Shown here: positions 1 through 64,000 of the stretch, piece by piece
Position numbering within the stretch: the first letter of the stretch is position 1
How the letters are laid out: every line of letters starts with the position of its first letter
Source: Candidatus Litorirhabdus singularis
Lineage (GTDB): Bacteria; Pseudomonadota; Gammaproteobacteria; Pseudomonadales; Halieaceae
Length of the DNA stretch: 64,000 nucleotides
Assembly (NCBI RefSeq): GCF_026262625.1
Contig: NZ_SHNN01000003.1
Span: forward strand, 124,001 to 188,000
Direction: 5' to 3'
Program-made: the position numbers and the translations under genes
Notes under the pieces: generated by a model
The model's database searches: none
Seen by the model: only the letters and a program-made list of their open reading frames with translations
Told to the model about the DNA's origin: nothing

Positions 1-455
1 ACCGCTACCATCGGGTGCGCACCAAAGGTGACTAGCGAGCTGACATTGATAATAAAGCCGCCGCCACGCTCGCGCATAAAAGGAATAGCCGCCCTACATA
101 GAGCCATAGGCGCGGTGATATGCAGCTCTACCATCGCTTGCTGGGGTGCCAGATCCAATTCAGAAAACGCGCCCAAAGTACTAAATCCGGCATTGTTGAC
201 CAGATAATCTACCGGGCCCTTTTGACGCAGTGTTTCAATGACTCGGGTCTGCCCCTCGACGGTTGTCAGGTCGGCAATAACACAATGCACCTCAACCTTG
301 GCCGACAGCTCTGCGGCCAGCGCCTGCAGCTCGACCTCACGCCTACCGACTGCAATAATCACCTCGCAACGCTCTGCCAATTGCCGACAAAACTCGGCAC
401 CAATTCCAGAGCTCGCACCCGTGACCAGCGCAGATATTTTTCCTGTTGCCATCAT
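1..455 (-). CDS. SDR-family oxidoreductase, C-terminus cut by the window edge
   Basis: About 150 N-terminal residues of a classical short-chain dehydrogenase/reductase are visible. The start chosen is the first of two adjacent ATGs, with an AGGAGA ribosome site just upstream. The Rossmann NAD(P)-binding motif TGASSGIG lies near residues 13-20, NNAG near residue 95, and the catalytic-Ser strand (NVSS) close to the edge. The YxxxK motif should follow outside the window. The family oxidises or reduces alcohols and carbonyls with NAD(P)H in the cytoplasm; the substrate cannot be told. It lies upstream of and in the opposite frame context to no obvious partner; rsmJ follows on the same strand side. 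Confidence 0.85.
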   Translation of the reverse strand, partial: MMATGKISALVTGASSGIGAEFCRQLAERCEVIIAVGRREVELQALAAELSAKVEVHCVIADLTTVEGQTRVIETLRQKGPVDYLVNNAGFSTLGAFSELDLAPQQAMVELHITAPMALCRAAIPFMRERGGGFIINVSSLVTFGAHPMVA

Positions 456-553
456 TACTCTCCTCTGTATTCATTCTTTCAGCTCAGCTGATCCGGCCAA
501 GGCTCACATGCCCGCGGCTACCGCTGCCACAAGCTGCAAAGTTCACAGGGTGT

Positions 554-1309
554 CTACGTTACCGGATAAACATCGAAGCGAACTTTACGCCCGCCTATAA
601 CAAAGCCGGGGGCGCGGCCTGGAAGCGCCGGGGCCCGCGCCGGACGCTTTACCACCACCCGGTAAGAGGCCCGCCCAAAAGCCGCCGCCAACAGCTCTTC
701 GGAGTCCTCATCCTTGCCCAACAGCTCCTGAAACATCCACATTTCCTTACGCACACGGGCCGATTTCTGACGCTCCGGAAACATCGGGTCCAAATAGATA
801 ACATCGACTTTCTCAGACGCAGCGGCCATATAGGCTATGCTATCGACACACTCCAAACGTAAACGTGAGCAAGCAGCCTGCAGCCAGCCATCACCACTGG
901 CCAAGCCACGATCAAGGCCATTGCGAAGTAGCGCAAATGCCACCGCGGAGCGCTCCAACATCATCACCTGACAGCCCAAATCAGCCAACACAAAACTATC
1001 TCTACCCAATCCGGCAGTAGCGTCAATCACGCTCAAATTATCGCGTTTGCCGACTCCAACCGCACGACCCAACAATTCATTTTTTCCAGCGCGCCTACGG
1101 TGCCGCATGTCTCCGGCGCCAAAATCTACCCGCACCGGGCCCGGCGCAGAGGGACCGGATAACCTCAGGTCCACCCCCAGGCTACTGTAACTCAGGAAGG
1201 GTATGGCGTCCGCACTCGGCGGCAGTTCGCTGTAGTGTAGGCCCAACTCAACAGCAAGAGCATGGGCATGCGCCTGATGGTGCGCGTCAGCAGGGGTGAC
1301 ACTGATCAC
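554..1309 (-). CDS. rsmJ: 16S rRNA (guanine1516-N2)-methyltransferase RsmJ
   Basis: Cytoplasmic SAM-dependent methyltransferase that methylates N2 of G1516 in 16S rRNA. The protein (about 251 residues, the family's normal length) shows the RsmJ hallmarks: VDFGAG followed by MRHRRRAGKNE (about residues 62-79), the SAM motif DATAGLGRDSF (97-107), the catalytic-type YLDPMFP motif (173-179) with QKSA after it, and the C-terminal VVVKRP strand. It starts directly after the stop of the upstream cyclase-like gene. Start candidates are GTG (used here) and a TTG one codon earlier. No clear ribosome site is seen, so translational coupling is likely. Confidence 0.93.
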   Translation of the reverse strand: MISVTPADAHHQAHAHALAVELGLHYSELPPSADAIPFLSYSSLGVDLRLSGPSAPGPVRVDFGAGDMRHRRRAGKNELLGRAVGVGKRDNLSVIDATAGLGRDSFVLADLGCQVMMLERSAVAFALLRNGLDRGLASGDGWLQAACSRLRLECVDSIAYMAAASEKVDVIYLDPMFPERQKSARVRKEMWMFQELLGKDEDSEELLAAAFGRASYRVVVKRPARAPALPGRAPGFVIGGRKVRFDVYPVT

Positions 1310-1312
1310 CAA

Positions 1313-2590
1313 TTAAAGCGAGTTCAGCTTGGCGGCTCGCTTCAGTAGCGTCGCAATTTTTTGCCCATCAATGGTTCCGGCAACCGAGGTATCGACAGAG
1401 CTTCCAGCGCCTGGAATAGCGGGCAACGCTGCGTCACTTAAACCCAGCTCCAGTGTGCTACCACCATCAGTACGCAATTCGACCTGCAGACTATAAGAGC
1501 TACGGGTTATGCCATGTTTGTCCGTGAGGGTAAAACGCCGCGCCTGTAGATTGCCATCGGCACCGACAACTTGAGCTGGCTGGCAAACAATACGTGACAC
1601 CTTCTCGCCCGATAGGGCAATACCATAGAGCCGCTCAATGGAATCGGTGCAGGCATCGAGGAAAGCCAGGCTGTCGACAGACGCTGCCTGGTCCGGCAGC
1701 GTGGTTGTAAAGTCACCCACATAAACCTGACCGGGAAAGGACAGGTCGAGCATACGTGCCAGCTCAATGGTTACATCACCGACAATATAACTGAACAGTG
1801 TCGGGTTGACGCCTTCGGCCTGGTACAGCTCATAGTGACTACCAATATGAAAGGCACAGCGAATCAGCGGCACTGTATTGCCCTTGCTAGCTTCCCGCGC
1901 CAATTTGTTGTCGGCAATCACCAGAATCAAAAAGTGAAACAGATCTATATCTGCCTGCGCACTGCCGTCGCGGTTCCACACGTAATAGCCATCGCCGGTG
2001 GTTGTGCGGGCAAAGTTAATTTCAATGCCCTTTTTCAACAATTTGCTATATGCCGAGTTGAGTGAATAGGACAGACTATTCAACTGGCTTGCCTGCTCAA
2101 ACGGCGTATACAGAGAAAATTCCGCAATATCGAACAGCAACACCGCGCGATGCGTGACATAGCTAATACCGTAGCGCTTCACCAACTGCTCGACAGCATT
2201 CACCACCGAGCGCTCCTCGCTCAGCTCAACCGAGAGGCGCACAAACGTGGGCGCCACGCCCAGGCGATTGGCTATATCAAAGAACTCATCGCGATTCTTG
2301 CGCCGGTGACCGGAAATCAGGTGCCGTATGAACTCTTCGTTACTCTCCGCTGCCGCCCGATTTTCGACGGCCGAATAGTTACCAAGGAAATAGTGGGGAA
2401 CCAGCAAAATCAAAATGCCGTTATCTGTGGGACTCCAGCACAGCACAATATTCTGGCCCAGACGCCACTGCCGACGCAGTGCATCTTCCAGGGCCTTCAG
2501 ATTGCCACGCTGGACAATACTGATGGTATCGCTGGCCGGGCCCTGCGCGGTTGACTCTCTGGGTGGCGCCTGTTGCATTCCGCTACTCAT
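1313..2590 (-). CDS. Class III nucleotidyl cyclase-like protein
   Basis: Soluble 425-residue protein with no signal peptide. The middle part (about residues 145-295) resembles an adenylate/guanylate cyclase catalytic domain: FDIAEFS (D154) matches the first metal-binding Asp strand, TTGDGYYV (D200) the second, IRCAFHIGSHY the conserved R.GiH.G strand, and GDVTIELARM (R279) the helix carrying the transition-state Asn/Arg pair. In that pair the Asn position appears to be Ile while Arg is kept. The N-terminal 140 residues and the C-terminal 100 residues are not recognised. It sits immediately upstream of rsmJ. It may be an active cyclase, a catalytically dead sensor, or a diverged nucleotide-binding protein. 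Confidence 0.6.
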   Translation of the reverse strand: MSSGMQQAPPRESTAQGPASDTISIVQRGNLKALEDALRRQWRLGQNIVLCWSPTDNGILILLVPHYFLGNYSAVENRAAAESNEEFIRHLISGHRRKNRDEFFDIANRLGVAPTFVRLSVELSEERSVVNAVEQLVKRYGISYVTHRAVLLFDIAEFSLYTPFEQASQLNSLSYSLNSAYSKLLKKGIEINFARTTTGDGYYVWNRDGSAQADIDLFHFLILVIADNKLAREASKGNTVPLIRCAFHIGSHYELYQAEGVNPTLFSYIVGDVTIELARMLDLSFPGQVYVGDFTTTLPDQAASVDSLAFLDACTDSIERLYGIALSGEKVSRIVCQPAQVVGADGNLQARRFTLTDKHGITRSSYSLQVELRTDGGSTLELGLSDAALPAIPGAGSSVDTSVAGTIDGQKIATLLKRAAKLNSL

Positions 2591-2677
2591 TCTTAAACCT
2601 GTGGTAGTACGCTATTATAAGATCAAATTAGAGTTAGCGGCTACTGACGCCTATAACTTCCGCTCGAGGTTCCTGTA

Positions 2678-3223
2678 ATGCGCAGTCAATTGTCACACTA
2701 CTTCCGCTGCAGCGCAGCAGCCGCACTGGCTATTGGCCTAAGTGCTTGCAGTGACTATCGCTTAACCGTCAATGAAAAGACAGTCTACACGCCAGACCCC
2801 CTGTTCACCGCGTTCGAGGTGGTCGATGAGAACCTCAAAAACTGCATAATCCAGCGCATCGAAGATCAGACCATAACCGCCGCTGGCCAGCTCAAAGAAC
2901 TTAACTGCAGCCATGGCAATATCACAAGTCTGGTCGGAATAGGCACTTTCCGGGGCCTGCAGAGGGTCAAGTTGAGCAACAACAAGCTTGATGACTTGAC
3001 ACCGCTGGCACAGTTAACGCAACTGGAGGTATTGGATCTGGAAGATAACCCGCTGCGCGAGTTAGGGCCGGTGCCCGGATTACCGCGCCTGAGTTTGCTG
3101 AATGTGATTGGTAACCAGCAATTACGCTGCAGCGAGATTGAGCCAGAACGACTTTCTCCTCTACTGCGAGTAGAGGCACCAGAGCACTGCAAGCGTCAGG
3201 CGAACCCCGGCGGGGATCGCTAA
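2678..3223 (+). CDS. Leucine-rich-repeat lipoprotein
   Basis: Predicted lipoprotein of 181 residues. A short signal peptide ends in the lipobox LSAC, with C24 as the lipidated cysteine. Residues after it are S and D, and Asp at +2 is the classic inner-membrane retention signal in enterobacteria, though this rule varies outside them. About residues 64-140 carry three to four leucine-rich repeats of the bacterial type (LxxLxLxxNxLxxLxPL). A C-terminal pair of cysteines (near residues 151 and 172) may form a disulfide. The gene is divergent from the cyclase-like gene and its stop overlaps the stop of the MBL hydrolase by four bases. Such repeats mediate protein binding; the partner is unknown. 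Confidence 0.75.
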   Translation: MRSQLSHYFRCSAAAALAIGLSACSDYRLTVNEKTVYTPDPLFTAFEVVDENLKNCIIQRIEDQTITAAGQLKELNCSHGNITSLVGIGTFRGLQRVKLSNNKLDDLTPLAQLTQLEVLDLEDNPLRELGPVPGLPRLSLLNVIGNQQLRCSEIEPERLSPLLRVEAPEHCKRQANPGGDR

Positions 3224-3978
3224 TGCAGGCTAATCCAGTCAAAGCCTTCTTCCTGATTTGCCCACAGTAACTCCTCACTGCGCCCAAAATGGGGCTCCAG
3301 CGCCGCCAGCACAGCGCTGGGATGATTGTTTTTCTCGCTAATATGGGCAATCACCACGTGCTGCAGATGCTCATGGTCGATCGTGCCGAGAAAGTGTCCC
3401 GCCTGATGATTATTGAGGTGGCCCCAGTCGCCGGCCACGCGCCGCTTTAAAGAAGGCGGATACGACCCCGCCTGCAGCAGTTCAGTATCGTGATTGGCCT
3501 CCAACAGCAGACCATGCAACCCCGAAAAGTACTGGCGGACCAGAGCTGAGACACTGCCAAGGTCAGTCAACAATCCGAACCGCAGCCCACCGGCGGCAAT
3601 CACAAACTGGCAGGGCTCTCTGGCATCGTGGGGTACCGCAACCGGGGTCAGCTCTAACTCTCCAACCATGAAGGGTTTTTCGCTGCACACCATACGGTAC
3701 TCGTGGACATCGCTGCAGCGCTCGCTGACGTAGGTGCCGTGACTCATGTAGACAGGAATCTGATAGCGACGCGACAAACGCCCCACGCCGGAACAGTGAT
3801 CGCTATGTTCGTGGGTAACAACAATGGCATCCAACTGCTGTGCAGAAACGCCGTGACGATCGAGGCGACGCTCGGTTTCTTTTAGAGAGAAACCGCAATC
3901 AATCAGGACCAGCGAATCCTCGAACTTGACCAGCGTACCATTACCGCGGCTACCGCTGCCCAGCGAGGCAATACGCAC
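3220..3978 (-). CDS. MBL-fold metallo-hydrolase (YycJ/WalJ-like)
   Basis: Cytoplasmic metallo-beta-lactamase-fold hydrolase of 252 residues. The zinc-binding motif THEHSDH (H56, H58, D60, H61) is intact. Further ligands appear as VPHDA, LLEANHD and the late HIS motif (VIAHISEKNNHP). The N-terminal IASLGSGSRGN strand is typical of the YycJ-like subgroup, thought to be nucleases or phosphodiesterases. A GTG start follows the bamC stop with no gap, which places it as third gene of the dapA-bamC operon. The same position is occupied by an MBL protein in Pseudomonas aeruginosa, where purC follows. Here purC is absent and a convergent lipoprotein gene lies downstream. Confidence 0.85.
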   Translation of the reverse strand: MRIASLGSGSRGNGTLVKFEDSLVLIDCGFSLKETERRLDRHGVSAQQLDAIVVTHEHSDHCSGVGRLSRRYQIPVYMSHGTYVSERCSDVHEYRMVCSEKPFMVGELELTPVAVPHDAREPCQFVIAAGGLRFGLLTDLGSVSALVRQYFSGLHGLLLEANHDTELLQAGSYPPSLKRRVAGDWGHLNNHQAGHFLGTIDHEHLQHVVIAHISEKNNHPSAVLAALEPHFGRSEELLWANQEEGFDWISLH

Positions 3979-5025
3979 CTAAGTGATATTACCTTTGATC
4001 AGCGACAGGATACTCTGCGCATGACTCTGGCTGAGTTCGCCGCCATCCTTGCGCGAGATTTCTATGTGCACGGTTTCACCCCCCAGATCATTCAGTTCTA
4101 CCCGGTAGTCGTACTTTTCAAGCTCAGCGGCGGGATCATCCTCATCATTGGAGAATAACCAGTCGAGCCAACCGCTGTCTTCTTCCAGAGGTCGGTTATA
4201 GTGCACGAAATAGGCACCGGCGCTGCGATCGCGATCGAGGATGTCAAAGTTGGCCTCGCCCAGCGCCCGGTCTACCGACGCCCAGGCGCGGTGATACGGC
4301 AAGTCGAGACGAATATAAGGATTGCCGTCATCATCTTCTTGCATGCTGACGCGGCCCGAGGCACTGATCGCTTGCTGAGCCATCATGGATACCGGCGCGG
4401 TGCCGACACTGTCAGCAATAAACTGCGCCATGCTGCGCAGCATATCGTCTTCACGGGCAGCGTCCGTTGAATTGGTAGGCCAGGTATTGATATCCCCCAC
4501 CATCCCCATTTGCAGGATATGCAATTCGGAGGTATTACGCTGCACGCCCTGCTCGATGCGGAAGCGATAGCGCTCCCCAATAGCACCTTCTGGTTCCACC
4601 CATGCCGTTTCAATTAGGCCGGCGCTAGCCTCAACCCGAGCAATGGGCATATTCACACCACCCAGATAACTGCGCACCTGAGGCCAAAGCTGCCCCGGAG
4701 CCACACTGACCAGCATCCATTGTTCGTCGGCGAGTTTTTGGATGCGCACTAATTGATCCACCGAGCCGGTCACCAGCGGCGCCGGACGCGGCGCATTAAA
4801 TTCACCGTTTACGCTAATATCCTCGGTGATCGGGGGAATAACATAAATATCTTGCAGCGCCTCGTCATCGAGCCCTGCGGGCACTTCCAAAACAGCAGTA
4901 GCGCGCGCCTTACGGTAATCATCCGTACGATCACGAAAATAGCTCTTTTCGCCGTTAATATAGGTACAGCTGCTCAGACCGAGCAGCAGCATTAGGGCGA
5001 TGGCGCGCTGAGCAACAGGCCTCAC
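3979..5025 (-). CDS. bamC: Outer membrane assembly lipoprotein BamC
   Basis: Lipoprotein subunit of the BAM complex, which inserts beta-barrel proteins into the outer membrane. I set the start at a GTG overlapping the dapA stop (GTGA). It gives 348 residues, close to E. coli BamC (344), and a 19-residue signal peptide ending in the lipobox LSSC. The open frame runs further upstream inside dapA, but the extra codons would bury the signal. After the Cys comes the conserved unstructured segment that binds BamD (YRKARATAVLEVPAGLDD and IPPI), then two helix-grip domains. Translational coupling to dapA is the conserved arrangement in gammaproteobacteria. Confidence 0.93.
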   Translation of the reverse strand: MRPVAQRAIALMLLLGLSSCTYINGEKSYFRDRTDDYRKARATAVLEVPAGLDDEALQDIYVIPPITEDISVNGEFNAPRPAPLVTGSVDQLVRIQKLADEQWMLVSVAPGQLWPQVRSYLGGVNMPIARVEASAGLIETAWVEPEGAIGERYRFRIEQGVQRNTSELHILQMGMVGDINTWPTNSTDAAREDDMLRSMAQFIADSVGTAPVSMMAQQAISASGRVSMQEDDDGNPYIRLDLPYHRAWASVDRALGEANFDILDRDRSAGAYFVHYNRPLEEDSGWLDWLFSNDEDDPAAELEKYDYRVELNDLGGETVHIEISRKDGGELSQSHAQSILSLIKGNIT

Positions 5026-5897
5026 AACAAATCCAACGCTTGCAGCGCGGCCAGTACCTGCGGCTGATATTGTGCTGCCAACTCGGTCATAGGCAGTCGC
5101 AGATGGCCACCGCAGCGGCCCTGTTGGGCCATAGCCCACTTAACAGGAATCGGATTGGATTCAAGGAACAGCACGTCATGCAGTGGCTGCAAGCGCGCAT
5201 CGAGAGCCCTCGCTCGCTCAGTGTCACCCGCAATAGCCAACGCACACACCTCCGCCAGTAACGCTGGTGCGACATTGGCGGTCACCGAAATATTGCCCTG
5301 CGCGCCCATCAACATCAATTCGGTTGCAGTGGCGTCATCGCCCGAATAAACCGCCATACGACCGGCGCAGACATCTATCACCTCGCGACCGCGCTGGAGG
5401 TCCCCGGTAGCTTCCTTAATTCCGACAATATTTTCGATATCCGCCAGTCTGGCGACCGTCGCGGGCAGCATATCGACACCGGTGCGACCCGGCACATTGT
5501 AGAGAATTTGAGGAATAGAGACCGCTTCAGCAATACGCTTGTGATGCTGATACAAACCCTCTTGCGTCGGTTTATTGTAATAGGGTGTCACTAACAGACA
5601 GGCGTCGGCACCCACTCGTTGCGCGGCTGCCGTCAACTCTACCGCTTCAGAGGTAGAATTAGCGCCGGTACCGGCGATCACCGGAATCGCACCCGCCAGC
5701 TTGCTCACAGTCCGCGCGATAACATCGCAGTGTTCTGTAACAGCCAGTGTGGCTGACTCACCGGTCGTACCCACTGCCACGATAGCACCCGTACCCGCCG
5801 CAAGGTGTAAATCCAGCAAGGCGTCTAGACTTTCCCAATCGACTGCTCCATCATCAAGCATGGGCGTGATTAGGGCGACAATACTGCCACTTATCAT
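5022..5897 (-). CDS. dapA: 4-hydroxy-tetrahydrodipicolinate synthase
   Basis: First committed enzyme of the diaminopimelate/lysine pathway. It condenses pyruvate with aspartate semialdehyde in the cytoplasm. The 291-residue TIM barrel has all key residues: GTTGES (T44, T45), Y107 in TPYYNKP, Y133 in ILYNVPGRTG and the Schiff-base K161 in VGIKEATGD. The start ATG has a GGAGA ribosome site about nine bases upstream and a plausible sigma70 promoter further up. The gene is first in the operon with bamC and the MBL hydrolase, and divergent from the DUF3806 gene. Confidence 0.97.
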   Translation of the reverse strand: MISGSIVALITPMLDDGAVDWESLDALLDLHLAAGTGAIVAVGTTGESATLAVTEHCDVIARTVSKLAGAIPVIAGTGANSTSEAVELTAAAQRVGADACLLVTPYYNKPTQEGLYQHHKRIAEAVSIPQILYNVPGRTGVDMLPATVARLADIENIVGIKEATGDLQRGREVIDVCAGRMAVYSGDDATATELMLMGAQGNISVTANVAPALLAEVCALAIAGDTERARALDARLQPLHDVLFLESNPIPVKWAMAQQGRCGGHLRLPMTELAAQYQPQVLAALQALDLL

Positions 5898-5960
5898 CTG
5901 TGTGTTCTCCAGATTACAAACGGCCTGTCATTTAAACTATGGCCATCGTTGAAGATCGCC

Positions 5961-5988
5961 ATTATCCATGTAACCGCCCAGATAACAA
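5961..5988 (-). promoter_or_regulatory. Candidate sigma70 promoter for dapA-bamC
   Basis: On the minus strand a TTGTTA (-35) and GATAAT (-10) pair is separated by 16 bases, ending about 64 bases before the dapA ATG. Matches to consensus are four of six and five of six. It is a sequence-only prediction in the divergent dapA/DUF3806 gap. Confidence 0.35.
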
Positions 5989-6009
5989 CTGCACTCGATA
6001 ATTACCACT

Positions 6010-6522
6010 ATGTTGCTAAATAGAACCACAAAATTTGTCTTTCTACTGCTGGCTGCGCTGCTCTTGGGGCAACCCGCTGCATTAGCCCAAAAGCCACCCA
6101 AAATCAGTGATCTGTCTCCAGCCGATAAGCAGTATATGAGCGATTCCAAAGCCCAACTAGATGCCCTGGCGCGCAGTCGACTCGGTGAGAGGTTTACTGG
6201 TAGTAAAGACCGTGACCTGACGATTCTCCAAATGATACTGGATCGTGGTCTGGTCAAACCCGATCAAAAGCGCGAACTGCAAGCCATGGGCATCATTCTG
6301 GGCGACCTGCTGGCGCGCGATCTGGGCATGCATTGGGTGGTTTACAGCGACCATGTTGGACGCAGCAGGGCCTTGCGCATGGCTACTACTGACCACTATC
6401 TGTTTCCAGTCACCGCTATTTCACGCCGCGTCGAGGCAGATGCGCCGGTCGATGTTGCAGCAATCTATACGAAACAGTCTCAGCTTATGGCGCCTCACCG
6501 CCGCCAGCTGCCGTTCCAGTAA
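6010..6522 (+). CDS. Secreted DUF3806-domain protein
   Basis: Protein of 170 residues with a clear Sec signal peptide (hydrophobic residues 9-22, cleavage probably after ALAQ). The mature part matches the DUF3806 pattern: a helical segment around LGERFTGSKD, then LGDLLARDLGMHWVVYSDHVGRSRALR and a conserved HYLFPVTAISRR strand. The function of this family is unknown. It ends 14 bases before the MCE transporter permease gene on the same strand, so it may be the first gene of that operon and act in the periplasm with it. No lipobox and no catalytic motif are visible. Confidence 0.7.
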   Translation: MLLNRTTKFVFLLLAALLLGQPAALAQKPPKISDLSPADKQYMSDSKAQLDALARSRLGERFTGSKDRDLTILQMILDRGLVKPDQKRELQAMGIILGDLLARDLGMHWVVYSDHVGRSRALRMATTDHYLFPVTAISRRVEADAPVDVAAIYTKQSQLMAPHRRQLPFQ

Positions 6523-6536
6523 ACGGCTAATACTCG

Positions 6537-7667
6537 ATGTCTTCCGCGGTCGCACGATACGTTTGCTCTCAGGGTCCAGAGCAGAGCACCGATATATGTT
6601 TCAGCGGTGACTGGACGCTGGACGCCCCGGCGCCCGCGTTCACGACATTGGCGAGTGAGCTTGAGCAGCAGCAGAACCGCACTCTGCGCTGCCAGGTAGA
6701 TGACAATCTGGAGTGGGACAGCGCCCTGATTGCCTTCCTGTTGCAGTGCCACAATTATTGCCTGACCAGAGAACTCACTCTCGACAGCTCCGCTCTGCCC
6801 GATGGGGCCCGCAAGCTATTGGCCTTGAGCACTGCCGTCGCCAGCCTTGAAATAGCGGCTGCAGAGCCGAAGTCACTGCTGGAGCGTCTGAACCCCAGCG
6901 CCCCACTGCTGCGCCTGTGGCACAGTCTGGAAGCTGCCTTGGAGTTTATCGGCAGTGTCAGCCTGGCCTTGGGCGCGCTGATGCGCGGGCGCGCCAATAC
7001 GCGCCTGACGGATTTTCTGAACTTCCTCTTCGAGGCAGGACCCAAGGCCCTGGGAATCATCACCCTGACCAGTTTTCTGGTGGGCATGATCCTCGCCTAC
7101 CTGGGCGCCGCGCAGTTAGCTCAGTTTGGTGCACAAGTTTACGTGGCGGATCTGGTGACGGTGGGAATGTTGCGTGAAATGGGAGCGCTGATGACGGCTG
7201 TAGTTATGGCCGGCCGCACCGGCGCCGCCTATGCTGCACAATTAGGCACCATGCAGACCCGCGAGGAGATTGACGCGATTGTTACACTGGGCATCTCGCC
7301 GGTCGAGTTTCTAGTGCTGCCGCGCCTGCTGGCGCTCATTGTTATCATGCCTCTACTGGTTATCTACGCCAATTTTATTGGTATCCTGGGTGGCGCACTG
7401 GTGGCCTCGGGTATGGGTGTGAGCTTGACTCAGTTTCTGGAGGAAACCCGCACCGTTATTACCCTGACCCAACTCAATGTCGGCCTCGGCAAGGCCCTGG
7501 TATTTGGTACGCTGATCGCCCTGGCAGGCTGCTATTCAGGTATCAACTGTGGTCGCAGCTCAGCCGCAGTAGGCGAAGCCACTACCAACGCGGTGGTGAC
7601 GGCAATCGTGTTTCTGATTGTAGCGGATGCAGCCATTAATATTGCCCTGCAGAATATGGGAATCTAA
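6537..7667 (+). CDS. MlaE-like ABC transporter permease with N-terminal STAS-like domain
   Basis: Inner-membrane permease of an MCE-type lipid transport system, 376 residues. Residues 1-105 look like a STAS domain fused to the permease; in E. coli the equivalent role is played by the separate MlaB. The remainder is the MlaE/permease domain with about five membrane segments and the conserved stretches FLVGMILAYLGA, EMGALMTAVVMAGRTGAAYAAQLGTM and GVGLGKALVFG-like (here NVGLGKALVFG). The gene is followed two bases later by the ATPase gene. Expected role: moving phospholipids between inner and outer membranes, direction not knowable from sequence. Confidence 0.9.
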   Translation: MSSAVARYVCSQGPEQSTDICFSGDWTLDAPAPAFTTLASELEQQQNRTLRCQVDDNLEWDSALIAFLLQCHNYCLTRELTLDSSALPDGARKLLALSTAVASLEIAAAEPKSLLERLNPSAPLLRLWHSLEAALEFIGSVSLALGALMRGRANTRLTDFLNFLFEAGPKALGIITLTSFLVGMILAYLGAAQLAQFGAQVYVADLVTVGMLREMGALMTAVVMAGRTGAAYAAQLGTMQTREEIDAIVTLGISPVEFLVLPRLLALIVIMPLLVIYANFIGILGGALVASGMGVSLTQFLEETRTVITLTQLNVGLGKALVFGTLIALAGCYSGINCGRSSAAVGEATTNAVVTAIVFLIVADAAINIALQNMGI

Positions 7668-7669
7668 CG

Positions 7670-8443
7670 GTGACAACAGACGCACCTCATATTCACGTTG
7701 AACAGCTGACCATGGCATACGGCAGCAACCTGATCCAACAGGAGCTCACTTTTGACGTCAATCGTGGCGATGTCTTCGTGATTATGGGTGGCAGTGGCTG
7801 CGGCAAAAGCACCCTTCTCAAGCATATGATTGGCCTTTATGAACCGGCGGTCGGCGACATCTTTTATGCCGGGCGCAGCTTTAACAAAACCGATGATGCC
7901 GGGCGTTTCCAACTGCGACGGGAATGGGGCATCACCTACCAAAGCGGGGGGCTGTTCAGCGCCATGACGCTGGCAGAAAATACCGCGTTGCCGCTGCAGC
8001 AATACACCAAGCTGGGGGCCACCGAAATTGCCGATATTGTCGCCTATAAGCTGGCGCTGGTCGGCTTGGCTGGTTATCAGGACTACTACCCTTCGGAGAT
8101 TAGCGGTGGCATGCAGAAAAGAGCCGGACTGGCGCGCGCCATCGCACTCGATCCTGATATTCTGTTTTTCGATGAGCCATCTGCAGGCCTCGATCCGATC
8201 AGTTCGCAACTACTGGACGAACTCATCCTGCAAATGAAAGAATCACTGGGCGCTACGGTGGTGATAGTCACTCACGAACTGGCCAGCATATTCGCGATCG
8301 CGAACAATTCAGTATTTCTGGACGCGGAGACCAAAACCATGATTGCCTACGGCGACCCGAAACAACTGCGTGAAGACAGCAGCGAAGAAAAAGTGCGGCG
8401 CTTTCTGGCGCGCGGTAAATCGGGCAATGGGAGCACGGCATGA
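7670..8443 (+). CDS. MlaF-like ABC transporter ATPase
   Basis: Cytoplasmic ATPase subunit of the MCE lipid transporter, 257 residues with a GTG start. Motifs are complete: Walker A GGSGCGKST (40-48), Q-loop YQSGGLF (90-96), signature SGGMQKRAGLARA (145-157), Walker B DILFFDEPSAGLDP (163-176) and switch His in VIVTHEL. The QSGGLF Q-loop and SAGLDP are typical of the MlaF/Ttg2A group. The stop overlaps the start of the MCE gene (ATGA), a sign of translational coupling. Confidence 0.93.
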   Translation: MTTDAPHIHVEQLTMAYGSNLIQQELTFDVNRGDVFVIMGGSGCGKSTLLKHMIGLYEPAVGDIFYAGRSFNKTDDAGRFQLRREWGITYQSGGLFSAMTLAENTALPLQQYTKLGATEIADIVAYKLALVGLAGYQDYYPSEISGGMQKRAGLARAIALDPDILFFDEPSAGLDPISSQLLDELILQMKESLGATVVIVTHELASIFAIANNSVFLDAETKTMIAYGDPKQLREDSSEEKVRRFLARGKSGNGSTA

Positions 8444-9411
8444 GTAAATCCAAACATACGGTAGCCATCGGCGTGTTTGTAGTGGGCGCACTGGGCATAC
8501 TGGTGCTGGCCACTATGATCTTTAGCAGCGGTTTTTTTGGCAGCGACCTGGAGCGCGGCGTGCTGGTGTTTCGAGGCTCAGTCAAAGGCTTGCAAGTGGG
8601 CGCACCGGTGGCCTTTAAAGGCGTCCAAATCGGCAAGGTGGTGGATGTTGACCTACTGCTCGACACAGACACCTATGAGGTAATGATGCCGGTGGTCGTA
8701 GAGATTGATAACAACTCCGTGCGTCGCAGCGGCAGTAATGCAGACAAGGAGTCGCTGGACCACCTGATTGCCAACGGTTTTCGCGGGACTTTGCAAACAC
8801 AGAGCCTGCTGACCGGCCTGCTCTACGTCGAGTTCGATATGTATCCCAATGCCGAACTAAACTACGCGAACATCAAAACCAACTATGTGCAGTTACCGAC
8901 AATACCGACGGACATGGAAAAACTATCGAGCAATCTGCAGGACGTCGACTTTGAAGCGGTATTTTCCAACCTGCAGCGGTCCCTTGCCGGTATCGACAAT
9001 CTCATCAACAGTGCTAGCTTGCAGAGTTTACCGCAGCAGTTGGTTGCCAGCCTTGATTCGATTGACACTCTGGCCGAGCAGATGCAAAAGGAAGTCGAAC
9101 GCTCTGGCCAAAGGGTCGCGGAACTGCTGGAAACGACCAACATCGCCGTGGACGGTTTCAATACTGAACTACCCAGGCTCGCCGATTCTGTAGACGTCAC
9201 ACTGGAAAATCTCGACGACGCCATTGGCGCCTTTGAAGCTACCATGAACTCTGTCGATTACACATTGTCGCCAGACTCTCAGGCAATGTATGAATTGATT
9301 CAAGCCGCGCGCGAACTTGGGGCAGCTGGTCGTTCCCTGCAGTCTCTGACAACAGCGCTGGAAGAGACCCCCGAATCACTGCTGCGGGGCCGCTCGCTCA
9401 AAGAGGATTAA
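8440..9411 (+). CDS. MlaD/PqiB-like MCE-domain protein
   Basis: Substrate-binding MCE protein, 323 residues, anchored by one N-terminal membrane helix (about residues 8-30) with the rest in the periplasm. A single MCE domain spans about residues 40-150 (VLVFRGSVKGLQVGAPVAFKGVQIGKV). It is followed by a long helical region (about 165-300) rich in heptads, expected to oligomerise as in other MCE hexamers. It lies between the ATPase gene (four-base overlap) and the PqiC-like lipoprotein gene (two-base gap). Confidence 0.92.
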   Translation: MSKSKHTVAIGVFVVGALGILVLATMIFSSGFFGSDLERGVLVFRGSVKGLQVGAPVAFKGVQIGKVVDVDLLLDTDTYEVMMPVVVEIDNNSVRRSGSNADKESLDHLIANGFRGTLQTQSLLTGLLYVEFDMYPNAELNYANIKTNYVQLPTIPTDMEKLSSNLQDVDFEAVFSNLQRSLAGIDNLINSASLQSLPQQLVASLDSIDTLAEQMQKEVERSGQRVAELLETTNIAVDGFNTELPRLADSVDVTLENLDDAIGAFEATMNSVDYTLSPDSQAMYELIQAARELGAAGRSLQSLTTALEETPESLLRGRSLKED

Positions 9412-9413
9412 CC

Positions 9414-10022
9414 ATGCGCATAGCCAAAACATTTATCACTGCTACGCTACTTCTATTTTTGTTGGCAAGCTGCGGGAGCACCCCGCCTAGCGACTACTAT
9501 TTGCTGAGCGAAGAAGCCACCGGCACTCCTGGTAGCAGCGGACCGGCTATTGGCATCGGCCCCATAGATATTCCCGATTACCTGCAGCGCAACATAATGG
9601 TAGTCAACGAAGAGCGCTATCAACTGCAGCTGGACGCCACCAGTCGCTGGGCGGAACAGTTAGACGCCGGGATACTGCGCGTCATGACTCTGAACCTCGC
9701 CATTTTGCTAGACACTCAGCAGATCCAGCGCTTCCCCTGGCGGCGCGACTCTCCCCCCGATTACGGGGTTAGCATCAACATTATCAATTTGCGGGTAGAC
9801 GGCACACAAGCGCATCTGGCGGCTGAGTGGACACTTAAAAATACACGTGCGCAGGCAGATATTGCCCAGAAGATCAGCCAGTTTTACACCTCTATGCCCA
9901 GCGCGGATGCGGCTGGGGTCGCAGCAAGCTATAGCTCACTGCTACTGCAACTGAGTGAAGAAATTGCGCAGGAGATTCGCAAACATCGGGCTGCTGGCAG
10001 CACTTCACAGCCAGCGGGCTAG
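9414..10022 (+). CDS. PqiC-like ABC transport auxiliary lipoprotein
   Basis: Outer-membrane-type lipoprotein of 202 residues. The signal peptide ends in the lipobox LASC (Cys about 20). The mature protein begins STPPSDYYLLSEEA, the typical PqiC/YmbA (DUF330) opening, followed by the conserved IGIGPIDIPDYLQRNIMVV and RWAEQLDAGILRVM segments. PqiC is the outer-membrane partner of the PqiB MCE tunnel. Finding it last in an operon with an MlaE/F/D-type core suggests a hybrid transporter that reaches the outer membrane through this lipoprotein. Its stop overlaps the stop of the convergent esterase gene. Confidence 0.88.
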   Translation: MRIAKTFITATLLLFLLASCGSTPPSDYYLLSEEATGTPGSSGPAIGIGPIDIPDYLQRNIMVVNEERYQLQLDATSRWAEQLDAGILRVMTLNLAILLDTQQIQRFPWRRDSPPDYGVSINIINLRVDGTQAHLAAEWTLKNTRAQADIAQKISQFYTSMPSADAAGVAASYSSLLLQLSEEIAQEIRKHRAAGSTSQPAG

Positions 10023-10924
10023 TTTTTAGCTGCGGCCAATTCACACAACCAATCAACCGCCACCGCGGCCTGAGTCAGTCCCGCCATAGTCACAAAGCCA
10101 TGGATCATGCCCGGGAAATGCCGCAACTGCACATCGACTCCGGCGGCTTCCAATGCCCGCGCGTAAGCCTGGCCCTCATCCCGCAGCGGGTCAAAGCCTG
10201 CGGTGATCACCGCAGCCGGCGGCAAACCACTAAGCTCGGCGCGCAAAGGCGACGCCAGCGGGTCACTGCCCTGCTCCGGGTGCTCCAGATAATGCCCCCA
10301 GAACCACTGCATCATGGCCCGCGTCAGGAAAAAGCCTTCCGCATTCTCCTTGTAGCTGTCAGTCTCAAAATTGAAATCTGTGACCGGATATATGAGCAGC
10401 TGCCGGCTAATAGCCGGAGTACCGCGATCGCGGGCCATTAAGCTCACCGCCGCTGCAAAATTAGCACCGGCACTATCGCCAGCTACCAGTAACTGTGAAG
10501 CCAATCCTTGATAGTTTTCTGCATTTTCCGCCGCCCAGCAGGTCGCTGCATAGCAATCCTCCAACGGGGCCGGAAAAGGCGCCTCAGGCGCCAATCGATA
10601 TTGCACTGAAACCACCAAAACATTGGCGCCAGCACACAGTTGGCGGCATATTTCATCATGAGTATCAAGATCACAGACAACAAAGCCACCGCCGTGATAA
10701 AAAACCAATACCGGGAACGGTCCCTCGCCATCGGGGCGATAAATTCGCACCGGTATACTGCCAGCAGCGACCGTGTTTATAACCTCACCCACTGGCGTCG
10801 GCTGCTCTACTGGAACCGCACTCATGGCGGCTCTGAACTGCTCGGGGGTAGTTACCGACGGGTCGGGTAAACCACTCTCTTCAAGCAGGCTCAATACAGG
10901 TACTAGTTCTGGGTCTAGAGACAT
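10019..10924 (-). CDS. Alpha/beta hydrolase, hormone-sensitive lipase (HSL/family IV) type esterase
   Basis: Cytoplasmic carboxylesterase of 301 residues with no signal peptide. The HSL oxyanion motif HGGG is near residue 79, the nucleophile motif GDSAG near 150, the acid in DPLRDEG near 245 and the catalytic His in IHGF near 275. The N-terminal cap begins LDPELVPVLSLLEESGLP, typical of bacterial HSL members. Acts on short to medium acyl esters; the real substrate is unknown. It stands alone on this strand, with convergent overlap (CTAG) to the lipoprotein gene. Confidence 0.9.
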   Translation of the reverse strand: MSLDPELVPVLSLLEESGLPDPSVTTPEQFRAAMSAVPVEQPTPVGEVINTVAAGSIPVRIYRPDGEGPFPVLVFYHGGGFVVCDLDTHDEICRQLCAGANVLVVSVQYRLAPEAPFPAPLEDCYAATCWAAENAENYQGLASQLLVAGDSAGANFAAAVSLMARDRGTPAISRQLLIYPVTDFNFETDSYKENAEGFFLTRAMMQWFWGHYLEHPEQGSDPLASPLRAELSGLPPAAVITAGFDPLRDEGQAYARALEAAGVDVQLRHFPGMIHGFVTMAGLTQAAVAVDWLCELAAAKN

Positions 10925-11087
10925 GATGTGGGCTCTTTAGTTAGGCGCTAGTAAGGCACGACAGGACACCACCACACCGACAACGACTGCCGGTGCAGGC
11001 ACAATATTTTCTGGTTACACGGACCCTGAATAATGTCCGCGGCACCCGCCACCCCAGATAGGCCAAAGAGTAGCGCGATCGGTCTGC

Positions 11088-11432
11088 CTACTGAGCAGCC
11101 TTAGCTTTGTACTCACGAATTTCCGCATTAAATGCTTCGCCGACAGCTGTCACTTTATCGACCGCCGCATTATAGACGGCGGCACGTTCGGCAGCTAAGT
11201 CTTCCGCGCCATCCTCATCTGTCAGGGCTGCCGCTGCAGTTTCCGCCTCCAGACAGGGCAAATACTCGCCTTCTACACTGCTAACATAGGCTTTAACAGC
11301 TTTCTGACCTTCGACCATGGTCGCCAAATCAGCGACCGCTCCATCCGGCATGACCGGCTCGGCAGGGGCTTTACACTCGGCAAAGGCTAACGAGGAACCC
11401 AACAGGCAAATGGCGGTTAGCAGGTATTTCAT
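11088..11432 (-). CDS. Small secreted conserved hypothetical protein
   Basis: A 114-residue protein with a Sec signal peptide (MKYLLTAICLLGSSLAFA, cleavage after AFA). The mature part is acidic, helical and alanine-rich, with two cysteines that could pair (ECKAPAEP and YLPCLEAE). The pattern MPDGAVADLATMVEGQKAVKAYV is one I recognise from small uncharacterised periplasmic proteins of marine gammaproteobacteria; no function is known. An AAGGAAA ribosome site precedes the ATG. Flanking gaps of about 90 and 160 bases suggest a single-gene transcript. Confidence 0.75.
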   Translation of the reverse strand: MKYLLTAICLLGSSLAFAECKAPAEPVMPDGAVADLATMVEGQKAVKAYVSSVEGEYLPCLEAETAAAALTDEDGAEDLAAERAAVYNAAVDKVTAVGEAFNAEIREYKAKAAQ

Positions 11433-11524
11433 AGCGATGTTTCCTTAGACAGTTATTGTTCCACGTGACCTTATCAGGTTGTGCAAAATAATCCAATCCA
11501 GACCACAATCGGCAGCAACAGTGA

Positions 11525-12433
11525 CTACAGGTTGACCCAGCTATTCAGTGCACGTAAACGGAACTGGGTGCCTTGATACTCCAGTACGCTGGATTCCTGA
11601 AGAATCTCCAGCAAGGTTACTCCCGCCGCGACCCGATCGCCTTCGCGTCGATTCTCACCGTTTATCACCACAAAACGCTGTCTCGACTGGGCCGACCAAC
11701 TATGCTGCCGATAATACAGGCTCGGCACCTGGTCCTTGAATGACTGCGCTAGCTCACCCAACAGTTCAACCTCACTCTCGGGCACCGCAGACTGTAGTTG
11801 TTGGGTCGCAAGCTCGCGAGCAGCCAGCGCGGTCATGGCTTCTATATCTATACCCTTTGACGACCGCGAAGCAGGGGCGGAAGGCGAGGTTTGATCCGCC
11901 TCTCGCTGCGGCGGCCTCGAGTTGCGATAGAGTTCTGCGACTGCGGCTCTCGAGGTGGTCGCTGCAAGCGGAGTATTAATGGGTGCAATCGTGATCACGT
12001 CAGGCTCTGCCTGTTGCGGCAAGGACGCCCGAGTCGCTGTCTCGACAACAGTTTCTGGAACTGATGAGGAAACCACCGGTAAAGCCTCCGGCGTCGTCTC
12101 TAACGGTGTTGTGGGCGATGCTGCAGGTACTCCTGCCCCCGCAAGAGCAGCCATGGCAGGTTTGCTCGTCTCGGCGCGCGAGTCTGAGAACTGCAGGGTT
12201 TTCGGCACAACAGCAACAGCAGGCTGTTGCTGCGGCTTACTATCCTTATTGAGCCACAACACCAGCGCTGCCAGTGTTACTAGCAGCACAGCGGCCAGCA
12301 TTATCAATAGCCAACTACCGAAACGAGCGTTGCTGCCGACTGCAGGTTGCTGCTGCGTGCTAATACCGGGCACGCCACCGTCTGCAGCGCGCTCACTCTC
12401 TGAGCGGCGCAAAGCATCAAGAATCAGCGACAT
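11525..12433 (-). CDS. gspB: General secretion pathway protein B-like (GspB/ExeB)
   Basis: Partner of the ExeA ATPase; together they help place the type II secretion secretin in the peptidoglycan and outer membrane. The start is the ATG giving MSLILDALRRSE, the invariant GspB opening, with AGGAGAGGA upstream. One membrane helix spans about residues 39-61, followed by a long low-complexity Pro/Ala/Thr-rich periplasmic linker. The C-terminal GspB domain (about 235-302) shows SLYYRQHSWS, RFVVINGENRREGD and LEILQESSVLEYQG. It overlaps the end of the exeA gene by 17 bases. No other gsp genes are nearby. Confidence 0.88.
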   Translation of the reverse strand: MSLILDALRRSESERAADGGVPGISTQQQPAVGSNARFGSWLLIMLAAVLLVTLAALVLWLNKDSKPQQQPAVAVVPKTLQFSDSRAETSKPAMAALAGAGVPAASPTTPLETTPEALPVVSSSVPETVVETATRASLPQQAEPDVITIAPINTPLAATTSRAAVAELYRNSRPPQREADQTSPSAPASRSSKGIDIEAMTALAARELATQQLQSAVPESEVELLGELAQSFKDQVPSLYYRQHSWSAQSRQRFVVINGENRREGDRVAAGVTLLEILQESSVLEYQGTQFRLRALNSWVNL

Positions 12434-14081
12434 CAGTCCTCTCCTGTCTAACAGAGCTCGGCGCAGAATCCGCACCGGCGCGCTCCAGACTGACAACATC
12501 TACGGTTACTGACTGCAGTTTCAACAAAGTCTGCAGGCCAACGACGCCATCATCGCGTAGCCCGCTCTGCCGCTGAAACAAACGCACCCGGGTGTCCAGT
12601 GCCGCCGTAAAATCTAACTCAGTCAACGGCTGTTGTTGGCCGTCAAGTCGCGCAAACTGTTGCGCCAACCACGCCACTGTTGGGCTGCTATCACCCAATG
12701 CCAGGGGGCTTGAATAACCCGGCGGCGGTTGCCAGATCAGCATATATTCTCCAGTCCATAGTGGGCCCAGTCGAGCCAGGGCGACATCTACTTCCCTGCC
12801 GCTATGCAACAGCCGCGCTTGCTGCGCCTGCACCCCAATCAGCACCGCAAAACCATTAAAGCGCTGCGCTGTAACCAGCGATAACAATACTGGCCGCTGC
12901 AGCTTCAATACATCGTCCCAGGTTTCGGCACCAGCAGACTCGCAGCGCCAGCCGCGCGTCGATAAGGCTGCACAGACATCATTGGCCGCAAACTCTCCGG
13001 CGCCCACATAAGCTGCCAATACTGTCCGAGCACTGCTTTCACGGGAATACCAGGGCTCTGGCAGGGCCGCGGCCGGGATAGCCACGGGCATTGCCACCGC
13101 GGGTGCTGGTGTAGGCTCGATCGCGGTACGAGTACTGGCAGGTATTAAAGAAGGTGGAGGCTGCTGATACCCAATGACGACTAACAACACGCCGGCCAAC
13201 ATCGCTGCCGACACCAGCGCCGCTGCCAGCGGCCACCGGCGCGTTATCCCTTGAGGCTGTGCCAGTTGTTCACCCATGACTTCGGTAATCGCCTGCTTCA
13301 AAATCCGCCGATCCGGACAGGGTTTACCCTGACCGTAAGCACCCAACAGGGCGCGGTCACAGACCACGTTTATCAAACGCGGAATACCACGCGTGCTGCG
13401 ATGAATAAGACTCACCAGGCCAGAGCTAAAAAGCCGTTGTGTCGCGGGTAAGCCGGCTACCTGAAGCCGATGCATAATGTAAGCATCGGTCTCGATTCGA
13501 TTCAGCGGCTGCAGGTCATAGCGGGCAGTGATGCGCTGACTGAGTTGGCGTAACTCTGGTTTGGCGAGCAGAGCTGACAGCTCTGGCTGCCCTACCAGAA
13601 TAATCTGCAACAGCTTTTGCGTATTTGTCTCCAGATTTGTCAGCAGACGTATTTGCTCGAGCACATCAAACTGCAGGTGTTGCGCTTCGTCTATCAACAA
13701 CACGGTGTTGCGACCGCGCTGATGATTCGCCAGTAGATACTCATGCAGCAAATCGGTCAGAGTTTTCAGCGTTGTGGCAGAGGCGTCATAAGCTATACCC
13801 AACTCATCGCAGACAGACGCCAACAACTCTTCAGCATTCAGGGCCGGATTGAGAATAATGGCGATATCGGTCTTGCTCGGCAGCTGCTCGAGCAGGCATC
13901 GATTAATCGTGGTTTTGCCGGTCCCAACTTCACCGGTCAGCAGCACAAAACCACCGCCACTGCCGACTCCATACAACAGGTGCGCAAGCGCGTCGCGATG
14001 GCGCGCGCTCATGAAAAGATACCGGGGGTTCACCGCAATAGAAAACGGCTGCTCCTCCAGGCCAAAGTAGTTGTGGTACAT
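12417..14081 (-). CDS. exeA: ExeA/GspA-type AAA ATPase with C-terminal peptidoglycan-binding domain
   Basis: Inner-membrane ATPase of 554 residues, near the length of Aeromonas ExeA (547). Domains: AAA ATPase with the opening MYHNYFGLEEQPFSI, Walker A GEVGTGKTT (50-58) and Walker B LLIDEAQH (128-135); membrane helix 283-305; a periplasmic region of about 110 residues that I cannot assign firmly (it looks like the cysteine-peptidase-like spacer found in ExeA proteins); then a PG_binding_1 domain (about 485-523, DTRVRLFQRQSGLRDDGVVG). An earlier TTG exists in frame, but the ATG matches the family opening. Coupled to gspB by overlap. Confidence 0.9.
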   Translation of the reverse strand: MYHNYFGLEEQPFSIAVNPRYLFMSARHRDALAHLLYGVGSGGGFVLLTGEVGTGKTTINRCLLEQLPSKTDIAIILNPALNAEELLASVCDELGIAYDASATTLKTLTDLLHEYLLANHQRGRNTVLLIDEAQHLQFDVLEQIRLLTNLETNTQKLLQIILVGQPELSALLAKPELRQLSQRITARYDLQPLNRIETDAYIMHRLQVAGLPATQRLFSSGLVSLIHRSTRGIPRLINVVCDRALLGAYGQGKPCPDRRILKQAITEVMGEQLAQPQGITRRWPLAAALVSAAMLAGVLLVVIGYQQPPPSLIPASTRTAIEPTPAPAVAMPVAIPAAALPEPWYSRESSARTVLAAYVGAGEFAANDVCAALSTRGWRCESAGAETWDDVLKLQRPVLLSLVTAQRFNGFAVLIGVQAQQARLLHSGREVDVALARLGPLWTGEYMLIWQPPPGYSSPLALGDSSPTVAWLAQQFARLDGQQQPLTELDFTAALDTRVRLFQRQSGLRDDGVVGLQTLLKLQSVTVDVVSLERAGADSAPSSVRQERTDVADS

Positions 14082-14177
14082 GGTGCTCGCGGCTGCCAAT
14101 TAAGTCGCAACATTATGCCCAACAGCCCGCTAATGTTCTATAGTGGCCGACTTGATCAAACTCGCGGAGAAAAATCG

Positions 14178-14951
14178 ATGAAAACCCCAGCCAAGATAGG
14201 TCTAGGACTGATTGCCCTAATCGTTGCAGCAGTCATCCTGTTCAGCGTGCTCGTATTGCAAAACCTGGACAGCATCGTCAAACGAGTCATAGAACAAACC
14301 GGCACCACGGTTGTGGGCACCAGCGTGAGTCTGGCAGAGGTCAAACTGACGCTGAAGGATGGCCGTGGCGAGCTGCACGGCCTCAGCATTGCCAATCCTA
14401 CGGGATATGAAGCTGACAATGCCTTTGAGATGGACCAGATCGCGCTGCAGATAAACCCTGCCAGCATTAGCGGTGATGTCATCGTTATTGATGAAATTCT
14501 GGTTGATGGCGCCTTGCTAAATATCGAGCAAGCAGCCGGCAAGAGCAATCTCAAGCAGTTACTGGAGAACATCGAAAGTCAGGCCGGTGAGGCCGCACCA
14601 GAGCCGGAACCCACGGAGTCGGGCGCGGAGATACTGCTGGCCGTTGGCAAGTTCAGCTTTATCAACAGCACGGCCAAGCTAACCGCCCCGGGCATCGAGA
14701 CCACTTCCATGGATATTCCCGACATTCGCGTCAGCAATCTGGGTAGTGCCGAACAAGGCCTTACTCCTGCTCAGTTGGCGCAGCGCGTAACCCGCCAATT
14801 ACTGCAGCAAGTAGAGCAGGCCGCCAGCGCTAAAGTTGAGCAGCTGGCCAAGGACTATGCCAAAAAGGAACTGGAAAAGCAGATGGACAGCAATCTGAGC
14901 GACAAAGACAAAGCCAAAGTTGATGGCTTCAAGTCTCTGCTCAAAAAATAG
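14178..14951 (+). CDS. AsmA-like inner-membrane/periplasmic protein
   Basis: A 257-residue protein with an N-terminal membrane anchor (about residues 7-27) and a periplasmic part. The segment from VVGTSVSLAEVKLTLKDGRGELHGLSIANPTGY onwards is the start of the AsmA/DUF748-type repeat, in which conserved strands build an elongated beta structure. A Pro/Glu-rich linker follows near residue 140, then a helical, Lys/Glu-rich tail. AsmA-family proteins are linked to lipid transport and outer-membrane homeostasis; this one is much shorter than classical AsmA. The frame stays open far upstream, but ATG at this position has GGAG and a proper signal anchor. Confidence 0.75.
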   Translation: MKTPAKIGLGLIALIVAAVILFSVLVLQNLDSIVKRVIEQTGTTVVGTSVSLAEVKLTLKDGRGELHGLSIANPTGYEADNAFEMDQIALQINPASISGDVIVIDEILVDGALLNIEQAAGKSNLKQLLENIESQAGEAAPEPEPTESGAEILLAVGKFSFINSTAKLTAPGIETTSMDIPDIRVSNLGSAEQGLTPAQLAQRVTRQLLQQVEQAASAKVEQLAKDYAKKELEKQMDSNLSDKDKAKVDGFKSLLKK

Positions 14952-15008
14952 CTCTGGCTAGGCGCAGGCGTTTGAACACGACTGCGCCAGCGCAAAAGCA
15001 GGTAGTAC

Positions 15009-16382
15009 ATGCGCAAGCTTCCCGACGCTCATAGCCCGCTAAGGGAGCTGTTAAGCCTGGCGCTGCCGATGGTAGTGTCGCAGGGTTCGTTCGCCGCGAT
15101 GATTTTCGCTGATCGTCTCTTCATGTCATTCATCAGCCCCAGTCATATGGCAGCAGCTCTGGGTGGCGGCATTGCCTCTTTCCTTAGTCTTTCCCTGTTT
15201 CTGGGCGTGATGTCATACGCTAACGCTCTAGTCGCCCAGTATTACGGTGCCGGCGATTTGCATAAGTGCCCGCGGGTCGTAACAACCGGTCTGGTCATGG
15301 CCGTCATGTTTCTGCCCTTGATCGCTATAGTGGCGTATTTCGTCTATCAGCTATTTGCGGCCATGGGACACGAAAGCGAGTTGGTAGCGCTAGAACAGAC
15401 TTACTACAAGATATTGCTGTATGGATGCCTCTTCAATCTTAGTAAAGCCTGCATCGCCTCTTACTTCGCCGGTATCGGTAGAACCCGTGTCATCATGATC
15501 GCCGACCTGTTTGGCATGTTAATCAATATCCCTCTGAGTTATGCGCTTATCTTCGGGTCACTGGGACTGCCCGCTCTGGGCATCGCCGGTGCTGCATGGG
15601 GCACGGTTATCAGCACACTATGCGCACTCGGAGTGTTCGTTGCCTTTTATCTGTCACGGGATCATCGGTTGCAGTTTCGAGTCAAGGAGTCATTGCGCAT
15701 AGACTGGGGGATTATGCGTCGCTATGCACGACTGGGGTTCCCGTCGGGCATTGAGATGTTTATGAACATCGCCACGTTCAACCTGTTTATACTCATGTTT
15801 CAGGCCTACGGCGTCGCCGCCGGCGCGGCAGCAGCTATTGTTTTCAATTGGGACATGGTTTCTTTCGTACCAATGATAGGTCTGAATATTGCAGTCATTA
15901 GCCTGATTGGACGCTACGTCGGAGCCCGCGATATGAGCAGAGCCAACGCGGTAATCGCAGCCGGATTCAAACTGGCACTCACCTACGCGGCCTGCCTCGG
16001 TTTATTGTTCATCGTGCTACGCCAACCGCTGATCGGGATCTTTGCCGGCTCTGGCGCAGACTTCAGCGAAATCAGGCGGCTAGGTGGCTTCATGATGGTC
16101 GGCCTGGCCTGCTATGTTCTCGCTGACGCCACGCTGCTCATTGCCGGCGGCGTACTGCGTGGCGCCGGAGATACCCGCTGGCTAATGATCACCTCTATTT
16201 CATTGCACTGGATCATGGTTGTCATCCAGTACTACGTCATTCTGGTACTGCAGCTGAGTGCTGAAACATCATGGCGCATTTTTGTCGCCAGCATTCTAAT
16301 ACTGTCATTGGTTTACCTTTGGCGTCTGCTTGGCGGCGTGTGGCGCCAGCCCGAGCGACTGGATCGAGTCATGCAAGAGTAG
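15009..16382 (+). CDS. MATE-family efflux transporter
   Basis: Integral inner-membrane protein of 457 residues with about twelve hydrophobic segments and the two-fold internal repeat typical of MATE transporters. The N-terminal ELLSLALPMVVSQGSF and MFADRLFMS-like (here IFADRLFMS) segments match the family. MATE pumps export cationic or organic molecules using sodium or proton gradients. The substrate is not predictable. It stands between the AsmA-like gene and the acyltransferase gene on the same strand, with gaps of 57 and 96 bases. Confidence 0.9.
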   Translation: MRKLPDAHSPLRELLSLALPMVVSQGSFAAMIFADRLFMSFISPSHMAAALGGGIASFLSLSLFLGVMSYANALVAQYYGAGDLHKCPRVVTTGLVMAVMFLPLIAIVAYFVYQLFAAMGHESELVALEQTYYKILLYGCLFNLSKACIASYFAGIGRTRVIMIADLFGMLINIPLSYALIFGSLGLPALGIAGAAWGTVISTLCALGVFVAFYLSRDHRLQFRVKESLRIDWGIMRRYARLGFPSGIEMFMNIATFNLFILMFQAYGVAAGAAAAIVFNWDMVSFVPMIGLNIAVISLIGRYVGARDMSRANAVIAAGFKLALTYAACLGLLFIVLRQPLIGIFAGSGADFSEIRRLGGFMMVGLACYVLADATLLIAGGVLRGAGDTRWLMITSISLHWIMVVIQYYVILVLQLSAETSWRIFVASILILSLVYLWRLLGGVWRQPERLDRVMQE

Positions 16383-16478
16383 TCCAAGCATTATAGATTC
16401 GACCAGGACAGGCACTTTGCATCAAAACAAGCTATATTCGCTTTTTCGACACAGCGCTAAAACACGAGGACTAATCAA

Positions 16479-17966
16479 ATGCTTCAGCTGACCGGAATGG
16501 ATGCATCCTTTTTATACCTGGAAACGCCCAACGCACCTATGCACATTTCAGGACTGGTTATTTATGACCAGTCCACAGCGCCGGGCGGTAAAGTCCGGTT
16601 CAAAGAGATCATTGAGAACTACGATCAGCGCTTGCAGAGTATGCCGCCGATGACGCGCCGGCTTGTAGAAGTGCCGCTAAACCTGGACCACCCCTATTGG
16701 GTTTCCGACGGCAACTACGACCCTGAGTTCCATATTCGCCATCTGGCATTACCCAAGCCGGGCGACTGGCGTCAGTTATGTATTTTGATATCACGGCTGC
16801 ACGCCCGCCCTCTGGACCGCAAGCGTCCGCTGTGGGAAGCCTACGTTATCGAAGGTCTGGACAATGTTGAGGGCGTACCCAAAGGTAGCTTCGCAGTCTT
16901 TAGTAAAACCCACCACGCAGCCATCGACGGCACCTCCGGAATGGAAATGACGGCGGCCATTCACGATATGTCACCCGATTACATCGAAAACCGCAAACAA
17001 GCGATTATTCAAGTTGACTCACAACCCAGCCGTCTGGAATTGGTTGCCCGAGCGCAGATAAACAACATCAAAAAGCCTTTCCACTTCGTGGACGTGGCGA
17101 TGAATACGATGCCCGGCCTGGCACGCACTTATGCGGCGACGAGACGCGGCGAGTTCAAGTCGGTCAAGGTGGTTCCACGCACGCGTTTCAATGACAAAGT
17201 TTCACCGCACCGGGTATTCGATGCGGTCAGCTTTGAACTGGAAGCAGTGAAGGCGATTAAAAACTCAGTGCCGGGCGCCACGGTAAACGACGCCGCCATT
17301 GCCATTGTCGGTGGCGCCATGCGCAAGTATTTAGAGCACTACGACGAGTTACCGGATGATTCGATGGTGGCTATGGCCCCGGTAAACGTGCGCACTGAAG
17401 GCGATAACACCGGAGGCAATGTCGTATCGGCGCTTACCGTTCAGGTACGCAGTGATATTGCAGAACCACTTGAGCGACTGCAGGCAGTGCACGAGGGAAC
17501 CAGAAACGCGAAAGAGATGTCACAGGCCATCGGCGCCAAGGCCATGACCGATTACACCCAGTTTATCCCCTCAATGCTGACTGCCCAAGCGGCGCGCATG
17601 GCCAGTCGCTGGGGGCTGTTAAATCGCATGAAGCCGCTCTTCAACTGCGTAATTACCAACGTACCTGGACCTCAGGTTCCGCTCTATAGCACCGGTGCCA
17701 AAATGATAGCCAATTATGGCACCGGCCCAGTATTTGACGGACTCGGCCTGTTTCATGTCATCAGCAGCTACTGCGGCGCGTTCACTATATCCGCCACTTC
17801 CTGTCGCGATATCATGCCGGACCCGTCTTTTTATCGGCAATGCCTGGAAGAGAGCTTTGCTGAGCTGGCAGCAGCTGCAACCAAGAGCAGCGCCAAAGCC
17901 CGCTCTAAAGCCACATCCAAAACAAAACCCAAACGCAAAGCGCGCGCCGGCAGCAAAGCCGCCTAG
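16479..17966 (+). CDS. Wax ester synthase/diacylglycerol acyltransferase (WS/DGAT) family
   Basis: O-acyltransferase of 495 residues that would transfer acyl-CoA chains to fatty alcohols or diacylglycerol, making neutral storage lipids. The catalytic HHxxxDG motif is intact (H145, H146, D150). Other family blocks are seen: LTGMDASFLYLETPNAPMH at the start, VNDAAIAIVGGAMR, and the PLF motif NRMKPLFNCVITNVPGPQVPLY near residue 385. The last 35 residues are a basic Lys/Ala/Ser tail (KPKRKARAGSKAA) not found in the core family; it could bind membranes, polyester or lipid granules, or nucleic acid. Confidence 0.93.
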   Translation: MLQLTGMDASFLYLETPNAPMHISGLVIYDQSTAPGGKVRFKEIIENYDQRLQSMPPMTRRLVEVPLNLDHPYWVSDGNYDPEFHIRHLALPKPGDWRQLCILISRLHARPLDRKRPLWEAYVIEGLDNVEGVPKGSFAVFSKTHHAAIDGTSGMEMTAAIHDMSPDYIENRKQAIIQVDSQPSRLELVARAQINNIKKPFHFVDVAMNTMPGLARTYAATRRGEFKSVKVVPRTRFNDKVSPHRVFDAVSFELEAVKAIKNSVPGATVNDAAIAIVGGAMRKYLEHYDELPDDSMVAMAPVNVRTEGDNTGGNVVSALTVQVRSDIAEPLERLQAVHEGTRNAKEMSQAIGAKAMTDYTQFIPSMLTAQAARMASRWGLLNRMKPLFNCVITNVPGPQVPLYSTGAKMIANYGTGPVFDGLGLFHVISSYCGAFTISATSCRDIMPDPSFYRQCLEESFAELAAAATKSSAKARSKATSKTKPKRKARAGSKAA

Positions 17967-18025
17967 CCCTCCGCGGCTGCGCACATTCGGCCGCTGAGAT
18001 ATTGTGGCCGGGCGCGAGTATCGTA

Positions 18026-18061
18026 TTGCGTAGGTTGCGTAGATTGCGTAGGTTGCGAAGG
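18026..18061. repeat. Tandem repeat, four copies of a 9-base unit
   Basis: Four head-to-tail copies of TTGCGTAGG lie between the acyltransferase gene and the convergent TerB-like gene (units at 18026, 18035, 18044 and 18053). Copy 2 ends in A, and copy 4 has A in place of T at position 6. No coding role is visible. Such short repeats tend to vary in copy number between strains. Confidence 0.9.
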
Positions 18062-18105
18062 AGTACCCCTCGCCTTCAATATTGTCTGTAGCGGGACCTA
18101 AAAGT

Positions 18106-18537
18106 TTAAAGCGGACTGGCGCCTAGCGCATCACGAATCAACACCAAAACATCCTGCTCGCTGGTCATTTCTCGACCATCCGCCAGCAACGCGATTCGCG
18201 CAGCAGCCATAACCAGTTCACGATGCTGTTCGTTGCTTGCGACAGCGGCAACATACTCTAGTGCTGTTTGCTGTCCCTGCTTCGGATCGGCGACCAGAGC
18301 AGAGCAGATATCACGAAATACGCGTTCCACAGAGTTCAGATCAAGCCCAAAAAACAGGGCTTCACGGTCGCGTAACAGCTGCAAGAATCGGTTAACTTCG
18401 GGGGGTGAAAGATACCCATCTGCGGCGGCTACCAGCGCAAAAGCGCCGGTTACCGCGCGCAGAAGTTCATCCGAAACGTCCTCTGAAAAATGTGCCCAAG
18501 AAGCCAGCGCGTAGGCAGTATTGTCATCGAGTTCCAT
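18106..18537 (-). CDS. TerB-like (tellurite resistance TerB/DUF533-type) helical protein
   Basis: A 143-residue cytoplasmic all-helical protein. Two halves repeat the TerB pattern: AFALVAAADGYLSPPEVNRFLQLL and AARIALLADGREMTSEQDVLVLI, each a helix with an acidic D-G loop followed by xSxxE, as in the metal-binding TerB fold. The exact function is unknown; TerB-like proteins appear in stress and membrane-associated contexts. The ATG giving MELDDNTAYAL is used; a TTG eleven codons earlier is also open. It lies downstream of an SDR gene on the same strand, 107 bases away. Confidence 0.65.
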   Translation of the reverse strand: MELDDNTAYALASWAHFSEDVSDELLRAVTGAFALVAAADGYLSPPEVNRFLQLLRDREALFFGLDLNSVERVFRDICSALVADPKQGQQTALEYVAAVASNEQHRELVMAAARIALLADGREMTSEQDVLVLIRDALGASPL

Positions 18538-18600
18538 AATTACATCGTGATCTGTTAAACCGGTGCCCAATGTACCATTTGTCGCTGATGCGAACCAACC

Positions 18601-18616
18601 CCCGCGGCTGCGCGGG
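18601..18616. other. Short GC-rich stem-loop
   Basis: A perfect six-base inverted repeat, CCCGCG and CGCGGG with a GCTG loop, sits between the SDR gene and the TerB-like gene. It could end or attenuate the SDR transcript, but there is no run of T after it on the minus strand, so it is not a classical intrinsic terminator. Confidence 0.4.
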
Positions 18617-18644
18617 ACGATAACCGGGTCATTAAAAAGCCGCC

Positions 18645-19421
18645 TTAGAAACCCTCGACCTTATGAATATTGTTCCAGACCGCATTCGGCATCCAGCGAC
18701 GCATATAAAAACCAATTTTTGCTTCGCGGGTCACTGTGCACCAAAAATTGCCTTTCTCAAGATCCGCATCGACAGCGGCCAACACCACATCCGGAGTCAG
18801 CTCTGAGCCCTCAGACTGCTGCATCAGCTTGGGCCAAGTGGTTTCCTTACCTTGATTCAATAACGGCGTCGCCACTGCGGGTGGACACACACAAACGAAC
18901 TTGACGCCGCTGTCACGATTCTCATGCCAGAGCACCTCCGTATAGGTCGCTACTGCTGCCTTACTGGCATTGTATCCACCCATCATCAGGCTCGGGATAA
19001 TGCCGGACATGGAAGCGAAACTGGCGAATTCGCCACACCCTCTGGCAACCATTCCCGGGACAGTCGCACGTGCAACACAGACCAGTCCGCCGTAATTAAT
19101 GCTCATCAGCTTATTGGTAACCGCGGGGTCCTGCTCCAGCAGCTTGCCAAATGGCATAATCGCCGCGCAGTTGTAGACTCGATCCAAAGGTCCGTGTGCA
19201 GATTCAAACTCGGCAACCGCCGCCTCAACCGCAGCAAAGTCGGTAATATCAACCACATAGGGGTGAATATTTGGATTGCCCGCCGCCGTTTCCTTCAAAC
19301 CCGCTTCATTCACATCCAAAATAGCCACTTGCGCGCCAGCAGCAGCAAACTGCTGTGCAGCCAATGCCCCCATGCCGCTGCCGCCACCTGTTACCAATGC
19401 TGATTTACCCTGATATGCCAT
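18645..19421 (-). CDS. SDR-family oxidoreductase
   Basis: A 258-residue classical SDR. NAD(P)-binding motif TGGGSGMG is at about residues 10-17, and D37 after strand beta-2 (LDVNEAG) favours NAD(H). The usual NNAG motif is changed to NCAA. The catalytic Ser lies in FASMSG and YxxxK appears as YNASK (near residue 152). The C-terminus carries an extra basic segment (YMRRWMPNAVW). A GGGAG ribosome site precedes the ATG. It is divergent from the P450 gene, sharing a 226-base regulatory gap, so the two may act on the same substrate. Confidence 0.9.
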   Translation of the reverse strand: MAYQGKSALVTGGGSGMGALAAQQFAAAGAQVAILDVNEAGLKETAAGNPNIHPYVVDITDFAAVEAAVAEFESAHGPLDRVYNCAAIMPFGKLLEQDPAVTNKLMSINYGGLVCVARATVPGMVARGCGEFASFASMSGIIPSLMMGGYNASKAAVATYTEVLWHENRDSGVKFVCVCPPAVATPLLNQGKETTWPKLMQQSEGSELTPDVVLAAVDADLEKGNFWCTVTREAKIGFYMRRWMPNAVWNNIHKVEGF

Positions 19422-19647
19422 ACCATTACTCCCGCTGATTTACTCAGTTTACGATGCAGCAGCAGATTAACCCCGTGCCAGCATGACGTCTATAACAGCG
19501 GCGGCCAACAATCTGAACCAGACGCTCATACCGCACCCCCACCCATGGCTGTTAAAGAAGCAGGTGCTGGTCTGGATCCTGCACTTGTTGTACTTTTGCA
19601 GTCAACCAGCTACCCACAGCCATGCGCACGCGCGCCGAGACGACGCC

Positions 19648-20892
19648 ATGAATGAATGTCCCTTTGTTAACTTACTGGATAACGACACATACGCCCAAGG
19701 CATGCCCTACGACGAGCTAGCACGCATCCGCGCGGCCGGCCCGGTAGTAAAAATGGACGACCCTATCACGGGCATTCCCTACTGGGCGGTCGTGCGTCGC
19801 GAAGCGCTGGACTTTGTGTCGCAGAATCCGCAAATTTTTTCCTCCGCTGAACGCGGACCGTTTCCCATGGAAACCGCCGACGGCGACAATGCGCAGATGA
19901 TGGCGGAGAACTTCATTATTAACATGGATCCTCCGCGCCATATGAAGTATCGCAAGGTGGTCAGGGATGCCTTTACACCGCGGGCTGTGGCCGCTTTCGA
20001 GCCACGCCTGCGCGAGATGGCCAAAGGCATTATCGACAATATAGCCAGCCAGGGGCACTGCGAGTTTATCGAGGAAGTAGCCGCTGAACTGCCACTAATG
20101 GCGATCCTGGAAACCCTGGGCGTGCCACTTGAAGATCGCCACCAGTTTTTTCACTGGACCAATGCGATGGCGTTTGCCGACGATCCTGATGTCGCTACCA
20201 CCGAAGCAGAAGCTCAGACCGCCAGCCTTGAAGTGCTGCTCTACGCCCATCAGCACGCCGCTAACCAACGCCAGAATCCGACCAGCGATGTCGTGCAGGC
20301 GCTGTTGACCGGCGCCGTAGATGGCGCACCTATCAGTGACGACATGTTCGCATGGATGTTCATGCTGATCATGGTAGGTGGCAATGAGAGCACCCGCTCA
20401 GTCACTTCTCAAGGCATGCGCCTGCTGCTGGAACACCCACAGCAGTTAGAGCATCTGGTAGCTCACCCAGAGGACGTACCCGACGCGATCGAGGAAATGG
20501 TCCGCTATAACACGGCCTTTATCATGATGCGACGCACCGCTATGGAGGATGTAGAGGTCTGCGGTGAGACCATCAAGAAGGGTGACAAGGTGATCTTGCA
20601 CTATCACGCCGTCAACCACGATGAAGACGTGTTCGGGGATGATGCAATGGTTTTTGATATCCATCGCGCCAAGCGCACCGATAATCTGCCGCGGCAACTG
20701 CGCTCCTTTGGCGTTGGCGAACATTTTTGCCTGGGCATGAATCTGGCTCGAATGGAGTTGCGCATTATCTTTGAAGAACTGCTACCGCGACTGCGCAACC
20801 CCAAGCTTGACGGTGAAATCACGTACATGCGTAATTTCTTCACCAGCACCATCAAGGCTATGCCGATTACCTTTGACCCAGAGATCAAGTAA
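19648..20892 (+). CDS. Cytochrome P450 (CYP124/125/142-like by sequence feel)
   Basis: Soluble bacterial P450 of 414 residues. Heme-binding loop FGVGEHFCLGMNLARME with the thiolate ligand C361; I-helix MVGGNESTRSV (oxygen activation, with Ser where Thr is usual before T); K-helix EEMVRYN (ExxR). The style of NMDPPRHMKYRKVV and MMRRTAMEDVEVCG resembles the steroid/lipid hydroxylases of the CYP124/125/142 group, but the substrate is uncertain. The open frame extends 55 codons upstream, but MNECPFVNLLD is the natural P450 start. Electron partners are not encoded nearby. Confidence 0.92.
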   Translation: MNECPFVNLLDNDTYAQGMPYDELARIRAAGPVVKMDDPITGIPYWAVVRREALDFVSQNPQIFSSAERGPFPMETADGDNAQMMAENFIINMDPPRHMKYRKVVRDAFTPRAVAAFEPRLREMAKGIIDNIASQGHCEFIEEVAAELPLMAILETLGVPLEDRHQFFHWTNAMAFADDPDVATTEAEAQTASLEVLLYAHQHAANQRQNPTSDVVQALLTGAVDGAPISDDMFAWMFMLIMVGGNESTRSVTSQGMRLLLEHPQQLEHLVAHPEDVPDAIEEMVRYNTAFIMMRRTAMEDVEVCGETIKKGDKVILHYHAVNHDEDVFGDDAMVFDIHRAKRTDNLPRQLRSFGVGEHFCLGMNLARMELRIIFEELLPRLRNPKLDGEITYMRNFFTSTIKAMPITFDPEIK

Positions 20893-20991
20893 AGGCGTAA
20901 ACAGGCTGAAGTAAAAGAAGCGCGGCGGCAGTCGCCCCCGGGATGCAAGTCGCGTACAATCGCCGCCTCATTTACTGCATGTGATGGCTCC

Positions 20992-22869
20992 ATGGCCCTG
21001 TTTAAGCTCGACCAGGCATCCCTAAATTTCGGCACTCATATCTTGCTTGATCATGTGGATTTTGCGATTGAGCCCGGTGACAGAATTGGCCTTCTGGGCC
21101 GCAATGGTGCCGGTAAATCAACATTGCTAAAAGTTATTACCCAGCAGGCTGGACTGGAAAGCGGCGAGCGCTGGTTACGGCCCGGTACTAAGATGGCCTA
21201 TCTGGATCAGGCGCTGCCGCAAGCCGACGATCAGGACGTTTACGATGTCGTCGCGCACGGGCTGGCTGAGGTTGGCGACCTGCTGGCACGCTATCACCAC
21301 TGTATTAATGAAAACGACATGGACGGCCTGGCCAAGGCCCAGACAGAGCTTGAAGCCAAAGACGGCTGGCGCCTGCAACAGCGGGTAGAAACTGTAATCA
21401 CGCAGCTACAGCTGCCCAGTGACGCGAAAATGGCTAGCCTTTCCGGCGGCTGGCGGCGACGCGTGGCGCTGGGGCAGGCACTGGTCAACGAACCGGATAT
21501 CCTGCTGCTGGATGAACCTACCAACCACCTGGATATCCCGGCCATCGAATGGCTGGAGCGACAACTGCAAAGCTACCCGGGAGCGATCGTATTCATTACT
21601 CACGACCGGGCGTTCCTGCAGTCGCTGGCAACCACTATTACCGAATTGGATCGCGGCCACCTGACCAGCTGGCAAGGCACTTACCACGGCTTTTTGCGTC
21701 ATCGTGAGCAGCAGCTGGCGGCCGAAGAGCGGGCCAATGAGTTGTTTGACAAGCGCCTGGCTGAAGAAGAGAAGTGGATTCGTCAGGGCATCAAAGCCCG
21801 GCGGACCCGCAACGAAGGCAGAGTGCGCGCATTGAAAGCCATGCGCGTCGAACACGGCGAACGGCGGGCGAAGACTGGCAAAGCAGATTTCAGCCTGGAC
21901 GCTGCTGATCGCTCTGGCAAGCGCGTAGCGGAACTGGAGCAGGTGACACAACAGTTTGGCGACGATGTTGTCATTCGCAATTTCTCCACTCTGATTAGCC
22001 GCGGCGACCGCATCGGTATCGTGGGCGCCAATGGCGCCGGCAAATCGACGCTCATCAAAATCTTGTTAGGCGAACTGACACCCAGCTCGGGCACTGTAAA
22101 GCTTGGCACCAAGTTGGAAGTCGCCTATTTCGATCAGCTACGGGCCAATCTGGATCCTGAGAAAAACCTCATCGACAATGTCTGCGGCGGACAGGACTTT
22201 ATTGAAGTAGATGGCAAAAAACGTCACGCTATTTCTTATTTGGGTGACTTTTTGTTTACCCCTGAACGTGTGCGAACGCCCGTTAAGGCCTTATCAGGCG
22301 GTGAGCAAAATCGCGCCATACTGGCCAAGCTATTCAGCAAACCGGCAAACCTGCTGGTGCTGGACGAACCTACCAACGACCTCGACGTAGAAACTTTAGA
22401 GCTACTGGAGGAAATTCTGCTCGGATTCAAGGGCACTGTACTACTGGTCAGTCACGATCGTGAATTCATGGACAACGTTGTGACCAGCGTATTAGTGCTG
22501 GAAGGCAATGGCGTCGTTAGCGAGCATGTCGGCGGCTACAGCCACTGGGTAGACCAAGGTGGTAGTTTACGTGGTCTGGACACGCCTGCTGAGGCGCCCA
22601 CTGCCAGCACAGCAGCCCCGGCGGCAGTAACACCGACGGTAGTCTCGAAGAAGAAGCTATCCTACAAGGATCAGCGCGAACTTGACGCACTGCCCGCTGC
22701 GATTGAGGAGCTGGAGCAAAAGCAGGCCACCTTGGAAGCGCAGGTCTCAGCGCCCGACTTTTACCAGCAGGATCACCAGTTGCAGGAGCCCGTCGTGGCT
22801 GCCATTAGCGAGGTACAGGCCGAGCTACAAAAGGCCTATCAGCGCTGGGAAGAATTGGATAGTCAATAA
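20992..22869 (+). CDS. uup: ABC-F ATPase Uup
   Basis: Cytoplasmic tandem ATPase of 625 residues that acts on ribosomes or branched DNA rather than in transport. Two ABC domains: Walker A LGRNGAGKST near 35-43 and GANGAGKST at 345-353; signatures LSGGWRRRV and LSGGEQNRA; Walker B LLLDEPTNHLD and LVLDEPTNDLD. A charged linker sits between the domains, and the C-terminal part (about 555-625) is a coiled coil starting YKDQRELDALP, the DNA/ribosome-binding Uup-type extension. It is convergent with hemH. Confidence 0.95.
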   Translation: MALFKLDQASLNFGTHILLDHVDFAIEPGDRIGLLGRNGAGKSTLLKVITQQAGLESGERWLRPGTKMAYLDQALPQADDQDVYDVVAHGLAEVGDLLARYHHCINENDMDGLAKAQTELEAKDGWRLQQRVETVITQLQLPSDAKMASLSGGWRRRVALGQALVNEPDILLLDEPTNHLDIPAIEWLERQLQSYPGAIVFITHDRAFLQSLATTITELDRGHLTSWQGTYHGFLRHREQQLAAEERANELFDKRLAEEEKWIRQGIKARRTRNEGRVRALKAMRVEHGERRAKTGKADFSLDAADRSGKRVAELEQVTQQFGDDVVIRNFSTLISRGDRIGIVGANGAGKSTLIKILLGELTPSSGTVKLGTKLEVAYFDQLRANLDPEKNLIDNVCGGQDFIEVDGKKRHAISYLGDFLFTPERVRTPVKALSGGEQNRAILAKLFSKPANLLVLDEPTNDLDVETLELLEEILLGFKGTVLLVSHDREFMDNVVTSVLVLEGNGVVSEHVGGYSHWVDQGGSLRGLDTPAEAPTASTAAPAAVTPTVVSKKKLSYKDQRELDALPAAIEELEQKQATLEAQVSAPDFYQQDHQLQEPVVAAISEVQAELQKAYQRWEELDSQ

Positions 22870-22877
22870 CGGGGCTT

Positions 22878-22919
22878 GGCACGCTGACCGCAGGCCGCTG
22901 CGCCTGCCATCCGCGTGCC
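22878..22919. terminator. Nested inverted repeat between uup and hemH, possible bidirectional terminator
   Basis: Outer arms GGCACGC (22878-22884) and GCGTGCC (22913-22919) and inner arms GCAGGC (22890-22895) and GCCTGC (22902-22907) are perfectly paired. Symmetric five-base internal loops (TGACC, CATCC) and a six-base apical loop separate them. It fills the convergent gap between the two stops. There is no T-run on either side, so termination would be atypical. Confidence 0.55.
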
Positions 22920-22926
22920 GCAACAC

Positions 22927-24009
22927 TCACTGCTTGGCGCCAAGTTTCCTGGCGTTCTCATGAGTCTCTTGCGGATCGTCCACTCCAACTTCCCAACCCT
23001 GCAGGTTTTCCTTCACCAGATCCGCCAGTACCTCAATATGGCCCGGCGATGCGTTCAGTGCCGGAATATATTCAAAGCGCTCACCACCGCCCTCCAGAAA
23101 CACATCTCGAATCTGCATATCGATTTCTTCAAGAGTTTCCAGGCAGTCAGAGGAAAACCCTGGGCACACTATCTGTATCGACTGGGTTCCGGCAGCGGCC
23201 AGTTCACGCACCGTACCCTCGGTGTAGGGCTGCAACCACTCAGCGGCGCCGAAACGCGACTGGAAGGTCGTCAGTATCTCGTCCTCGGCCAGACCCAGCT
23301 CTTGCGCCAGCAGACGTGAAGTCTTCTGGCATTCACAAAAATAGGGGTCGCCCAGTTCCAACTGACGCTTGGGCAGCCCGTGATAGGACAGTACCAACTT
23401 GTCGGCGCGACCGTGGGCCTGCCAATGAGACCTTATGCTCGAAGAGAGGGCCATAATGTAAGGAGGATAGTCGTGATAATGGGTGACGAAGCGCAAATCC
23501 GGCAACCAACGACGACGGTTAAAATCTGCCGCCAGCGCATCGAAGGTTGAGGCTCCGGTAGCGGCCGAGTACTGCGGAAACAAAGGCAATACCAGTAGCT
23601 TGCGCACGCCCTGTTGGCTGAGCCTCTCCAACGCGGTTGCCAACGACGGCTCGCCATAGCGAAACGCATACTCAACCACAATATGATCACCACACTCGGC
23701 GCGCAGCTTTTCATCGAGAGCGGAGGCCTGTTCTCGCGTGTAATGCAGCAGTGGCGACCCCTCCTCCATCCATATCTTGCGATAGTTCGCCGCAGACTTG
23801 CGTGGACGTACCAGCAAAATAATGCAATTGAGAATGAACCACCACACTGCCCGTGGAATCTCTACGACCCTGGGATCGGACAAAAACTGCCGCAACCAGG
23901 GCCGCACTGCCCCTGCCGTCGGTGCTTCCGGTGTGCCCAAATTAGTTAACAACACGCCGATACGTGGCGGCTGCTGGTGCTGAAAGTCTTTCTGATTTTT
24001 AAATGCCAT
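22927..24009 (-). CDS. hemH: Ferrochelatase
   Basis: Last enzyme of protoheme synthesis, inserting Fe2+ into protoporphyrin IX, 360 residues. Family blocks are clear: GVLLTNLGTPEAPT near the start, the insert WMEEGSPLLHYT, the catalytic His in VLSYHGLPKRQLELGDPY (about residue 210), TTFQSRFG and the conserved ... CPGFSSDCLETLEEI block with the acidic residues used for metal. Its start overlaps the end of the epoxide hydrolase gene by 11 bases, so the two may be co-transcribed although their jobs look unrelated. Confidence 0.96.
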   Translation of the reverse strand: MAFKNQKDFQHQQPPRIGVLLTNLGTPEAPTAGAVRPWLRQFLSDPRVVEIPRAVWWFILNCIILLVRPRKSAANYRKIWMEEGSPLLHYTREQASALDEKLRAECGDHIVVEYAFRYGEPSLATALERLSQQGVRKLLVLPLFPQYSAATGASTFDALAADFNRRRWLPDLRFVTHYHDYPPYIMALSSSIRSHWQAHGRADKLVLSYHGLPKRQLELGDPYFCECQKTSRLLAQELGLAEDEILTTFQSRFGAAEWLQPYTEGTVRELAAAGTQSIQIVCPGFSSDCLETLEEIDMQIRDVFLEGGGERFEYIPALNASPGHIEVLADLVKENLQGWEVGVDDPQETHENARKLGAKQ

Positions 24010-24985
24010 GGTTTCTTATACGCGCCAAGTAGTCTAATAGGATGACATTTAATGCTTCAGTCGCCTCCAACTGAATCATATGTCCTGCGCCGGGGATCAT
24101 TTGCACGTCCATCAGCTTTGGAAAAATAGCCCGCATCTGGGCAATCGGATCGTCGCCGTGAAAGCCTTCCAGATCGACGTCGTTTTCACTGCCAATAAAC
24201 CAGGCAGGCACTTCACTCTGCACGCCTTCATAGGGCCGGCGCTGTTCCCACTTCATGTCCATGGAACGGTACCAATTGATGCCGCCGGTAAAGCCACACT
24301 GACTGTACTCGGAGACGAAGAATTCCAGCTCCAGTTCGCTCAACCAGGGCCACGGCAGCGGCGGCGGCACAACCATAGCGTCGATATAGCTGGTCTCCGG
24401 TGGAAACTTGAACATATCGAAATAACTGACCTCGCCGCTCAGGGTCCAGAACACAGTATGTAAAAAGCGTCGTGTCTGTTCCGCCAGCTCAATATCTGCA
24501 CGCGGCGGCTCCAGAAAATAGTTAATGTGCAGAAAGTGCTCTGCACCCATGCGCCGATACCCGGTCAGCGGCGGTTCATTGGGGTCGTGCGGCGCCGCCG
24601 GGTTTTCCAGCCCGATCACTGCGATCGTGCGCTCGGGGTGCCGCAGCGCAAAGTCATAGTTGGCAAAAGCACCAAAATCCAAACCAATGAATATGGCTTT
24701 CTCTTCACCGATATGGTCCAGCAGTCCCAGCAGATCACCGGTGATATGGTCGACATCGTATTCGCGCGGATCATCTGGCGCTTCGGTCTGCCCCATGCCG
24801 CGCATATCCGGAGCAATCACGCGGAAGCCGGCCTCTGCCAGCACCGGTATCTGCCGATGCCAACTGAACCAGAGGTGCGGAAAGCCGTGGCACAAGACAA
24901 CCGGGATACCCTCGCCCTGCTCCACATAGTGGGTATGAATGCCATTGATAACGGCGTAATGGTGTACCCATTGAGCATTCAGCAT
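23999..24985 (-). CDS. Alpha/beta hydrolase, epoxide hydrolase type
   Basis: Protein of about 328 residues. The oxyanion motif HGFPHLWFSW is near residue 34, the nucleophile is Asp in GLDFGAFANYDF (Asp instead of Ser marks epoxide hydrolases and haloalkane dehalogenases), a cap-domain Tyr lies in GGINWYR, and the catalytic His is in GAGHMIQLE. It would open epoxides to diols with water in the cytoplasm, a sensible follow-up to oxygenase chemistry. Two ATGs are possible; the one used has GGAGG eleven bases upstream, the other is six codons earlier. Divergent from the LLM oxidoreductase. Confidence 0.88.
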   Translation of the reverse strand: MLNAQWVHHYAVINGIHTHYVEQGEGIPVVLCHGFPHLWFSWHRQIPVLAEAGFRVIAPDMRGMGQTEAPDDPREYDVDHITGDLLGLLDHIGEEKAIFIGLDFGAFANYDFALRHPERTIAVIGLENPAAPHDPNEPPLTGYRRMGAEHFLHINYFLEPPRADIELAEQTRRFLHTVFWTLSGEVSYFDMFKFPPETSYIDAMVVPPPLPWPWLSELELEFFVSEYSQCGFTGGINWYRSMDMKWEQRRPYEGVQSEVPAWFIGSENDVDLEGFHGDDPIAQMRAIFPKLMDVQMIPGAGHMIQLEATEALNVILLDYLARIRNHGI

Positions 24986-25109
24986 GGACCGTCTATCCTC
25001 CATTGGTTACCTAAAAAAAGTGTGGCCCGCGACGCTATATTGCCTGGCGTTGCCACGCACTAAAACAATGCTGCGGCAAGCAGAAGTATAAACTCAAAAA
25101 GGATTCAAT

Positions 25110-26126
25110 ATGAAAATTGATGGCGGATTTGGCTTCGGCCAGGAATTTCACTCCACCGACAAGCTGGTGCGCAAGGCGCAGGAGCTGGAGGAAATCGGCT
25201 ACGACGGACTACTGGTAGCAGAAATTGCTCACGAACCGTTTATGCCACTGGCATTGGCAGCGCATCACACCAGCAAGATTAACCTGCGCACCTCTATTGC
25301 CGTAGCTCTGGCGCGCACCCCGATGAACATGGCTAACATCGGCCATGACCTCAATGCCTACTCTCAGGGCCGCTTTACTTTGGGCCTGGGTTCGCAGATC
25401 AAGCCGCATATCACCAAGCGCTTCGGTATGCCCTGGCACGGCCCGGCCAAACAGATGCGAGAATATATTGAAGCTATGCATGCTATTTGGGATTGCTGGT
25501 ATGACGGCACCCGGCTCGCCTACGAGGGCGATATCTACCAGCACCGGCTAATGACTCCGGAATTCAGCCCTACCAACAGCGAGTACGGGCGACCCGGCGT
25601 GATGATGGCAGCGGTAGGCCCGCTCATGATGAAAACCGCGGCCGCAGTAGCCGACGGCATTATCGTGCACTCTTTTTGCAGCGAAAAGCACTTCAAAGAA
25701 GTCATGATTCCGAGTCTGGAAGCAGAGCTTGCCGCCAATGGCAGGTCCCTGGAGGACTTCGAAGTCCAGTTTCCGGTGTTTGTCGCCAGCGGCGAAACCG
25801 AAGAGCAGCTGGAAAAATCCAAGGCCGCCATTAAATATCGGCTGGGCTTTTACGCGTCTACACCAGCCTACAAAGTGGTGTTGGACACCCACGGCTGGGG
25901 TGACCTGCAGGGCCGCCTAAACCGCCTTACCAAAGACGGGCGCTGGGATGAGCTGCCGGATCAAATTGACGACGAAGTCTTGATGGCTTTTGCCGCGGTG
26001 GGCACGCCAGAGGAAGTCGCGCACCAGCTTAAGGACCGTTTTGGCGGATTGGTTGATAGAGTTGCGCTGGACTCCAGCCATAGCCCCGAAATACTCGAGC
26101 AGCAGATGAATATTCTGCGCAGCTAA
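25110..26126 (+). CDS. LLM-class flavin oxidoreductase (F420-dependent TIGR03617-like)
   Basis: A 338-residue luciferase-like monooxygenase fold protein (TIM barrel). It has the typical opening GFGQEFHSTDKLVRKAQELEEIGYDGLLVAE and the block GRFTLGLGSQIKPHITKRFGMPW. The TIGR03617 subgroup is usually annotated as F420-dependent, although F420 use in gammaproteobacteria is uncertain; FMN is an alternative. A GGATTC region with AAAAAGG forms the ribosome site. It may be the first gene of a run with the cupin, SMP-30 and SGNH genes, after a 142-base gap. Confidence 0.85.
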   Translation: MKIDGGFGFGQEFHSTDKLVRKAQELEEIGYDGLLVAEIAHEPFMPLALAAHHTSKINLRTSIAVALARTPMNMANIGHDLNAYSQGRFTLGLGSQIKPHITKRFGMPWHGPAKQMREYIEAMHAIWDCWYDGTRLAYEGDIYQHRLMTPEFSPTNSEYGRPGVMMAAVGPLMMKTAAAVADGIIVHSFCSEKHFKEVMIPSLEAELAANGRSLEDFEVQFPVFVASGETEEQLEKSKAAIKYRLGFYASTPAYKVVLDTHGWGDLQGRLNRLTKDGRWDELPDQIDDEVLMAFAAVGTPEEVAHQLKDRFGGLVDRVALDSSHSPEILEQQMNILRS

Positions 26127-26268
26127 CAGTCTCAATCAGCATGATGTAACTGTATCGGTCCTGAAAGCCATACTGGGCAAGCCTTATACCGGCACCAGCA
26201 TGGCACCGATGCCGCCACATCATTATTATCGGACTCACACCATTCTCACAGAACGAAAAGGAAGCACT

Positions 26269-26721
26269 ATGATAACTACCCCAGAAGCCGTGCACTTTGG
26301 CAAAGACGACCTGCCGTTTGTTGATATCGGCGATGGCAGCATGCTGAAAGTGTTACATGTCCGCGTTGGTGAAGGCCTGTGGATTATCGAGAATATCTTT
26401 CAGGCCGGCTACGAAGTGCAAAAACACCGCCATACCGGACCGGTCTTCGGCTACACCACCTCCGGTGCCTGGAAGTACAAAGAGTACGACTACGTTAATC
26501 GCGCTGGCTCTTTCCTCTATGAACCCGCAGGTTCAGAGCACACGCTGCAATGTATCGAAGACAACACCCGGGTCTGGTTTCAGATGTATGGCTCCAATAT
26601 CAACCTCGGTGAGAATGATGAAATCGATATGGTGGTTGATGGCAGCCTGACGCTCAACTACTACCTGGCGATATGCGAAGAACAGGGACTGCCACGTCCC
26701 AATGTACTTATCGAACCGTGA
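26269..26721 (+). CDS. Cupin protein, 2,4'-dihydroxyacetophenone dioxygenase family
   Basis: A 150-residue cupin. The metal site is visible as HRHTGPVFGYTTSGAWKY (two His and the following strand) and the later SEHTLQC His. The family relative cleaves a C-C bond in a hydroxylated aryl ketone, so a role as dioxygenase is likely but not proven. The ATG has AAGGAAG upstream; an in-frame upstream ATG (23 codons earlier) lacks this. The stop overlaps the GTG start of the SMP-30 gene (GTGA), showing coupling. Confidence 0.8.
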   Translation: MITTPEAVHFGKDDLPFVDIGDGSMLKVLHVRVGEGLWIIENIFQAGYEVQKHRHTGPVFGYTTSGAWKYKEYDYVNRAGSFLYEPAGSEHTLQCIEDNTRVWFQMYGSNINLGENDEIDMVVDGSLTLNYYLAICEEQGLPRPNVLIEP

Positions 26722-27563
26722 GTGAACTGCACACCATCGTCGCTGGCCTGGCCTTCCCGGAGTGCCCGCGGTGGCACGATGGCAGCCTGTGGTTTTCCGA
26801 CATGCACGCTGACCAGGTGATTCAGGTCAGCGCCAGCGGCAAGATACTGCAAACGCTGGAGGTACCAGGCAACCCCGGCGGTCTGGGCTGGCTACCAGAC
26901 GGACAGATGCTGATTGTTGGGATGAAAAGCAATCTGCTCTACCGCCTGATGGACGCTACGCTAGAGGTCTATGCTGACCTAGGCACAGTGCACACGCATC
27001 AGAGTAATGACATGGTGGTCGGTGACGACGGCACCGCTTACATCGGCAATTTCGGCTTCGATCTGATGGCTGGCGACCCTCCACAATCCACGCAGCTGGC
27101 TCAGGTAGCGCCCGGTGGCGCCGTCAGCGCCGGCCCCAGCGAACTCAGTTTTCCCAATGGCATGGTGATTACAGACGCCGGTAAGACCCTGGTCGTGGCG
27201 GAATCATGGGGCAATCGGCTAACGGCTTTTTCCATCGCTGCCGACGGCAGCCTCAGTCAGCGCCGGGTCTGGGCTGAACTCGGCAAGCTGATACCGGACG
27301 GTATTTGCCTGGATGCCGAAGGCTGTATCTGGGTTAGCGCCTGTGCCAACCATGCCTGCGTGCGCGTGCGCGAAGGCGGCGAGGTGTTAGAGAGCATCGA
27401 TACCGGCAACCTGAACCCGTTCGCCTGCATGCTGGGCGGCGCTGATGGTCATACTTTGTTCATGTGTAATGCCGGCAGCGCTAATCCAAAGCAAACGCTG
27501 AACGAGCGCAGCGGTCGTATCGACTGCGTGCAGGTTTCAGTGCCCGCCGCCCCTGGAGAGTAA
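26718..27563 (+). CDS. SMP-30/gluconolactonase-family beta-propeller hydrolase
   Basis: A 281-residue six-bladed propeller enzyme. The opening FPECPRWHDGSLWFSDMHA contains the metal-binding Glu; conserved Asn/Asp residues follow in HQSNDMVVGDDG and in ESWGNRLTAF, and PDGICLDAEG carries the last acidic ligand. Family members hydrolyse lactones such as gluconolactone in the cytoplasm. Start taken at a GTG inside the cupin stop. One base separates it from the SGNH hydrolase gene. A lactonase following a Baeyer-Villiger-type or C-C cleavage step would fit the context. Confidence 0.87.
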   Translation: MSELHTIVAGLAFPECPRWHDGSLWFSDMHADQVIQVSASGKILQTLEVPGNPGGLGWLPDGQMLIVGMKSNLLYRLMDATLEVYADLGTVHTHQSNDMVVGDDGTAYIGNFGFDLMAGDPPQSTQLAQVAPGGAVSAGPSELSFPNGMVITDAGKTLVVAESWGNRLTAFSIAADGSLSQRRVWAELGKLIPDGICLDAEGCIWVSACANHACVRVREGGEVLESIDTGNLNPFACMLGGADGHTLFMCNAGSANPKQTLNERSGRIDCVQVSVPAAPGE

Positions 27564-27564
27564 T

Positions 27565-28230
27565 ATGAAAACCTGGCTTATTAGATTATCAGTCACCCTA
27601 AACGTGCTGACGCTGGCAGTGGCGGCGGGCGTTTATTTCAATGGCGCTAGCCTGGTACGCAGTTTTCTGGAACCCATGTACGAGCGCAAATTCAGCTTTT
27701 TTGACAGCTATCCGATAGCCAGCGGTGCGACCGTATTCCTGGGCGACAGTATCACCGAGGGCGGCGAGTGGCAGGAAGTATTCCCCGCACTGAGGGCCAT
27801 CAATCGCGGCATTGGCGGCGATATTACCACCGGCGTTTTACAGCGCTTGGAACAGGTCAGCAAGGCTGCACCTGAACGTGTGTTCCTGATGATCGGCACC
27901 AACGACCTGACTCACGGACCGGACAGCCGTGACACCAGTTACCAACAATACCGTGAAATCGTCCAGCGACTGCAGCAGGAGTCTCCGCGAACCGAAATTT
28001 TCCTGCAAAGCGTGTTGCCCCGCGCCGCGGATAAGCAGGAAGAGGTTGAGGCCTACAACGCTGTCATCGCCGAGATTGCCACAGCTACAGGCACCACCTT
28101 TATCGATCTATACCCGGCGTTTCTGGACCCGGATGGTTCCATCAAAGATGCTTACAGCAATGACGAACTTCACCTTAATGGTCCCGGCTATCAGCTCTGG
28201 CAAGCTCAGCTACAGGACTATATGAATTAG
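27565..28230 (+). CDS. SGNH/GDSL-family hydrolase
   Basis: A 221-residue esterase/lipase of the SGNH superfamily with an N-terminal membrane anchor or signal (about residues 5-23), so it acts at the periplasmic side. Block I is FLGDSITEG with the nucleophile S62; block II Gly in GIGGDIT; block III GTNDLTHG with the Asn; block V DELHLN with D200 and H203. Substrate unknown; lysophospholipase/acyl-hydrolase types are common. It overlaps the convergent uxuA stop by four bases (TTAG). Confidence 0.88.
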   Translation: MKTWLIRLSVTLNVLTLAVAAGVYFNGASLVRSFLEPMYERKFSFFDSYPIASGATVFLGDSITEGGEWQEVFPALRAINRGIGGDITTGVLQRLEQVSKAAPERVFLMIGTNDLTHGPDSRDTSYQQYREIVQRLQQESPRTEIFLQSVLPRAADKQEEVEAYNAVIAEIATATGTTFIDLYPAFLDPDGSIKDAYSNDELHLNGPGYQLWQAQLQDYMN

Positions 28231-29417
28231 TCCGGGTTGCGCGAGCGCAGAGTTTCCAGCGTATGCATAACGCCACGTAGTTCGGCCAGGCCCTTAAGGC
28301 GACCACCAAAGGAATACCCCGGGTTGACCCCGTCACGGCCGATTTCGTCGCCCATCAGATGACCGTGGTCGGGGCGCATGGGTATGCCATCACTGCGCCC
28401 CTCGCGCTGGCGTCGGGATTCTTCATCCAGCAACGCCTCTATCAAACCCACCATGTCGTTATCGCCATCGAGGTGCTCAGATTCGTAGAACGAGCCATCG
28501 CTTTCACGCCGCACATTGCGCAAATGGACAAAATGAATATCCGGCCCGAACTCCCGTGCCATCGCAATCAGGTCATTGTCGCCGCGAGCACCAAAGGAAC
28601 CGGCACACAGTGTCAAACCATTGCTGGGACTCGGCACAGCAGCCAATAAGGCGCGCGCATCTGCCGCCGTAGAAACCACTCTGGGCAGACCGAAAAGGCT
28701 AAAGGGTGGGTCATCAGGATGAATACACAGGCGCACGCCAGCGGCTTCCGCTACCGGCACCACCTCGGCCAAAAACTGGAACAGGTTGTCGCGCATACGC
28801 TCAGTACCCATGGCAATGAACTGCGCAATTGCGTCGCGAATGCCGGCCCGGTCGTAGGACCCTTCACCACCGGGCAGGCCAGCAATAATATTGCGCTCGA
28901 GCAGCGCACGCTGCTCTTCATTCATCGCCGCGAAACGCTCACTGGCGCGCTGCAGCAGCTCGGGAGCATAGTCTGCGGCTGCGTTCTCACGCTCCAGCAT
29001 ATACACATCATAAGCAACGAAGTCGGTCATTTCGAAACGCAGCGCGCGGGAGGCATTCGGTAACTCGTACATCAAATTGGTGCGGGTCCAGTCCACAACC
29101 GGCATAAAGTTATAGCAAACCACTTCAATACCGGCAGCACCTACATGGCGCAGCGATTCCTGATAGTTAGCGATATACCGCTGATAATCGCCACTGCGGG
29201 TCTTGATATCATTGTGCAGGGGTATGCTTTCCACCACCGACCAGTGCAGCCCGGCAGCTTCAATCTCGGCCTTGCGCTGCTTTACGTCAGCCAACGGCCA
29301 GGCAGCACCCGTACCAATATGGTGTAGCGACGTCACCACGCCGCTGGCGCCGGCCTGCACAATATTTTCCAGAGTGACCGTATCCTGCGGTCCAAACCAG
29401 CGCCAGGTTTCCTGCAT
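28227..29417 (-). CDS. uxuA: D-mannonate dehydratase
   Basis: Converts D-mannonate to 2-keto-3-deoxygluconate in hexuronate catabolism, 396 residues, the normal UxuA length. Characteristic blocks: WRWFGPQDTVTLENIVQAGASGVVTSLHHI at the start, VVESIPLHNDIK, EVVCYNFMPVVDWTRTNL, CIHPDDPP with metal ligands, and the DHGHLMGDE segment near the end. The pathway partners uxuB, uxaC and kdgK are not in the window. A TGGT-ATG-ACCA palindrome lies about 33 bases upstream and may bind a GntR-type regulator. Confidence 0.95.
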   Translation of the reverse strand: MQETWRWFGPQDTVTLENIVQAGASGVVTSLHHIGTGAAWPLADVKQRKAEIEAAGLHWSVVESIPLHNDIKTRSGDYQRYIANYQESLRHVGAAGIEVVCYNFMPVVDWTRTNLMYELPNASRALRFEMTDFVAYDVYMLERENAAADYAPELLQRASERFAAMNEEQRALLERNIIAGLPGGEGSYDRAGIRDAIAQFIAMGTERMRDNLFQFLAEVVPVAEAAGVRLCIHPDDPPFSLFGLPRVVSTAADARALLAAVPSPSNGLTLCAGSFGARGDNDLIAMAREFGPDIHFVHLRNVRRESDGSFYESEHLDGDNDMVGLIEALLDEESRRQREGRSDGIPMRPDHGHLMGDEIGRDGVNPGYSFGGRLKGLAELRGVMHTLETLRSRNPD

Positions 29418-29449
29418 TTATTCTTACCCCAGTTTTACATTAGCAGTAT

Positions 29450-29460
29450 TGGTATGACCA
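29450..29460. promoter_or_regulatory. Candidate GntR-type operator upstream of uxuA
   Basis: TGGT-ATG-ACCA is a perfect eight-base inverted repeat with a three-base centre, about 33 bases before the uxuA ATG. It resembles the TGGT/ACCA core of UxuR/FadR-type GntR operators. A second copy of TGACCACTTT occurs at 29510-29519. Confidence 0.4.
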
Positions 29461-29584
29461 CTTTACCAGAATTGATTTACCGGAGTTAGCCTGCATCACA
29501 ACGGCACCCTGACCACTTTGGGCCGGTTGACGCCCCCATCACGACGACCTAGTATTAGTTGCATTAAAAGACTTGGTATTGAGT

Positions 29585-30328
29585 ATGAACGAAGCTTCTA
29601 CTACTGCACCCGGCGTGGCCTTAATCGTCGGTGCCGGCGACGCCATCGGCAGTGCTATCTGCCGTAAATTCGCCGCACGCGGCCTGACGGTATGCGCCGC
29701 CCGCCGCAATGCAGACAAACTGCAGCCGCTGGCGGATGAGATGGCCGCAGCCGGTCAGCCCTTCTATCCCTTCAGCTGCGATGCTCGCAACGAAGATGCG
29801 GTCATCGAACTGTTTACACATATCGAGCAGGACATAGGTCCACTGGAAATAGTGATCTTTAATGTAGGTGCCAATGTGCCCATGGGCATTCTGGACACCG
29901 ATAGCCGCAAGTTCTTCAAAATATGGGAGATGGCGTGCTTCGCCGGGTTTCTATGCGGTCGCGAGGCTGCGCGCCGTATGACCGAGCGCGGGCATGGCAC
30001 CATTATATTTACCGGTGCTACTGCCAGCAGACGCGGCGGTGCCGGTTTCGCCGCTTTTGCCAGTGCCAAACACGGCCTCAGCGCCCTCGCCCAGAGTATG
30101 GCGCGAGAACTGGGACCGCAAAATATTCATGTAGCGCACGTCGTTATTGACGCCGGCGTGGACACCGAGTGGGTCAGCAACATGGTGCCTGACTTCGAGC
30201 AGTTGAAAGCCGATGACGGCATCGTCAATCCCAATGACCTGGCCGACAACTACGTCATGCTATTTGACCAGCCGCGCAACGCCTGGACCTACGAGCTGGA
30301 CATCAGGCCCTGGCGTGAAAAATGGTAG
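29585..30328 (+). CDS. Atypical SDR-family protein lacking the usual Ser/Tyr
   Basis: A 247-residue Rossmann protein with the nucleotide motif GAGDAIGSAICRKFAARG near residue 15. In the active-site region FTGATASRRGGAGFAAFASAKHG the YxxxK motif reads FASAK, so the catalytic Tyr is Phe, and the aligned catalytic Ser position is Ala. The Lys is kept. I recognise this motif from a recurring subgroup of proteobacterial SDRs, so it is not a sequencing accident. Function unknown; either a different chemistry or a binding role. The ATG is preferred over an upstream TTG. Divergent from uxuA. Confidence 0.82.
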   Translation: MNEASTTAPGVALIVGAGDAIGSAICRKFAARGLTVCAARRNADKLQPLADEMAAAGQPFYPFSCDARNEDAVIELFTHIEQDIGPLEIVIFNVGANVPMGILDTDSRKFFKIWEMACFAGFLCGREAARRMTERGHGTIIFTGATASRRGGAGFAAFASAKHGLSALAQSMARELGPQNIHVAHVVIDAGVDTEWVSNMVPDFEQLKADDGIVNPNDLADNYVMLFDQPRNAWTYELDIRPWREKW

Positions 30329-30340
30329 CCGGTGAATGCC

Positions 30341-31426
30341 TTAAAACGGGTGGCCCAAACGCAGATAAAAGCCTTTGTTGTCATCCTTTCCAAAAGCCGC
30401 CTCGGCACGAATAACAATCCCTGCTTCTTGCTTTAGTTTGTAGATGAAACCGCCGCCTACGGAGGGGTAAATATCATCGCTATACGTACAAGAGCGATCA
30501 CCTCCATACAGGCAGCCAACGCCGGCAAAGCCAACTACCCCCCAACGCTCACCCACCATATAGCGGGCATCAAAGTCGACGTGCGTCCAGTTACGGGCAA
30601 TATAGTTGCCTACCACGTAACCACGCAGGCTCGCCGATGAATAGCCACCCAGCGGGGCCTCGTTAGTCCAGCGCCCTTTTACCTGCATGGCCAGAACCAT
30701 GCGGTCCAGTGGCTGAAAATAGTGCTGGTATTCAGCGTGCAAAACATCAAATGACTCGTCACCACCCAGACTCTCGCGATAGGCGATGTTGTGGGCAACG
30801 AACTTGTTACCGCTGCTGGGATCGCGTTGGCGGTCACGGGTGTCATATTCAGCAACCGCGCCAACACCCACCGAGTCAAAGCCAGTGAGACCAATCAGTT
30901 CCAAAAAAGCACCGAGCAGGCCGTCGGCACCGATGGCATAGTTACTGGATATCGCCTGCCCACCCAGGTACCAGTTGGGTCTGACCTGATAGCTGTAACG
31001 CACAAAGTAAGCCTCGAGATCATCTTTGGTGCGTGCCGGCAGGCCTACGCCAAGAAAATCGTCGTAGTCATTATTGATCTCTCCTGATACCGCGCCGGCG
31101 ACAATCTTGTGCTTGTTGTCGTTCAGATAAATATCGGCAAACGCAGCCAGAACCCAGGATTCGGTATCACTGTAGGTGCCGTACAGGCCCATCATCGACT
31201 GGGTAGAGCCAGCATCAAAACGCTTCAGATACGCTCCAAGGCCACCTAACGTGGCACCCAGTTTAGGCTCACTGCTGAGCAGCGGAGTCAGCAACCAGGG
31301 CGATTCTTCAGCACCGGGATCACTAACATCTTCAGTCGTGTCAATCGGCTGGGCTACGCTGAACACTGGTAATAAAGCCAGTAGCATAACGGCACCGAGG
31401 CGCAGTTTCCTGAAGGTATCTAGCAT
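30341..31426 (-). CDS. Surface-antigen (BamA/TamA-type) outer membrane beta-barrel protein
   Basis: A 361-residue outer membrane protein. The ATG used gives a clean signal peptide (LGAVMLLALLPVFSVAQ). The mature part is a series of amphipathic strands ending in a C-terminal aromatic (LGHPF), the BAM recognition signal. The block VGAVAEYDTRDRQRDPSSGNKF and the later ARYMVGERWGVVGFAGVGCL segment match the bacterial surface antigen (D15) barrel domain. There are no POTRA domains, so it is a barrel-only member of unknown cargo. It lies downstream of the acyl-CoA operon by 62 bases. Confidence 0.82.
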   Translation of the reverse strand: MLDTFRKLRLGAVMLLALLPVFSVAQPIDTTEDVSDPGAEESPWLLTPLLSSEPKLGATLGGLGAYLKRFDAGSTQSMMGLYGTYSDTESWVLAAFADIYLNDNKHKIVAGAVSGEINNDYDDFLGVGLPARTKDDLEAYFVRYSYQVRPNWYLGGQAISSNYAIGADGLLGAFLELIGLTGFDSVGVGAVAEYDTRDRQRDPSSGNKFVAHNIAYRESLGGDESFDVLHAEYQHYFQPLDRMVLAMQVKGRWTNEAPLGGYSSASLRGYVVGNYIARNWTHVDFDARYMVGERWGVVGFAGVGCLYGGDRSCTYSDDIYPSVGGGFIYKLKQEAGIVIRAEAAFGKDDNKGFYLRLGHPF

Positions 31427-31488
31427 AGGCTTTATGGCTCCGAGGCGGCCGCGCATTCTACTCAGTTCACCTGCGTAGCTCAACGGCG

Positions 31489-32313
31489 TTAGTCCTTAAA
31501 ATGAGCCGGTCGCTTTTCCAATTCCGCCATCACTGCCTCTATCTGGTTTGGCGTACCGATAATGGCGTCCTGCTCGACCGACTCCATCATCAACCCGTCC
31601 TCGGCGCTAAGATAGTTCGCAGCATTAAACATACGTTTATTGGCGCGAATAGCGTCGGGGTTGCGCCCGGCGATCTGCCGTGCAAGAGTCATCGCGTGCT
31701 CATAGGGATCTTCCACGACCGCTGTAACCAGCCCCATTGTAAGAGCCTCCTCAGCGGTGAATATTCTTCCGCTGTAAGACAACTCTCGCACTACGTCATC
31801 GCGCAGCAGATGGCGCATTAACTGGGTGCCAGCCATATCGGGCACCAGACCCCACTTAATCTCCATGACAGATAATCGGGTACCAGGCGCCGCATATCGA
31901 ATGTCCGCACCCAGACACACCTGCAGGCCACCCCCTAGCGCCACGCCATGCACTGCCGCAATGACTGGCATGGGCAGCTCGCGCCACATCCAGCCAGCAT
32001 ACTGCGGTTGATTAGCGATGCCGTGAGTGCGCTCCGCCAACGTCTTGGGGACAGCTTTTGCCCCGCCTTTGTGCTCTGAGCTCTTACCGCCTTCGGCCAT
32101 GGCGGCAAAATTGGCCATATCCAGCCCCGCACAAAATGCCTTACCCTCACCGGAAAGTACTGCGACTCGCACACTGGGATCATTGCGCAACTGCTCACCC
32201 GCTTCCTCTATCGCTTTAAACATCGCTGCATCCAGCGCGTTCATCTTGTCTGAGCGCACCAGTCGCACATCGGCCACGCCGTCGGTAACCGTAATCTCAA
32301 TTCGATCTTGCAT
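31489..32313 (-). CDS. Crotonase/enoyl-CoA hydratase-isomerase family protein
   Basis: A 274-residue cytoplasmic crotonase. Oxyanion-hole blocks are clear: GKAFCAGLDMANF (near residue 65) and HGVALGGGLQVCLGADIRYA (near 120). The position of the second catalytic Glu reads MEIKWGLVPD, so one acidic residue of the hydratase pair may differ and an isomerase or other crotonase activity is possible. Last gene of the operon starting at the TetR gene; its start overlaps the end of the esterase gene by 17 bases. Confidence 0.9.
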   Translation of the reverse strand: MQDRIEITVTDGVADVRLVRSDKMNALDAAMFKAIEEAGEQLRNDPSVRVAVLSGEGKAFCAGLDMANFAAMAEGGKSSEHKGGAKAVPKTLAERTHGIANQPQYAGWMWRELPMPVIAAVHGVALGGGLQVCLGADIRYAAPGTRLSVMEIKWGLVPDMAGTQLMRHLLRDDVVRELSYSGRIFTAEEALTMGLVTAVVEDPYEHAMTLARQIAGRNPDAIRANKRMFNAANYLSAEDGLMMESVEQDAIIGTPNQIEAVMAELEKRPAHFKD

Positions 32314-33208
32314 GTAATTCTCTCTCTGTAGGATTGGCCTGCAGCGTGGACAACCACTGTGTCAGGCTGTTCATAAACTCGGTGAAGTGTACTGTTGGAC
32401 CTTCAGAACAGGCAAATCCATGAGCACTGTTGTCAAAGTGATGGCTAGCTACGGCAACACCTGCAGCAGCCAGCTTCTGTGCAAAAATTTTACCTTCATC
32501 GCGCAGCGGGTCAAACTCCGCAGTGCACAGAAAAGTGGGCGGCGACACTGCCAAATCATCAGAGCGCTGAGGCATGGCACGCTCAGCGGTGGGATCAGCG
32601 GAATCTAAACCTCCCAGATAGGAATCCCAGAACCATTGCATCAGCTTGAAGGTGAGCACGTGTCCGGTCGCATATTTTTGGTAGGAACTGTAGCCCGCTG
32701 TGTAATGGTCTACCGCGGGATAAATGAGCACCTGACCTAACACCGTCGGGCCCGGGTCACGCGGCAATGCCAGCGCCGTACACGCGGCCAGATTACCGCC
32801 AGCGCTGTCGCCGGCCAAGACCAGACTGCCGTTGTTGGGTCCGAGCTTGGTTGAGTGTGCGCCACACCATAAAGTCGCGGCCAGACAATCTTCTTGCGCC
32901 GCCGGGAATCGAAACTCAGGAGCCAGGCGATAATCTACGCTAACCACACTGCAGCCACTGGCCACAGACAGCTGCTGACAGAAAGGCGCATGGCTCTGGG
33001 TGTCACCGATGACCCAACCGCCACCGTGAAAGAAGACAATCAGTGGACGTTCGGCGCCGTCATCACTCGCAAACAGCATCAGGTCAAAATTATTGCCTGA
33101 CATCTGCAAGCGCTGGGCCTGATCGGACTGATAGTGGCCCTTCCACGCCGCATGATTCTGGTAGCGATAGAGGTGGCGTAGCAACCAGATCTTGATTTTA
33201 TTCAGCAT
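32297..33208 (-). CDS. Alpha/beta hydrolase, HSL-type esterase
   Basis: A 303-residue family IV esterase. HGGGWVIGD oxyanion motif near residue 59, GDSAGGN nucleophile elbow near 135, acid in EFDPLRDEG and His in SAHGFAC. It shares the operon with the acyl-CoA dehydrogenase and thioesterase; ATG overlaps the thioesterase stop by one base (TGATG). Probably opens an ester or lactone in the degradative route; substrate unknown. Confidence 0.9.
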   Translation of the reverse strand: MLNKIKIWLLRHLYRYQNHAAWKGHYQSDQAQRLQMSGNNFDLMLFASDDGAERPLIVFFHGGGWVIGDTQSHAPFCQQLSVASGCSVVSVDYRLAPEFRFPAAQEDCLAATLWCGAHSTKLGPNNGSLVLAGDSAGGNLAACTALALPRDPGPTVLGQVLIYPAVDHYTAGYSSYQKYATGHVLTFKLMQWFWDSYLGGLDSADPTAERAMPQRSDDLAVSPPTFLCTAEFDPLRDEGKIFAQKLAAAGVAVASHHFDNSAHGFACSEGPTVHFTEFMNSLTQWLSTLQANPTERELHARSN

Positions 33209-33636
33209 CAGCGCTTATCTCCCGCACTCACTGCGCGGCGCACGTTGAACACCCCGCTCATGGTCGCCAACGTCTGCTCGCCGCAGCAAATGCTGCCGCT
33301 AACGTGGGCGCTGCGCTTGCCCAGCCGGTCGATTTTTGTGGTCGCCACCAGCCAATCACCCAGCCGCGCCGGCGCGAGGAAATTAGTGGTCAGTGAAACC
33401 GTCGTCACCGCCGGATTGGGTCGTTCACTGAGGTATACCTGAAAACTCAAGGCAACATCAGCCAGGGTGCTCAACACCCCGCCATGGGCTATATCAATGT
33501 AATTAATATGTCCGTCACCGACCCGCAGCCCGACCTCATAACAGTCACCCACGGTACGCACATAATATGGTCCCCCGCGCTGCAGATAGGGCCCGTTGAA
33601 CTGGGCGGGTTGAAAGCCGTCGGGAATCTCACTCAT
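33208..33636 (-). CDS. PaaI-type hotdog-fold thioesterase
   Basis: A 142-residue acyl-CoA thioesterase of the 4HBT/PaaI group. The hotdog motif IAHGGVLSTLADVAL holds the catalytic acidic residue, followed by TTVSLTTNFLAPARLGD and the C-terminal strand LATMSGVFNVR. The start ATG lies inside the last codons of the phosphotransferase gene (eight-base overlap); the frame is open upstream but only by shadowing that gene. Likely releases CoA from stalled intermediates of the operon pathway. Confidence 0.87.
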   Translation of the reverse strand: MSEIPDGFQPAQFNGPYLQRGGPYYVRTVGDCYEVGLRVGDGHINYIDIAHGGVLSTLADVALSFQVYLSERPNPAVTTVSLTTNFLAPARLGDWLVATTKIDRLGKRSAHVSGSICCGEQTLATMSGVFNVRRAVSAGDKR

Positions 33637-35056
33637 TAATGCTCTCCCCTTGCCGACTAGCAGCCACCTGCAGAGCCCCGTAGCGCGGCTGATCAATGGC
33701 CAATTGTCCGGCAACGGTTTGGCGCATATGCTCGGCCAGACCTGGAGCATCCAGAGCCAAGCCCTGACGCAGTGCCACAGCCAGCTGACGCCTTAGGCTC
33801 AGTGCATCGCCCGTGGCATTGAGTAATTGCTGCAGCCGGGTTGCTTCTGCCTGCGCCAGTTCCGTTCCATAGTCAGCTTCACGACGTGCGGTCGCTATAG
33901 AATTGGCTGCCACCCGTGACAGAAATGCCAGCCGCGGGTCAGCGCTGGCGCTAACCTCCTCGCGCAGGAAGGTCTCGACACTGGAAAGTAGCTCATCAAG
34001 CACCGGTAACTGGGTCTCCATAGCGGCTTCGTTAGCCCCTGTGGGCAATACAAAATCACCGGGGATCAACAGATTAACGCAGTCCATCTGAGCCTCCGAC
34101 GAGCGTCTGCCAATCGCCGGACGCTCTACGCTGGGGTTATCTCCGCTGCGCCAGCTCTGCGCCATGCGCAGACACGCAATGGCCCACCAAAACGAACCGA
34201 AAACCTGCCAATAGTGCAACTGCTCATGGGTCACCGCGACTTTGGCAACGGCGTTATAACCGGCCAGCAAATCTTCTATGTGGCCAAACCCACCGACTGG
34301 CAGCTGAGTGTTACCAAAACGCCAGGAATTAACGCACAGCCAACCAAGATCGCGAACCGGATCGCCCAAATGTGCGATCTCCCAATCCAGCACCGCAGTA
34401 ATTCCGGCCTCAGTCACCATCAGGTTGCCATTGCGAAAATCGCCGTGCACCAGATTGATTTGCGGATTTTGCGGCAGGTTCTGCAGCAGCCAGCGCGCGG
34501 TGTAATCCAGCATCGGCTCAGCAAGTCCCAGTTCCTGGTAATAGTTCCAGGACTCGTGCACCAGTTGCTCTGGTGTGAGCTGCATCAAGTGCTGATCGAG
34601 GCCTTCAGTACGCCAGTCAATATTGTGAATACGCGCCAGAATCTCACCACACTGGCGCGCCAGCTGCGGCCGCACCACCGCCAACTGCTCCGAGCGAACA
34701 ATACGCGAGCCCAGGGTTTCACCGTCTAACCACTGCATGAAGAAGCCACCGCCAAGGCCGTCCTCCTCGCGCAATACATAGTAAATCTCTGGCTCCGGAA
34801 TACCGGCTTGGCCCATTAGCTGCAATAGTCGCGCCTCTGCATCCAGGCCGATACCGGCGACGTCACCGGTGTCAGTACCCCCCAGTGGCGAGCGGCGCAG
34901 TGCGTAAAAGCATTCGACACCGCCGATAAGGACCTTTAAACGATAGGTCTCCAGACTGGCCCCTGCAGTCAGCCGCGAACAATCCAGCAGCGCCTCGAAA
35001 CCCGCGAATTCGCGAGCCATAACTGCGGCGACACCTTCTTCAAATTTATCGGACAC
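33629..35056 (-). CDS. Phosphotransferase (APH fold) fused to DUF6285
   Basis: A 475-residue two-domain protein. The N-terminal part (to about residue 330) is an aminoglycoside-phosphotransferase/choline-kinase fold with HGDFRNGN (204-211, catalytic D206) and metal-binding DWE (224-226). The C-terminal 110 residues match DUF6285 (DPRLAFLSRVAANSIATARREADYG). Such kinases next to acyl-CoA dehydrogenases resemble Pseudomonas LvaA and mammalian ACAD10/11, which phosphorylate the hydroxyl of a hydroxyacyl-CoA so it can be eliminated. One-base overlap with the dehydrogenase gene strongly supports joint function. Confidence 0.88.
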   Translation of the reverse strand: MSDKFEEGVAAVMAREFAGFEALLDCSRLTAGASLETYRLKVLIGGVECFYALRRSPLGGTDTGDVAGIGLDAEARLLQLMGQAGIPEPEIYYVLREEDGLGGGFFMQWLDGETLGSRIVRSEQLAVVRPQLARQCGEILARIHNIDWRTEGLDQHLMQLTPEQLVHESWNYYQELGLAEPMLDYTARWLLQNLPQNPQINLVHGDFRNGNLMVTEAGITAVLDWEIAHLGDPVRDLGWLCVNSWRFGNTQLPVGGFGHIEDLLAGYNAVAKVAVTHEQLHYWQVFGSFWWAIACLRMAQSWRSGDNPSVERPAIGRRSSEAQMDCVNLLIPGDFVLPTGANEAAMETQLPVLDELLSSVETFLREEVSASADPRLAFLSRVAANSIATARREADYGTELAQAEATRLQQLLNATGDALSLRRQLAVALRQGLALDAPGLAEHMRQTVAGQLAIDQPRYGALQVAASRQGESINE

Positions 35057-36324
35057 TAGTCGTCTACACCTTTGGGCGCCTGCTGCTTCATAAACCCGAA
35101 CAGGTAACCTGCGACACGGCGCATCTGAATCTCTTCAGCACCTTCAGTAATTCGATAACGACGGTGATGACGATAAATGTGCTCAAACGGCTTATAACGC
35201 GAGTAACCCAGGCCACCGTGCACCTGCATGGCACGATCCGCCGCCTCACAGCACAGACGATTAGACCAGTAGTTACACATGGAAACTTTATCGGAACAGG
35301 AAAACGCGCCTTCGGTGTCCATCAGCCAGGCAGTCTTGTGAATCAACGCGCGCAACATTTCACACTGTGTTTGCAGCTCTACCAGAGGGAACTGAATGCC
35401 CTGATTAACGGAGAGCGGCTTACCAAACGGTTTGCGCTCCATCGCGTATTTCACCGACTCGTCAATGCAGTACTGGGCCGCACCCAGGCTTGAGGCCGCC
35501 TGACGAATCCGATTCTCATTAAAGAAATGCTGCACCAATTGCAGGCCCCGGCCCTCGCCGCCGAATATTTCGGTATCGGCAATGCGCACATCCGTGAAAG
35601 AGACATGGGCATGGTCACTGGGCATATTGAAGGTCCACAGATACTCCTCAACCTTGACCCCTGGCGCGTCCATCGGCACCAGGAATGCGGTAATACCTTT
35701 GCCATCGCCAGGTTCTCCCGAGGTACGTGCCATAACAATATCGCGCGTCGCCTTGTGCACCCCGGTGTTCCAGGTTTTCTCCCCTTTGATAATCCAATGG
35801 TCACCGTCGCGCACGGCGGTGGTTTCCATGTAAGTGGCATCAGAACCGTGAGCGGGCTCAGTAATACCCATAGCAAAACCCACCTGACCCGCTGCCAGAC
35901 CTTTGACCCACTGTTCCTTTTGCGCCTCGGTACCATATTCAAGCATCAGCAGCAGGCCGATGTTATTACCAACGATGGCGTGCTCATTCTGCAGGTCACA
36001 GTGCAGCCCCAAACCTTTGTGTGCCAGATGCTCGCGAATAATCGCCATGCCCAAATTACTGCCGTCACGACCACCATATTCGCTGGGGAACGGATAACTG
36101 AATAGCCCCGCTTCCACTGCCAAATTACGCGCCTGACGCAGCAGGTCTTCCCACTCCTCATTGGGTAAGCCCTCGCGTTCCCAATCGGTACGGGCATCCT
36201 CACGACGGTGGTCGAAGAAACGCATATTGTCGTCCTTGCGCTCCAGCGGCTTAATTTTGTCCTCAATAAACTGGTCCACCTCGACCAGGAAATTGGCGAT
36301 ATCCTCAGGGATATTAAAATCCAT
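35056..36324 (-). CDS. Acyl-CoA dehydrogenase (ACAD10/11-like)
   Basis: A 422-residue FAD enzyme. Substrate/FAD blocks include QVGFAMGITEPAHGSDATYMETTA and HWIIKGEKTWNTG; the C-terminal QVHGGLGYSRYKPFEHIYRHHRRYRITEGAEEIQMRRVA holds the catalytic-base Glu at the usual place (TEGAEEIQ, where YEGT is common). Because it is fused by one-base overlap to the phosphotransferase, it may act on phospho-acyl-CoA, eliminating phosphate like LvaC/ACAD11, rather than as an ordinary beta-oxidation enzyme. A GCAGGAG ribosome site precedes the ATG. Confidence 0.9.
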   Translation of the reverse strand: MDFNIPEDIANFLVEVDQFIEDKIKPLERKDDNMRFFDHRREDARTDWEREGLPNEEWEDLLRQARNLAVEAGLFSYPFPSEYGGRDGSNLGMAIIREHLAHKGLGLHCDLQNEHAIVGNNIGLLLMLEYGTEAQKEQWVKGLAAGQVGFAMGITEPAHGSDATYMETTAVRDGDHWIIKGEKTWNTGVHKATRDIVMARTSGEPGDGKGITAFLVPMDAPGVKVEEYLWTFNMPSDHAHVSFTDVRIADTEIFGGEGRGLQLVQHFFNENRIRQAASSLGAAQYCIDESVKYAMERKPFGKPLSVNQGIQFPLVELQTQCEMLRALIHKTAWLMDTEGAFSCSDKVSMCNYWSNRLCCEAADRAMQVHGGLGYSRYKPFEHIYRHHRRYRITEGAEEIQMRRVAGYLFGFMKQQAPKGVDD

Positions 36325-36377
36325 TGTTTTGCTCCTGCTTGTAGTTATTAGTTATTAGTGACTACGGTTATTCGTTA

Positions 36378-36809
36378 CTACTGGGCTCTGACGTAAGACT
36401 CCAGACCGGAAGACATGCTCTGGTAGGCGGCTTCCAGCTCGGCGCTAACAGTGGCCTCGTTGATTTCAGGTAAGACCTCGAATTCGCCCTTCCAATTAAG
36501 ACTACAGCTGCCGTTTGTTATCGCTTCAACTTGCACTCGGGCTTGGTAGCTAGCCATGCCACCTGCTCCGGCTGCGGTCAGCGAATAGGTGAGTGCCAGC
36601 GCCTCCGGATCCAGTGCGTCTAGCCGCTCACTGATTTTGCCGAGGCCAGGTATATCCAGATGTCGAATCATACCTACACCCTGCCCTTGCAGCTCCACCG
36701 TGCCCAAACCACCTGTGGCCCAGTCCAGAAATTGCCCAAAGTCAGCCAACACAGACCAGACATCTTGCGCAGCGCATTGCACCGGTATTACACAGCTGAC
36801 TGTGGTCAT
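36378..36809 (-). CDS. SRPBCC (START/Bet v1-like) family protein
   Basis: A 143-residue helix-grip protein of the polyketide-cyclase/START type: an opening VSCVIPVQCAAQDVWSVLADFGQFLDWATG, a central beta sheet and a long C-terminal helix (AELEAAYQSMSSGLESYVRAQ). Such proteins bind hydrophobic ligands in a deep pocket and can be ligand carriers or cyclases. It sits 12 bases after the TetR gene and 53 before the dehydrogenase gene, so it probably handles the operon's substrate. Confidence 0.82.
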   Translation of the reverse strand: MTTVSCVIPVQCAAQDVWSVLADFGQFLDWATGGLGTVELQGQGVGMIRHLDIPGLGKISERLDALDPEALALTYSLTAAGAGGMASYQARVQVEAITNGSCSLNWKGEFEVLPEINEATVSAELEAAYQSMSSGLESYVRAQ

Positions 36810-36821
36810 AGGCTATTCTCG

Positions 36822-37475
36822 TCAAACATTATCACTCCAATTTTTTAGCACGATTTGGCCCTGTTCACTGACCACACCGGACAGCGACGTTAGCATGCTC
36901 TGACGAGACATTGTGGGCAGGCTCGACAGGCTTAACAAGCCCTTATTCCAGAGCAGTAGCACACCCCAGGTGTGCGCCGTCAGCAGCGCTGCTGTGCGAG
37001 CTGATTGCACTCTCCGGGTAAGCTCGCCGCGGCGCTGAGCGTGCCGTAACTGACGTTGCAGAAACTTTTGATTGGACCGCAACAGCAGGTCGACGATGGG
37101 GCTTGAATCCTCAGCCTGAAAAAGTGCCCTCGACATAGCTTGAGCATACTCCGGGCTGACCAGAATCTGTGCGCTAATAGCATCCGTGTAACGTAATATC
37201 GCTGCAAGGCCCGCGGCTTGCTCACCGGCTTGCACCTGAGTAACGATGGCATCCAGCAGGTCGGCGACCGCGGCCATGACCAGCCCGTCCTTGGTAGCAA
37301 ACAGGTTATAAAGGGTTTTGTCGGAAACCTCACTAACCCGCGCCAGTTCACGCATGGTCAGCCCATCGTAGCCACGATTGGCAATCAGCTCTCGCGCTGA
37401 TTGCAGCACACGCTCCTGGCGTTCTTGCTGCCGTGGTGAAGAATAGCTGCCACGTTTGCTGCCCACCTTTGCCAA
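36822..37475 (-). CDS. TetR-family transcriptional regulator
   Basis: A 217-residue regulator. The N-terminal helix-turn-helix reads GLTMRELARVSEVSDKTLYNLFATKDGLV (about residues 38-66); the rest is a ligand-binding helical domain. It starts with TTG after a GAGG ribosome site; a GTG three codons later is an alternative. It is first gene of the seven-gene minus-strand operon and divergent from the P450 gene, so it probably represses both directions from the 109-base gap until a pathway intermediate binds. Confidence 0.9.
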   Translation of the reverse strand: MAKVGSKRGSYSSPRQQERQERVLQSARELIANRGYDGLTMRELARVSEVSDKTLYNLFATKDGLVMAAVADLLDAIVTQVQAGEQAAGLAAILRYTDAISAQILVSPEYAQAMSRALFQAEDSSPIVDLLLRSNQKFLQRQLRHAQRRGELTRRVQSARTAALLTAHTWGVLLLWNKGLLSLSSLPTMSRQSMLTSLSGVVSEQGQIVLKNWSDNV

Positions 37476-37524
37476 AACCTCTAAACTCCATCGCTGCCAG
37501 TCGTGAAATAAATACTAACGCAGG

Positions 37525-37557
37525 TTGCTATTCAAAAATACACCATGCTATATTTTT
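37525..37557 (+). promoter_or_regulatory. Candidate P450 promoter with overlapping inverted repeat
   Basis: TTGCTA (37525-37530) and TATATT (37549-37554) are spaced by 18 bases. The inverted repeat AAAAATA (37534-37540) and TATTTTT (37551-37557) lies over the spacer and the -10, a good place for repression by the neighbouring TetR protein. Prediction from sequence only. Confidence 0.4.
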
Positions 37558-37584
37558 TAAAATAATTTATCAGGAACCCTCGCC

Positions 37585-38733
37585 ATGCACTTTTATGACC
37601 CTGACATCGCGGCCGACCCCTACCCCCATTACCAGCACTGGCGGGAGCAGCAGCCGGTTTTCCGTGATGAGACGTCAGGCCAATGGATAATCAGTCGCCA
37701 TGCCGATGTGGTTGCAGCCCTCAAAAATCCCCAATTGTTCTCTTCCTCAGCTTTCGCCCAAAGCGAACAAAGTGCTGTCACCCTACCTTTATTGTCAGAT
37801 GATCCACCGCGCCATACCCAGTTGCGAGCGCTGGTTAACCGCGCCTTTACCAGCCGCACGCTGAAGCAAATTGAAGCCGACGTGGTCCGGCTCAGTAACA
37901 GTATGATTGCGGCATTACCCAGCGGCGAGCCGGTAGACATCGCCGAACAATTCACGATCCCGCTGCCGGTGGCAGTCATCGCCCAGATGATGGGTATTCC
38001 AGTAGCACGCGGCGAAGACTTCAAGCGCTGGTCCGACGCGCTGACCGGCACCTCGGAGGCGGATGACATGGAGTCGCGCATGCCCGACATCATGGAGATG
38101 GCCGCGTTCTTCAGCTCGCTGATACCGGAACGGCGCGCCAATCCCGGCCAGGATCTTATTAGCCAGGTGGTCAATGCCGAGGTCGATGGAGAGCACATGT
38201 CGGATGAGGACATTGCGGGCTTCTGCATGCTGCTGTTGATTGCTGGTAATGAAACCACCACTAGCCTGCTCAGCAATCTTCTACACCATGCCGCCAGCAA
38301 TCAGGGGGTATGGCAACAACTGCGTGACAACCGCGATGGCATTGATGCTGCCATCGAGGAAATATTGCGCTTTGATGCGCCGGTGCAGTTTGTGTTTCGT
38401 ACGGTGATGGAAGATTTCACCCTGCACGGACAGCAACTCAGCGCCGGCGATATTGCAGTGCTGCTGATGGGCTCTGCCAATCGTGACTCAGATCACCACG
38501 AGACCCCCGAGCAATTTCGCCTGGACCGTAAACAGAACTCGCACCTGACCTTTGGCCACGGCATTCACTTCTGCATTGGTGCACCGTTGGGCCGACTGGA
38601 AGCCCGCATCGCCCTGGAGTCAATGCTCGATCGATTCAGCTCCGTGCACCACGCTGAACAAGCCAACGAACGAACGCACTCCCAAATGTTGCGCGGCTTC
38701 CACCACTTGTGGCTGGAATTTAAAACTGCCTGA
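37585..38733 (+). CDS. Cytochrome P450
   Basis: A 382-residue soluble P450. Heme loop FGHGIHFCIGAPLGRLEAR with ligand C330; I-helix LLIAGNETTTSLL with the oxygen-activating Thr; K-helix EEILRFD; DDPPRHTQLRALVNRAF near residue 72. The class is broad, and substrate cannot be assigned. It is followed 15 bases later by the Rieske oxygenase gene, so the two oxygenases form an operon. Neither ferredoxin nor reductase is encoded nearby. Confidence 0.93.
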   Translation: MHFYDPDIAADPYPHYQHWREQQPVFRDETSGQWIISRHADVVAALKNPQLFSSSAFAQSEQSAVTLPLLSDDPPRHTQLRALVNRAFTSRTLKQIEADVVRLSNSMIAALPSGEPVDIAEQFTIPLPVAVIAQMMGIPVARGEDFKRWSDALTGTSEADDMESRMPDIMEMAAFFSSLIPERRANPGQDLISQVVNAEVDGEHMSDEDIAGFCMLLLIAGNETTTSLLSNLLHHAASNQGVWQQLRDNRDGIDAAIEEILRFDAPVQFVFRTVMEDFTLHGQQLSAGDIAVLLMGSANRDSDHHETPEQFRLDRKQNSHLTFGHGIHFCIGAPLGRLEARIALESMLDRFSSVHHAEQANERTHSQMLRGFHHLWLEFKTA

Positions 38734-38748
38734 AGGAGCATTAATACC

Positions 38749-40008
38749 ATGACCATGAGCCAGGAAGAAGTCAGCAAGCTGCGCCACTTAATGGAGTTTG
38801 AAGCTACCCGCACCGAGCCTCCCCTGGCCTGGCCGCGGACACCGGATATTCCTGCTGGCCGCTACGTCGACCCGCGTTTCTTTGCCCTGGAGCAGGAGCA
38901 CGTATGGCGCAAGTCCTGGCTACTGGCGGCTCACATTGACGAGGTACCGGAGCCCGGTTGCTTCATGCTGTGGGAAAATACCGGCCAACCGATAGTCATT
39001 ACGCATGCCGAAGACGGCCAGATAAACGCCTTTTATAACACCTGTAGTCATCGCGGTGCGCCCGTAGTCACCCAGCCCAGTGGCAAAAAGAAGCGCCTGA
39101 CCTGCGCCTACCATGGCTGGAGTTACGATCACTCCGGTGCGCTCTGCGCCATTCGTGACCCGGAGGACTTTCATGATCTGGACCTGTCTCAGCGCGGGCT
39201 TCAGCCAGTGCGCTGCGAGCGCTTTGGGAATCTGATTTTTGTCAATCTGGACCCGCAGGCGATGACACTGCTGGAGTGGCTGGGGCCTATTGCCGACGAA
39301 TGGGAAGAGTTTCAGTTTCACAACTGCCGACTGGCCGCCCGCCATATCTTCGATCTCGACTGCAACTGGAAGATCGCCATGGAGGCTAACACCGAGGTCT
39401 ATCATGTGCGCAGCATTCACCCGACTACCGTCGCCCCCATCCTTGATGACCGCCGCAACGTCAATACGCTTTACGCCAATGGCCACGGCCGCATGGTGGC
39501 GCCCACTCCAGCAGGTAAGTCGAGTTTGGAAGCCGTGGCAGCACCACCCGATATCGCCCAGATCGATGGCGTCGGCGAGATTGGCCGCACCTGCACACAG
39601 TCCTACGGTTTGTTTCCCAACTATGTGTCGCCGCTGAGCCAGTTCGCGATTCCACCGATTCTGTTCTGGCCCAACGGCATCAACAAGTGCCGCATGGAGA
39701 CGTGGACCATGGCGCCAGCCTGGAAAGAGGGTATGAAGCCCAACCTGTGGACTGAGAACGATGGTGCCAGCCTATGTCAGGTGCTGTTGGAGGACACCCA
39801 GTTCGGTGAGAAAATTCAAAAATCGATGGAATCCCTGGGGTTCAAGGGCGTGCCGCTGAGCTACCAGGAGGCCCGCATTTACCACTGGAACGAGGCCGCC
39901 GATCGTATGATCGGCATTGACAATATTCCCGAGGAATTACGCGTCGCGCAGGTGATTGGCGAAGAGTGGATTTATCCCAATGATCCGCGACTGGAACAAA
40001 TGGCCTAA
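38749..40008 (+). CDS. Rieske non-heme iron oxygenase, alpha subunit
   Basis: A 419-residue terminal oxygenase subunit. The [2Fe-2S] Rieske ligands are C99, H101, C119 and H122 (CSHRG and CAYHGW). The mononuclear iron site is in NWKIAMEANTEVYHVRSIH, with the bridging acidic residue and the two His. Family members hydroxylate aromatic or aliphatic rings or demethylate methoxy/quaternary amines. AAGGAGC precedes the ATG. No small (beta) subunit gene is adjacent, consistent with the homotrimeric alpha-only type. Convergent four-base overlap (CTAA) with the hydrolase. Confidence 0.9.
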   Translation: MTMSQEEVSKLRHLMEFEATRTEPPLAWPRTPDIPAGRYVDPRFFALEQEHVWRKSWLLAAHIDEVPEPGCFMLWENTGQPIVITHAEDGQINAFYNTCSHRGAPVVTQPSGKKKRLTCAYHGWSYDHSGALCAIRDPEDFHDLDLSQRGLQPVRCERFGNLIFVNLDPQAMTLLEWLGPIADEWEEFQFHNCRLAARHIFDLDCNWKIAMEANTEVYHVRSIHPTTVAPILDDRRNVNTLYANGHGRMVAPTPAGKSSLEAVAAPPDIAQIDGVGEIGRTCTQSYGLFPNYVSPLSQFAIPPILFWPNGINKCRMETWTMAPAWKEGMKPNLWTENDGASLCQVLLEDTQFGEKIQKSMESLGFKGVPLSYQEARIYHWNEAADRMIGIDNIPEELRVAQVIGEEWIYPNDPRLEQMA

Positions 40009-40889
40009 GCCTCACCCCAGCGCGCAACCTGCTCGCGGATCAGCTCCACCACCGCCTGCGGACGCTGCATGGGAATGAAGTGCGAACAATCGGACCAGTG
40101 CTGCTCTACCGCATTGGGAAAAACATCGACCAGTCCCGGCCAGGTCGGGGACGAAGAAAAGTCCATGAATGATCCTGGCGCCGGGGACTGCGCACGAACA
40201 ATCAGCACTGGTATTTCCACTCGGGCAATGCTCTGGTAGATATCACTATTGCTGCGCGACGTCATATAAACCTCCGCCTCAATGTCTGGAGGACAGGCCA
40301 GCACAAAACCACCGCCGGCAGCCGGTAACAAACCCCACTGGCAATAGTCGCGAAATATCCGCTCATCCATCAACGGAAACGAGCTTTTAGGAGCCAGTCG
40401 GGCGACCATGTCATCGACACTTTCAAATTGGTTGCGGCGTTTTGAAGCCGGATGCTTACCCCCCGGAAAGTGGGCACGAAAATCATTGTCTGACTGATAG
40501 GCCTGCGGTTCCAGTACGGTAGGGTCCAGTAAAACCAGTCGGGCAAAGCGATCACACAGAGCGGCAGCATCCGCCATGGCGTGAGCCCCCATGCTGTGAC
40601 TGATACCAATCACATTGCTCAGCTGCAGGAATTCCAGCAGCGCCACCAGATCCTCGGCAAAAATTCGCCAACTGCCAGCCGCCAACTTCTCACTACGACC
40701 GTGACCGCGCAAATCCACAGCAATGCTGTGTAAATCCGGAAAGGCTTCTGCCTGATAATCCCATAACCGTGCGTGAAAACCAGTGGCATGCACAAACACC
40801 AACGACGGTGCATCGGCGCGCGCCTGGCCACGCTCGTAATAAGCCAGCTCGGCGCCATTAAGTTTTACCTGATGAAATACCGGATCCAT
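40005..40889 (-). CDS. Alpha/beta hydrolase
   Basis: A 294-residue cytoplasmic hydrolase. Blocks: HATGFHARLWDYQ (oxyanion His), DLRGHGRSEK, nucleophile elbow ISHSMGAHAMA in which the first Gly of GxSxG is Ser, and the catalytic His in DCSHFIPMQRP. The ATG used has AGAGGTG upstream; an earlier ATG would add an Arg-rich leader without a signal. Substrate unknown. It faces the P450-Rieske pair and could cleave their product. Divergent from the MFS gene. Confidence 0.86.
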   Translation of the reverse strand: MDPVFHQVKLNGAELAYYERGQARADAPSLVFVHATGFHARLWDYQAEAFPDLHSIAVDLRGHGRSEKLAAGSWRIFAEDLVALLEFLQLSNVIGISHSMGAHAMADAAALCDRFARLVLLDPTVLEPQAYQSDNDFRAHFPGGKHPASKRRNQFESVDDMVARLAPKSSFPLMDERIFRDYCQWGLLPAAGGGFVLACPPDIEAEVYMTSRSNSDIYQSIARVEIPVLIVRAQSPAPGSFMDFSSSPTWPGLVDVFPNAVEQHWSDCSHFIPMQRPQAVVELIREQVARWGEA

Positions 40890-41023
40890 AAACACCTCTA
40901 ATAACAGCGGCGAATGGTAACCGCCAGAACCGCGCCTGACCAGCGCCCGGCTGCAGTCATCGTTGATAGGGATTGGCTGCAAGTCATGCTAACGTGTGCC
41001 CCTGCAGCAGCTATAGCGACCCC

Positions 41024-42361
41024 ATGCGTACCACACAAAAGAAAGTTTCACAGGAATCTAAAGAGATTACTCAGGCACCTGCCCGTGAACTCTGGTCATG
41101 GGCGTTTTATGACTTTGCCAACTCCGGCTATACCACCGTCGTGCTCACCACGATTTACTCTGCGTTCTTTGTTGGCGTCATCGCCGCCGACGTGGACAGC
41201 GACGCACCAGGAACCGCCACCCTGCTATGGACCATGGCGATTGCCGCCGCCAATCTTATCGTCCTGATCAGCGGGCCCATACTGGGAGCGATTGCAGACC
41301 AACGAGCCTGCAAGAAAACACTGTTAATGGTATCCAGCGTTGTCTGCGTCATTGCCACCGCCTTGCTGGCAACTGCAGGCCCTGGACAAATTCCACTGGC
41401 AATGGCTTTGCTGGTGCTATCAGCGATCGCCTTTGCCAGCGGTGAAAACTTTATCGCTTCCTTTCTGCCTGAAATTGCTCCCAGCGGAAAAATGGGCCGT
41501 ATCTCCGGTTACGGCTGGAGTCTGGGCTACTTCGGCGGGCTGCTAACCCTGGCCAGCTGTCTGGCCTACATTACCTGGGCCAGCGAACGCGGCGATACCG
41601 CCGCAGACTATGTGCCGGTAACTCTGGTTATTACTGCCGCCATATTTGCGGCCGCGGCCATACCCACATTCCTCTGGTTGCGCGAACGCGCCCGGCCAAG
41701 CACTGGGCCGAAACCGCGCTCCTACATATTGGTAGGTCTGGGGCGGGTGAAAACCACCCTTTCCCACGCCCGCCAGCTACCGGATCTATTTCGATTCCTG
41801 ATCTGCCTCACCATCTATCAGTCGGGCGTGGCAACCGTGATTGTCATCGCCGCTATCTACGCCCAGGAAGTCATGGGTTTTAGCAGCCAAGAATTGATTA
41901 TCCTGATTATGGTCGTGAATTTTGCTGCCGCCATCGGCGCTTTTCTGTTCGGCTTCGCGCAGGACAGGTTCGGCTCTATTCCAAGTCTGGCGGCGGCGCT
42001 GTTAGTCTGGATCGCGGCCGGACTGCTCAGCTTTGCCACTACCACAGCCGACGGATTCTGGGCAGCTGGTCTACTAATCGGCGCTGCCATGGGCGCCACT
42101 CAAGCCGGCGGACGCGCTCTGATCGGTCGCTTTACGCCATTGGAGCGCAGTGGTGAATTTTTTGGTCTATGGGGTTTAGCGGCTCGCGCCGCCGCCATCA
42201 TTGGCCCGCTCAGCTACGGCATCATCAACCGCCTCAGTGACGGCGATCACCGCATCGCTCTGTTATCGACGCTGACCTTTTTTGTAGTCGGGCTAATCCT
42301 GCTACTACGGGTAAATGAAGCTGACGGTGTTGCCGCGCGGTTGCAGCCTTTGCAGCACTAG
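41024..42361 (+). CDS. MFS transporter, UMF1/Atg22-like
   Basis: A 445-residue inner-membrane transporter with about twelve hydrophobic segments. The opening ELWSWAFYDFANSGYTTVVLTTIYSAFF is characteristic of the UMF1 (Atg22-like) group of the major facilitator superfamily; the GYGWSLGYFGGL and RALIGRFTPLERSGEFFGLW blocks also match. Substrates of bacterial members are largely unknown (amino acids or nucleotides are proposed for eukaryotic relatives). Start at ATG preceding MRTTQKK. Confidence 0.88.
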   Translation: MRTTQKKVSQESKEITQAPARELWSWAFYDFANSGYTTVVLTTIYSAFFVGVIAADVDSDAPGTATLLWTMAIAAANLIVLISGPILGAIADQRACKKTLLMVSSVVCVIATALLATAGPGQIPLAMALLVLSAIAFASGENFIASFLPEIAPSGKMGRISGYGWSLGYFGGLLTLASCLAYITWASERGDTAADYVPVTLVITAAIFAAAAIPTFLWLRERARPSTGPKPRSYILVGLGRVKTTLSHARQLPDLFRFLICLTIYQSGVATVIVIAAIYAQEVMGFSSQELIILIMVVNFAAAIGAFLFGFAQDRFGSIPSLAAALLVWIAAGLLSFATTTADGFWAAGLLIGAAMGATQAGGRALIGRFTPLERSGEFFGLWGLAARAAAIIGPLSYGIINRLSDGDHRIALLSTLTFFVVGLILLLRVNEADGVAARLQPLQH

Positions 42362-42386
42362 TACAACACGGTCTTTCGCTACCGCA

Positions 42387-42692
42387 TCAGAGCCCGGCGC
42401 CTTTAACCTGACCGTAAGGCAGCAGTTTGTGCATCACCTTGATATCACCCAAATCCGCAATGCTGGAGATCATATTCTGGAACTCCGGAGTCGCGCAGTG
42501 GGCTGCATAAGCTTCCTCTGACTTATACAGCTCGTAAAACCAGAGTTCATCCGGATCATCCTCTGCCGCATGAAAAACGTAAACAGGTACTCCTTCCTCA
42601 CTGACGGTGGCCTGCTGCATGGTCTGCGTCAGCGCCATGAGTTCTTCGCGCTTTCCGGGCTTGGCCCTGACATTAGTGATAAAAGCCAACAT
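42387..42692 (-). CDS. Antibiotic biosynthesis monooxygenase (ABM) domain protein
   Basis: A 101-residue ferredoxin-like dimeric alpha+beta barrel protein. The pattern FITNVRAKPGKREELMALTQ, then DELWFYELYKSEEAYAAHCATPEF and HKLLPYG is the standard ABM domain, as in YgiN quinol monooxygenase. Likely cofactor-free oxidation of a small aromatic or quinol. It begins two bases after the stop of the membrane-protein gene, so the two form an operon. Confidence 0.87.
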   Translation of the reverse strand: MLAFITNVRAKPGKREELMALTQTMQQATVSEEGVPVYVFHAAEDDPDELWFYELYKSEEAYAAHCATPEFQNMISSIADLGDIKVMHKLLPYGQVKGAGL

Positions 42693-42694
42693 CG

Positions 42695-43729
42695 TTACGA
42701 CTCCTGTGGTGGCTTTTCCGGAACGCTGGCAGCAGCTGGCGTACCAAATAAATCCCGCTGCGCGCGACGCCAGAACAACAAACCAATCGCAGCGTTGAAA
42801 AGGATGAAGAAGTTGTGTTGGACAAAACCAAAGGCCGCCATCTGTCCTTCATTATCGGGGAACAGAACTACCCAGAAGGTAATGGCTGCAGCACGCATGG
42901 GAGTTGGCACTGCAGCCGCAAAAAAGATAATCGGCAGATAAGGCAGCAAACCCAGCACCGTTGCCTCGACTCCAAACAACTGCAAGGCCAGCGTATAAAC
43001 TAACACCGCTGCCAACAGAGCCGGTGAACGCAACAGGAAAAATGCCCCGTAATGCCAGAACCTAGCCTGACGGAACGCATGCAAAAGCGGCCGGTCACGC
43101 AGACTGCTGGATTGCAGATACCAGCCTGAGAAATAGCCCACCCACAACACTAGAAAAATGGCAGCTGCTGCGGCCAACCAGGGGATCAGGCCAAACGCCT
43201 CTGGTAAAGAGTCCGCCGCCAGTATGTATCCGATGGTCGCCCATACCAACAGATAAAATATTTCACAGAACATAATAAACAACATGACCGAGCCCACTTC
43301 CCAGCCCGGGGTCTGGTGACGGCGATTCAGGTAAAATGCCATAGCCCCCTTACCAACCTGTTCGTTAAAGATTGAAATAATGTAGGCGCTAGCGCGCACT
43401 GGCAGAATGTCACGGTAGCGAATATCACTGACAAACCAGTTCAGGGCGCGGGTAACCACCAGGGTATCAACCAGAAAGTAAAATACTGAATAGCCAACCA
43501 TCAGTGCCAGCCAGGGCAGCCAGTTAACACCCGCAAAAACCTGCGTCATATAATCTACAAGATTCAAGCCTTCTCGCTGCGCAGCACCGTTAAGTCGGTA
43601 ATACAGATAGGCGAAGCAGGCCAAAGTGATCACTAAAAAAACCACCCTGCCCAGGGTGCGCTTGCCCGACGCTGCTGGTGCAGTTGCAGGAGCTTGTGGT
43701 TGTTCCGAATCAGTCATCACAGTCAACAT
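42695..43729 (-). CDS. Multi-pass membrane protein, possibly LPG-synthase-TM-like
   Basis: A 344-residue integral membrane protein with about eight hydrophobic segments, starting at residue 27 after a Pro/Ala-rich cytoplasmic N-terminus. Segments such as SAYIISIFNEQVGKGAMAFYLNRR and the alternation of helices faintly resemble the lysylphosphatidylglycerol-synthase TM/UPF0104 family, but I cannot assign it with confidence. A second ATG four codons later is possible. Co-transcribed with the ABM gene. Function unknown. Confidence 0.6.
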   Translation of the reverse strand: MLTVMTDSEQPQAPATAPAASGKRTLGRVVFLVITLACFAYLYYRLNGAAQREGLNLVDYMTQVFAGVNWLPWLALMVGYSVFYFLVDTLVVTRALNWFVSDIRYRDILPVRASAYIISIFNEQVGKGAMAFYLNRRHQTPGWEVGSVMLFIMFCEIFYLLVWATIGYILAADSLPEAFGLIPWLAAAAAIFLVLWVGYFSGWYLQSSSLRDRPLLHAFRQARFWHYGAFFLLRSPALLAAVLVYTLALQLFGVEATVLGLLPYLPIIFFAAAVPTPMRAAAITFWVVLFPDNEGQMAAFGFVQHNFFILFNAAIGLLFWRRAQRDLFGTPAAASVPEKPPQES

Positions 43730-43814
43730 CTTTGGTATTGGACTCGCATAGTATCCAGCCCGCCCGCCCGTGGCCAGCCCACTAACGGTTCAACTATTCG
43801 CAGCACGGGGCTAA

Positions 43815-43852
43815 GTTGTAACAACGGTTGTCCCGAGGCCGCAGCGACAACC
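43815..43852. promoter_or_regulatory. Cluster of GTTGT inverted boxes upstream of SDR-esterase operon
   Basis: GTTGT-A-ACAAC (43815-43825) is a perfect inverted repeat, and GGTTGT (43826-43831) pairs with ACAACC (43847-43852). All lie between 38 and 75 bases upstream of the SDR ATG, a likely operator region. No regulator gene is adjacent. Confidence 0.35.
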
Positions 43853-43889
43853 TATACTGCTGCTATCAACCCAAGACGGAGAGACCGAC

Positions 43890-44645
43890 ATGAATGAACT
43901 CAAAGGCAAGGTAGCCATTGTCACCGGTGCTGGCCAGGGCGTGGGCCAGGGCATCGCGTTTGCGCTATCAGATCTGGGCGCCAGTATTGTGGTGGCTGGA
44001 CGTACTTTTTCCAAGCTGGAAACCAGCGTCGCCGAGATTGAATCACGCGGCGGCCGTGCAATCGCAGTCGCCTGCGACGTTAATGATCTCGACAGTCTGG
44101 AGAATTTAGTAGCACAAACCATAGAGCATCTCGGGGGCATTCAGATACTGGTTAACAACGCTCAGGAAGTGCCTCTGGGGACGCTAATGGAAGTCAGCGA
44201 CGAGGCCTTCACCAGTGGCTTTACATCTGGACCACTGGCCACCCACAGGCTAATGAAGCTGTGCTACCCGTACCTGAAGGGCGATGGCTGCATCATTAAC
44301 CTGGGCAGCACCGCAGCGCGGCGCTGGGATATGAGAGGCTATGGTGCCTACGGTGGCATCAAAGAGGCGATTCGTTGCCTGACCCGAGCTGCTGCCTGCG
44401 AATGGGGTAAGGATGGCATTCGCACCAACGTCATTCTGCCGCATGCTACCTCTCCGGCCCTGGGCTGGTGGATCGAGAACAACCCTGAAGAGTCTGCCGA
44501 GTTTATTTCGACCATACCCATGCAGCGTGTGGGCGATTGTGAACAGGATATTGGCCGCTTCGTTGCCCGCCTGTGCACCGAAGACAGCGCCTACGTTAAT
44601 GGCCAGAGCATCGCGTTGGACGGCGGTCAGGGGCTGATAGGCTAG
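43890..44645 (+). CDS. SDR-family oxidoreductase
   Basis: A 251-residue SDR. Cofactor motif TGAGQGVGQGIAF is near residue 11, VNNAQ replaces the NNAG motif, the catalytic Ser is in NLGSTAAR and YxxxK reads YGGIK. The end VNGQSIALDGGQGL is typical. R41/T-type residues after beta-2 (VAGRTF) suggest NADP(H). The stop codon is followed directly by the ATG of the esterase gene (TAGATG), so both are one operon. Confidence 0.9.
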   Translation: MNELKGKVAIVTGAGQGVGQGIAFALSDLGASIVVAGRTFSKLETSVAEIESRGGRAIAVACDVNDLDSLENLVAQTIEHLGGIQILVNNAQEVPLGTLMEVSDEAFTSGFTSGPLATHRLMKLCYPYLKGDGCIINLGSTAARRWDMRGYGAYGGIKEAIRCLTRAAACEWGKDGIRTNVILPHATSPALGWWIENNPEESAEFISTIPMQRVGDCEQDIGRFVARLCTEDSAYVNGQSIALDGGQGLIG

Positions 44646-45548
44646 ATGGCCATCAGCACAGCATTCCAGCAACTACTGGACGCGATCCCGGACGGTCTTA
44701 ACGCACCCAGCGACGATGTGGCCACGGTGCGCGAGAAGATGGCGCCGCTGCACGGCCACGAACTACCCGCCCAGGCCAGCGTCGAATTGCTGCAGATCGG
44801 CGAACGTGCGGCGGCCTGGGTCAATCGCGATGACCTGCGCCAACCCGGTCGCCACGCCCTGTTTTGCCACGGTGGCGGCTTTGTTTCGGTGCGCATGCCG
44901 GAATACCTGTTCTGGGCAGAATATGTTGCTCGCTATCTGGGCGCGCGCACCCTGGTACCCGATTACCGGCTGGCACCAGAGGCTGCATTTCCCGCCGCGC
45001 TGGACGATTGCTTTGCGGCCTATTGCTGGATGCTGGAACAAGACATCGACCCACAAACCATTGTAATTACCGGGGATTCTTGCGGCGGCGGCCTCGCTGC
45101 GGCAGTGATGTTGAAGGCGGTTGCGCAAGGTCTGCCGGTACCGGGCTGCCATGTTGGTTTTACCGGTTGGTATGACCTGACCCTCCCTGGCGCATCCGGC
45201 ATCGACCCGGGCGGCAGAGATCCTTTTATTACCCCGGGCTGGTATCAGCGTCGTGTCAAAGACTATCTGGCTGGCGCCGACCCACGGCTACCATTGGCAT
45301 CGCCGGCACAGGCGGACTGCGAAGGACTGCCACCGCTGCTATTACAGGTGGGTGGCTGTGACATTACGCGTGACAGTGCAGTGGCGATGGCCGCCGCAGC
45401 CGGCGCCGACGGTGTTCAGGTAGAGCTACAAATCTGGGCGGGCATGCCACATGGCTTTCAGGGACTGGTGGGTAGTGAGATACCTGAAGCCATCAGCGCT
45501 TTTAAGTCTGCGCGACAGTTCGTCGACAAACACCTCACCTCCCATTGA
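44646..45548 (+). CDS. Alpha/beta hydrolase, HSL-type esterase
   Basis: A 300-residue family IV esterase. HGGGFVSVRMPEY oxyanion motif near residue 75, nucleophile GDSCGGG near 144 (Cys where Ala is usual after the Ser), and catalytic His in MPHGFQG. The acid motif is changed from DPLRDE to CDITRDSA. Its ATG abuts the SDR stop. Likely hydrolyses the ester made or used by the partner SDR; substrate unknown. Confidence 0.88.
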   Translation: MAISTAFQQLLDAIPDGLNAPSDDVATVREKMAPLHGHELPAQASVELLQIGERAAAWVNRDDLRQPGRHALFCHGGGFVSVRMPEYLFWAEYVARYLGARTLVPDYRLAPEAAFPAALDDCFAAYCWMLEQDIDPQTIVITGDSCGGGLAAAVMLKAVAQGLPVPGCHVGFTGWYDLTLPGASGIDPGGRDPFITPGWYQRRVKDYLAGADPRLPLASPAQADCEGLPPLLLQVGGCDITRDSAVAMAAAAGADGVQVELQIWAGMPHGFQGLVGSEIPEAISAFKSARQFVDKHLTSH

Positions 45549-45593
45549 GCGGCAGCTAAAAGCGACGATTCACAGCAGAGTTCGTCGGCCTCT

Positions 45594-46049
45594 TCAATCA
45601 ATATAGTTATTGCGCGTCACCTTGAACTCCGGGCCCAGTGGCTCCAGCACTTCAAATATCCTCCGGTAGCCGGTGTGCGTAATCAACCAGCGCCCTTCCA
45701 CGCGCTGGTAACGGTCATGGTAAATACCGTTGCCGCTGATCCTTATCCGGTGTTCCAGCGCATAAACCGTATCGTGCAGGTACCAAATACCTTCGGCTGT
45801 GTCGGCACCGGTCAAGGTAATTTCCGGATGATGTCCGGTATGCATCGACAGAAACTGGCGACCACTCATAGAGCTTTCAAGAAATTCGATGATCGCATCG
45901 AGACTATCGAAGCTATGGTCTCCATCACTATAACTGGCGCTGGCGGTATCGGTAAAAAGTCCGCGCAGGTCGTCCCAGGCATTGGTATCCAGATGACGAA
46001 AATAGCGTGCCTTAAGTTGTTGTATGGCTTCCAGATCTTCCCACGTCAC
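45594..46049 (-). CDS. NTF2-like/SnoaL-like family protein
   Basis: A 151-residue cone-shaped alpha+beta protein. The pattern IQQLKARYFRHLDTNAWDDLRGLFTDTASASY is the SnoaL-like opening, with H65-type residues in MHTGHHPEITL and the ending RWLITHTGYRRIFEVLEPL. These proteins act as small isomerases, dehydratases or hydrolases on steroid- or polyketide-like ligands. GTG start with GAGG upstream. Divergent from the TetR gene of the RND pump. Confidence 0.85.
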   Translation of the reverse strand: MTWEDLEAIQQLKARYFRHLDTNAWDDLRGLFTDTASASYSDGDHSFDSLDAIIEFLESSMSGRQFLSMHTGHHPEITLTGADTAEGIWYLHDTVYALEHRIRISGNGIYHDRYQRVEGRWLITHTGYRRIFEVLEPLGPEFKVTRNNYID

Positions 46050-46254
46050 GCGGCTATCCTCGTCTTCAGTCAGTAGTCGTCATCACACCACACTTTAACC
46101 TTCAGATAAACGTCAGGCTGCAATGCTGGCAAATGCCAGCAGCAACCTCATAGCCATGCGGACGCCGGTCACAAAACGGCAACGCCAGCCAAACGCGATA
46201 GCCACAACTCTTGACCGCGCACCGCCACCCCCCTATGATTCTCAACAACACAAC

Positions 46255-46268
46255 TTAACGAACGTTTA
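46255..46268. promoter_or_regulatory. Candidate TetR operator before the RND pump operon
   Basis: The inverted repeat TTAACG-AA-CGTTTA (five of six positions symmetric; the core AACG-AA-CGTT is perfect) lies 9 to 22 bases before the TetR start codon. This is a typical self-repression site for TetR regulators of efflux pumps. Confidence 0.5.
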
Positions 46269-46276
46269 GTAAACCC

Positions 46277-46861
46277 ATGACTGACCAGACCACGGACACA
46301 TTGCTCAAATGCTCGGCGCGACTGTTTGCCGAACGCGGTTTTGCCGGCACCTCTATGCGGCAGATAGCGCGTGAAGCGGGAATCACGCAGGCGGCGATCT
46401 ACCATCACTTTGCCAACAAGCAGGCCTTGTACGTGGCTGCGGTAAGCCATCTGCACCGCGACAAAATTGGCGGCGTACAGGAAATCCGCGAATCTACCGC
46501 AGCGCCAGCACAAAAGTTAACGCAATTTATTCTCCTGATGCTGCAGCAGTTAGATGCTGATCCGGATTTCCGCCACATCTTTTTTCGCGAGTTGATCGAG
46601 GGCGATGAGGCACGACTGCAAGATCTGGCCGCCAACGTGTTTCCTGAAATTGCGCAGATGGTTGAATCATTGATGCAGGAACTGGCACCCCATCTCGACA
46701 GTCACCTCACCATGCTATCTATCTCAGGATTGATACTGCTGCACCTGGAAGCACGGCCACTGAGCCTGCTGCTGACCGGTGGCGCCGAGGACAAGACCCG
46801 CCTACCGATACTGGCTGAGCATATCACCACACTGCTACTGAACGGAGTACGCACCGCATGA
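46277..46861 (+). CDS. TetR-family regulator of RND efflux operon
   Basis: A 194-residue repressor. HTH: GFAGTSMRQIAREAGITQAAIYHHFANKQALY (about residues 22-53). The C-terminal helical domain would bind the pump's inducer. Its stop overlaps the adaptor gene start (ATGA), placing regulator, adaptor and pump in one operon, an arrangement that gives autoregulation. An inverted repeat immediately upstream is the expected operator. Confidence 0.92.
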   Translation: MTDQTTDTLLKCSARLFAERGFAGTSMRQIAREAGITQAAIYHHFANKQALYVAAVSHLHRDKIGGVQEIRESTAAPAQKLTQFILLMLQQLDADPDFRHIFFRELIEGDEARLQDLAANVFPEIAQMVESLMQELAPHLDSHLTMLSISGLILLHLEARPLSLLLTGGAEDKTRLPILAEHITTLLLNGVRTA

Positions 46862-47928
46862 AGCAAATCCTCGCCTCACTATTAATAGGCGCAACCACCC
46901 TGCTCAGTGGCTGCGGTGACGCCGAACAGTCCGACAGCGCACCTGCAGAGCGCGCCACCAGCGTCATTGTGGTTACCGCACTAAGCCGAGACATAGACTA
47001 TGTGCTTAACGCACTAGGCAGCGTGGAGAGTATCCACCATCCCGTCATTTCCGCTGAGGCCAGCGGTCAAATCGTCAGCATTGATGTCGAAGAGGGTCAA
47101 AGTGCGCCCACCGGCACGGTTCTGGCACGCATTGACCCCGCCACACACCAACTGGCCGCGGACACTGCAGCCGCGGAATTGCAGCGGCAGCAGGTGTCAC
47201 TAGAAAATCAGCGCAAAGAGGTCGCGCGTTTGCAGCGTCTAGCCGAATCCCAGTCAGTCTCCAAGGATCAACTGGAAGATCAACAGGATAATCTGGCGAT
47301 GGCCGAAGCCCAACGGCAAATGGCTGATACCCAATGGCAACAAGCCCAGCTCATGGTCGCCAAAACCAGCGTGCTGGCGCCGACTGCCGGGATTATTTCT
47401 CGCCGCAGTGTATCTCTTGGCGACTACGTCACGCCGGGAACACCACTCTTTGCAATGGTCTCAGTCGATCGCCTTAAAGCACGGCTGGCATTTCCGGAAC
47501 ACGAGGTTTCAAAGATCAGTATTGGTCAGCGGGTGCGGCTAACCAGTCCAGCGGCCCCCGACACGCCGGCCGAAGGACTCATCATGGGAATCAACCCCCA
47601 GATCAGTATTCACAATCGCGCCATAGAAGTGACCGTGGAGTTTGATAATCCAGGCGGCTGGCTACCAGGGTCAAGCGTGGATGCGCAACTCCTGATCAAA
47701 CGCCAAACCGGCGCCCTGACCCTGCCCTCTACCAGTGTCGTGATTCGTCAGGGTGGGCCGGTCGTATTTCTGGTTAATAAAGGCCGCGCCCAAATACAGC
47801 CAGTGACCACCGGATGGCGTGGCGCGGACTGGATAGAAATTCAGAGCGGCATTAGCGCGGACGACCGGGTAGTGAGTCACGGCGCCGCACTGATCAGCGA
47901 CGGCAGTCTGCTCGCGGAGCGCCTCTAG
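46858..47928 (+). CDS. RND efflux periplasmic adaptor (membrane fusion protein) lipoprotein
   Basis: A 356-residue adaptor linking pump and outer membrane channel. Signal peptide ends in lipobox LSGC (C19). Domains in order: lipoyl/barrel-sandwich halves (EASGQIVSIDVEEGQ and VLAPTAGIISRRSVSLGDYV), an alpha-helical hairpin with a strong coiled coil between them (about 90-165), a beta-barrel (ARLAFPEHEVSKISIGQ) and a membrane-proximal domain. Four bases separate its stop from the pump ATG. Confidence 0.94.
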   Translation: MKQILASLLIGATTLLSGCGDAEQSDSAPAERATSVIVVTALSRDIDYVLNALGSVESIHHPVISAEASGQIVSIDVEEGQSAPTGTVLARIDPATHQLAADTAAAELQRQQVSLENQRKEVARLQRLAESQSVSKDQLEDQQDNLAMAEAQRQMADTQWQQAQLMVAKTSVLAPTAGIISRRSVSLGDYVTPGTPLFAMVSVDRLKARLAFPEHEVSKISIGQRVRLTSPAAPDTPAEGLIMGINPQISIHNRAIEVTVEFDNPGGWLPGSSVDAQLLIKRQTGALTLPSTSVVIRQGGPVVFLVNKGRAQIQPVTTGWRGADWIEIQSGISADDRVVSHGAALISDGSLLAERL

Positions 47929-47931
47929 ACC

Positions 47932-50900
47932 ATGAACCTACTTGAACTTTTTGTCCGCCAACGGGTTCTGGCCTATATGATCAGCGCCGCAATAATACTG
48001 TTCGGTATTATCGGACTGCAGGGCATTGGACTGGACCGCAACCCCAACGTTGAACCCCCGGTCATCGTGGTCAACACGCTAAACCCGGGTGCCACACCCG
48101 AGGTAATGGACAGCAGCGTAACCAGCATTCTTGAATCGGCCATCAACTCTATCGCCGGTATTGAAGAAATTCAGTCAAACTCCCGACCTGGCAGTTCCAG
48201 CGTGATGATCGAATTTGATTTGCGCAAAAATGCCGATATTGCTTTCAACGAAGTGCAGGCAAAGGTCAATCAGGTCATGAACGACCTACCACAGGAGTCA
48301 GAAATACCGGTGGTTGCGAAAGTAGATCCCAACGCACAGGCGGTAGCCTGGCTGATGCTCAAGGGTGACCGGCCGCTGGCGGAACTGAATCAAATAGCAC
48401 GTATACAGGTAAAAAAAGCGCTGGAAAATATCAGCGGCGTCGGCGAAGTTGTGGTCGGCGGTGGTCGCGAACGCAAGATTCGTGTGGACCTGAATCTGTC
48501 GCGTCTGGCCGCTCTGGGCTTAACGGCACAGGACGTTATCACCGCGTTTAGCCGTGAGCACATTCAGATACCCGGCGGCTTTCTGGTGGGGGGCAATCTG
48601 GAGAAGCTATTGCACCTGGACCTGGAGTTTCACACAGTAGCCGAGCTGGAAGAACTGGTAGTGGTATGGCGCCAGCAGGTACCCGTCAAGCTGCGTGATG
48701 TGGCGCAGGTCAGCGATGCACTGGATGATAAACGCAGTCTCGCCCGCTTCAATGGCGAAGAGGGAGTGGCGATAGCGATACGTAAAGTACAGGGTTCGAA
48801 CACGGTGCAGATCGTACGCGAAATTGAGCGGCGTCTGGAGCAGACTATCGCCCCTACCCTGCCAGACGGCATAGAGCTGATCGTAGCAGCCAACGAGGCG
48901 GGTGTGATCGAGGGCATTGTCGACGGTCTTAACGCCCACATCATTGAGGGTACCTTGTTGGCCGCGTTCGTGGTCTGGCTGTTTCTACTCAATCTACCGG
49001 CCACAGTGATTATTGCTACTGCCATTCCCGTGTCTCTCGCAGGTGCGGTAATCGTCATGTTCTTTGGCGGCTTTACCTTCAATATGCTTACCATGAGCGG
49101 GCTACTACTGCTGATTGGCGTGGTTGTAGATGACGCCATTGTGGTCCTCGAAAACGTGCACAGACAATATGAAGCGGGCCAGACTGACCCGATACAAGCC
49201 GCCATCGACGGCACCCGCGGCGTGGTCGCGGCGGTCTTTGCCGCCTCCTTAACTCTGGTGTGTATTTTTGCCACGGTGATTTTCATGGATGGCATGATCG
49301 GCGTTTTCATGCGCTCTTTTGCGGTCGTGGTAACTGTCGGCGTGATCACCTCTCTGATTGTGTCTCTGACACTGACCCCGGCTCTGTGCGCACGCTTTCT
49401 GAAACCCGAAAAAAACAACGACACCAATCCGCTGCACCGCATTATCAACCGCGGCCATGCGCTGCTTGAAAACAGCTACCGACGCATGCTTGACGGCAGT
49501 TTACGACATCGCGGCATGACGCTGATTGGAACCACGCTGGTAGTCGCATCCAGTGGCTGGTTCATGACACAACTAGGCACAGAGTTCTTCCCGGAAGATG
49601 AGGAGTCACGCTTTCTGGTCACACTCAACACGCCGCTAGGCTCTTCCATTGATTACATGGAAGACAAAGTCGCACGCGCCGAGAGTATTCTGCGCAAGTA
49701 CCCGGAAGTACTCCACGTGCTTAGCACCGTAGGGGCGCAGCGCGGAGACGAGATAACCAATGCTTCCCTGAAAGTGGCCCTGGTACCGCCCAGAGATCGC
49801 GAACTAAGCCAAATGCAATTAATGCCCATCATTCGAGAGGCCATGCAGGAGATTCCAGGCGTAGATGCCTATCTGGGTATGTACCCGATGTTTGAGGGTA
49901 TGGGCGGAAGCCCGTTTGAAGCTTATATCACTGGTCCCGACCTCTACGAGGTAGCCCGGCTGTCCGAACTGATGCAGGAAAAACTGCAGGAATACCCCGA
50001 GATGGGCAAAGTGCGGCTGGAGCTGAAGCTGGATCGACCGCAGTTGAGTTTTAGTGTAGACCGCAATCGCTCCCAGGCACTGGGCATCAGTACCCAGCAG
50101 ATCGGCGACACGGTGCGAGTACTGGCCGGGGGCGCGGATATTGCCAAATACAACGAATTACCCGGCGATGGGGAGCGCTATGACGTGCGACTTGCAGCCA
50201 ATCGGGACACCATGATCGGGGCCCGGGACCTTGAAAACGTTTATCTGCGTGGTCCCGAGAACAGTCTGGTGCAAATGAGCTCGGTAGTGACCATGGAAGA
50301 AAAACTCGGCCCAGCTCAGGTACAACGACTCGCGCTGAATTTTAGTGCGGGCTTTTTTGCCACACCAAACACTGACATTGGTTCCGCAGTCAGTATTTTC
50401 CGCTCCAGCGCCGGTGATATCCTACCTCCAGGCTATCAGGTGTTACTGGTGGGCCAAGCCAAAGAAATGGAAAAGACCGGCGGTGCTGTGCTCCTGCTAA
50501 TCATTACCGGACTGATCATGGTGTATATGGTGCTGGCCAGTCAGTTCAATTCCTTTCTGCAGCCGGTGCTGGTCATGCTGGCGCAGCCGCTGGCCATTGT
50601 CGGTGGCTTTATGGCGCTATGGATTGCCGGCAACACGCTGAATTTGTTTTCCATGATTGGCATGGTGCTGCTGGTCGGTCTGGTCTCCAAGAACTCGATT
50701 CTGCTGGTCGACCTGATCAATCAATTCCGCGCACGCGGTATGAGTGACGCCGAAGCGATTCGACAGGCCTGCCCCCAGCGCATGCGCCCGGTGCTGATGA
50801 CCTCGTTAACCATTGTCTTGGCCATGCTGCCCGCTGCAATAGGCGTGGGCGAAGGCTCGGGGCAATACGGCCCGCTAGCAGTAGCGGTGATTGGCGGTGT

Positions 50901-50976
50901 AATCAGTTCAACCCTGCTTACCCTGCTAGTGGTGCCAGTTGCCTACTCCCTGCTGGGACGCTGGCTAACGCGCTAG
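47932..50976 (+). CDS. RND efflux transporter, HAE-1/AcrB-like inner-membrane pump
   Basis: A 1014-residue proton-driven pump with twelve membrane helices and two large periplasmic loops. The helix-4 proton-relay pair is intact (D400, D401 in GVVVDDAIVVLENV), and the K-type residue lies in VGLVSKNSILLVDL. The duplicated structure (start FVRQRVLAYMI; second half VYMVLASQFNSF) is clear. Expected to export hydrophobic or toxic compounds together with the adaptor; no TolC-like gene is adjacent, so the outer channel comes from elsewhere. Its stop overlaps the GMC gene's stop (CTAG). Confidence 0.96.
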   Translation: MNLLELFVRQRVLAYMISAAIILFGIIGLQGIGLDRNPNVEPPVIVVNTLNPGATPEVMDSSVTSILESAINSIAGIEEIQSNSRPGSSSVMIEFDLRKNADIAFNEVQAKVNQVMNDLPQESEIPVVAKVDPNAQAVAWLMLKGDRPLAELNQIARIQVKKALENISGVGEVVVGGGRERKIRVDLNLSRLAALGLTAQDVITAFSREHIQIPGGFLVGGNLEKLLHLDLEFHTVAELEELVVVWRQQVPVKLRDVAQVSDALDDKRSLARFNGEEGVAIAIRKVQGSNTVQIVREIERRLEQTIAPTLPDGIELIVAANEAGVIEGIVDGLNAHIIEGTLLAAFVVWLFLLNLPATVIIATAIPVSLAGAVIVMFFGGFTFNMLTMSGLLLLIGVVVDDAIVVLENVHRQYEAGQTDPIQAAIDGTRGVVAAVFAASLTLVCIFATVIFMDGMIGVFMRSFAVVVTVGVITSLIVSLTLTPALCARFLKPEKNNDTNPLHRIINRGHALLENSYRRMLDGSLRHRGMTLIGTTLVVASSGWFMTQLGTEFFPEDEESRFLVTLNTPLGSSIDYMEDKVARAESILRKYPEVLHVLSTVGAQRGDEITNASLKVALVPPRDRELSQMQLMPIIREAMQEIPGVDAYLGMYPMFEGMGGSPFEAYITGPDLYEVARLSELMQEKLQEYPEMGKVRLELKLDRPQLSFSVDRNRSQALGISTQQIGDTVRVLAGGADIAKYNELPGDGERYDVRLAANRDTMIGARDLENVYLRGPENSLVQMSSVVTMEEKLGPAQVQRLALNFSAGFFATPNTDIGSAVSIFRSSAGDILPPGYQVLLVGQAKEMEKTGGAVLLLIITGLIMVYMVLASQFNSFLQPVLVMLAQPLAIVGGFMALWIAGNTLNLFSMIGMVLLVGLVSKNSILLVDLINQFRARGMSDAEAIRQACPQRMRPVLMTSLTIVLAMLPAAIGVGEGSGQYGPLAVAVIGGVISSTLLTLLVVPVAYSLLGRWLTR

Positions 50977-52673
50977 CCGTAGTGGCCCGCTTGCAGTTGC
51001 TTGACGGCATAGTCGCAGGCACGCGCTGTAAACGCCATGTAGGTTAGCGAGGGATTCACGCAGGACGCCGACGTCATAAAGGACCCATCAGTGACGAACA
51101 GGTTGTCAATTTCATGGGCCTGATTGTACTTATTCAGTACTGATTGAGTGGGATCATCGCCCATACGCGCGGTACCCATCTCGTGAATAGCGCCACCACC
51201 GGTTTCCATATTGGATTCATCATTGGTGATGTAATACACCGCGCCGGCCGCGCGAAACAACTCCGCCGCCTGCTTGCCGGTATCATTAGCCAGCGCCCGC
51301 TCATTGGCACCCCACTCAAACTCAGTCGCCAGCTGCGGAATGCCGAAGCGGTCGACCTTGCTGGCGTGCAGATAAGCCTGGTTTTGCGCCTGAGGCAGGC
51401 ACTCAGAGAACGCTGACAGGGCCCAGATCCACATGGGGTTGGGTTTTTTCAGCGACGCTTTGTAGTCTGCACCGAAACCTTTGCTGTTAAAGGTGGTTTG
51501 CCAGTCACCGCGCATGGGTATGGCCTGAATGCCAAACCCGCGCACGAAATCAGCGTCCTCGTCTTGCCCGGTCAGATTGCGAAAACGCGGTATATAAAGC
51601 CCATTGGGACGATTACCTTCGTAATAGCTATTGACGTCATCCACCATGATACCGAGATGAATCATCTGCAGGTGGTCCATCAGGTACTTACCCAGCGCGC
51701 CGCTACGATTAGACAGACCGTTGGGGTGCTGCTCGCTGGTAGAATTCAACATGATCTGGGTACTGCCCAGCGTCGACGCACACAGGAAGAACAGCTTGGC
51801 GCTAAAAATGCTGCGCTCACCGGTCTGGGTATTGATGGTTCTGACTGCCGTAATACGCGTACCGCTGGCATCGTGGTCCAGCCGCTCCACTACCTGGTCA
51901 GGCATCAAGGTCAAATTTCCGGTGGCCTGCGCTGCCGGCAAGGTCGAGCTCTGCGAGCTGAAATAGCTGCCCGTAGAGCAGCCACGCTGACACGGCCCAC
52001 AGTAATGACAGGGCGCACGGCCGTTATGTTCCTCAGTAAGAATCGCGACCCTACCGATGGTCATGGGTATATGTGGCATCTTTTTATTGATGCGCGCCTT
52101 CGCGGTCTTCTCGATTTCGTAGTAATCCATGGGCGGCAGGAATTCACTGTCGGGCAGCTGCGGCAGGTTCTCGGCTTGACCACTAACGCCAATGAACTTC
52201 TCCACGTAGCTATACCAGGGTGCAATTTCCTCATAGCTCACCGGCCATGGGATCCCATGACCATCGGTAGCGTTGGCATTAAAATCCTGCTCACTCCAAC
52301 GATAGACCTGACGCCCCCACAATAATGAGCGCCCACCGACCACATCCGATCGAAACCAGTCGAAGGGTTTTTCCTCACTGCGCACATAAGGATTCAAACG
52401 ATCATTGTTCCAATACTGTCGGGTCGCCTCGCTAAAGGCGTAGCTGGAACTCTGCACAAAGTAATCACGCTCGTTCTGCTCACGATCGGGCATTCCATGA
52501 AACGGGATTTTCCAGGACGGTGCATGCTCTCCCCGGTAATCCTGACCGTGTTTAATATCCTTGCCGCGCTCCAGCACCAGCACCTTAAGCCCCTTCTCGG
52601 TCAGCTCCTTGGCGGCCCAGCCGCCGGAAATACCCGAGCCGACCACTATCGCATCGAACTGTGTAGCACTCAT
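50973..52673 (-). CDS. GMC-family FAD dehydrogenase (gluconate 2-dehydrogenase flavoprotein-like)
   Basis: A 566-residue flavoprotein. FAD-binding VGSGISGGWAAKELTEKGLKVLVLERG at the start; a Cys-rich block CHYCGPCQRGC near residue 217; C-terminal active site region GTARMGDDP and LFVTDGSFMTSASCVNPSLTYMAFT with the conserved His/Asn substituted by Asn (N near 540). Related to the large subunits of gluconate or alcohol dehydrogenases that feed the respiratory chain. It overlaps by four bases (ATGA) with the small-subunit gene. Confidence 0.9.
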   Translation of the reverse strand: MSATQFDAIVVGSGISGGWAAKELTEKGLKVLVLERGKDIKHGQDYRGEHAPSWKIPFHGMPDREQNERDYFVQSSSYAFSEATRQYWNNDRLNPYVRSEEKPFDWFRSDVVGGRSLLWGRQVYRWSEQDFNANATDGHGIPWPVSYEEIAPWYSYVEKFIGVSGQAENLPQLPDSEFLPPMDYYEIEKTAKARINKKMPHIPMTIGRVAILTEEHNGRAPCHYCGPCQRGCSTGSYFSSQSSTLPAAQATGNLTLMPDQVVERLDHDASGTRITAVRTINTQTGERSIFSAKLFFLCASTLGSTQIMLNSTSEQHPNGLSNRSGALGKYLMDHLQMIHLGIMVDDVNSYYEGNRPNGLYIPRFRNLTGQDEDADFVRGFGIQAIPMRGDWQTTFNSKGFGADYKASLKKPNPMWIWALSAFSECLPQAQNQAYLHASKVDRFGIPQLATEFEWGANERALANDTGKQAAELFRAAGAVYYITNDESNMETGGGAIHEMGTARMGDDPTQSVLNKYNQAHEIDNLFVTDGSFMTSASCVNPSLTYMAFTARACDYAVKQLQAGHYG

Positions 52674-53308
52674 AACCCGGTCTCCGCCGACAACATGCGC
52701 ATGGGAAGCTCCGCCGCATAGGCTGAGTCATCTTCAGCCAAAGCCAGGCTGCCATTAAAACTACCCATAGGATTTTCACGCAGAAACTGGGTCCCCCCCA
52801 CTTCAGATAGCATGAACCCTAGCACCGTCAACTCCTTGAACTGACAAATAAACGGCGCCTCGGAATCCCACACCCGGGTCACATTGCCCAGGTTATACCA
52901 CTGGGCATCACCCGCCTCCGCCTCCAATTGTTCCAGTAGCTGTAATTGTTGCTTACCAGATAACGCGGCAAAATCGCCATTCGCTCTGGCCAGAAGGTCC
53001 GCCAGCCCAGCATCGAACATCGCGCGCTCAGCGTCGTTAAACCAGTCAGCTACCATCAGCTCAATAAAGCGAGCCACCCCGGCATCTGTAGCGCCTGGAG
53101 TATCAGTCGCGGGAATCACTTGCTCAGCCGCTGCAGTAACAGCCGCACGCTGCGCAGCGTTGAAATAAGTGAGCGGTTTGCGGTCTATGTAATTGGTTTG
53201 TCCGGCCAGAAAGCGGGACTGTTCATTACTCAATGCCCAGCTGGTTGGAATGCTGCTAGCGCCGGCGGCAAACACCGCTGCACACTGTAAAAATTCTCTT
53301 CGATTCAC
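52670..53308 (-). CDS. Gluconate 2-dehydrogenase subunit 3-family protein with Tat-like signal
   Basis: A 212-residue small subunit. The GTG start gives VNRREFLQCAAVFAAGA, a twin-arginine-type leader (RREFL), so the complex is probably exported folded with the FAD subunit. The mature domain has the subunit 3 pattern LTYFNAAQRAAVTAAAEQVIPATDTPGATDAGVARFIELMVADW. GTG overlaps the stop of the upstream small membrane gene (GTGA) and its own stop overlaps the GMC start. No cytochrome subunit follows. Confidence 0.88.
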   Translation of the reverse strand: MNRREFLQCAAVFAAGASSIPTSWALSNEQSRFLAGQTNYIDRKPLTYFNAAQRAAVTAAAEQVIPATDTPGATDAGVARFIELMVADWFNDAERAMFDAGLADLLARANGDFAALSGKQQLQLLEQLEAEAGDAQWYNLGNVTRVWDSEAPFICQFKELTVLGFMLSEVGGTQFLRENPMGSFNGSLALAEDDSAYAAELPMRMLSAETGL

Positions 53309-53568
53309 ACACGACTCCGGCGTTGATTCCTGAATTGTAGGGCTAATGTCACCAGCAAACCTACGCCAATACAGGCGATGGTCTGATATTGCCACAAGCT
53401 AAAGGCATAGCCGCCACCGCGGAATACCGTGTAACCCCAGTAAAGACCGTCGACACTCAGCGCATGACTGGCTTCGTAAAACGCCCAACCAGTGGGCTCC
53501 AGGCCGAAACGCAAATAGATCGCTACAATCAGCCCCCACAAACTCGCTCTTATTATTCCCGATGACAC
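53305..53568 (-). CDS. Small membrane protein coupled to the GMC dehydrogenase
   Basis: An 87-residue protein with two hydrophobic helices (about residues 5-19 and 62-79) joined by an aromatic-rich loop (GWAFYEASHALSVDGLYWGYTVFRGGGYAFSLW). It starts with GTG after a GAGAG-like site and overlaps the subunit 3 gene by four bases, so it is certainly co-translated. I do not recognise the family. It may anchor the dehydrogenase or pass electrons to quinone. No heme-binding His pattern of a cytochrome is evident, though a His sits in ASHAL. Confidence 0.65.
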   Translation of the reverse strand: MSSGIIRASLWGLIVAIYLRFGLEPTGWAFYEASHALSVDGLYWGYTVFRGGGYAFSLWQYQTIACIGVGLLVTLALQFRNQRRSRV

Positions 53569-53742
53569 TTGGCTTCTCTCGCGGCGCAGTTGAAGGAGCT
53601 AAAGTAATTCATTCGCGCTTTAGGGGTCAAGCGTCGCGTCAGCGCCGATGATGGCGCAATAATCAATTCGCGCTCAGAGCCAGATACCAGTAGCATTCGC
53701 CAGTCATAATCCCAATACCCGGTAATCATGGAGACCCCGCTT

Positions 53743-55131
53743 ATGCTGTCAAAATATCTGCTACTTGGGCTGCTACTAATCGCTGCTCTACCAGCAACCC
53801 TATTCGCCAGCAACGGTCAGGCTAAAGACCCCGGAGCAGAAGCCACTGAATGGCTGCAGGCTTTCCTCCGCGTGGACACGGTAAACCCCCCGGGAAACGA
53901 ATCGCGGGCGGTTGATTTTTACGCTGAGATTTTTGATCGAGAGGGCATAGTCTGGGAATCTGCGGAAAGCGCACCCGGTCGCGGTAATATCTGGGCCCGT
54001 ATTAAAGGTGGCGATGAGCCGGCCCTGATACTGCTGCAACATACCGACGTGGTGCCTTCCAACCCAGAGTACTGGAGCGTGGAACCGTTGTCCGGGCTGA
54101 TTCGCGATGGCTACCTGTGGGGCCGCGGCGCGCTCGACATGAAAGGTACCGGCATTAGCCATCTCGCTGCCTTTCTGGCGCTGCATCGCGCCGGTAAGCC
54201 GTTGAACCGGGACGTTATATTCCTGGCTACCGCCGATGAAGAAGCCGGCGGTAAGTTCGGCGTCGGCTGGATGGTTGAACATCACCCGGAAGTGTTTGCC
54301 GGTGCCGGCCTACTGCTTAACGAGGGCGGCGGAGGCAGCCGTTCTGGTGATCAGGTAGTGTTTGGCGTGGAAGTCACCCAGAAGGTACCCGTATGGCTGC
54401 GCTTAACGGCCGAGGGCACTCCTGGGCATGGCTCGTCGCCACGCAGCACTAGCGCTGTGGACAGCCTGATAGGCGCGCTGACCAGATTACAAGGCAATCC
54501 CTTCCCCGCGCGCATCATTGCTCCGGTGGACGCGATGTTCAAATCCATGGCGCTGGATGCCCCAGCGGAGCAGGCAGCAGTCTTTACCGACATGAGGAGC
54601 GCGATTAAACAACCAGGATATTTACAGCAACTGCAAAGCGACTCGCCACGCTTGCATGCGATCACCCGGGACACTTGCAGTATCACGCGCCTGCAGGGTT
54701 CCAGCAAAATTAACGTCATTCCCCCGGTGGCCTGGGCGGAAATTGACTGTCGTATTCTGCCAGATCGACCCGCCAGCGCTTTTATAGCCGATATCAATAA
54801 GCTGTTGGAAGGTCGTGGCATTCTGGTTACCGAAATACTGTCTTTCGGCTCCGCAATATCGACCACTGATACGGTGCTCTATCGCGCAATCGAAGAGTTT
54901 GCCAATGAGCGCTACCCCGGCTCAAGAGTCATGCCTGCGGTATTGGGAGGCTTCACTGACAGCCATTTCACCCGTGAACTGGGCATCGCCAGTTACGGCT
55001 TTAGCCCAGTCGTTAATTCAGAACGAGACTACGTCGGCATCCATGGCAATGACGAACGTATCAATATTGCAGACTTCCGCGAGGGTGTGGACAACCTGAT
55101 TTACCTGCTGGGTAAAGTCGTCTACCCCTGA
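53743..55131 (+). CDS. M20-family metallopeptidase/amidohydrolase, exported
   Basis: A 462-residue enzyme with a signal peptide (YLLLGLLLIAALPATLFAS). Zinc ligands are present: HTDVVP (His and Asp), GRGALDMKG (Asp), ADEEAGG (catalytic Glu pair), and a late His in SVVNSERDY..HGNDE. The lid-domain motif GTPGHGSSP is intact. The family cleaves peptides or N-acyl amino acids. The second ATG is chosen because GGAG is well spaced; one five codons earlier is possible. Divergent from the GMC operon. Confidence 0.88.
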   Translation: MLSKYLLLGLLLIAALPATLFASNGQAKDPGAEATEWLQAFLRVDTVNPPGNESRAVDFYAEIFDREGIVWESAESAPGRGNIWARIKGGDEPALILLQHTDVVPSNPEYWSVEPLSGLIRDGYLWGRGALDMKGTGISHLAAFLALHRAGKPLNRDVIFLATADEEAGGKFGVGWMVEHHPEVFAGAGLLLNEGGGGSRSGDQVVFGVEVTQKVPVWLRLTAEGTPGHGSSPRSTSAVDSLIGALTRLQGNPFPARIIAPVDAMFKSMALDAPAEQAAVFTDMRSAIKQPGYLQQLQSDSPRLHAITRDTCSITRLQGSSKINVIPPVAWAEIDCRILPDRPASAFIADINKLLEGRGILVTEILSFGSAISTTDTVLYRAIEEFANERYPGSRVMPAVLGGFTDSHFTRELGIASYGFSPVVNSERDYVGIHGNDERINIADFREGVDNLIYLLGKVVYP

Positions 55132-55155
55132 GGTGCACCGTGTCGGCATGACCCA

Positions 55156-57033
55156 CTAGCGCGGGCTGTACCAGATTGGCGAACTGTAGGCGCGGTCCTG
55201 CACGGTAGTCGGAGCTCGCGGATCAACCGCGCGACCTAATCTGACCCGGTCGTATTCCGACCAGCGTGGAGTTTCTATCTCAATCACACGAGCGTAATAA
55301 AAGGCGCGCTCTGCCGCATCAAAATCAGGATCGGTCCAGACTGTTGCCAACGCTGTAGCGCCTATCGAGTTATCATAGCTCGCATCACTGAGATCCACGC
55401 TATTGCCCAGCGACTTGAGGCTGCCGTTGCGACGCGGTCGACGTCCGTCCGAGGCCGCCACGTTATAAACCTTCTCGTGCAACTCACCCGCATCATCCAG
55501 CCAACCCTTAACCACCTGCAGCCTGTCCAGGTTGGCTCCATCCGGATCCTTTAACGCCGCAATCATGAAGTCTGGAGCCTTACCTTCGGGAGCGCCCAGT
55601 TCACCTCCCATAGGTACCCCTTTGCGATAACCAATACGCGCAAAATGCGGGTCAAGCACGTCATCTTCTGCGTATTCCCAGCCACCAAAAAACCGCAGGC
55701 TTATACGTGAGCCGGTTGTCGCGTAAACCTCTTTTCTGCGCATAGCATCGAATAATGATTCACGGGTATTCTCCTGCGCCCACACGGCGGCGTAACCGGA
55801 GGCCACAAAGGCCCAGGGCATAGTCAGTTCTACGCCGGGTTGCTCGGTGGTGATATTGCTTACTGCTGGCGCAGTGCGCGGCATGGCTGGTTCCATCACG
55901 GTGGCCTTACCCCAGAAGTTATCTTCGCCCCCGGTAGCCAGCGAAGTATGCGAGTCGGTGCTGCCAATCATGCCAAACTGGTAGGGGTTGATTCCCAGGG
56001 TACTGGCCAGCAATAAGCCGCTCTTCAATGCGCTGCGAGCGTACTCATATTGCAGCATATCATTGGATTTATTGGCACCGGCAGTTGCGACAAAGTTACC
56101 TCCGTCCCAAGTTTCAAAGTCCGCAAACTCGTCATCGGGTGACAGGAAAGGATGCGTTTCACCGTCGCCTTTGATCTGCGTCACCTCCACCAGCGGTTCA
56201 TGCCGCAAACGCCGCGCCGCGTATTCGGCGTCGATAGCCGCACCGGAATAATCCGTCATCTGGAACATGCGGCCATTACTGAGGTTGCCGTTATGCGGGA
56301 TTGCCAAAATGCGTCCGCCCGTGTTCTCCTCATAGCGCTCCATAAAGCTCCACAAGTTGGCCGGGTCCTCACCGCCGTTGGATGCTAATGGTTGCATCTG
56401 CCCCGCTTTATCGGCTGCATCAGCATAGATCACCACCCGGTGCAGATTGTTGCCAGCGGGCATAGACGTCCATTCAAAACCAATCAGGGCGGTAAAGTTA
56501 CCGGGATCGTTATAGGCATCCGAAATTGCGATCGATTCCTGCCAGATATCCGCTGAAACCTCGGGTGAATCCAGCATGGCAGTACCCTGTGACATCTTGC
56601 TCAGAAACTCCTGCATAATCGCCCCGGCCTGCTCTGGAGACGCATCACCGGTCATCGCTTTATAGACACGGCGGGAGTCGTCCGTAGTGAGTAGACGTGC
56701 GTCACCTTCGCGCAACTTAAGCATGGTGCCCAGCTGCTCGGCATGGTCTGACACCACCAGGAAATCAAGCGGTCGATAGAGCCGCGCTAACATGCCGGCG
56801 TTGGCCTCAACCGCCTCACCGCGGGCAAAGCGATAGGCATCAGCAGGGCTCAGGCCGGTATTACCCATGGTATTTGCATCTACGCTATAGGAGCTGTGCA
56901 AGTGGGTATCTCCCCAGTACACATTCATCGGAAAATTCTCTTCCGCCCATGGCGTATAGTCTTGTGCCATGACCTGTGTAGCGGTATATCCGAGAGCCAG
57001 CAGCGCGCAGCGCAATAGCAGGGTTTTATACAT
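55156..57033 (-). CDS. DUF3604 protein, exported PHP-like fold
   Basis: A 625-residue protein with a signal peptide (LLRCALLALGYTATQVMAQ). The domain opens NVYWGDTHLHSSYSVDANTMG, with an HLH metal motif as in PHP-type phosphoesterases, then DFLVVSDHAEQLG and SHDSH-like (here GSTDSHTSLATGG) ligands. DUF3604 members are large periplasmic proteins of unknown substrate, common in marine proteobacteria. The open frame extends 42 codons upstream, but this ATG starts the signal. A perfect 17-base palindrome lies 111 bases upstream. Confidence 0.85.
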   Translation of the reverse strand: MYKTLLLRCALLALGYTATQVMAQDYTPWAEENFPMNVYWGDTHLHSSYSVDANTMGNTGLSPADAYRFARGEAVEANAGMLARLYRPLDFLVVSDHAEQLGTMLKLREGDARLLTTDDSRRVYKAMTGDASPEQAGAIMQEFLSKMSQGTAMLDSPEVSADIWQESIAISDAYNDPGNFTALIGFEWTSMPAGNNLHRVVIYADAADKAGQMQPLASNGGEDPANLWSFMERYEENTGGRILAIPHNGNLSNGRMFQMTDYSGAAIDAEYAARRLRHEPLVEVTQIKGDGETHPFLSPDDEFADFETWDGGNFVATAGANKSNDMLQYEYARSALKSGLLLASTLGINPYQFGMIGSTDSHTSLATGGEDNFWGKATVMEPAMPRTAPAVSNITTEQPGVELTMPWAFVASGYAAVWAQENTRESLFDAMRRKEVYATTGSRISLRFFGGWEYAEDDVLDPHFARIGYRKGVPMGGELGAPEGKAPDFMIAALKDPDGANLDRLQVVKGWLDDAGELHEKVYNVAASDGRRPRRNGSLKSLGNSVDLSDASYDNSIGATALATVWTDPDFDAAERAFYYARVIEIETPRWSEYDRVRLGRAVDPRAPTTVQDRAYSSPIWYSPR

Positions 57034-57143
57034 GACTAACCAGCCTTTTATAATTATTGATAGCCACAAAAGCATAGACCATGTTGAGATCAAATGGCAG
57101 CAGAGGTTCTGCCTGCTGTGGGGAAACTGAGAGAGAAATGCGA

Positions 57144-57160
57144 GGTGACAGTCTGTCACC
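57144..57160. promoter_or_regulatory. Perfect 17-base palindrome, likely operator
   Basis: GGTGACAG-T-CTGTCACC, symmetric around one base, sits in the 140-base gap between the SDR stop and the DUF3604 start. A one-base centre makes an RNA hairpin less favourable than protein binding. The TGACA/TGTCA core resembles many dimeric-regulator sites, but which regulator is unknown. Confidence 0.6.
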
Positions 57161-57173
57161 CCGCAGCAGAGTG

Positions 57174-58058
57174 CTAGCCCAGAGCGGGCGGCACCGGAGT
57201 CGTACGATTCAGAATCATATCGGTGCGCGCCTGGATTTTGGCGTCGGTCTCAGGCGTGGTCTTTAGCAACCAGAACTGATCTTGCTCAATACCAGCAACA
57301 GCCATCTCTGCCACTTCATCCGGATGCGTGACATTCATTTCGATACCGTATTCTGCCGCCATCTTCTTCATGTCATCGACCGAATTGATGCCGGTTTCAT
57401 TGCCATCACCCTGAAAGTCTTTTTGCAGTTCTTCAGGACGCACGCGACCAGAGTTGAACAAGCCGGTATCCACAACATACGGCCCGGGGAATAAAGCACT
57501 GATTTTAACCGGCAACTGCTGCGCGGCAACCTGAAAATGCAGGTTCTCAGTAATACTCTGGACCGCCGCCTTGGTCGCGGTGTAAACCGGACAGTCTGGC
57601 AGGACAATGAGTGCTCCGTTGCCAGAACCGGTAATGGCGAAGTGTGACTCCACGCCTTGCTCTATCAATCGCGGCATGAACACCTTAATGGAGTTAATCA
57701 CCCCCCACAGATTGACGTTCAAGGTCCACTGCCAGTCCTTGTCGGAGTAATCCCACATATTGCCAGACTCGCCAGCACCGATACCGGCGTTGGCGAACAC
57801 CAAATGCATACCACCGAACTCGGCAATGGCCTTATCCGCGACGGCGTTCAAGCTGTCTACCGAAGTGACATCACAAAATTCGGCAATCGCCGTTATGCCC
57901 TCCGCTGCCAAGTCTGCGGCCACAGTCGTCAAGGCATTGCGGTCGACATCGCCGACTACAATCTTAGCCCCCCGCCGACCCAGCGCAAACGCCAGCGAAC
58001 GTCCGACGCCGCTGGCACCACCGGTAATAACTGCAACTTTGTCCGTAAAATCTTGCAT
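57174..58058 (-). CDS. SDR-family oxidoreductase
   Basis: A 294-residue SDR. TGGASGVGRSLAF near residue 12, D37-type residue in VGDVDRN favours NAD(H), FANAG replaces NNAG, catalytic Ser in ITGSGNGA and YxxxK as YTATK. The C-terminal extension after residue 215 (ELQKDFQGDGNETGINSVDDM) is longer than in the core family. Five bases separate it from the acetoacetate decarboxylase-family gene. Part of the operon that starts with the amidohydrolase. Confidence 0.9.
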   Translation of the reverse strand: MQDFTDKVAVITGGASGVGRSLAFALGRRGAKIVVGDVDRNALTTVAADLAAEGITAIAEFCDVTSVDSLNAVADKAIAEFGGMHLVFANAGIGAGESGNMWDYSDKDWQWTLNVNLWGVINSIKVFMPRLIEQGVESHFAITGSGNGALIVLPDCPVYTATKAAVQSITENLHFQVAAQQLPVKISALFPGPYVVDTGLFNSGRVRPEELQKDFQGDGNETGINSVDDMKKMAAEYGIEMNVTHPDEVAEMAVAGIEQDQFWLLKTTPETDAKIQARTDMILNRTTPVPPALG

Positions 58059-58063
58059 ACGGC

Positions 58064-58843
58064 TTACGCTACGTTCAGGTCAGCAGGAGCGCCGCCCACA
58101 CCAGGCCAGCGCGAACCGGAGATAGTGTCAGCAAACGGCAGGAAGCCTTCACCGTCAAGCTCACCCGCAAGAGTCATCGTGCGATCCAGAAAGATCGGCC
58201 ACCACAGGTGTGCCGACAGTTGCTCACGCATGGGCAGCTTGCTGGCCAACGGATCCCAGGGGCTATCGCGTAATATTAACTCACCGTCGACTTTTTCGCG
58301 ACGTTGAGTGCCGTACTTGCTCATCACATGCACTACATGTGGCGGAAAGTCGTAACCGGTTGCGGGACCGCCAACGCTGACTGCACGTGATACTTTTATC
58401 CACCACTCGTTCTGTACCCATTCGTCCATGGGGTCTAGCTCACCGGTGCTCTGGCCGCTGAACTCCAGGAAGGTATAACCTTGATGCACGCAACGCGCTG
58501 ACACCTGATCCATCATCCGATAGAAAGTGGTATCACAAGGGTACTTGGGCTGACCGTTGGTCTCCTGGCTGATAAAAATAGCCGACTCCTGATCAATACC
58601 GTATCCCAGCGTGTACTCGCCAGCGGTGCCGTTATAGTCCGCGTCAACCGTGGTAACCACACCGTACTCAGGAATATTGGGTACCGGAAAATTGTAGATG
58701 GTCAGGTTCACATTGGGCTCAGCTCCGGGCTCAATGCCGGGTGGCAGCAGCGCCGCAATTTTTTCAGGATCAGTGCGATACTTGATCTTCAGCATAGGCC
58801 AGTTGAGGATATCGCCAGTGTTGCCTTGGATAGAGTCAGTCAT
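58064..58843 (-). CDS. Acetoacetate decarboxylase-family protein
   Basis: A 259-residue protein. The motif ETNGQPK aligns with the GRExxGxPKk block of acetoacetate decarboxylase and supplies the Schiff-base Lys (K100). The remainder (MLKIKYRTDPEKIAALLPPGIEP at the start, as in ADC family) fits a beta-cone fold. Members can decarboxylate beta-keto acids or act as aldolase/dehydratase enzymes. AAGGAAAACC precedes the ATG. Lies between the Rieske and SDR genes. Confidence 0.86.
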   Translation of the reverse strand: MTDSIQGNTGDILNWPMLKIKYRTDPEKIAALLPPGIEPGAEPNVNLTIYNFPVPNIPEYGVVTTVDADYNGTAGEYTLGYGIDQESAIFISQETNGQPKYPCDTTFYRMMDQVSARCVHQGYTFLEFSGQSTGELDPMDEWVQNEWWIKVSRAVSVGGPATGYDFPPHVVHVMSKYGTQRREKVDGELILRDSPWDPLASKLPMREQLSAHLWWPIFLDRTMTLAGELDGEGFLPFADTISGSRWPGVGGAPADLNVA

Positions 58844-58887
58844 TGGTTTTCCTTTTTGGTTGTTGTTTTCGTTTTTTTATTGGTAGT

Positions 58888-58908
58888 GCCCGGACTCACG
58901 TGCCGGGC
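58888..58908. other. Intercistronic GC-rich stem-loop
   Basis: GCCCGG (58888-58893) pairs with CCGGGC (58903-58908) over a nine-base loop, in the 101-base gap between the Rieske and decarboxylase-family genes. No T-run follows on the minus strand. It could slow decay or lower expression of the downstream half of the operon. Confidence 0.45.
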
Positions 58909-58944
58909 GCTGTAGGCTAAATTTTTACAACGCTTTAGCTGCGA

Positions 58945-59904
58945 CTAAGCTGCCGCATTATCGTCGATATAGAACTGCCGCACCCACTTACGAAAGCCCA
59001 CCAATGAGGTATCGCCTTTGCAAAATACGGGCTTTTGACGATAAATCTTGTGGCGCCAGATAGGCATATCGTCACCAATACCTTCTTTAATCCCGCGCAT
59101 AACATCATCACCTACCAGATCGACAATTTCTTTACGCACAGTCAGTGTCCAGCGCATGTGCGTTTCTTCAAGGCTGGTGGGCTGGGCGGTGGAATACACC
59201 AGCATTTCTGCACCAGGCCCATAGACCGTTCTGACCACCGCCAAACCCGGATTGTGCAGGGTGGCGTGCAGTGTATTAGGGTGCGCAGCATCTTTGGCAT
59301 CGGCCACCATGTGCAATACGCGGCCATCCTCTGCTATCTCAACCTTGCTCGGCGGTGTGTCCTGCATGCGGTGCACATACTGAAAATGCTCTGGGTCACA
59401 GGTATTCTCAGCAATATTCTGCACGTGATTGGGAATGGTAAACTCCCAGTATTGCGGCTCGCTCCAGTCATCGCTGGAAAGCTCCTCCAACGCAGGAATC
59501 TCCCATGCTGGTGCCTCTTCCAAGGGGTGATACCAAACCATGATATCCCCGTTGGTTTCACTGACTGGCCAGGAACGCACTTTGGCTCGCTCCGGAATTT
59601 CATCGCAGTAAGGTATTTCTACGCAATCTCCACTGGCGTCAAACTTCCAGCCATGAAACGGACAGCGAATAGTCTCCCCCACTACTCGTCCTTCGACACC
59701 CAGATGGGCGCCCAGGTGTGGACAGAATGCATCGGTGACCACTGCCTGACCGGAGCGGGTACGAAACAGCGCCAACTCGCGGTCAAACGCTGTCACTCGC
59801 TGAACTTCGCCACTGGCAAGTTCGCGGCCACGTCCAACCGAGTACCAACCAATGGGAAAATCCGGCCCGTCCTGGGATTTGGACTCACATACACCTAAAG
59901 CCAT
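58945..59904 (-). CDS. Rieske oxygenase, KshA/cholesterol-7-desaturase-like
   Basis: A 319-residue oxygenase. Rieske ligands C61, H63, C81 and H84 (CPHLGAH and CPFHGWKF); mononuclear iron site in NIAENTCDPEHFQYVH (D170, H173, H178). The layout with a short N-terminal Rieske domain and DPEHFQYVH resembles 3-ketosteroid 9-alpha-hydroxylase KshA and the DAF-36/Neverland-type sterol desaturases, so a ring or sterol-like substrate is suggested but not proven. Eleven bases follow the amidohydrolase stop. Reductase (KshB-like) is not encoded here. Confidence 0.88.
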   Translation of the reverse strand: MALGVCESKSQDGPDFPIGWYSVGRGRELASGEVQRVTAFDRELALFRTRSGQAVVTDAFCPHLGAHLGVEGRVVGETIRCPFHGWKFDASGDCVEIPYCDEIPERAKVRSWPVSETNGDIMVWYHPLEEAPAWEIPALEELSSDDWSEPQYWEFTIPNHVQNIAENTCDPEHFQYVHRMQDTPPSKVEIAEDGRVLHMVADAKDAAHPNTLHATLHNPGLAVVRTVYGPGAEMLVYSTAQPTSLEETHMRWTLTVRKEIVDLVGDDVMRGIKEGIGDDMPIWRHKIYRQKPVFCKGDTSLVGFRKWVRQFYIDDNAAA

Positions 59905-59915
59905 CTAACAAACCT

Positions 59916-61127
59916 CTACTGAAACTGACTGAACTGAGGACCGATACGGTCCGCAATGGGACGTAAAGCATCTTCCGACATGCCGTACCACTTAATAGCA
60001 TTCTCGCCTAATACCTTGCGAATATCGGATTCTGGAAAACCACTGAAGTTTTCGACCAGACGCGTCTCCGTCTCGGGCCACGTCCCCTCAGGGTGCGGGT
60101 AATCACTGCCCCACATCAATTTATCTTTGCCCAGGAAATTAGTTACCGCCATGTCACCACGCTTGGCGCAGGACGCCCCGACACCAATATTGCGCATAAA
60201 ATACTCAGACGGCAGCATGCTGAGATGGGCCCGAAAATCACCCAGCTTGGCCGACTCTGGACCTTCGGTAGAGTGAAAGTCGAGCATCTTCAGCCAGTAC
60301 TCCAACATCCAGTTGGTGCCACCCTCGGTAAGACACGCCTTGAGTCGCGGGAAGCGTTCAAACACGCCGCCCCAAATCATGAAGGCCAGCGGCCGATACA
60401 ACCACCACATGACCTCGGACACATACAGACCCATGGCGCCGGGACGATCCTTGGCGGGGTCCATAGGAAAATCCGGACCAAAGAAATCTTCCATCGGTCC
60501 CGGTCCAGAATGAAAGTGGACCATCACACCCAGGCTTTCGCAGGCCTCCCAGAAGGGGTCGTATTTAATATGGTTGTAACCCGGAAACTCATGGGTCATC
60601 ACCGGTATCATGACGTGGCGGAAACCATTGTCGTAACACCAGCGCATATTCTCTACCGCCAGCTGCACATCCCACAGCAACGGAATAACCGCTACACCAT
60701 GATGACGCGCAGGATTATTGGCACAAAATTCTGACAACCAGCGGTTGTGGGCCATAGCACCCGCCCACTGTAATTCCGGTGTCATATCCTTGGTCGGCAT
60801 CGACAAGCCGGCCCCAAACGGCGGCGTGTTGACCTCAGTTATACCGTCAGGAAAGATCATTTCAGCGGCAATACCATCTTCATCCAACATGGCCACTCGC
60901 TGCTCGTAAACCCAAGCACCCGTTAGACGGTCTTCAATACCTATGCGCCATTGGTCATTGATTTCCTTGATCAGGAAACTCTCTGACGCCTTAGTCGACA
61001 TTTCGATGGTGATAGGCACCGCAATATCCAGAATATCGTGGAATTTTTCTTCCACGTAAGGCTTGTACTCGGCAATAGGAAGGCCGGCATGGCAGTCTGA
61101 AGACACCACAATCATACGATCCGACAT
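59916..61127 (-). CDS. Amidohydrolase-2 family metal-dependent hydrolase/decarboxylase
   Basis: A 403-residue TIM-barrel protein. The N-terminal metal motif is DCHAG (DxH rather than the usual HxH), followed by VMVHFHSGPGP with a His ligand and GSDYPHPEGTWP with the late Asp. The family includes ACMSD-type decarboxylases and ring-opening hydrolases. The ATG has AGGAG seven bases upstream; the frame is open further but without a ribosome site. First gene of the minus operon opposite the TetR gene. Confidence 0.88.
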   Translation of the reverse strand: MSDRMIVVSSDCHAGLPIAEYKPYVEEKFHDILDIAVPITIEMSTKASESFLIKEINDQWRIGIEDRLTGAWVYEQRVAMLDEDGIAAEMIFPDGITEVNTPPFGAGLSMPTKDMTPELQWAGAMAHNRWLSEFCANNPARHHGVAVIPLLWDVQLAVENMRWCYDNGFRHVMIPVMTHEFPGYNHIKYDPFWEACESLGVMVHFHSGPGPMEDFFGPDFPMDPAKDRPGAMGLYVSEVMWWLYRPLAFMIWGGVFERFPRLKACLTEGGTNWMLEYWLKMLDFHSTEGPESAKLGDFRAHLSMLPSEYFMRNIGVGASCAKRGDMAVTNFLGKDKLMWGSDYPHPEGTWPETETRLVENFSGFPESDIRKVLGENAIKWYGMSEDALRPIADRIGPQFSQFQ

Positions 61128-61199
61128 ATAAACTCCTGCATCTGTTATGTCGCTCGAATCGGCTGCTTCCGATGCCATAGCGACTACTATTAAAAATAA

Positions 61200-61225
61200 A
61201 CAAATGAGCATTTGTGCTCGTTTGT
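61200..61225. promoter_or_regulatory. TetR-type operator in divergent promoter region
   Basis: ACAAATGAGCA and TGCTCGTTTGT are inverted repeats of eleven bases (ten symmetric) around a four-base centre, lying between the divergent amidohydrolase operon and the TetR gene. The length and symmetry fit a dimeric or tetrameric TetR repressor. A weaker GTATA/TATAC repeat follows at about 61224-61244. Confidence 0.65.
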
Positions 61226-61276
61226 ATACTTTTATAGACTATACGCTCATGGGATGCAACATTTGCTGGATATTTT

Positions 61277-61906
61277 GTGGATGCGATTGAGACACTAGCT
61301 GAACGACCCGAGACCAGCCGCCGAGAAAAGCGCAAGCTGGAAATTCGCGGTCGTATTCAGGATTCCGCCTACACACTGTTCCGTGATCAGGGCATTCAAG
61401 ACACCAGCATTGAGCAAATTTGCTTGGCAGCTGACGTAGCCAGACGCACTTTTTACGGCTACTACCCGAACAAAGATGCCCTGCTGCGCGAACTCAGCCG
61501 CGAGCGCATTTCCAATACTGCTGAGGGTATGATCGAGCAGGTCATGACCGAACATAGCAGCACGCGCGGCCGAGTCTCTGCCATGATCGACTACATGGCG
61601 GCCAATATTCGCCAGTATTCAGACATCGATCGCAAGCTGATCCTGATCACCCCGGTATCAGCCGATGACGATAATCACCTGCGTGAACTCAGCGCCAGCG
61701 TGCAGGACCACTTCAGACAAGTTTTCAAAGCCGGCATTGCCAATGGTGAATTAGGCCAACGCTTCTCGCCGGAGATTCTCTCCGAGATGATTATGGGTAC
61801 CTTCAACAACATGATGGTAAGTTGGGCCGTGGACGCACGGTTTCCGATTTTCGAAAAGCTTGAAGAAGCGCGCGACCTGTTCGACCATATCCTCGCACAG
61901 ACTTAA
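61277..61906 (+). CDS. TetR-family transcriptional regulator
   Basis: A 209-residue repressor with a GTG start. HTH: QDTSIEQICLAADVARRTFYGYYPNKDALLREL (about residues 37-68). The C-terminal helical domain (SAMIDYMAANIRQYSDIDRKL) binds an unknown ligand. It is divergent from the four-gene amidohydrolase operon and 14 bases upstream of the P450 gene, so it probably controls both. Confidence 0.92.
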   Translation: MDAIETLAERPETSRREKRKLEIRGRIQDSAYTLFRDQGIQDTSIEQICLAADVARRTFYGYYPNKDALLRELSRERISNTAEGMIEQVMTEHSSTRGRVSAMIDYMAANIRQYSDIDRKLILITPVSADDDNHLRELSASVQDHFRQVFKAGIANGELGQRFSPEILSEMIMGTFNNMMVSWAVDARFPIFEKLEEARDLFDHILAQT

Positions 61907-61920
61907 AATAGGCCAAGCCC

Positions 61921-63117
61921 ATGCAAATCGATATCTATAGCCCCGACAGTTACCTACAGGGCATACCGCATCAGCAGTTTGCCTGGCTACGCGCCAACGA
62001 CCCGGTGCACTGGCATCAGCACCCCGCCGGTGGCGGTTATTGGGCGATCAGCAAACATGCCGACATCCTTGCGGTATCGCGCGACCATAAGAGCTTTTCC
62101 GCGCAACAGGGTTTTGTCATGGTGGACGACCTGCCCGCTGAGATCCTGCCCATGGCACAGGGCCAGCTCTTAGGTATGGACCCGCCCCAACACGGCCCCA
62201 TTCGCCGCGCTGTGATCACCCGCTTTACCTCCAAAATGCTGGCCAACCTCGAGCCACAGATTCGCAGCATTACTCAATCAATCATGGCGAATGCACGCGA
62301 CATCGGTGAGGTCAATTTTGTCGAGTCACTAGCCGGCGACCTACCCACCGCAGTCATCGGCTCTATGCTTGAGATCCCTACCGATATGTGGCCACAGATC
62401 AGGGCTTGGTCAGATATGCAGACTTCCGGCGATGACCCCGACCTGGGTGGCTCACCAGAACAGATTAATCAGGCTTCCGTAGAGATGGGCACCTACGGCT
62501 ACCAGCTAGCTACCGAGCGTAAAGACCAGGGCGGCGATGATCTTATCTCGTTATTAATCAACACCGAGGTCGACGGCCATCAGGTCGACGAAATGGAGTT
62601 CGCCAGCCTGTTTATCCAAATCACTGTGGCCGGCAATGAAACTACCCGCGGACTCATCAGCTCCGGCATGCACCAGTTGATGCAGCAACCCGAGCTGTAC
62701 CAGCAGCTGCAGGATAACCCGTCAATGATACCCGGAGCGGTAGAAGAAATGCTGCGCTGGACTTGCCCGCTACACTATTTCCGCAGAACGGCGACCTGTG
62801 ACACCGAAATCCGCGGACAGAAAATTGCCAAAGGTGACAAGGTCGTTATGCTCTATAGCTCTGGTAATTTTGACGAAGAGGTATTTACCGACCCCATGCG
62901 CTTTGATATTGAGCGCAACCCCAACCCGCACCTGTCATTTGGCCACGGCATTCATCTGTGCCTGGGCGCCAACCTGGCGCGCATGGAGGCCCGCATATTC
63001 CTTGAGGAATTCTTTAAAACCTTTTCCGGCATCGAAATGGCCGGTGACACGGCTTATATTCGCTCCAACAGTATTCACGGTTTCAAGCAGATGCCGGTGC
63101 GATTGTTGCCGCGCTAA
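61921..63117 (+). CDS. Cytochrome P450, CYP125/CYP142-like
   Basis: A 398-residue soluble P450. Heme loop FGHGIHLCLGANLARMEAR with C347; I-helix QITVAGNETTRGLI; K-helix EEMLRWT; and the segment YSSGNFDEEVFTDPMRFDIERNPNPHLSFG, which closely resembles CYP125/CYP142 family members that oxidise sterol side chains. The substrate is inferred only. Fourteen bases downstream of the TetR gene, so regulated with it. An SDR follows after 140 bases. Confidence 0.93.
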   Translation: MQIDIYSPDSYLQGIPHQQFAWLRANDPVHWHQHPAGGGYWAISKHADILAVSRDHKSFSAQQGFVMVDDLPAEILPMAQGQLLGMDPPQHGPIRRAVITRFTSKMLANLEPQIRSITQSIMANARDIGEVNFVESLAGDLPTAVIGSMLEIPTDMWPQIRAWSDMQTSGDDPDLGGSPEQINQASVEMGTYGYQLATERKDQGGDDLISLLINTEVDGHQVDEMEFASLFIQITVAGNETTRGLISSGMHQLMQQPELYQQLQDNPSMIPGAVEEMLRWTCPLHYFRRTATCDTEIRGQKIAKGDKVVMLYSSGNFDEEVFTDPMRFDIERNPNPHLSFGHGIHLCLGANLARMEARIFLEEFFKTFSGIEMAGDTAYIRSNSIHGFKQMPVRLLPR

Positions 63118-63257
63118 CTTCTATGGCCTTCGGCATTACAGCTTAAACCAATCAAAGACCAAAGCTCCCCACGGTTCTGCCAGCGGCCCGACTGAGCTAT
63201 GCTTAGCTGGTTATCACATAGCGTGCAGACCGGCGCATTGACTGAGGAGTAATTATT

Positions 63258-64000
63258 GTGGAAAGACTAGCGGGTAAAGCGGTACTGCTGACCGGTGGCG
63301 CCAATGGTATGGGTGAAATGCACGTACGCAGACTGGTTGCCGAAGGTGCCCGAGTGCTGTTTACCGACGTCAATGTCGAGGCCGGACAGGCTCTGGCCGA
63401 GTCAGTCGGCGAGCGCGGCATATTCGCCCAACAGGATGTCAGTCAGGAAGCAGACTGGGTGCGCATTGTCGAACTGGCGGTCGCAGAACTGGGCGGCATC
63501 GATGTACTCATCAACAACGCCGGCATTCATTCTTTTGGCAGTCTGGAGGAAGAAAACGTAGAGCGGCTGCGTCAGGTACTGGACGTAAACGTAGCAGGCA
63601 CCTGGCTTGGCATACAGAAAGTTGCTCCTATAATGCGCGCCGATGGCGGCGGCTCCATTATTAACCTGTCTTCCATGGCAGGCTACGTGGGCATGCCCCA
63701 CTACACCGTATATTCAAGCTCGAAGTGGGCGGTGCGCGGCATTACCAAGTGCGCAGCCAGCGAATTGGGCGCAGACAACATCCGCGTAAACGCGATACTG
63801 CCAGGCGCCATCGATCAGACCGGCATGTTTAATAGCGCAGAGGCAGAAGCTGCCATGGAACGGCTGAGCACCAGTACGCCACTAGCAAGAGTGGGCGAGC
63901 GCGATGAGGTCTCATCGCTGGTGGTGTTTCTCGCATCCGACGAATCTGCCTTTATTACCGGCGCCGACCACCTGATAGATGGCGGCAATAGTCTGAGCTG
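63258..64000 (+). CDS. SDR-family oxidoreductase, cut by the right window edge
   Basis: About 247 residues are visible of an SDR near 250-260 long. GTG start with GAGGAG upstream. TGGANGMGEM near residue 13, NNAG near 89, catalytic Ser in NLSSMAG, YxxxK as YSSSK and IRVNAILPGAI. The end is ITGADHLIDGGNSLS, so only a few residues are missing. D36-type residue (FTDVNVEAG) favours NAD(H). Same strand as the P450; likely oxidises its hydroxylated product. Confidence 0.9.
   Translation, partial: MERLAGKAVLLTGGANGMGEMHVRRLVAEGARVLFTDVNVEAGQALAESVGERGIFAQQDVSQEADWVRIVELAVAELGGIDVLINNAGIHSFGSLEEENVERLRQVLDVNVAGTWLGIQKVAPIMRADGGGSIINLSSMAGYVGMPHYTVYSSSKWAVRGITKCAASELGADNIRVNAILPGAIDQTGMFNSAEAEAAMERLSTSTPLARVGERDEVSSLVVFLASDESAFITGADHLIDGGNSLS

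Follow-up and report, generated by a model that had tools for sequence, protein, structure and literature searches.

In the levulinate (lva) system, as described in PMC6692424, PMC11342911 and PMC12440821, the kinase LvaA prepares 4-hydroxy acids for degradation and has LvaB as its small partner. These sources also place in the lva operon the reductase LvaD, the ligase LvaE, the transporter LvaFG and the regulator LvaR. In the ACAD11 model presented in PMC12440821, R86 and R176 are CoA contacts, while R626, H634 and R637 hold the 4-phosphate and are the residues whose replacement is reported there as most disruptive. A further described enzyme of the APH fold, 25-hydroxy steroid kinase (25-HSK), acts on a tertiary sterol alcohol and so readies it for dehydration (PMC8449060; PDB 9fsg, 9ft5). 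Here, we compare these systems with a gene cluster found in a 64,000-nt stretch of DNA from Candidatus Litorirhabdus singularis (“the window”). The core of the cluster is a two-enzyme module, i.e., a kinase and an acyl-CoA dehydrogenase (ACAD), and not a seven-gene pathway.

Organization of the locus

Seven ORFs lie on the minus strand, and ORF calling and domain searches bear out the families that the first-pass annotation assigned to them. The first ORF, which has a TTG start, encodes a TetR-family protein that is probably a local regulator (36822–37475). It is followed by genes encoding an SRPBCC protein of the Pfam family Polyketide_cyc2 (36378–36809), the ACAD (35056–36324), the kinase (33629–35056), a PaaI-like hotdog (4HBT) thioesterase (33208–33750, the coordinates of the longest ORF), an HSL-type esterase of the Abhydrolase_3 family that is a member of the operon (32297–33208), and a protein of the crotonase/enoyl-CoA hydratase family (31489–32313; NF005699, 342 bits against a cut-off of 249).

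Of the six junctions between the genes, four are overlaps and two are gaps. The gaps, taken from the coordinates, are 12 nt between the TetR and SRPBCC genes and 53 nt, the loosest junction, between the SRPBCC and ACAD genes. The reported one-base overlap of the ACAD and kinase genes can be read directly in the sequence, TAGTG, in which the ACAD stop codon and the GTG start codon of the kinase have one base in common. The kinase gene overlaps the longest thioesterase ORF by 122 nt; an inner ATG at 33636 is probably the true thioesterase start, which would reduce the overlap to 8 nt. The thioesterase and esterase genes overlap by 1 nt, and the esterase and crotonase genes by 17 nt. Genes for a P450 (37585–38733) and a Rieske enzyme (38749–40008) are divergent from the seven genes, as the first-pass annotation stated. 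Between the divergent genes, the only candidate for a TetR operator was an AT-rich 15-nt inverted repeat (37531–37560; 80% complementary), to which we give no weight.

The kinase and its DUF6285 domain

Pfam domains APH (residues 28–259) and DUF6285 (residues 372–459) are found within the single kinase ORF, the DUF6285 region being the helical, C-terminal part of the protein (33629–34024, minus strand). The catalytic motifs of the kinase are intact, with HGDFRNGN for HGDxxxxN and LDWE for DWE. DUF6285 also matches, at 85.3 bits, the lvaB product from the lva-like operon of a plasmid record, where the name lvaB is the record's own annotation; the LvaB protein has no NCBIfam match. A profile of 6 rows headed by this lvaB product, set against one of 3 rows headed by the window domain, gave a probability of 99.3 and an E-value of 6.4e-21. 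As LvaB belongs to DUF6285, the gene looks like a fusion of an LvaA-type APH kinase with an LvaB-family domain. Some other DUF6285 proteins have only sub-threshold NCBIfam matches, to unrelated models, and the term “DUF6285” was not found in a search of 5.39 million open-licence papers.

In a tree of kinases, 51 rows that include LvaA_stz and the window kinase group with a support of 93, and kinases of the ACAD10/11 type group with a support of 86; both groups are unstarred. The structure 3dxp groups with the ACAD10/11-type kinases. The structural model of the window kinase is good (pLDDT 89.7), and most fold matches cover residues 1–334. The fold search gave a Z-score of 26.9 for 3dxp and 23.4 for 25-HSK, the latter with a best Foldseek E-value of 1.8e-11. 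Sequence comparisons gave E-values of 1.3e-24 for 3dxp, 1.1e-15 for ACAD11, and 2.6e-10 for 25-HSK. The alignment has Ala in place of R86 of ACAD11 and a gap in place of R176. Both positions are Arg in four kinases of the host genome (L002, L003, L005, and L007), in 3dxp, and in ACAD11. Both arginines are missing from the lva-operon kinase as well, and their absence is therefore no argument against CoA esters.

The partner ACAD

The first-pass annotation likened the ACAD to LvaC and ACAD11, a view that its residues and its position in the tree rule out. The catalytic position is occupied by Glu (E394), as it is in 80 of 80 relatives; ACAD11 (D753, mouse) and seven aligned HCMR ACADs have Asp. 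The HCMR motif is absent, the window ACAD having RQAAS, with Gln for H634 and Ser for R637 of ACAD11. Among the rows of the window clade, Gln is found in all 54 (some of which are repeats) and Ser in 98%, while the 18/18 score of the HCMR comparators holds by construction, these having been picked for the motif. Upstream, R626 of ACAD11 is replaced by Phe. In the tree, LvaC and ACAD10/11 form a clade (99*) that excludes the window ACAD and its relatives, which we refer to as “win-type”; these are a possible sister group (support 91, unstarred).

The window ACAD does not fall among the ordinary short- or long-chain dehydrogenases either. Butyryl-, medium- and short-chain enzymes lead a phmmer search of the PDB, with ACAD11 at rank 31–32, a ranking that suggested an ordinary SCAD/MCAD-type enzyme. 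Against this, win-type ACADs form a clade of their own with many unique invariant polar residues, including an invariant charged cluster. They have an insert near residues 35–48 that is unique to them, as well as polar motifs; the signatures HFFNENRIRQAASSLG and HHRRYRITEGAEEIQ mark the window protein, in which residue 351 is Asn (Lys in 31 of 32 other ACADs compared). Comparison of folds did not discriminate, with Z-scores of 34.7 (6fah), 33.9 (8sgs, SCAD) and 33.4 (2wbi, ACAD11). With a pLDDT of 79.1, the structural model of the ACAD is no more than fair, and we therefore draw no claim about the pocket from it; its weakest stretches (residues 36–40, 107–116, 233–235 and 392–395) fall within or next to the conserved segments that are unique to the clade.

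Conservation of the pair

Among 398 genomes of the phylum, DUF6285 is present in 29 of 30 with a win-type ACAD versus 10 of 368 without (Fisher p = 1.9e-34), where the 30 include the window genome and nine members of one genus (g384), and related species are treated as independent. The class sample, which shares genomes with the phylum sample, gave 4/4, the window genome included, versus 4/270. The ACAD and kinase genes are adjacent in 19 of the 29 co-occurring phylum genomes and apart in 10. When 80 relatives of the ACAD were compared, 37 lay beside a fused APH-DUF6285 gene, 18 beside separate APH and DUF6285 genes, and 4 beside a kinase only; 14 had neither kinase nor DUF6285 beside them, and 7 had too short a flank. 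DUF6285 is found elsewhere in the genome for 13 of the 14 relatives without an adjacent pair. Across the 80 loci, the pair survives fusion, splitting, and reversed gene order. It is widespread, occurring in Pseudomonadota, Actinomycetota, and one Myxococcales MAG, and no description of it was found in the open-licence literature.

The rest of the cluster is not conserved with the pair. When the window proteins were used as blastp queries (E 1e-8) against 40 loci from the same family or order, the seven genes were never found together (0/40), and the recurring unit is the ACAD and kinase alone. When neighbors around the 80 loci were clustered at an identity of at least 40%, the clusters spanning >12 loci consisted of the ACAD and the kinase, together with shadow frames whose example coordinates overlap these two. 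Looser clustering (E 1e-18; 116 loci, with family names taken from the 80- and 40-locus comparisons) found SDRs in 37 loci, acyl-CoA ligase-like proteins in 20, the enoyl-CoA hydratase family in 20 (window crotonase included), and the HSL esterase in 5 (window included). In a minority of loci, then, broad beta-oxidation families also recur around the ACAD. The P450 and Rieske enzyme, which the first-pass annotation took as the likely source of the hydroxyl, do not follow the pair: P450-like neighbors occur in 7 of the 115 compared loci besides the window, and a looser blastp search found P450-like proteins in 6/80 and 3/40 loci and Rieske-like proteins in 3/80 and 0/40. Neither these two genes nor the other five of the operon are steady neighbors of the pair. 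A seven-gene pathway is therefore ruled out as the unit, since the conserved neighbors are the ACAD and the kinase.

DUF6285 kinases also occur with other ACADs. Their partners are HCMR ACADs in the lva-like clusters found in Stutzerimonas, Thermus and Azospirillum, and the same pairing occurs in 5 of the 40 relatives. In Variovorax (L051), a DUF6285 kinase adjoins an ACAD of a third kind, which is Glu-type and is the nearest reference (34%) for ACADs found ~5 kb and 1.6 kb away at L061 and L062. No ACAD adjoins the kinase in 6 of the 40 same-family or same-order loci, of which at least one (L175) ends at a contig end; none is listed near the kinase at L217. HCMR-partner kinases occupy two places in the kinase tree. 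Holding them together was not rejected (p-AU 0.061, and 0.123 in a second test), nor was holding the win-partner kinases together when kinases without a typical partner were left aside (p-AU 0.194); an earlier form of the latter test, with p = 3.6e-9, had counted partnerless kinases among the win partners as outsiders. We make no claim of a proven switch of the kinase between two kinds of ACAD.

Possible functions of the pair

The two enzymes together probably remove a hydroxyl from a fatty-acid-like compound. We give even chances to a scheme in which the kinase phosphorylates a hydroxyacyl-CoA, a flavoenzyme that is not an LvaC handles the product, and beta-oxidation follows. First, the fused LvaA-LvaB kinase would use ATP to phosphorylate the hydroxyl of a hydroxyacyl-CoA, as its family suggests. 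Second, the neighboring ACAD would act on the phosphorylated acyl-CoA, as their linkage suggests; most likely, phosphate would be expelled while the flavin briefly carries the hydride, yielding an enoyl-CoA. Third, beta-oxidation enzymes would continue; one of them could be the operon crotonase, hydrating the enoyl-CoA. In favor of this scheme are the family of the kinase and its LvaB-family domain, the co-occurrence of the two genes, the LvaD-like SDRs near some of the pairs, and the unique invariant polar residues of the win-type ACADs. Counting against it are the Phe, Gln, and Ser at the three positions that hold the phosphate in the ACAD11 model, the DUF6285 kinases beside a third-kind ACAD or beside none, the 10 phylum genomes with the genes apart, and the beta-oxidation families around a minority of the loci. 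The substrate is probably other than an ordinary 4-hydroxyacyl-CoA, because the host genome has separate ACAD10/11-type kinase-ACAD pairs (two of its four HCMR ACADs lie beside kinases of that type). A bolder and more tentative reading is that win-type ACADs may be a second class of phosphate-eliminating flavoenzyme, built independently of the first. They would work with the same LvaAB kinase system but hold the phosphate in a different pocket, for which R274, the RFFDHRRE insert, and the HHRRYR run are candidates. Their substrates would be hydroxyacyl-CoAs beyond the reach of ACAD10/11 and LvaC, and DUF6285 would in that case be a general hydroxyacyl-CoA kinase subunit.

Alternatively, the ACAD could be a plain FAD/ETF alpha,beta-dehydrogenase of a polar substrate, with the kinase serving another step of the same catabolic pathway, on a different intermediate. 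We consider this rather unlikely. Glu at the classical catalytic place, the phmmer ranking, the genomes in which the two genes are apart, the third-kind ACAD beside a DUF6285 kinase in Variovorax, and the SDR, ligase, and hydratase families around a minority of the loci are all consistent with it. However, the kinase is the sole gene found beside the ACAD in most loci, the other families being scattered, and the invariant cluster of charged residues would be unusual for such an enzyme.

The first-pass annotation favored an ordinary lva-type route, from 4-hydroxyacyl-CoA through 4-phosphoacyl-CoA to 2-enoyl-CoA, as in LvaAB-LvaC or ACAD10/11. Half of this analogy holds: the kinase is of LvaA type, carries an LvaB-family domain, and is tied to its ACAD across phyla. 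The HCMR ACADs found beside other DUF6285 kinases also fit, as do LvaD-like SDRs (43–49% to LvaD relatives): seven of the 80 loci have one on the same strand, ≤3.4 kb downstream, and an eighth (L139) has one on the other strand. Nevertheless, we regard this route as improbable for the window pair, whose ACAD has neither the catalytic Asp, nor HCMR, nor R626 and lies outside the LvaC/ACAD10-11 clade, while the host's four HCMR ACADs are available for that job. A kinase acting like 25-HSK is very improbable: 9ft5 and 9fsg rank second to fourth by fold, 25-HSK also matches in sequence, the two modelled CoA contacts of ACAD11 are missing, and P450 and Rieske genes are nearby, but 3dxp and ACAD11 are closer in sequence, the lva-operon kinase lacks the same contacts, and the recurring neighbors, surveyed as clusters, showed no set of steroid genes.

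Under the preferred scheme of phosphorylation followed by a non-LvaC flavoenzyme, DUF6285 gains a proposed function, namely the role of LvaB in hydroxyacyl-CoA kinases, within a widespread kinase-ACAD pair whose ACAD departs from the known phosphate-eliminating type. If true, the pair would be a second solution to the problem of a hydroxyl standing in the way of beta-oxidation, and would add a catabolic route in marine and soil bacteria.

Comparison with known systems

The pair resembles LvaAB in having an APH kinase with HGD and DWE motifs, a DUF6285 (LvaB) partner, and an ACAD alongside; it differs in that kinase and LvaB-family domain are one chain and in that the partner ACAD is not LvaC. 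Unlike the lva operon, the seven genes include no LvaD reductase, CoA ligase (LvaE), transporter (LvaFG), or PrpR/LvaR-type regulator, and have TetR, SRPBCC, thioesterase, esterase, and crotonase genes in their place. The window ACAD shares with LvaC, ACAD10, and ACAD11 the ACAD fold, a genetic tie to a kinase, and a possible sister-clade relationship, but it has Glu for Asp753, Gln and Ser for H634 and R637, and Phe for R626. With SCAD and MCAD it shares Glu at the classical catalytic position and 26–30% identity in fold alignments, but it sits in its own clade and has many invariant polar residues that are absent from those enzymes. 25-HSK and the window kinase have the APH fold in common, although 25-HSK is farther from it in sequence than 3dxp and ACAD11 are.

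Organization of the locus

Seven minus-strand ORFs span the window from 37475 to 31489, encoding, in order, TetR, SRPBCC, an acyl-CoA dehydrogenase (ACAD; 35056..36324), an APH kinase carrying DUF6285 at its C-terminus (33629..35056), a hotdog thioesterase, an HSL-type esterase and a crotonase. The first-pass annotation had described this arrangement, and all seven ORFs were recovered with their families. The ACAD stop codon and the kinase start codon share a single base (TAGTG). P450 and Rieske genes run in the opposite direction, beginning at 37585. Directly upstream of the P450 start is an AT-rich 15-nt inverted repeat (37531–37560; 80% complementary), a possible TetR operator. Elsewhere, on the plus strand (43890–45548), an SDR-cluster ORF and a second HSL-type-esterase-cluster ORF are arranged head to tail.

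The kinase resembles a fusion of LvaA and LvaB

Within the single kinase ORF, Pfam models match both APH (111 bits) and DUF6285 (78 bits). In a plasmid record, an lva-like operon comprises a prpR-type regulator, phosphotransferase, lvaB, ACAD, SDR, acyl-CoA synthetase, DUF485 and symporter genes; its lvaB, annotated “4-hydroxypentanoyl-CoA kinase subunit LvaB”, encodes a DUF6285 protein (85.3 bits). A Stutzerimonas plasmid has a near-identical gene order, with DUF6285 annotated at the place of lvaB and an additional histidine phosphatase gene. Profiles led by LvaB (six rows) and by the window DUF6285 (three rows) match with a probability of 99.3 (E 6.4e-21). LvaB (12 kDa) was found to interact with LvaA by pulldown, and strains without lvaA, lvaB or lvaC do not grow on levulinate (Rand 2017, as related in excerpts of PMC6692424). 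Because DUF6285 matches LvaB, and LvaB interacts with LvaA, we read the window gene as a putative LvaA–LvaB fusion, which bears out the likeness to the lva pathway proposed earlier for the kinase.

The catalytic motifs HGDFRNGN and LDWE are preserved. In the modelled ACAD11 kinase, R86 and R176 contact CoA (PMC12440821, in excerpt); the window kinase aligns Ala with the former and a gap with the latter. These arginines are also missing from the lva-operon kinase and all other aligned rows with a DUF6285 partner, and are kept in ACAD11, the PDB kinase structure 3dxp and four ACAD10/11-type kinases of the window genome (L002, L003, L005, L007). In a tree of 59 kinases, the 51 DUF6285-linked rows, one of which (L088) has no DUF6285 detected nearby, form one group (support 93, unstarred), separate from the ACAD10/11-type kinases (86, unstarred).

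The ACAD belongs to a separate clade

Conserved features of ACAD10/11 and LvaC are a catalytic Asp, HCMR and an upstream Arg, and nonconservative changes of R626, H634 and R637 are the most disruptive to ACAD10/11 (PMC12440821, in excerpt). The window ACAD has Glu394 for the catalytic Asp, Q275 and S278 for H634 and R637, and F for R626. Four HCMR ACADs of the same genome (L010, L011, L015, L017), two of them adjoined by kinases (L010, L017), behaved as expected as positive controls; L010 matches ACAD11 with E 1.4e-110, versus 2.3e-38 (rank 31) for the window ACAD. In a tree of 81 ACADs, the window type falls outside the LvaC/ACAD11 clade (99, starred) and forms its own long-stemmed clade (100, starred), sister to the former at 91 (unstarred). 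The LvaC/ACAD11-like enzyme suggested in the first-pass annotation is thus not what the residues and tree indicate.

A comparison of 54 rows of this clade (some sequences twice) against 18 ACADs with HCMR and 32 without revealed unique, (near-)invariant residues in an insert (R35, D38–E42, R45, T46, W48), at H108, D110 and Q112–H115, at W230, N233 and D237, at E270, N271, R274 and Q275, at N351, and preceding the catalytic Glu (H387, R389, Y390). The position of N351 is Lys in 18/18 HCMR and 31/32 other ACADs. The usual ACAD pocket is described as mostly hydrophobic (PMC12440821, in excerpt), in contrast to these residues, some of which may line it.

Linkage of ACAD and kinase

Among the best 80 of 584 ACAD relatives in named genomes (≥72% identity), all 80 keep NENRIRQ and the Glu. 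A fused APH-DUF6285 gene lies within 3.5 kb in 37, separate APH and DUF6285 genes are adjacent in 18 (the kinase match of one, L139, is weak), and a kinase only is found in 4 (a contig end truncates two of these loci, and in another the match is weak and inverted). The flank was too short to judge in 7, and neither partner is adjacent in 14; 13 of those 14 genomes encode DUF6285 elsewhere.

In an evenly drawn phylum sample of 398 genomes, 30 have the ACAD, 39 have DUF6285 and 29 have both, adjacent by coordinates in 19 and apart in 10; G711 is the sole ACAD genome lacking DUF6285. DUF6285 thus occurs in 29/30 genomes with the ACAD versus 10/368 without (Fisher p 1.9e-34), and in a class sample of 274 genomes in 4/4 versus 4/270; p values are overstated, because both samples include the window genome and overlap in other genomes as well, and because related species do not count as independent observations. 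Adjacent pairs occur in gammaproteobacteria, an alphaproteobacterial MAG (L138), Sulfitobacter, Actinomycetota and a Myxococcales MAG (L073).

The TetR, SRPBCC, thioesterase, esterase and crotonase genes are inconstant neighbors across the compared loci. The closest relative locus (L174; ACAD 88%) has the pair and a TetR at 40%, with a fragment at its edge 82% identical to the window SDR (29573–30328). Counting the window, enoyl-CoA hydratase-family genes occur in 20/116 loci, P450-like neighbors in 8/116 and HSL esterases in 5/116; the esterase is 3′ of the pair in L129 and L201. In 7/80 loci an LvaD-like reductase (43–49% identical to LvaD relatives) is encoded downstream of the pair at a distance of ≤3.4 kb, and in L139 one lies on the other strand. 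Since such reductases are near some pairs, there is a hint that the hydroxyl can arise by ketoacyl-CoA reduction, as in the lva route.

Partners of DUF6285 kinases

We surveyed the neighbors of 40 of 67 kinase matches from same-family or same-order genomes, a survey of the kind that the first-pass annotation had proposed. The ACAD beside the kinase is of the window clade in 29 and of the HCMR type in 5, and 6 have none. HCMR ACADs adjoin DUF6285 kinases in Thermus, Azospirillum and Stutzerimonas, and in Variovorax the partner is of a third, Glu-type kind. On a Cupriavidus pinatubonensis plasmid (L217, 6872–8280), dapA-annotated and indolepyruvate ferredoxin oxidoreductase family genes adjoin the kinase, with no ACAD among the annotated genes listed nearby, possibly an alternative use. 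Given this range, DUF6285 kinases go mainly, not exclusively, with two ACAD kinds. Tests of tree topology do not establish a change of partner within the kinase lineage. The fusion is not limited to the window-type partner, since at L059 (6866–8326) one adjoins an HCMR ACAD.

The window genome has four further ACAD10/11-type kinase–ACAD neighborhoods (L005/L010, L002/L017, L007/L019, L003/L029), two with HCMR and two with HAMR ACADs; its only DUF6285 copy is the window's own. In four lva-like clusters (L050, L052, L053, L216) the DUF6285 gene is followed by one of the histidine phosphatase family, and such a gene lies beside lvaA in P. citronellolis (PMC6692424, in excerpt). This phosphatase may recycle phosphoacyl-CoA.

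Possible function and relation to known systems

In our preferred reading, which we hold to be about as likely as not, the kinase would phosphorylate a hydroxyacyl-CoA and the ACAD, as a so far undescribed kind of flavoenzyme, would remove or use the phosphate. The main alternative, which we consider rather unlikely, is that the ACAD is a plain dehydrogenase acting elsewhere in the same pathway. The kinase–ACAD principle itself is already known from the lva system and from ACAD10/11 (PMC12440821 and PMC11342911, both in excerpt). As far as our searches of open-licence papers go, the identification of DUF6285 with the LvaB family, the LvaA–LvaB fusions and the conserved pairing of the kinase with an ACAD that forms its own clade are new.
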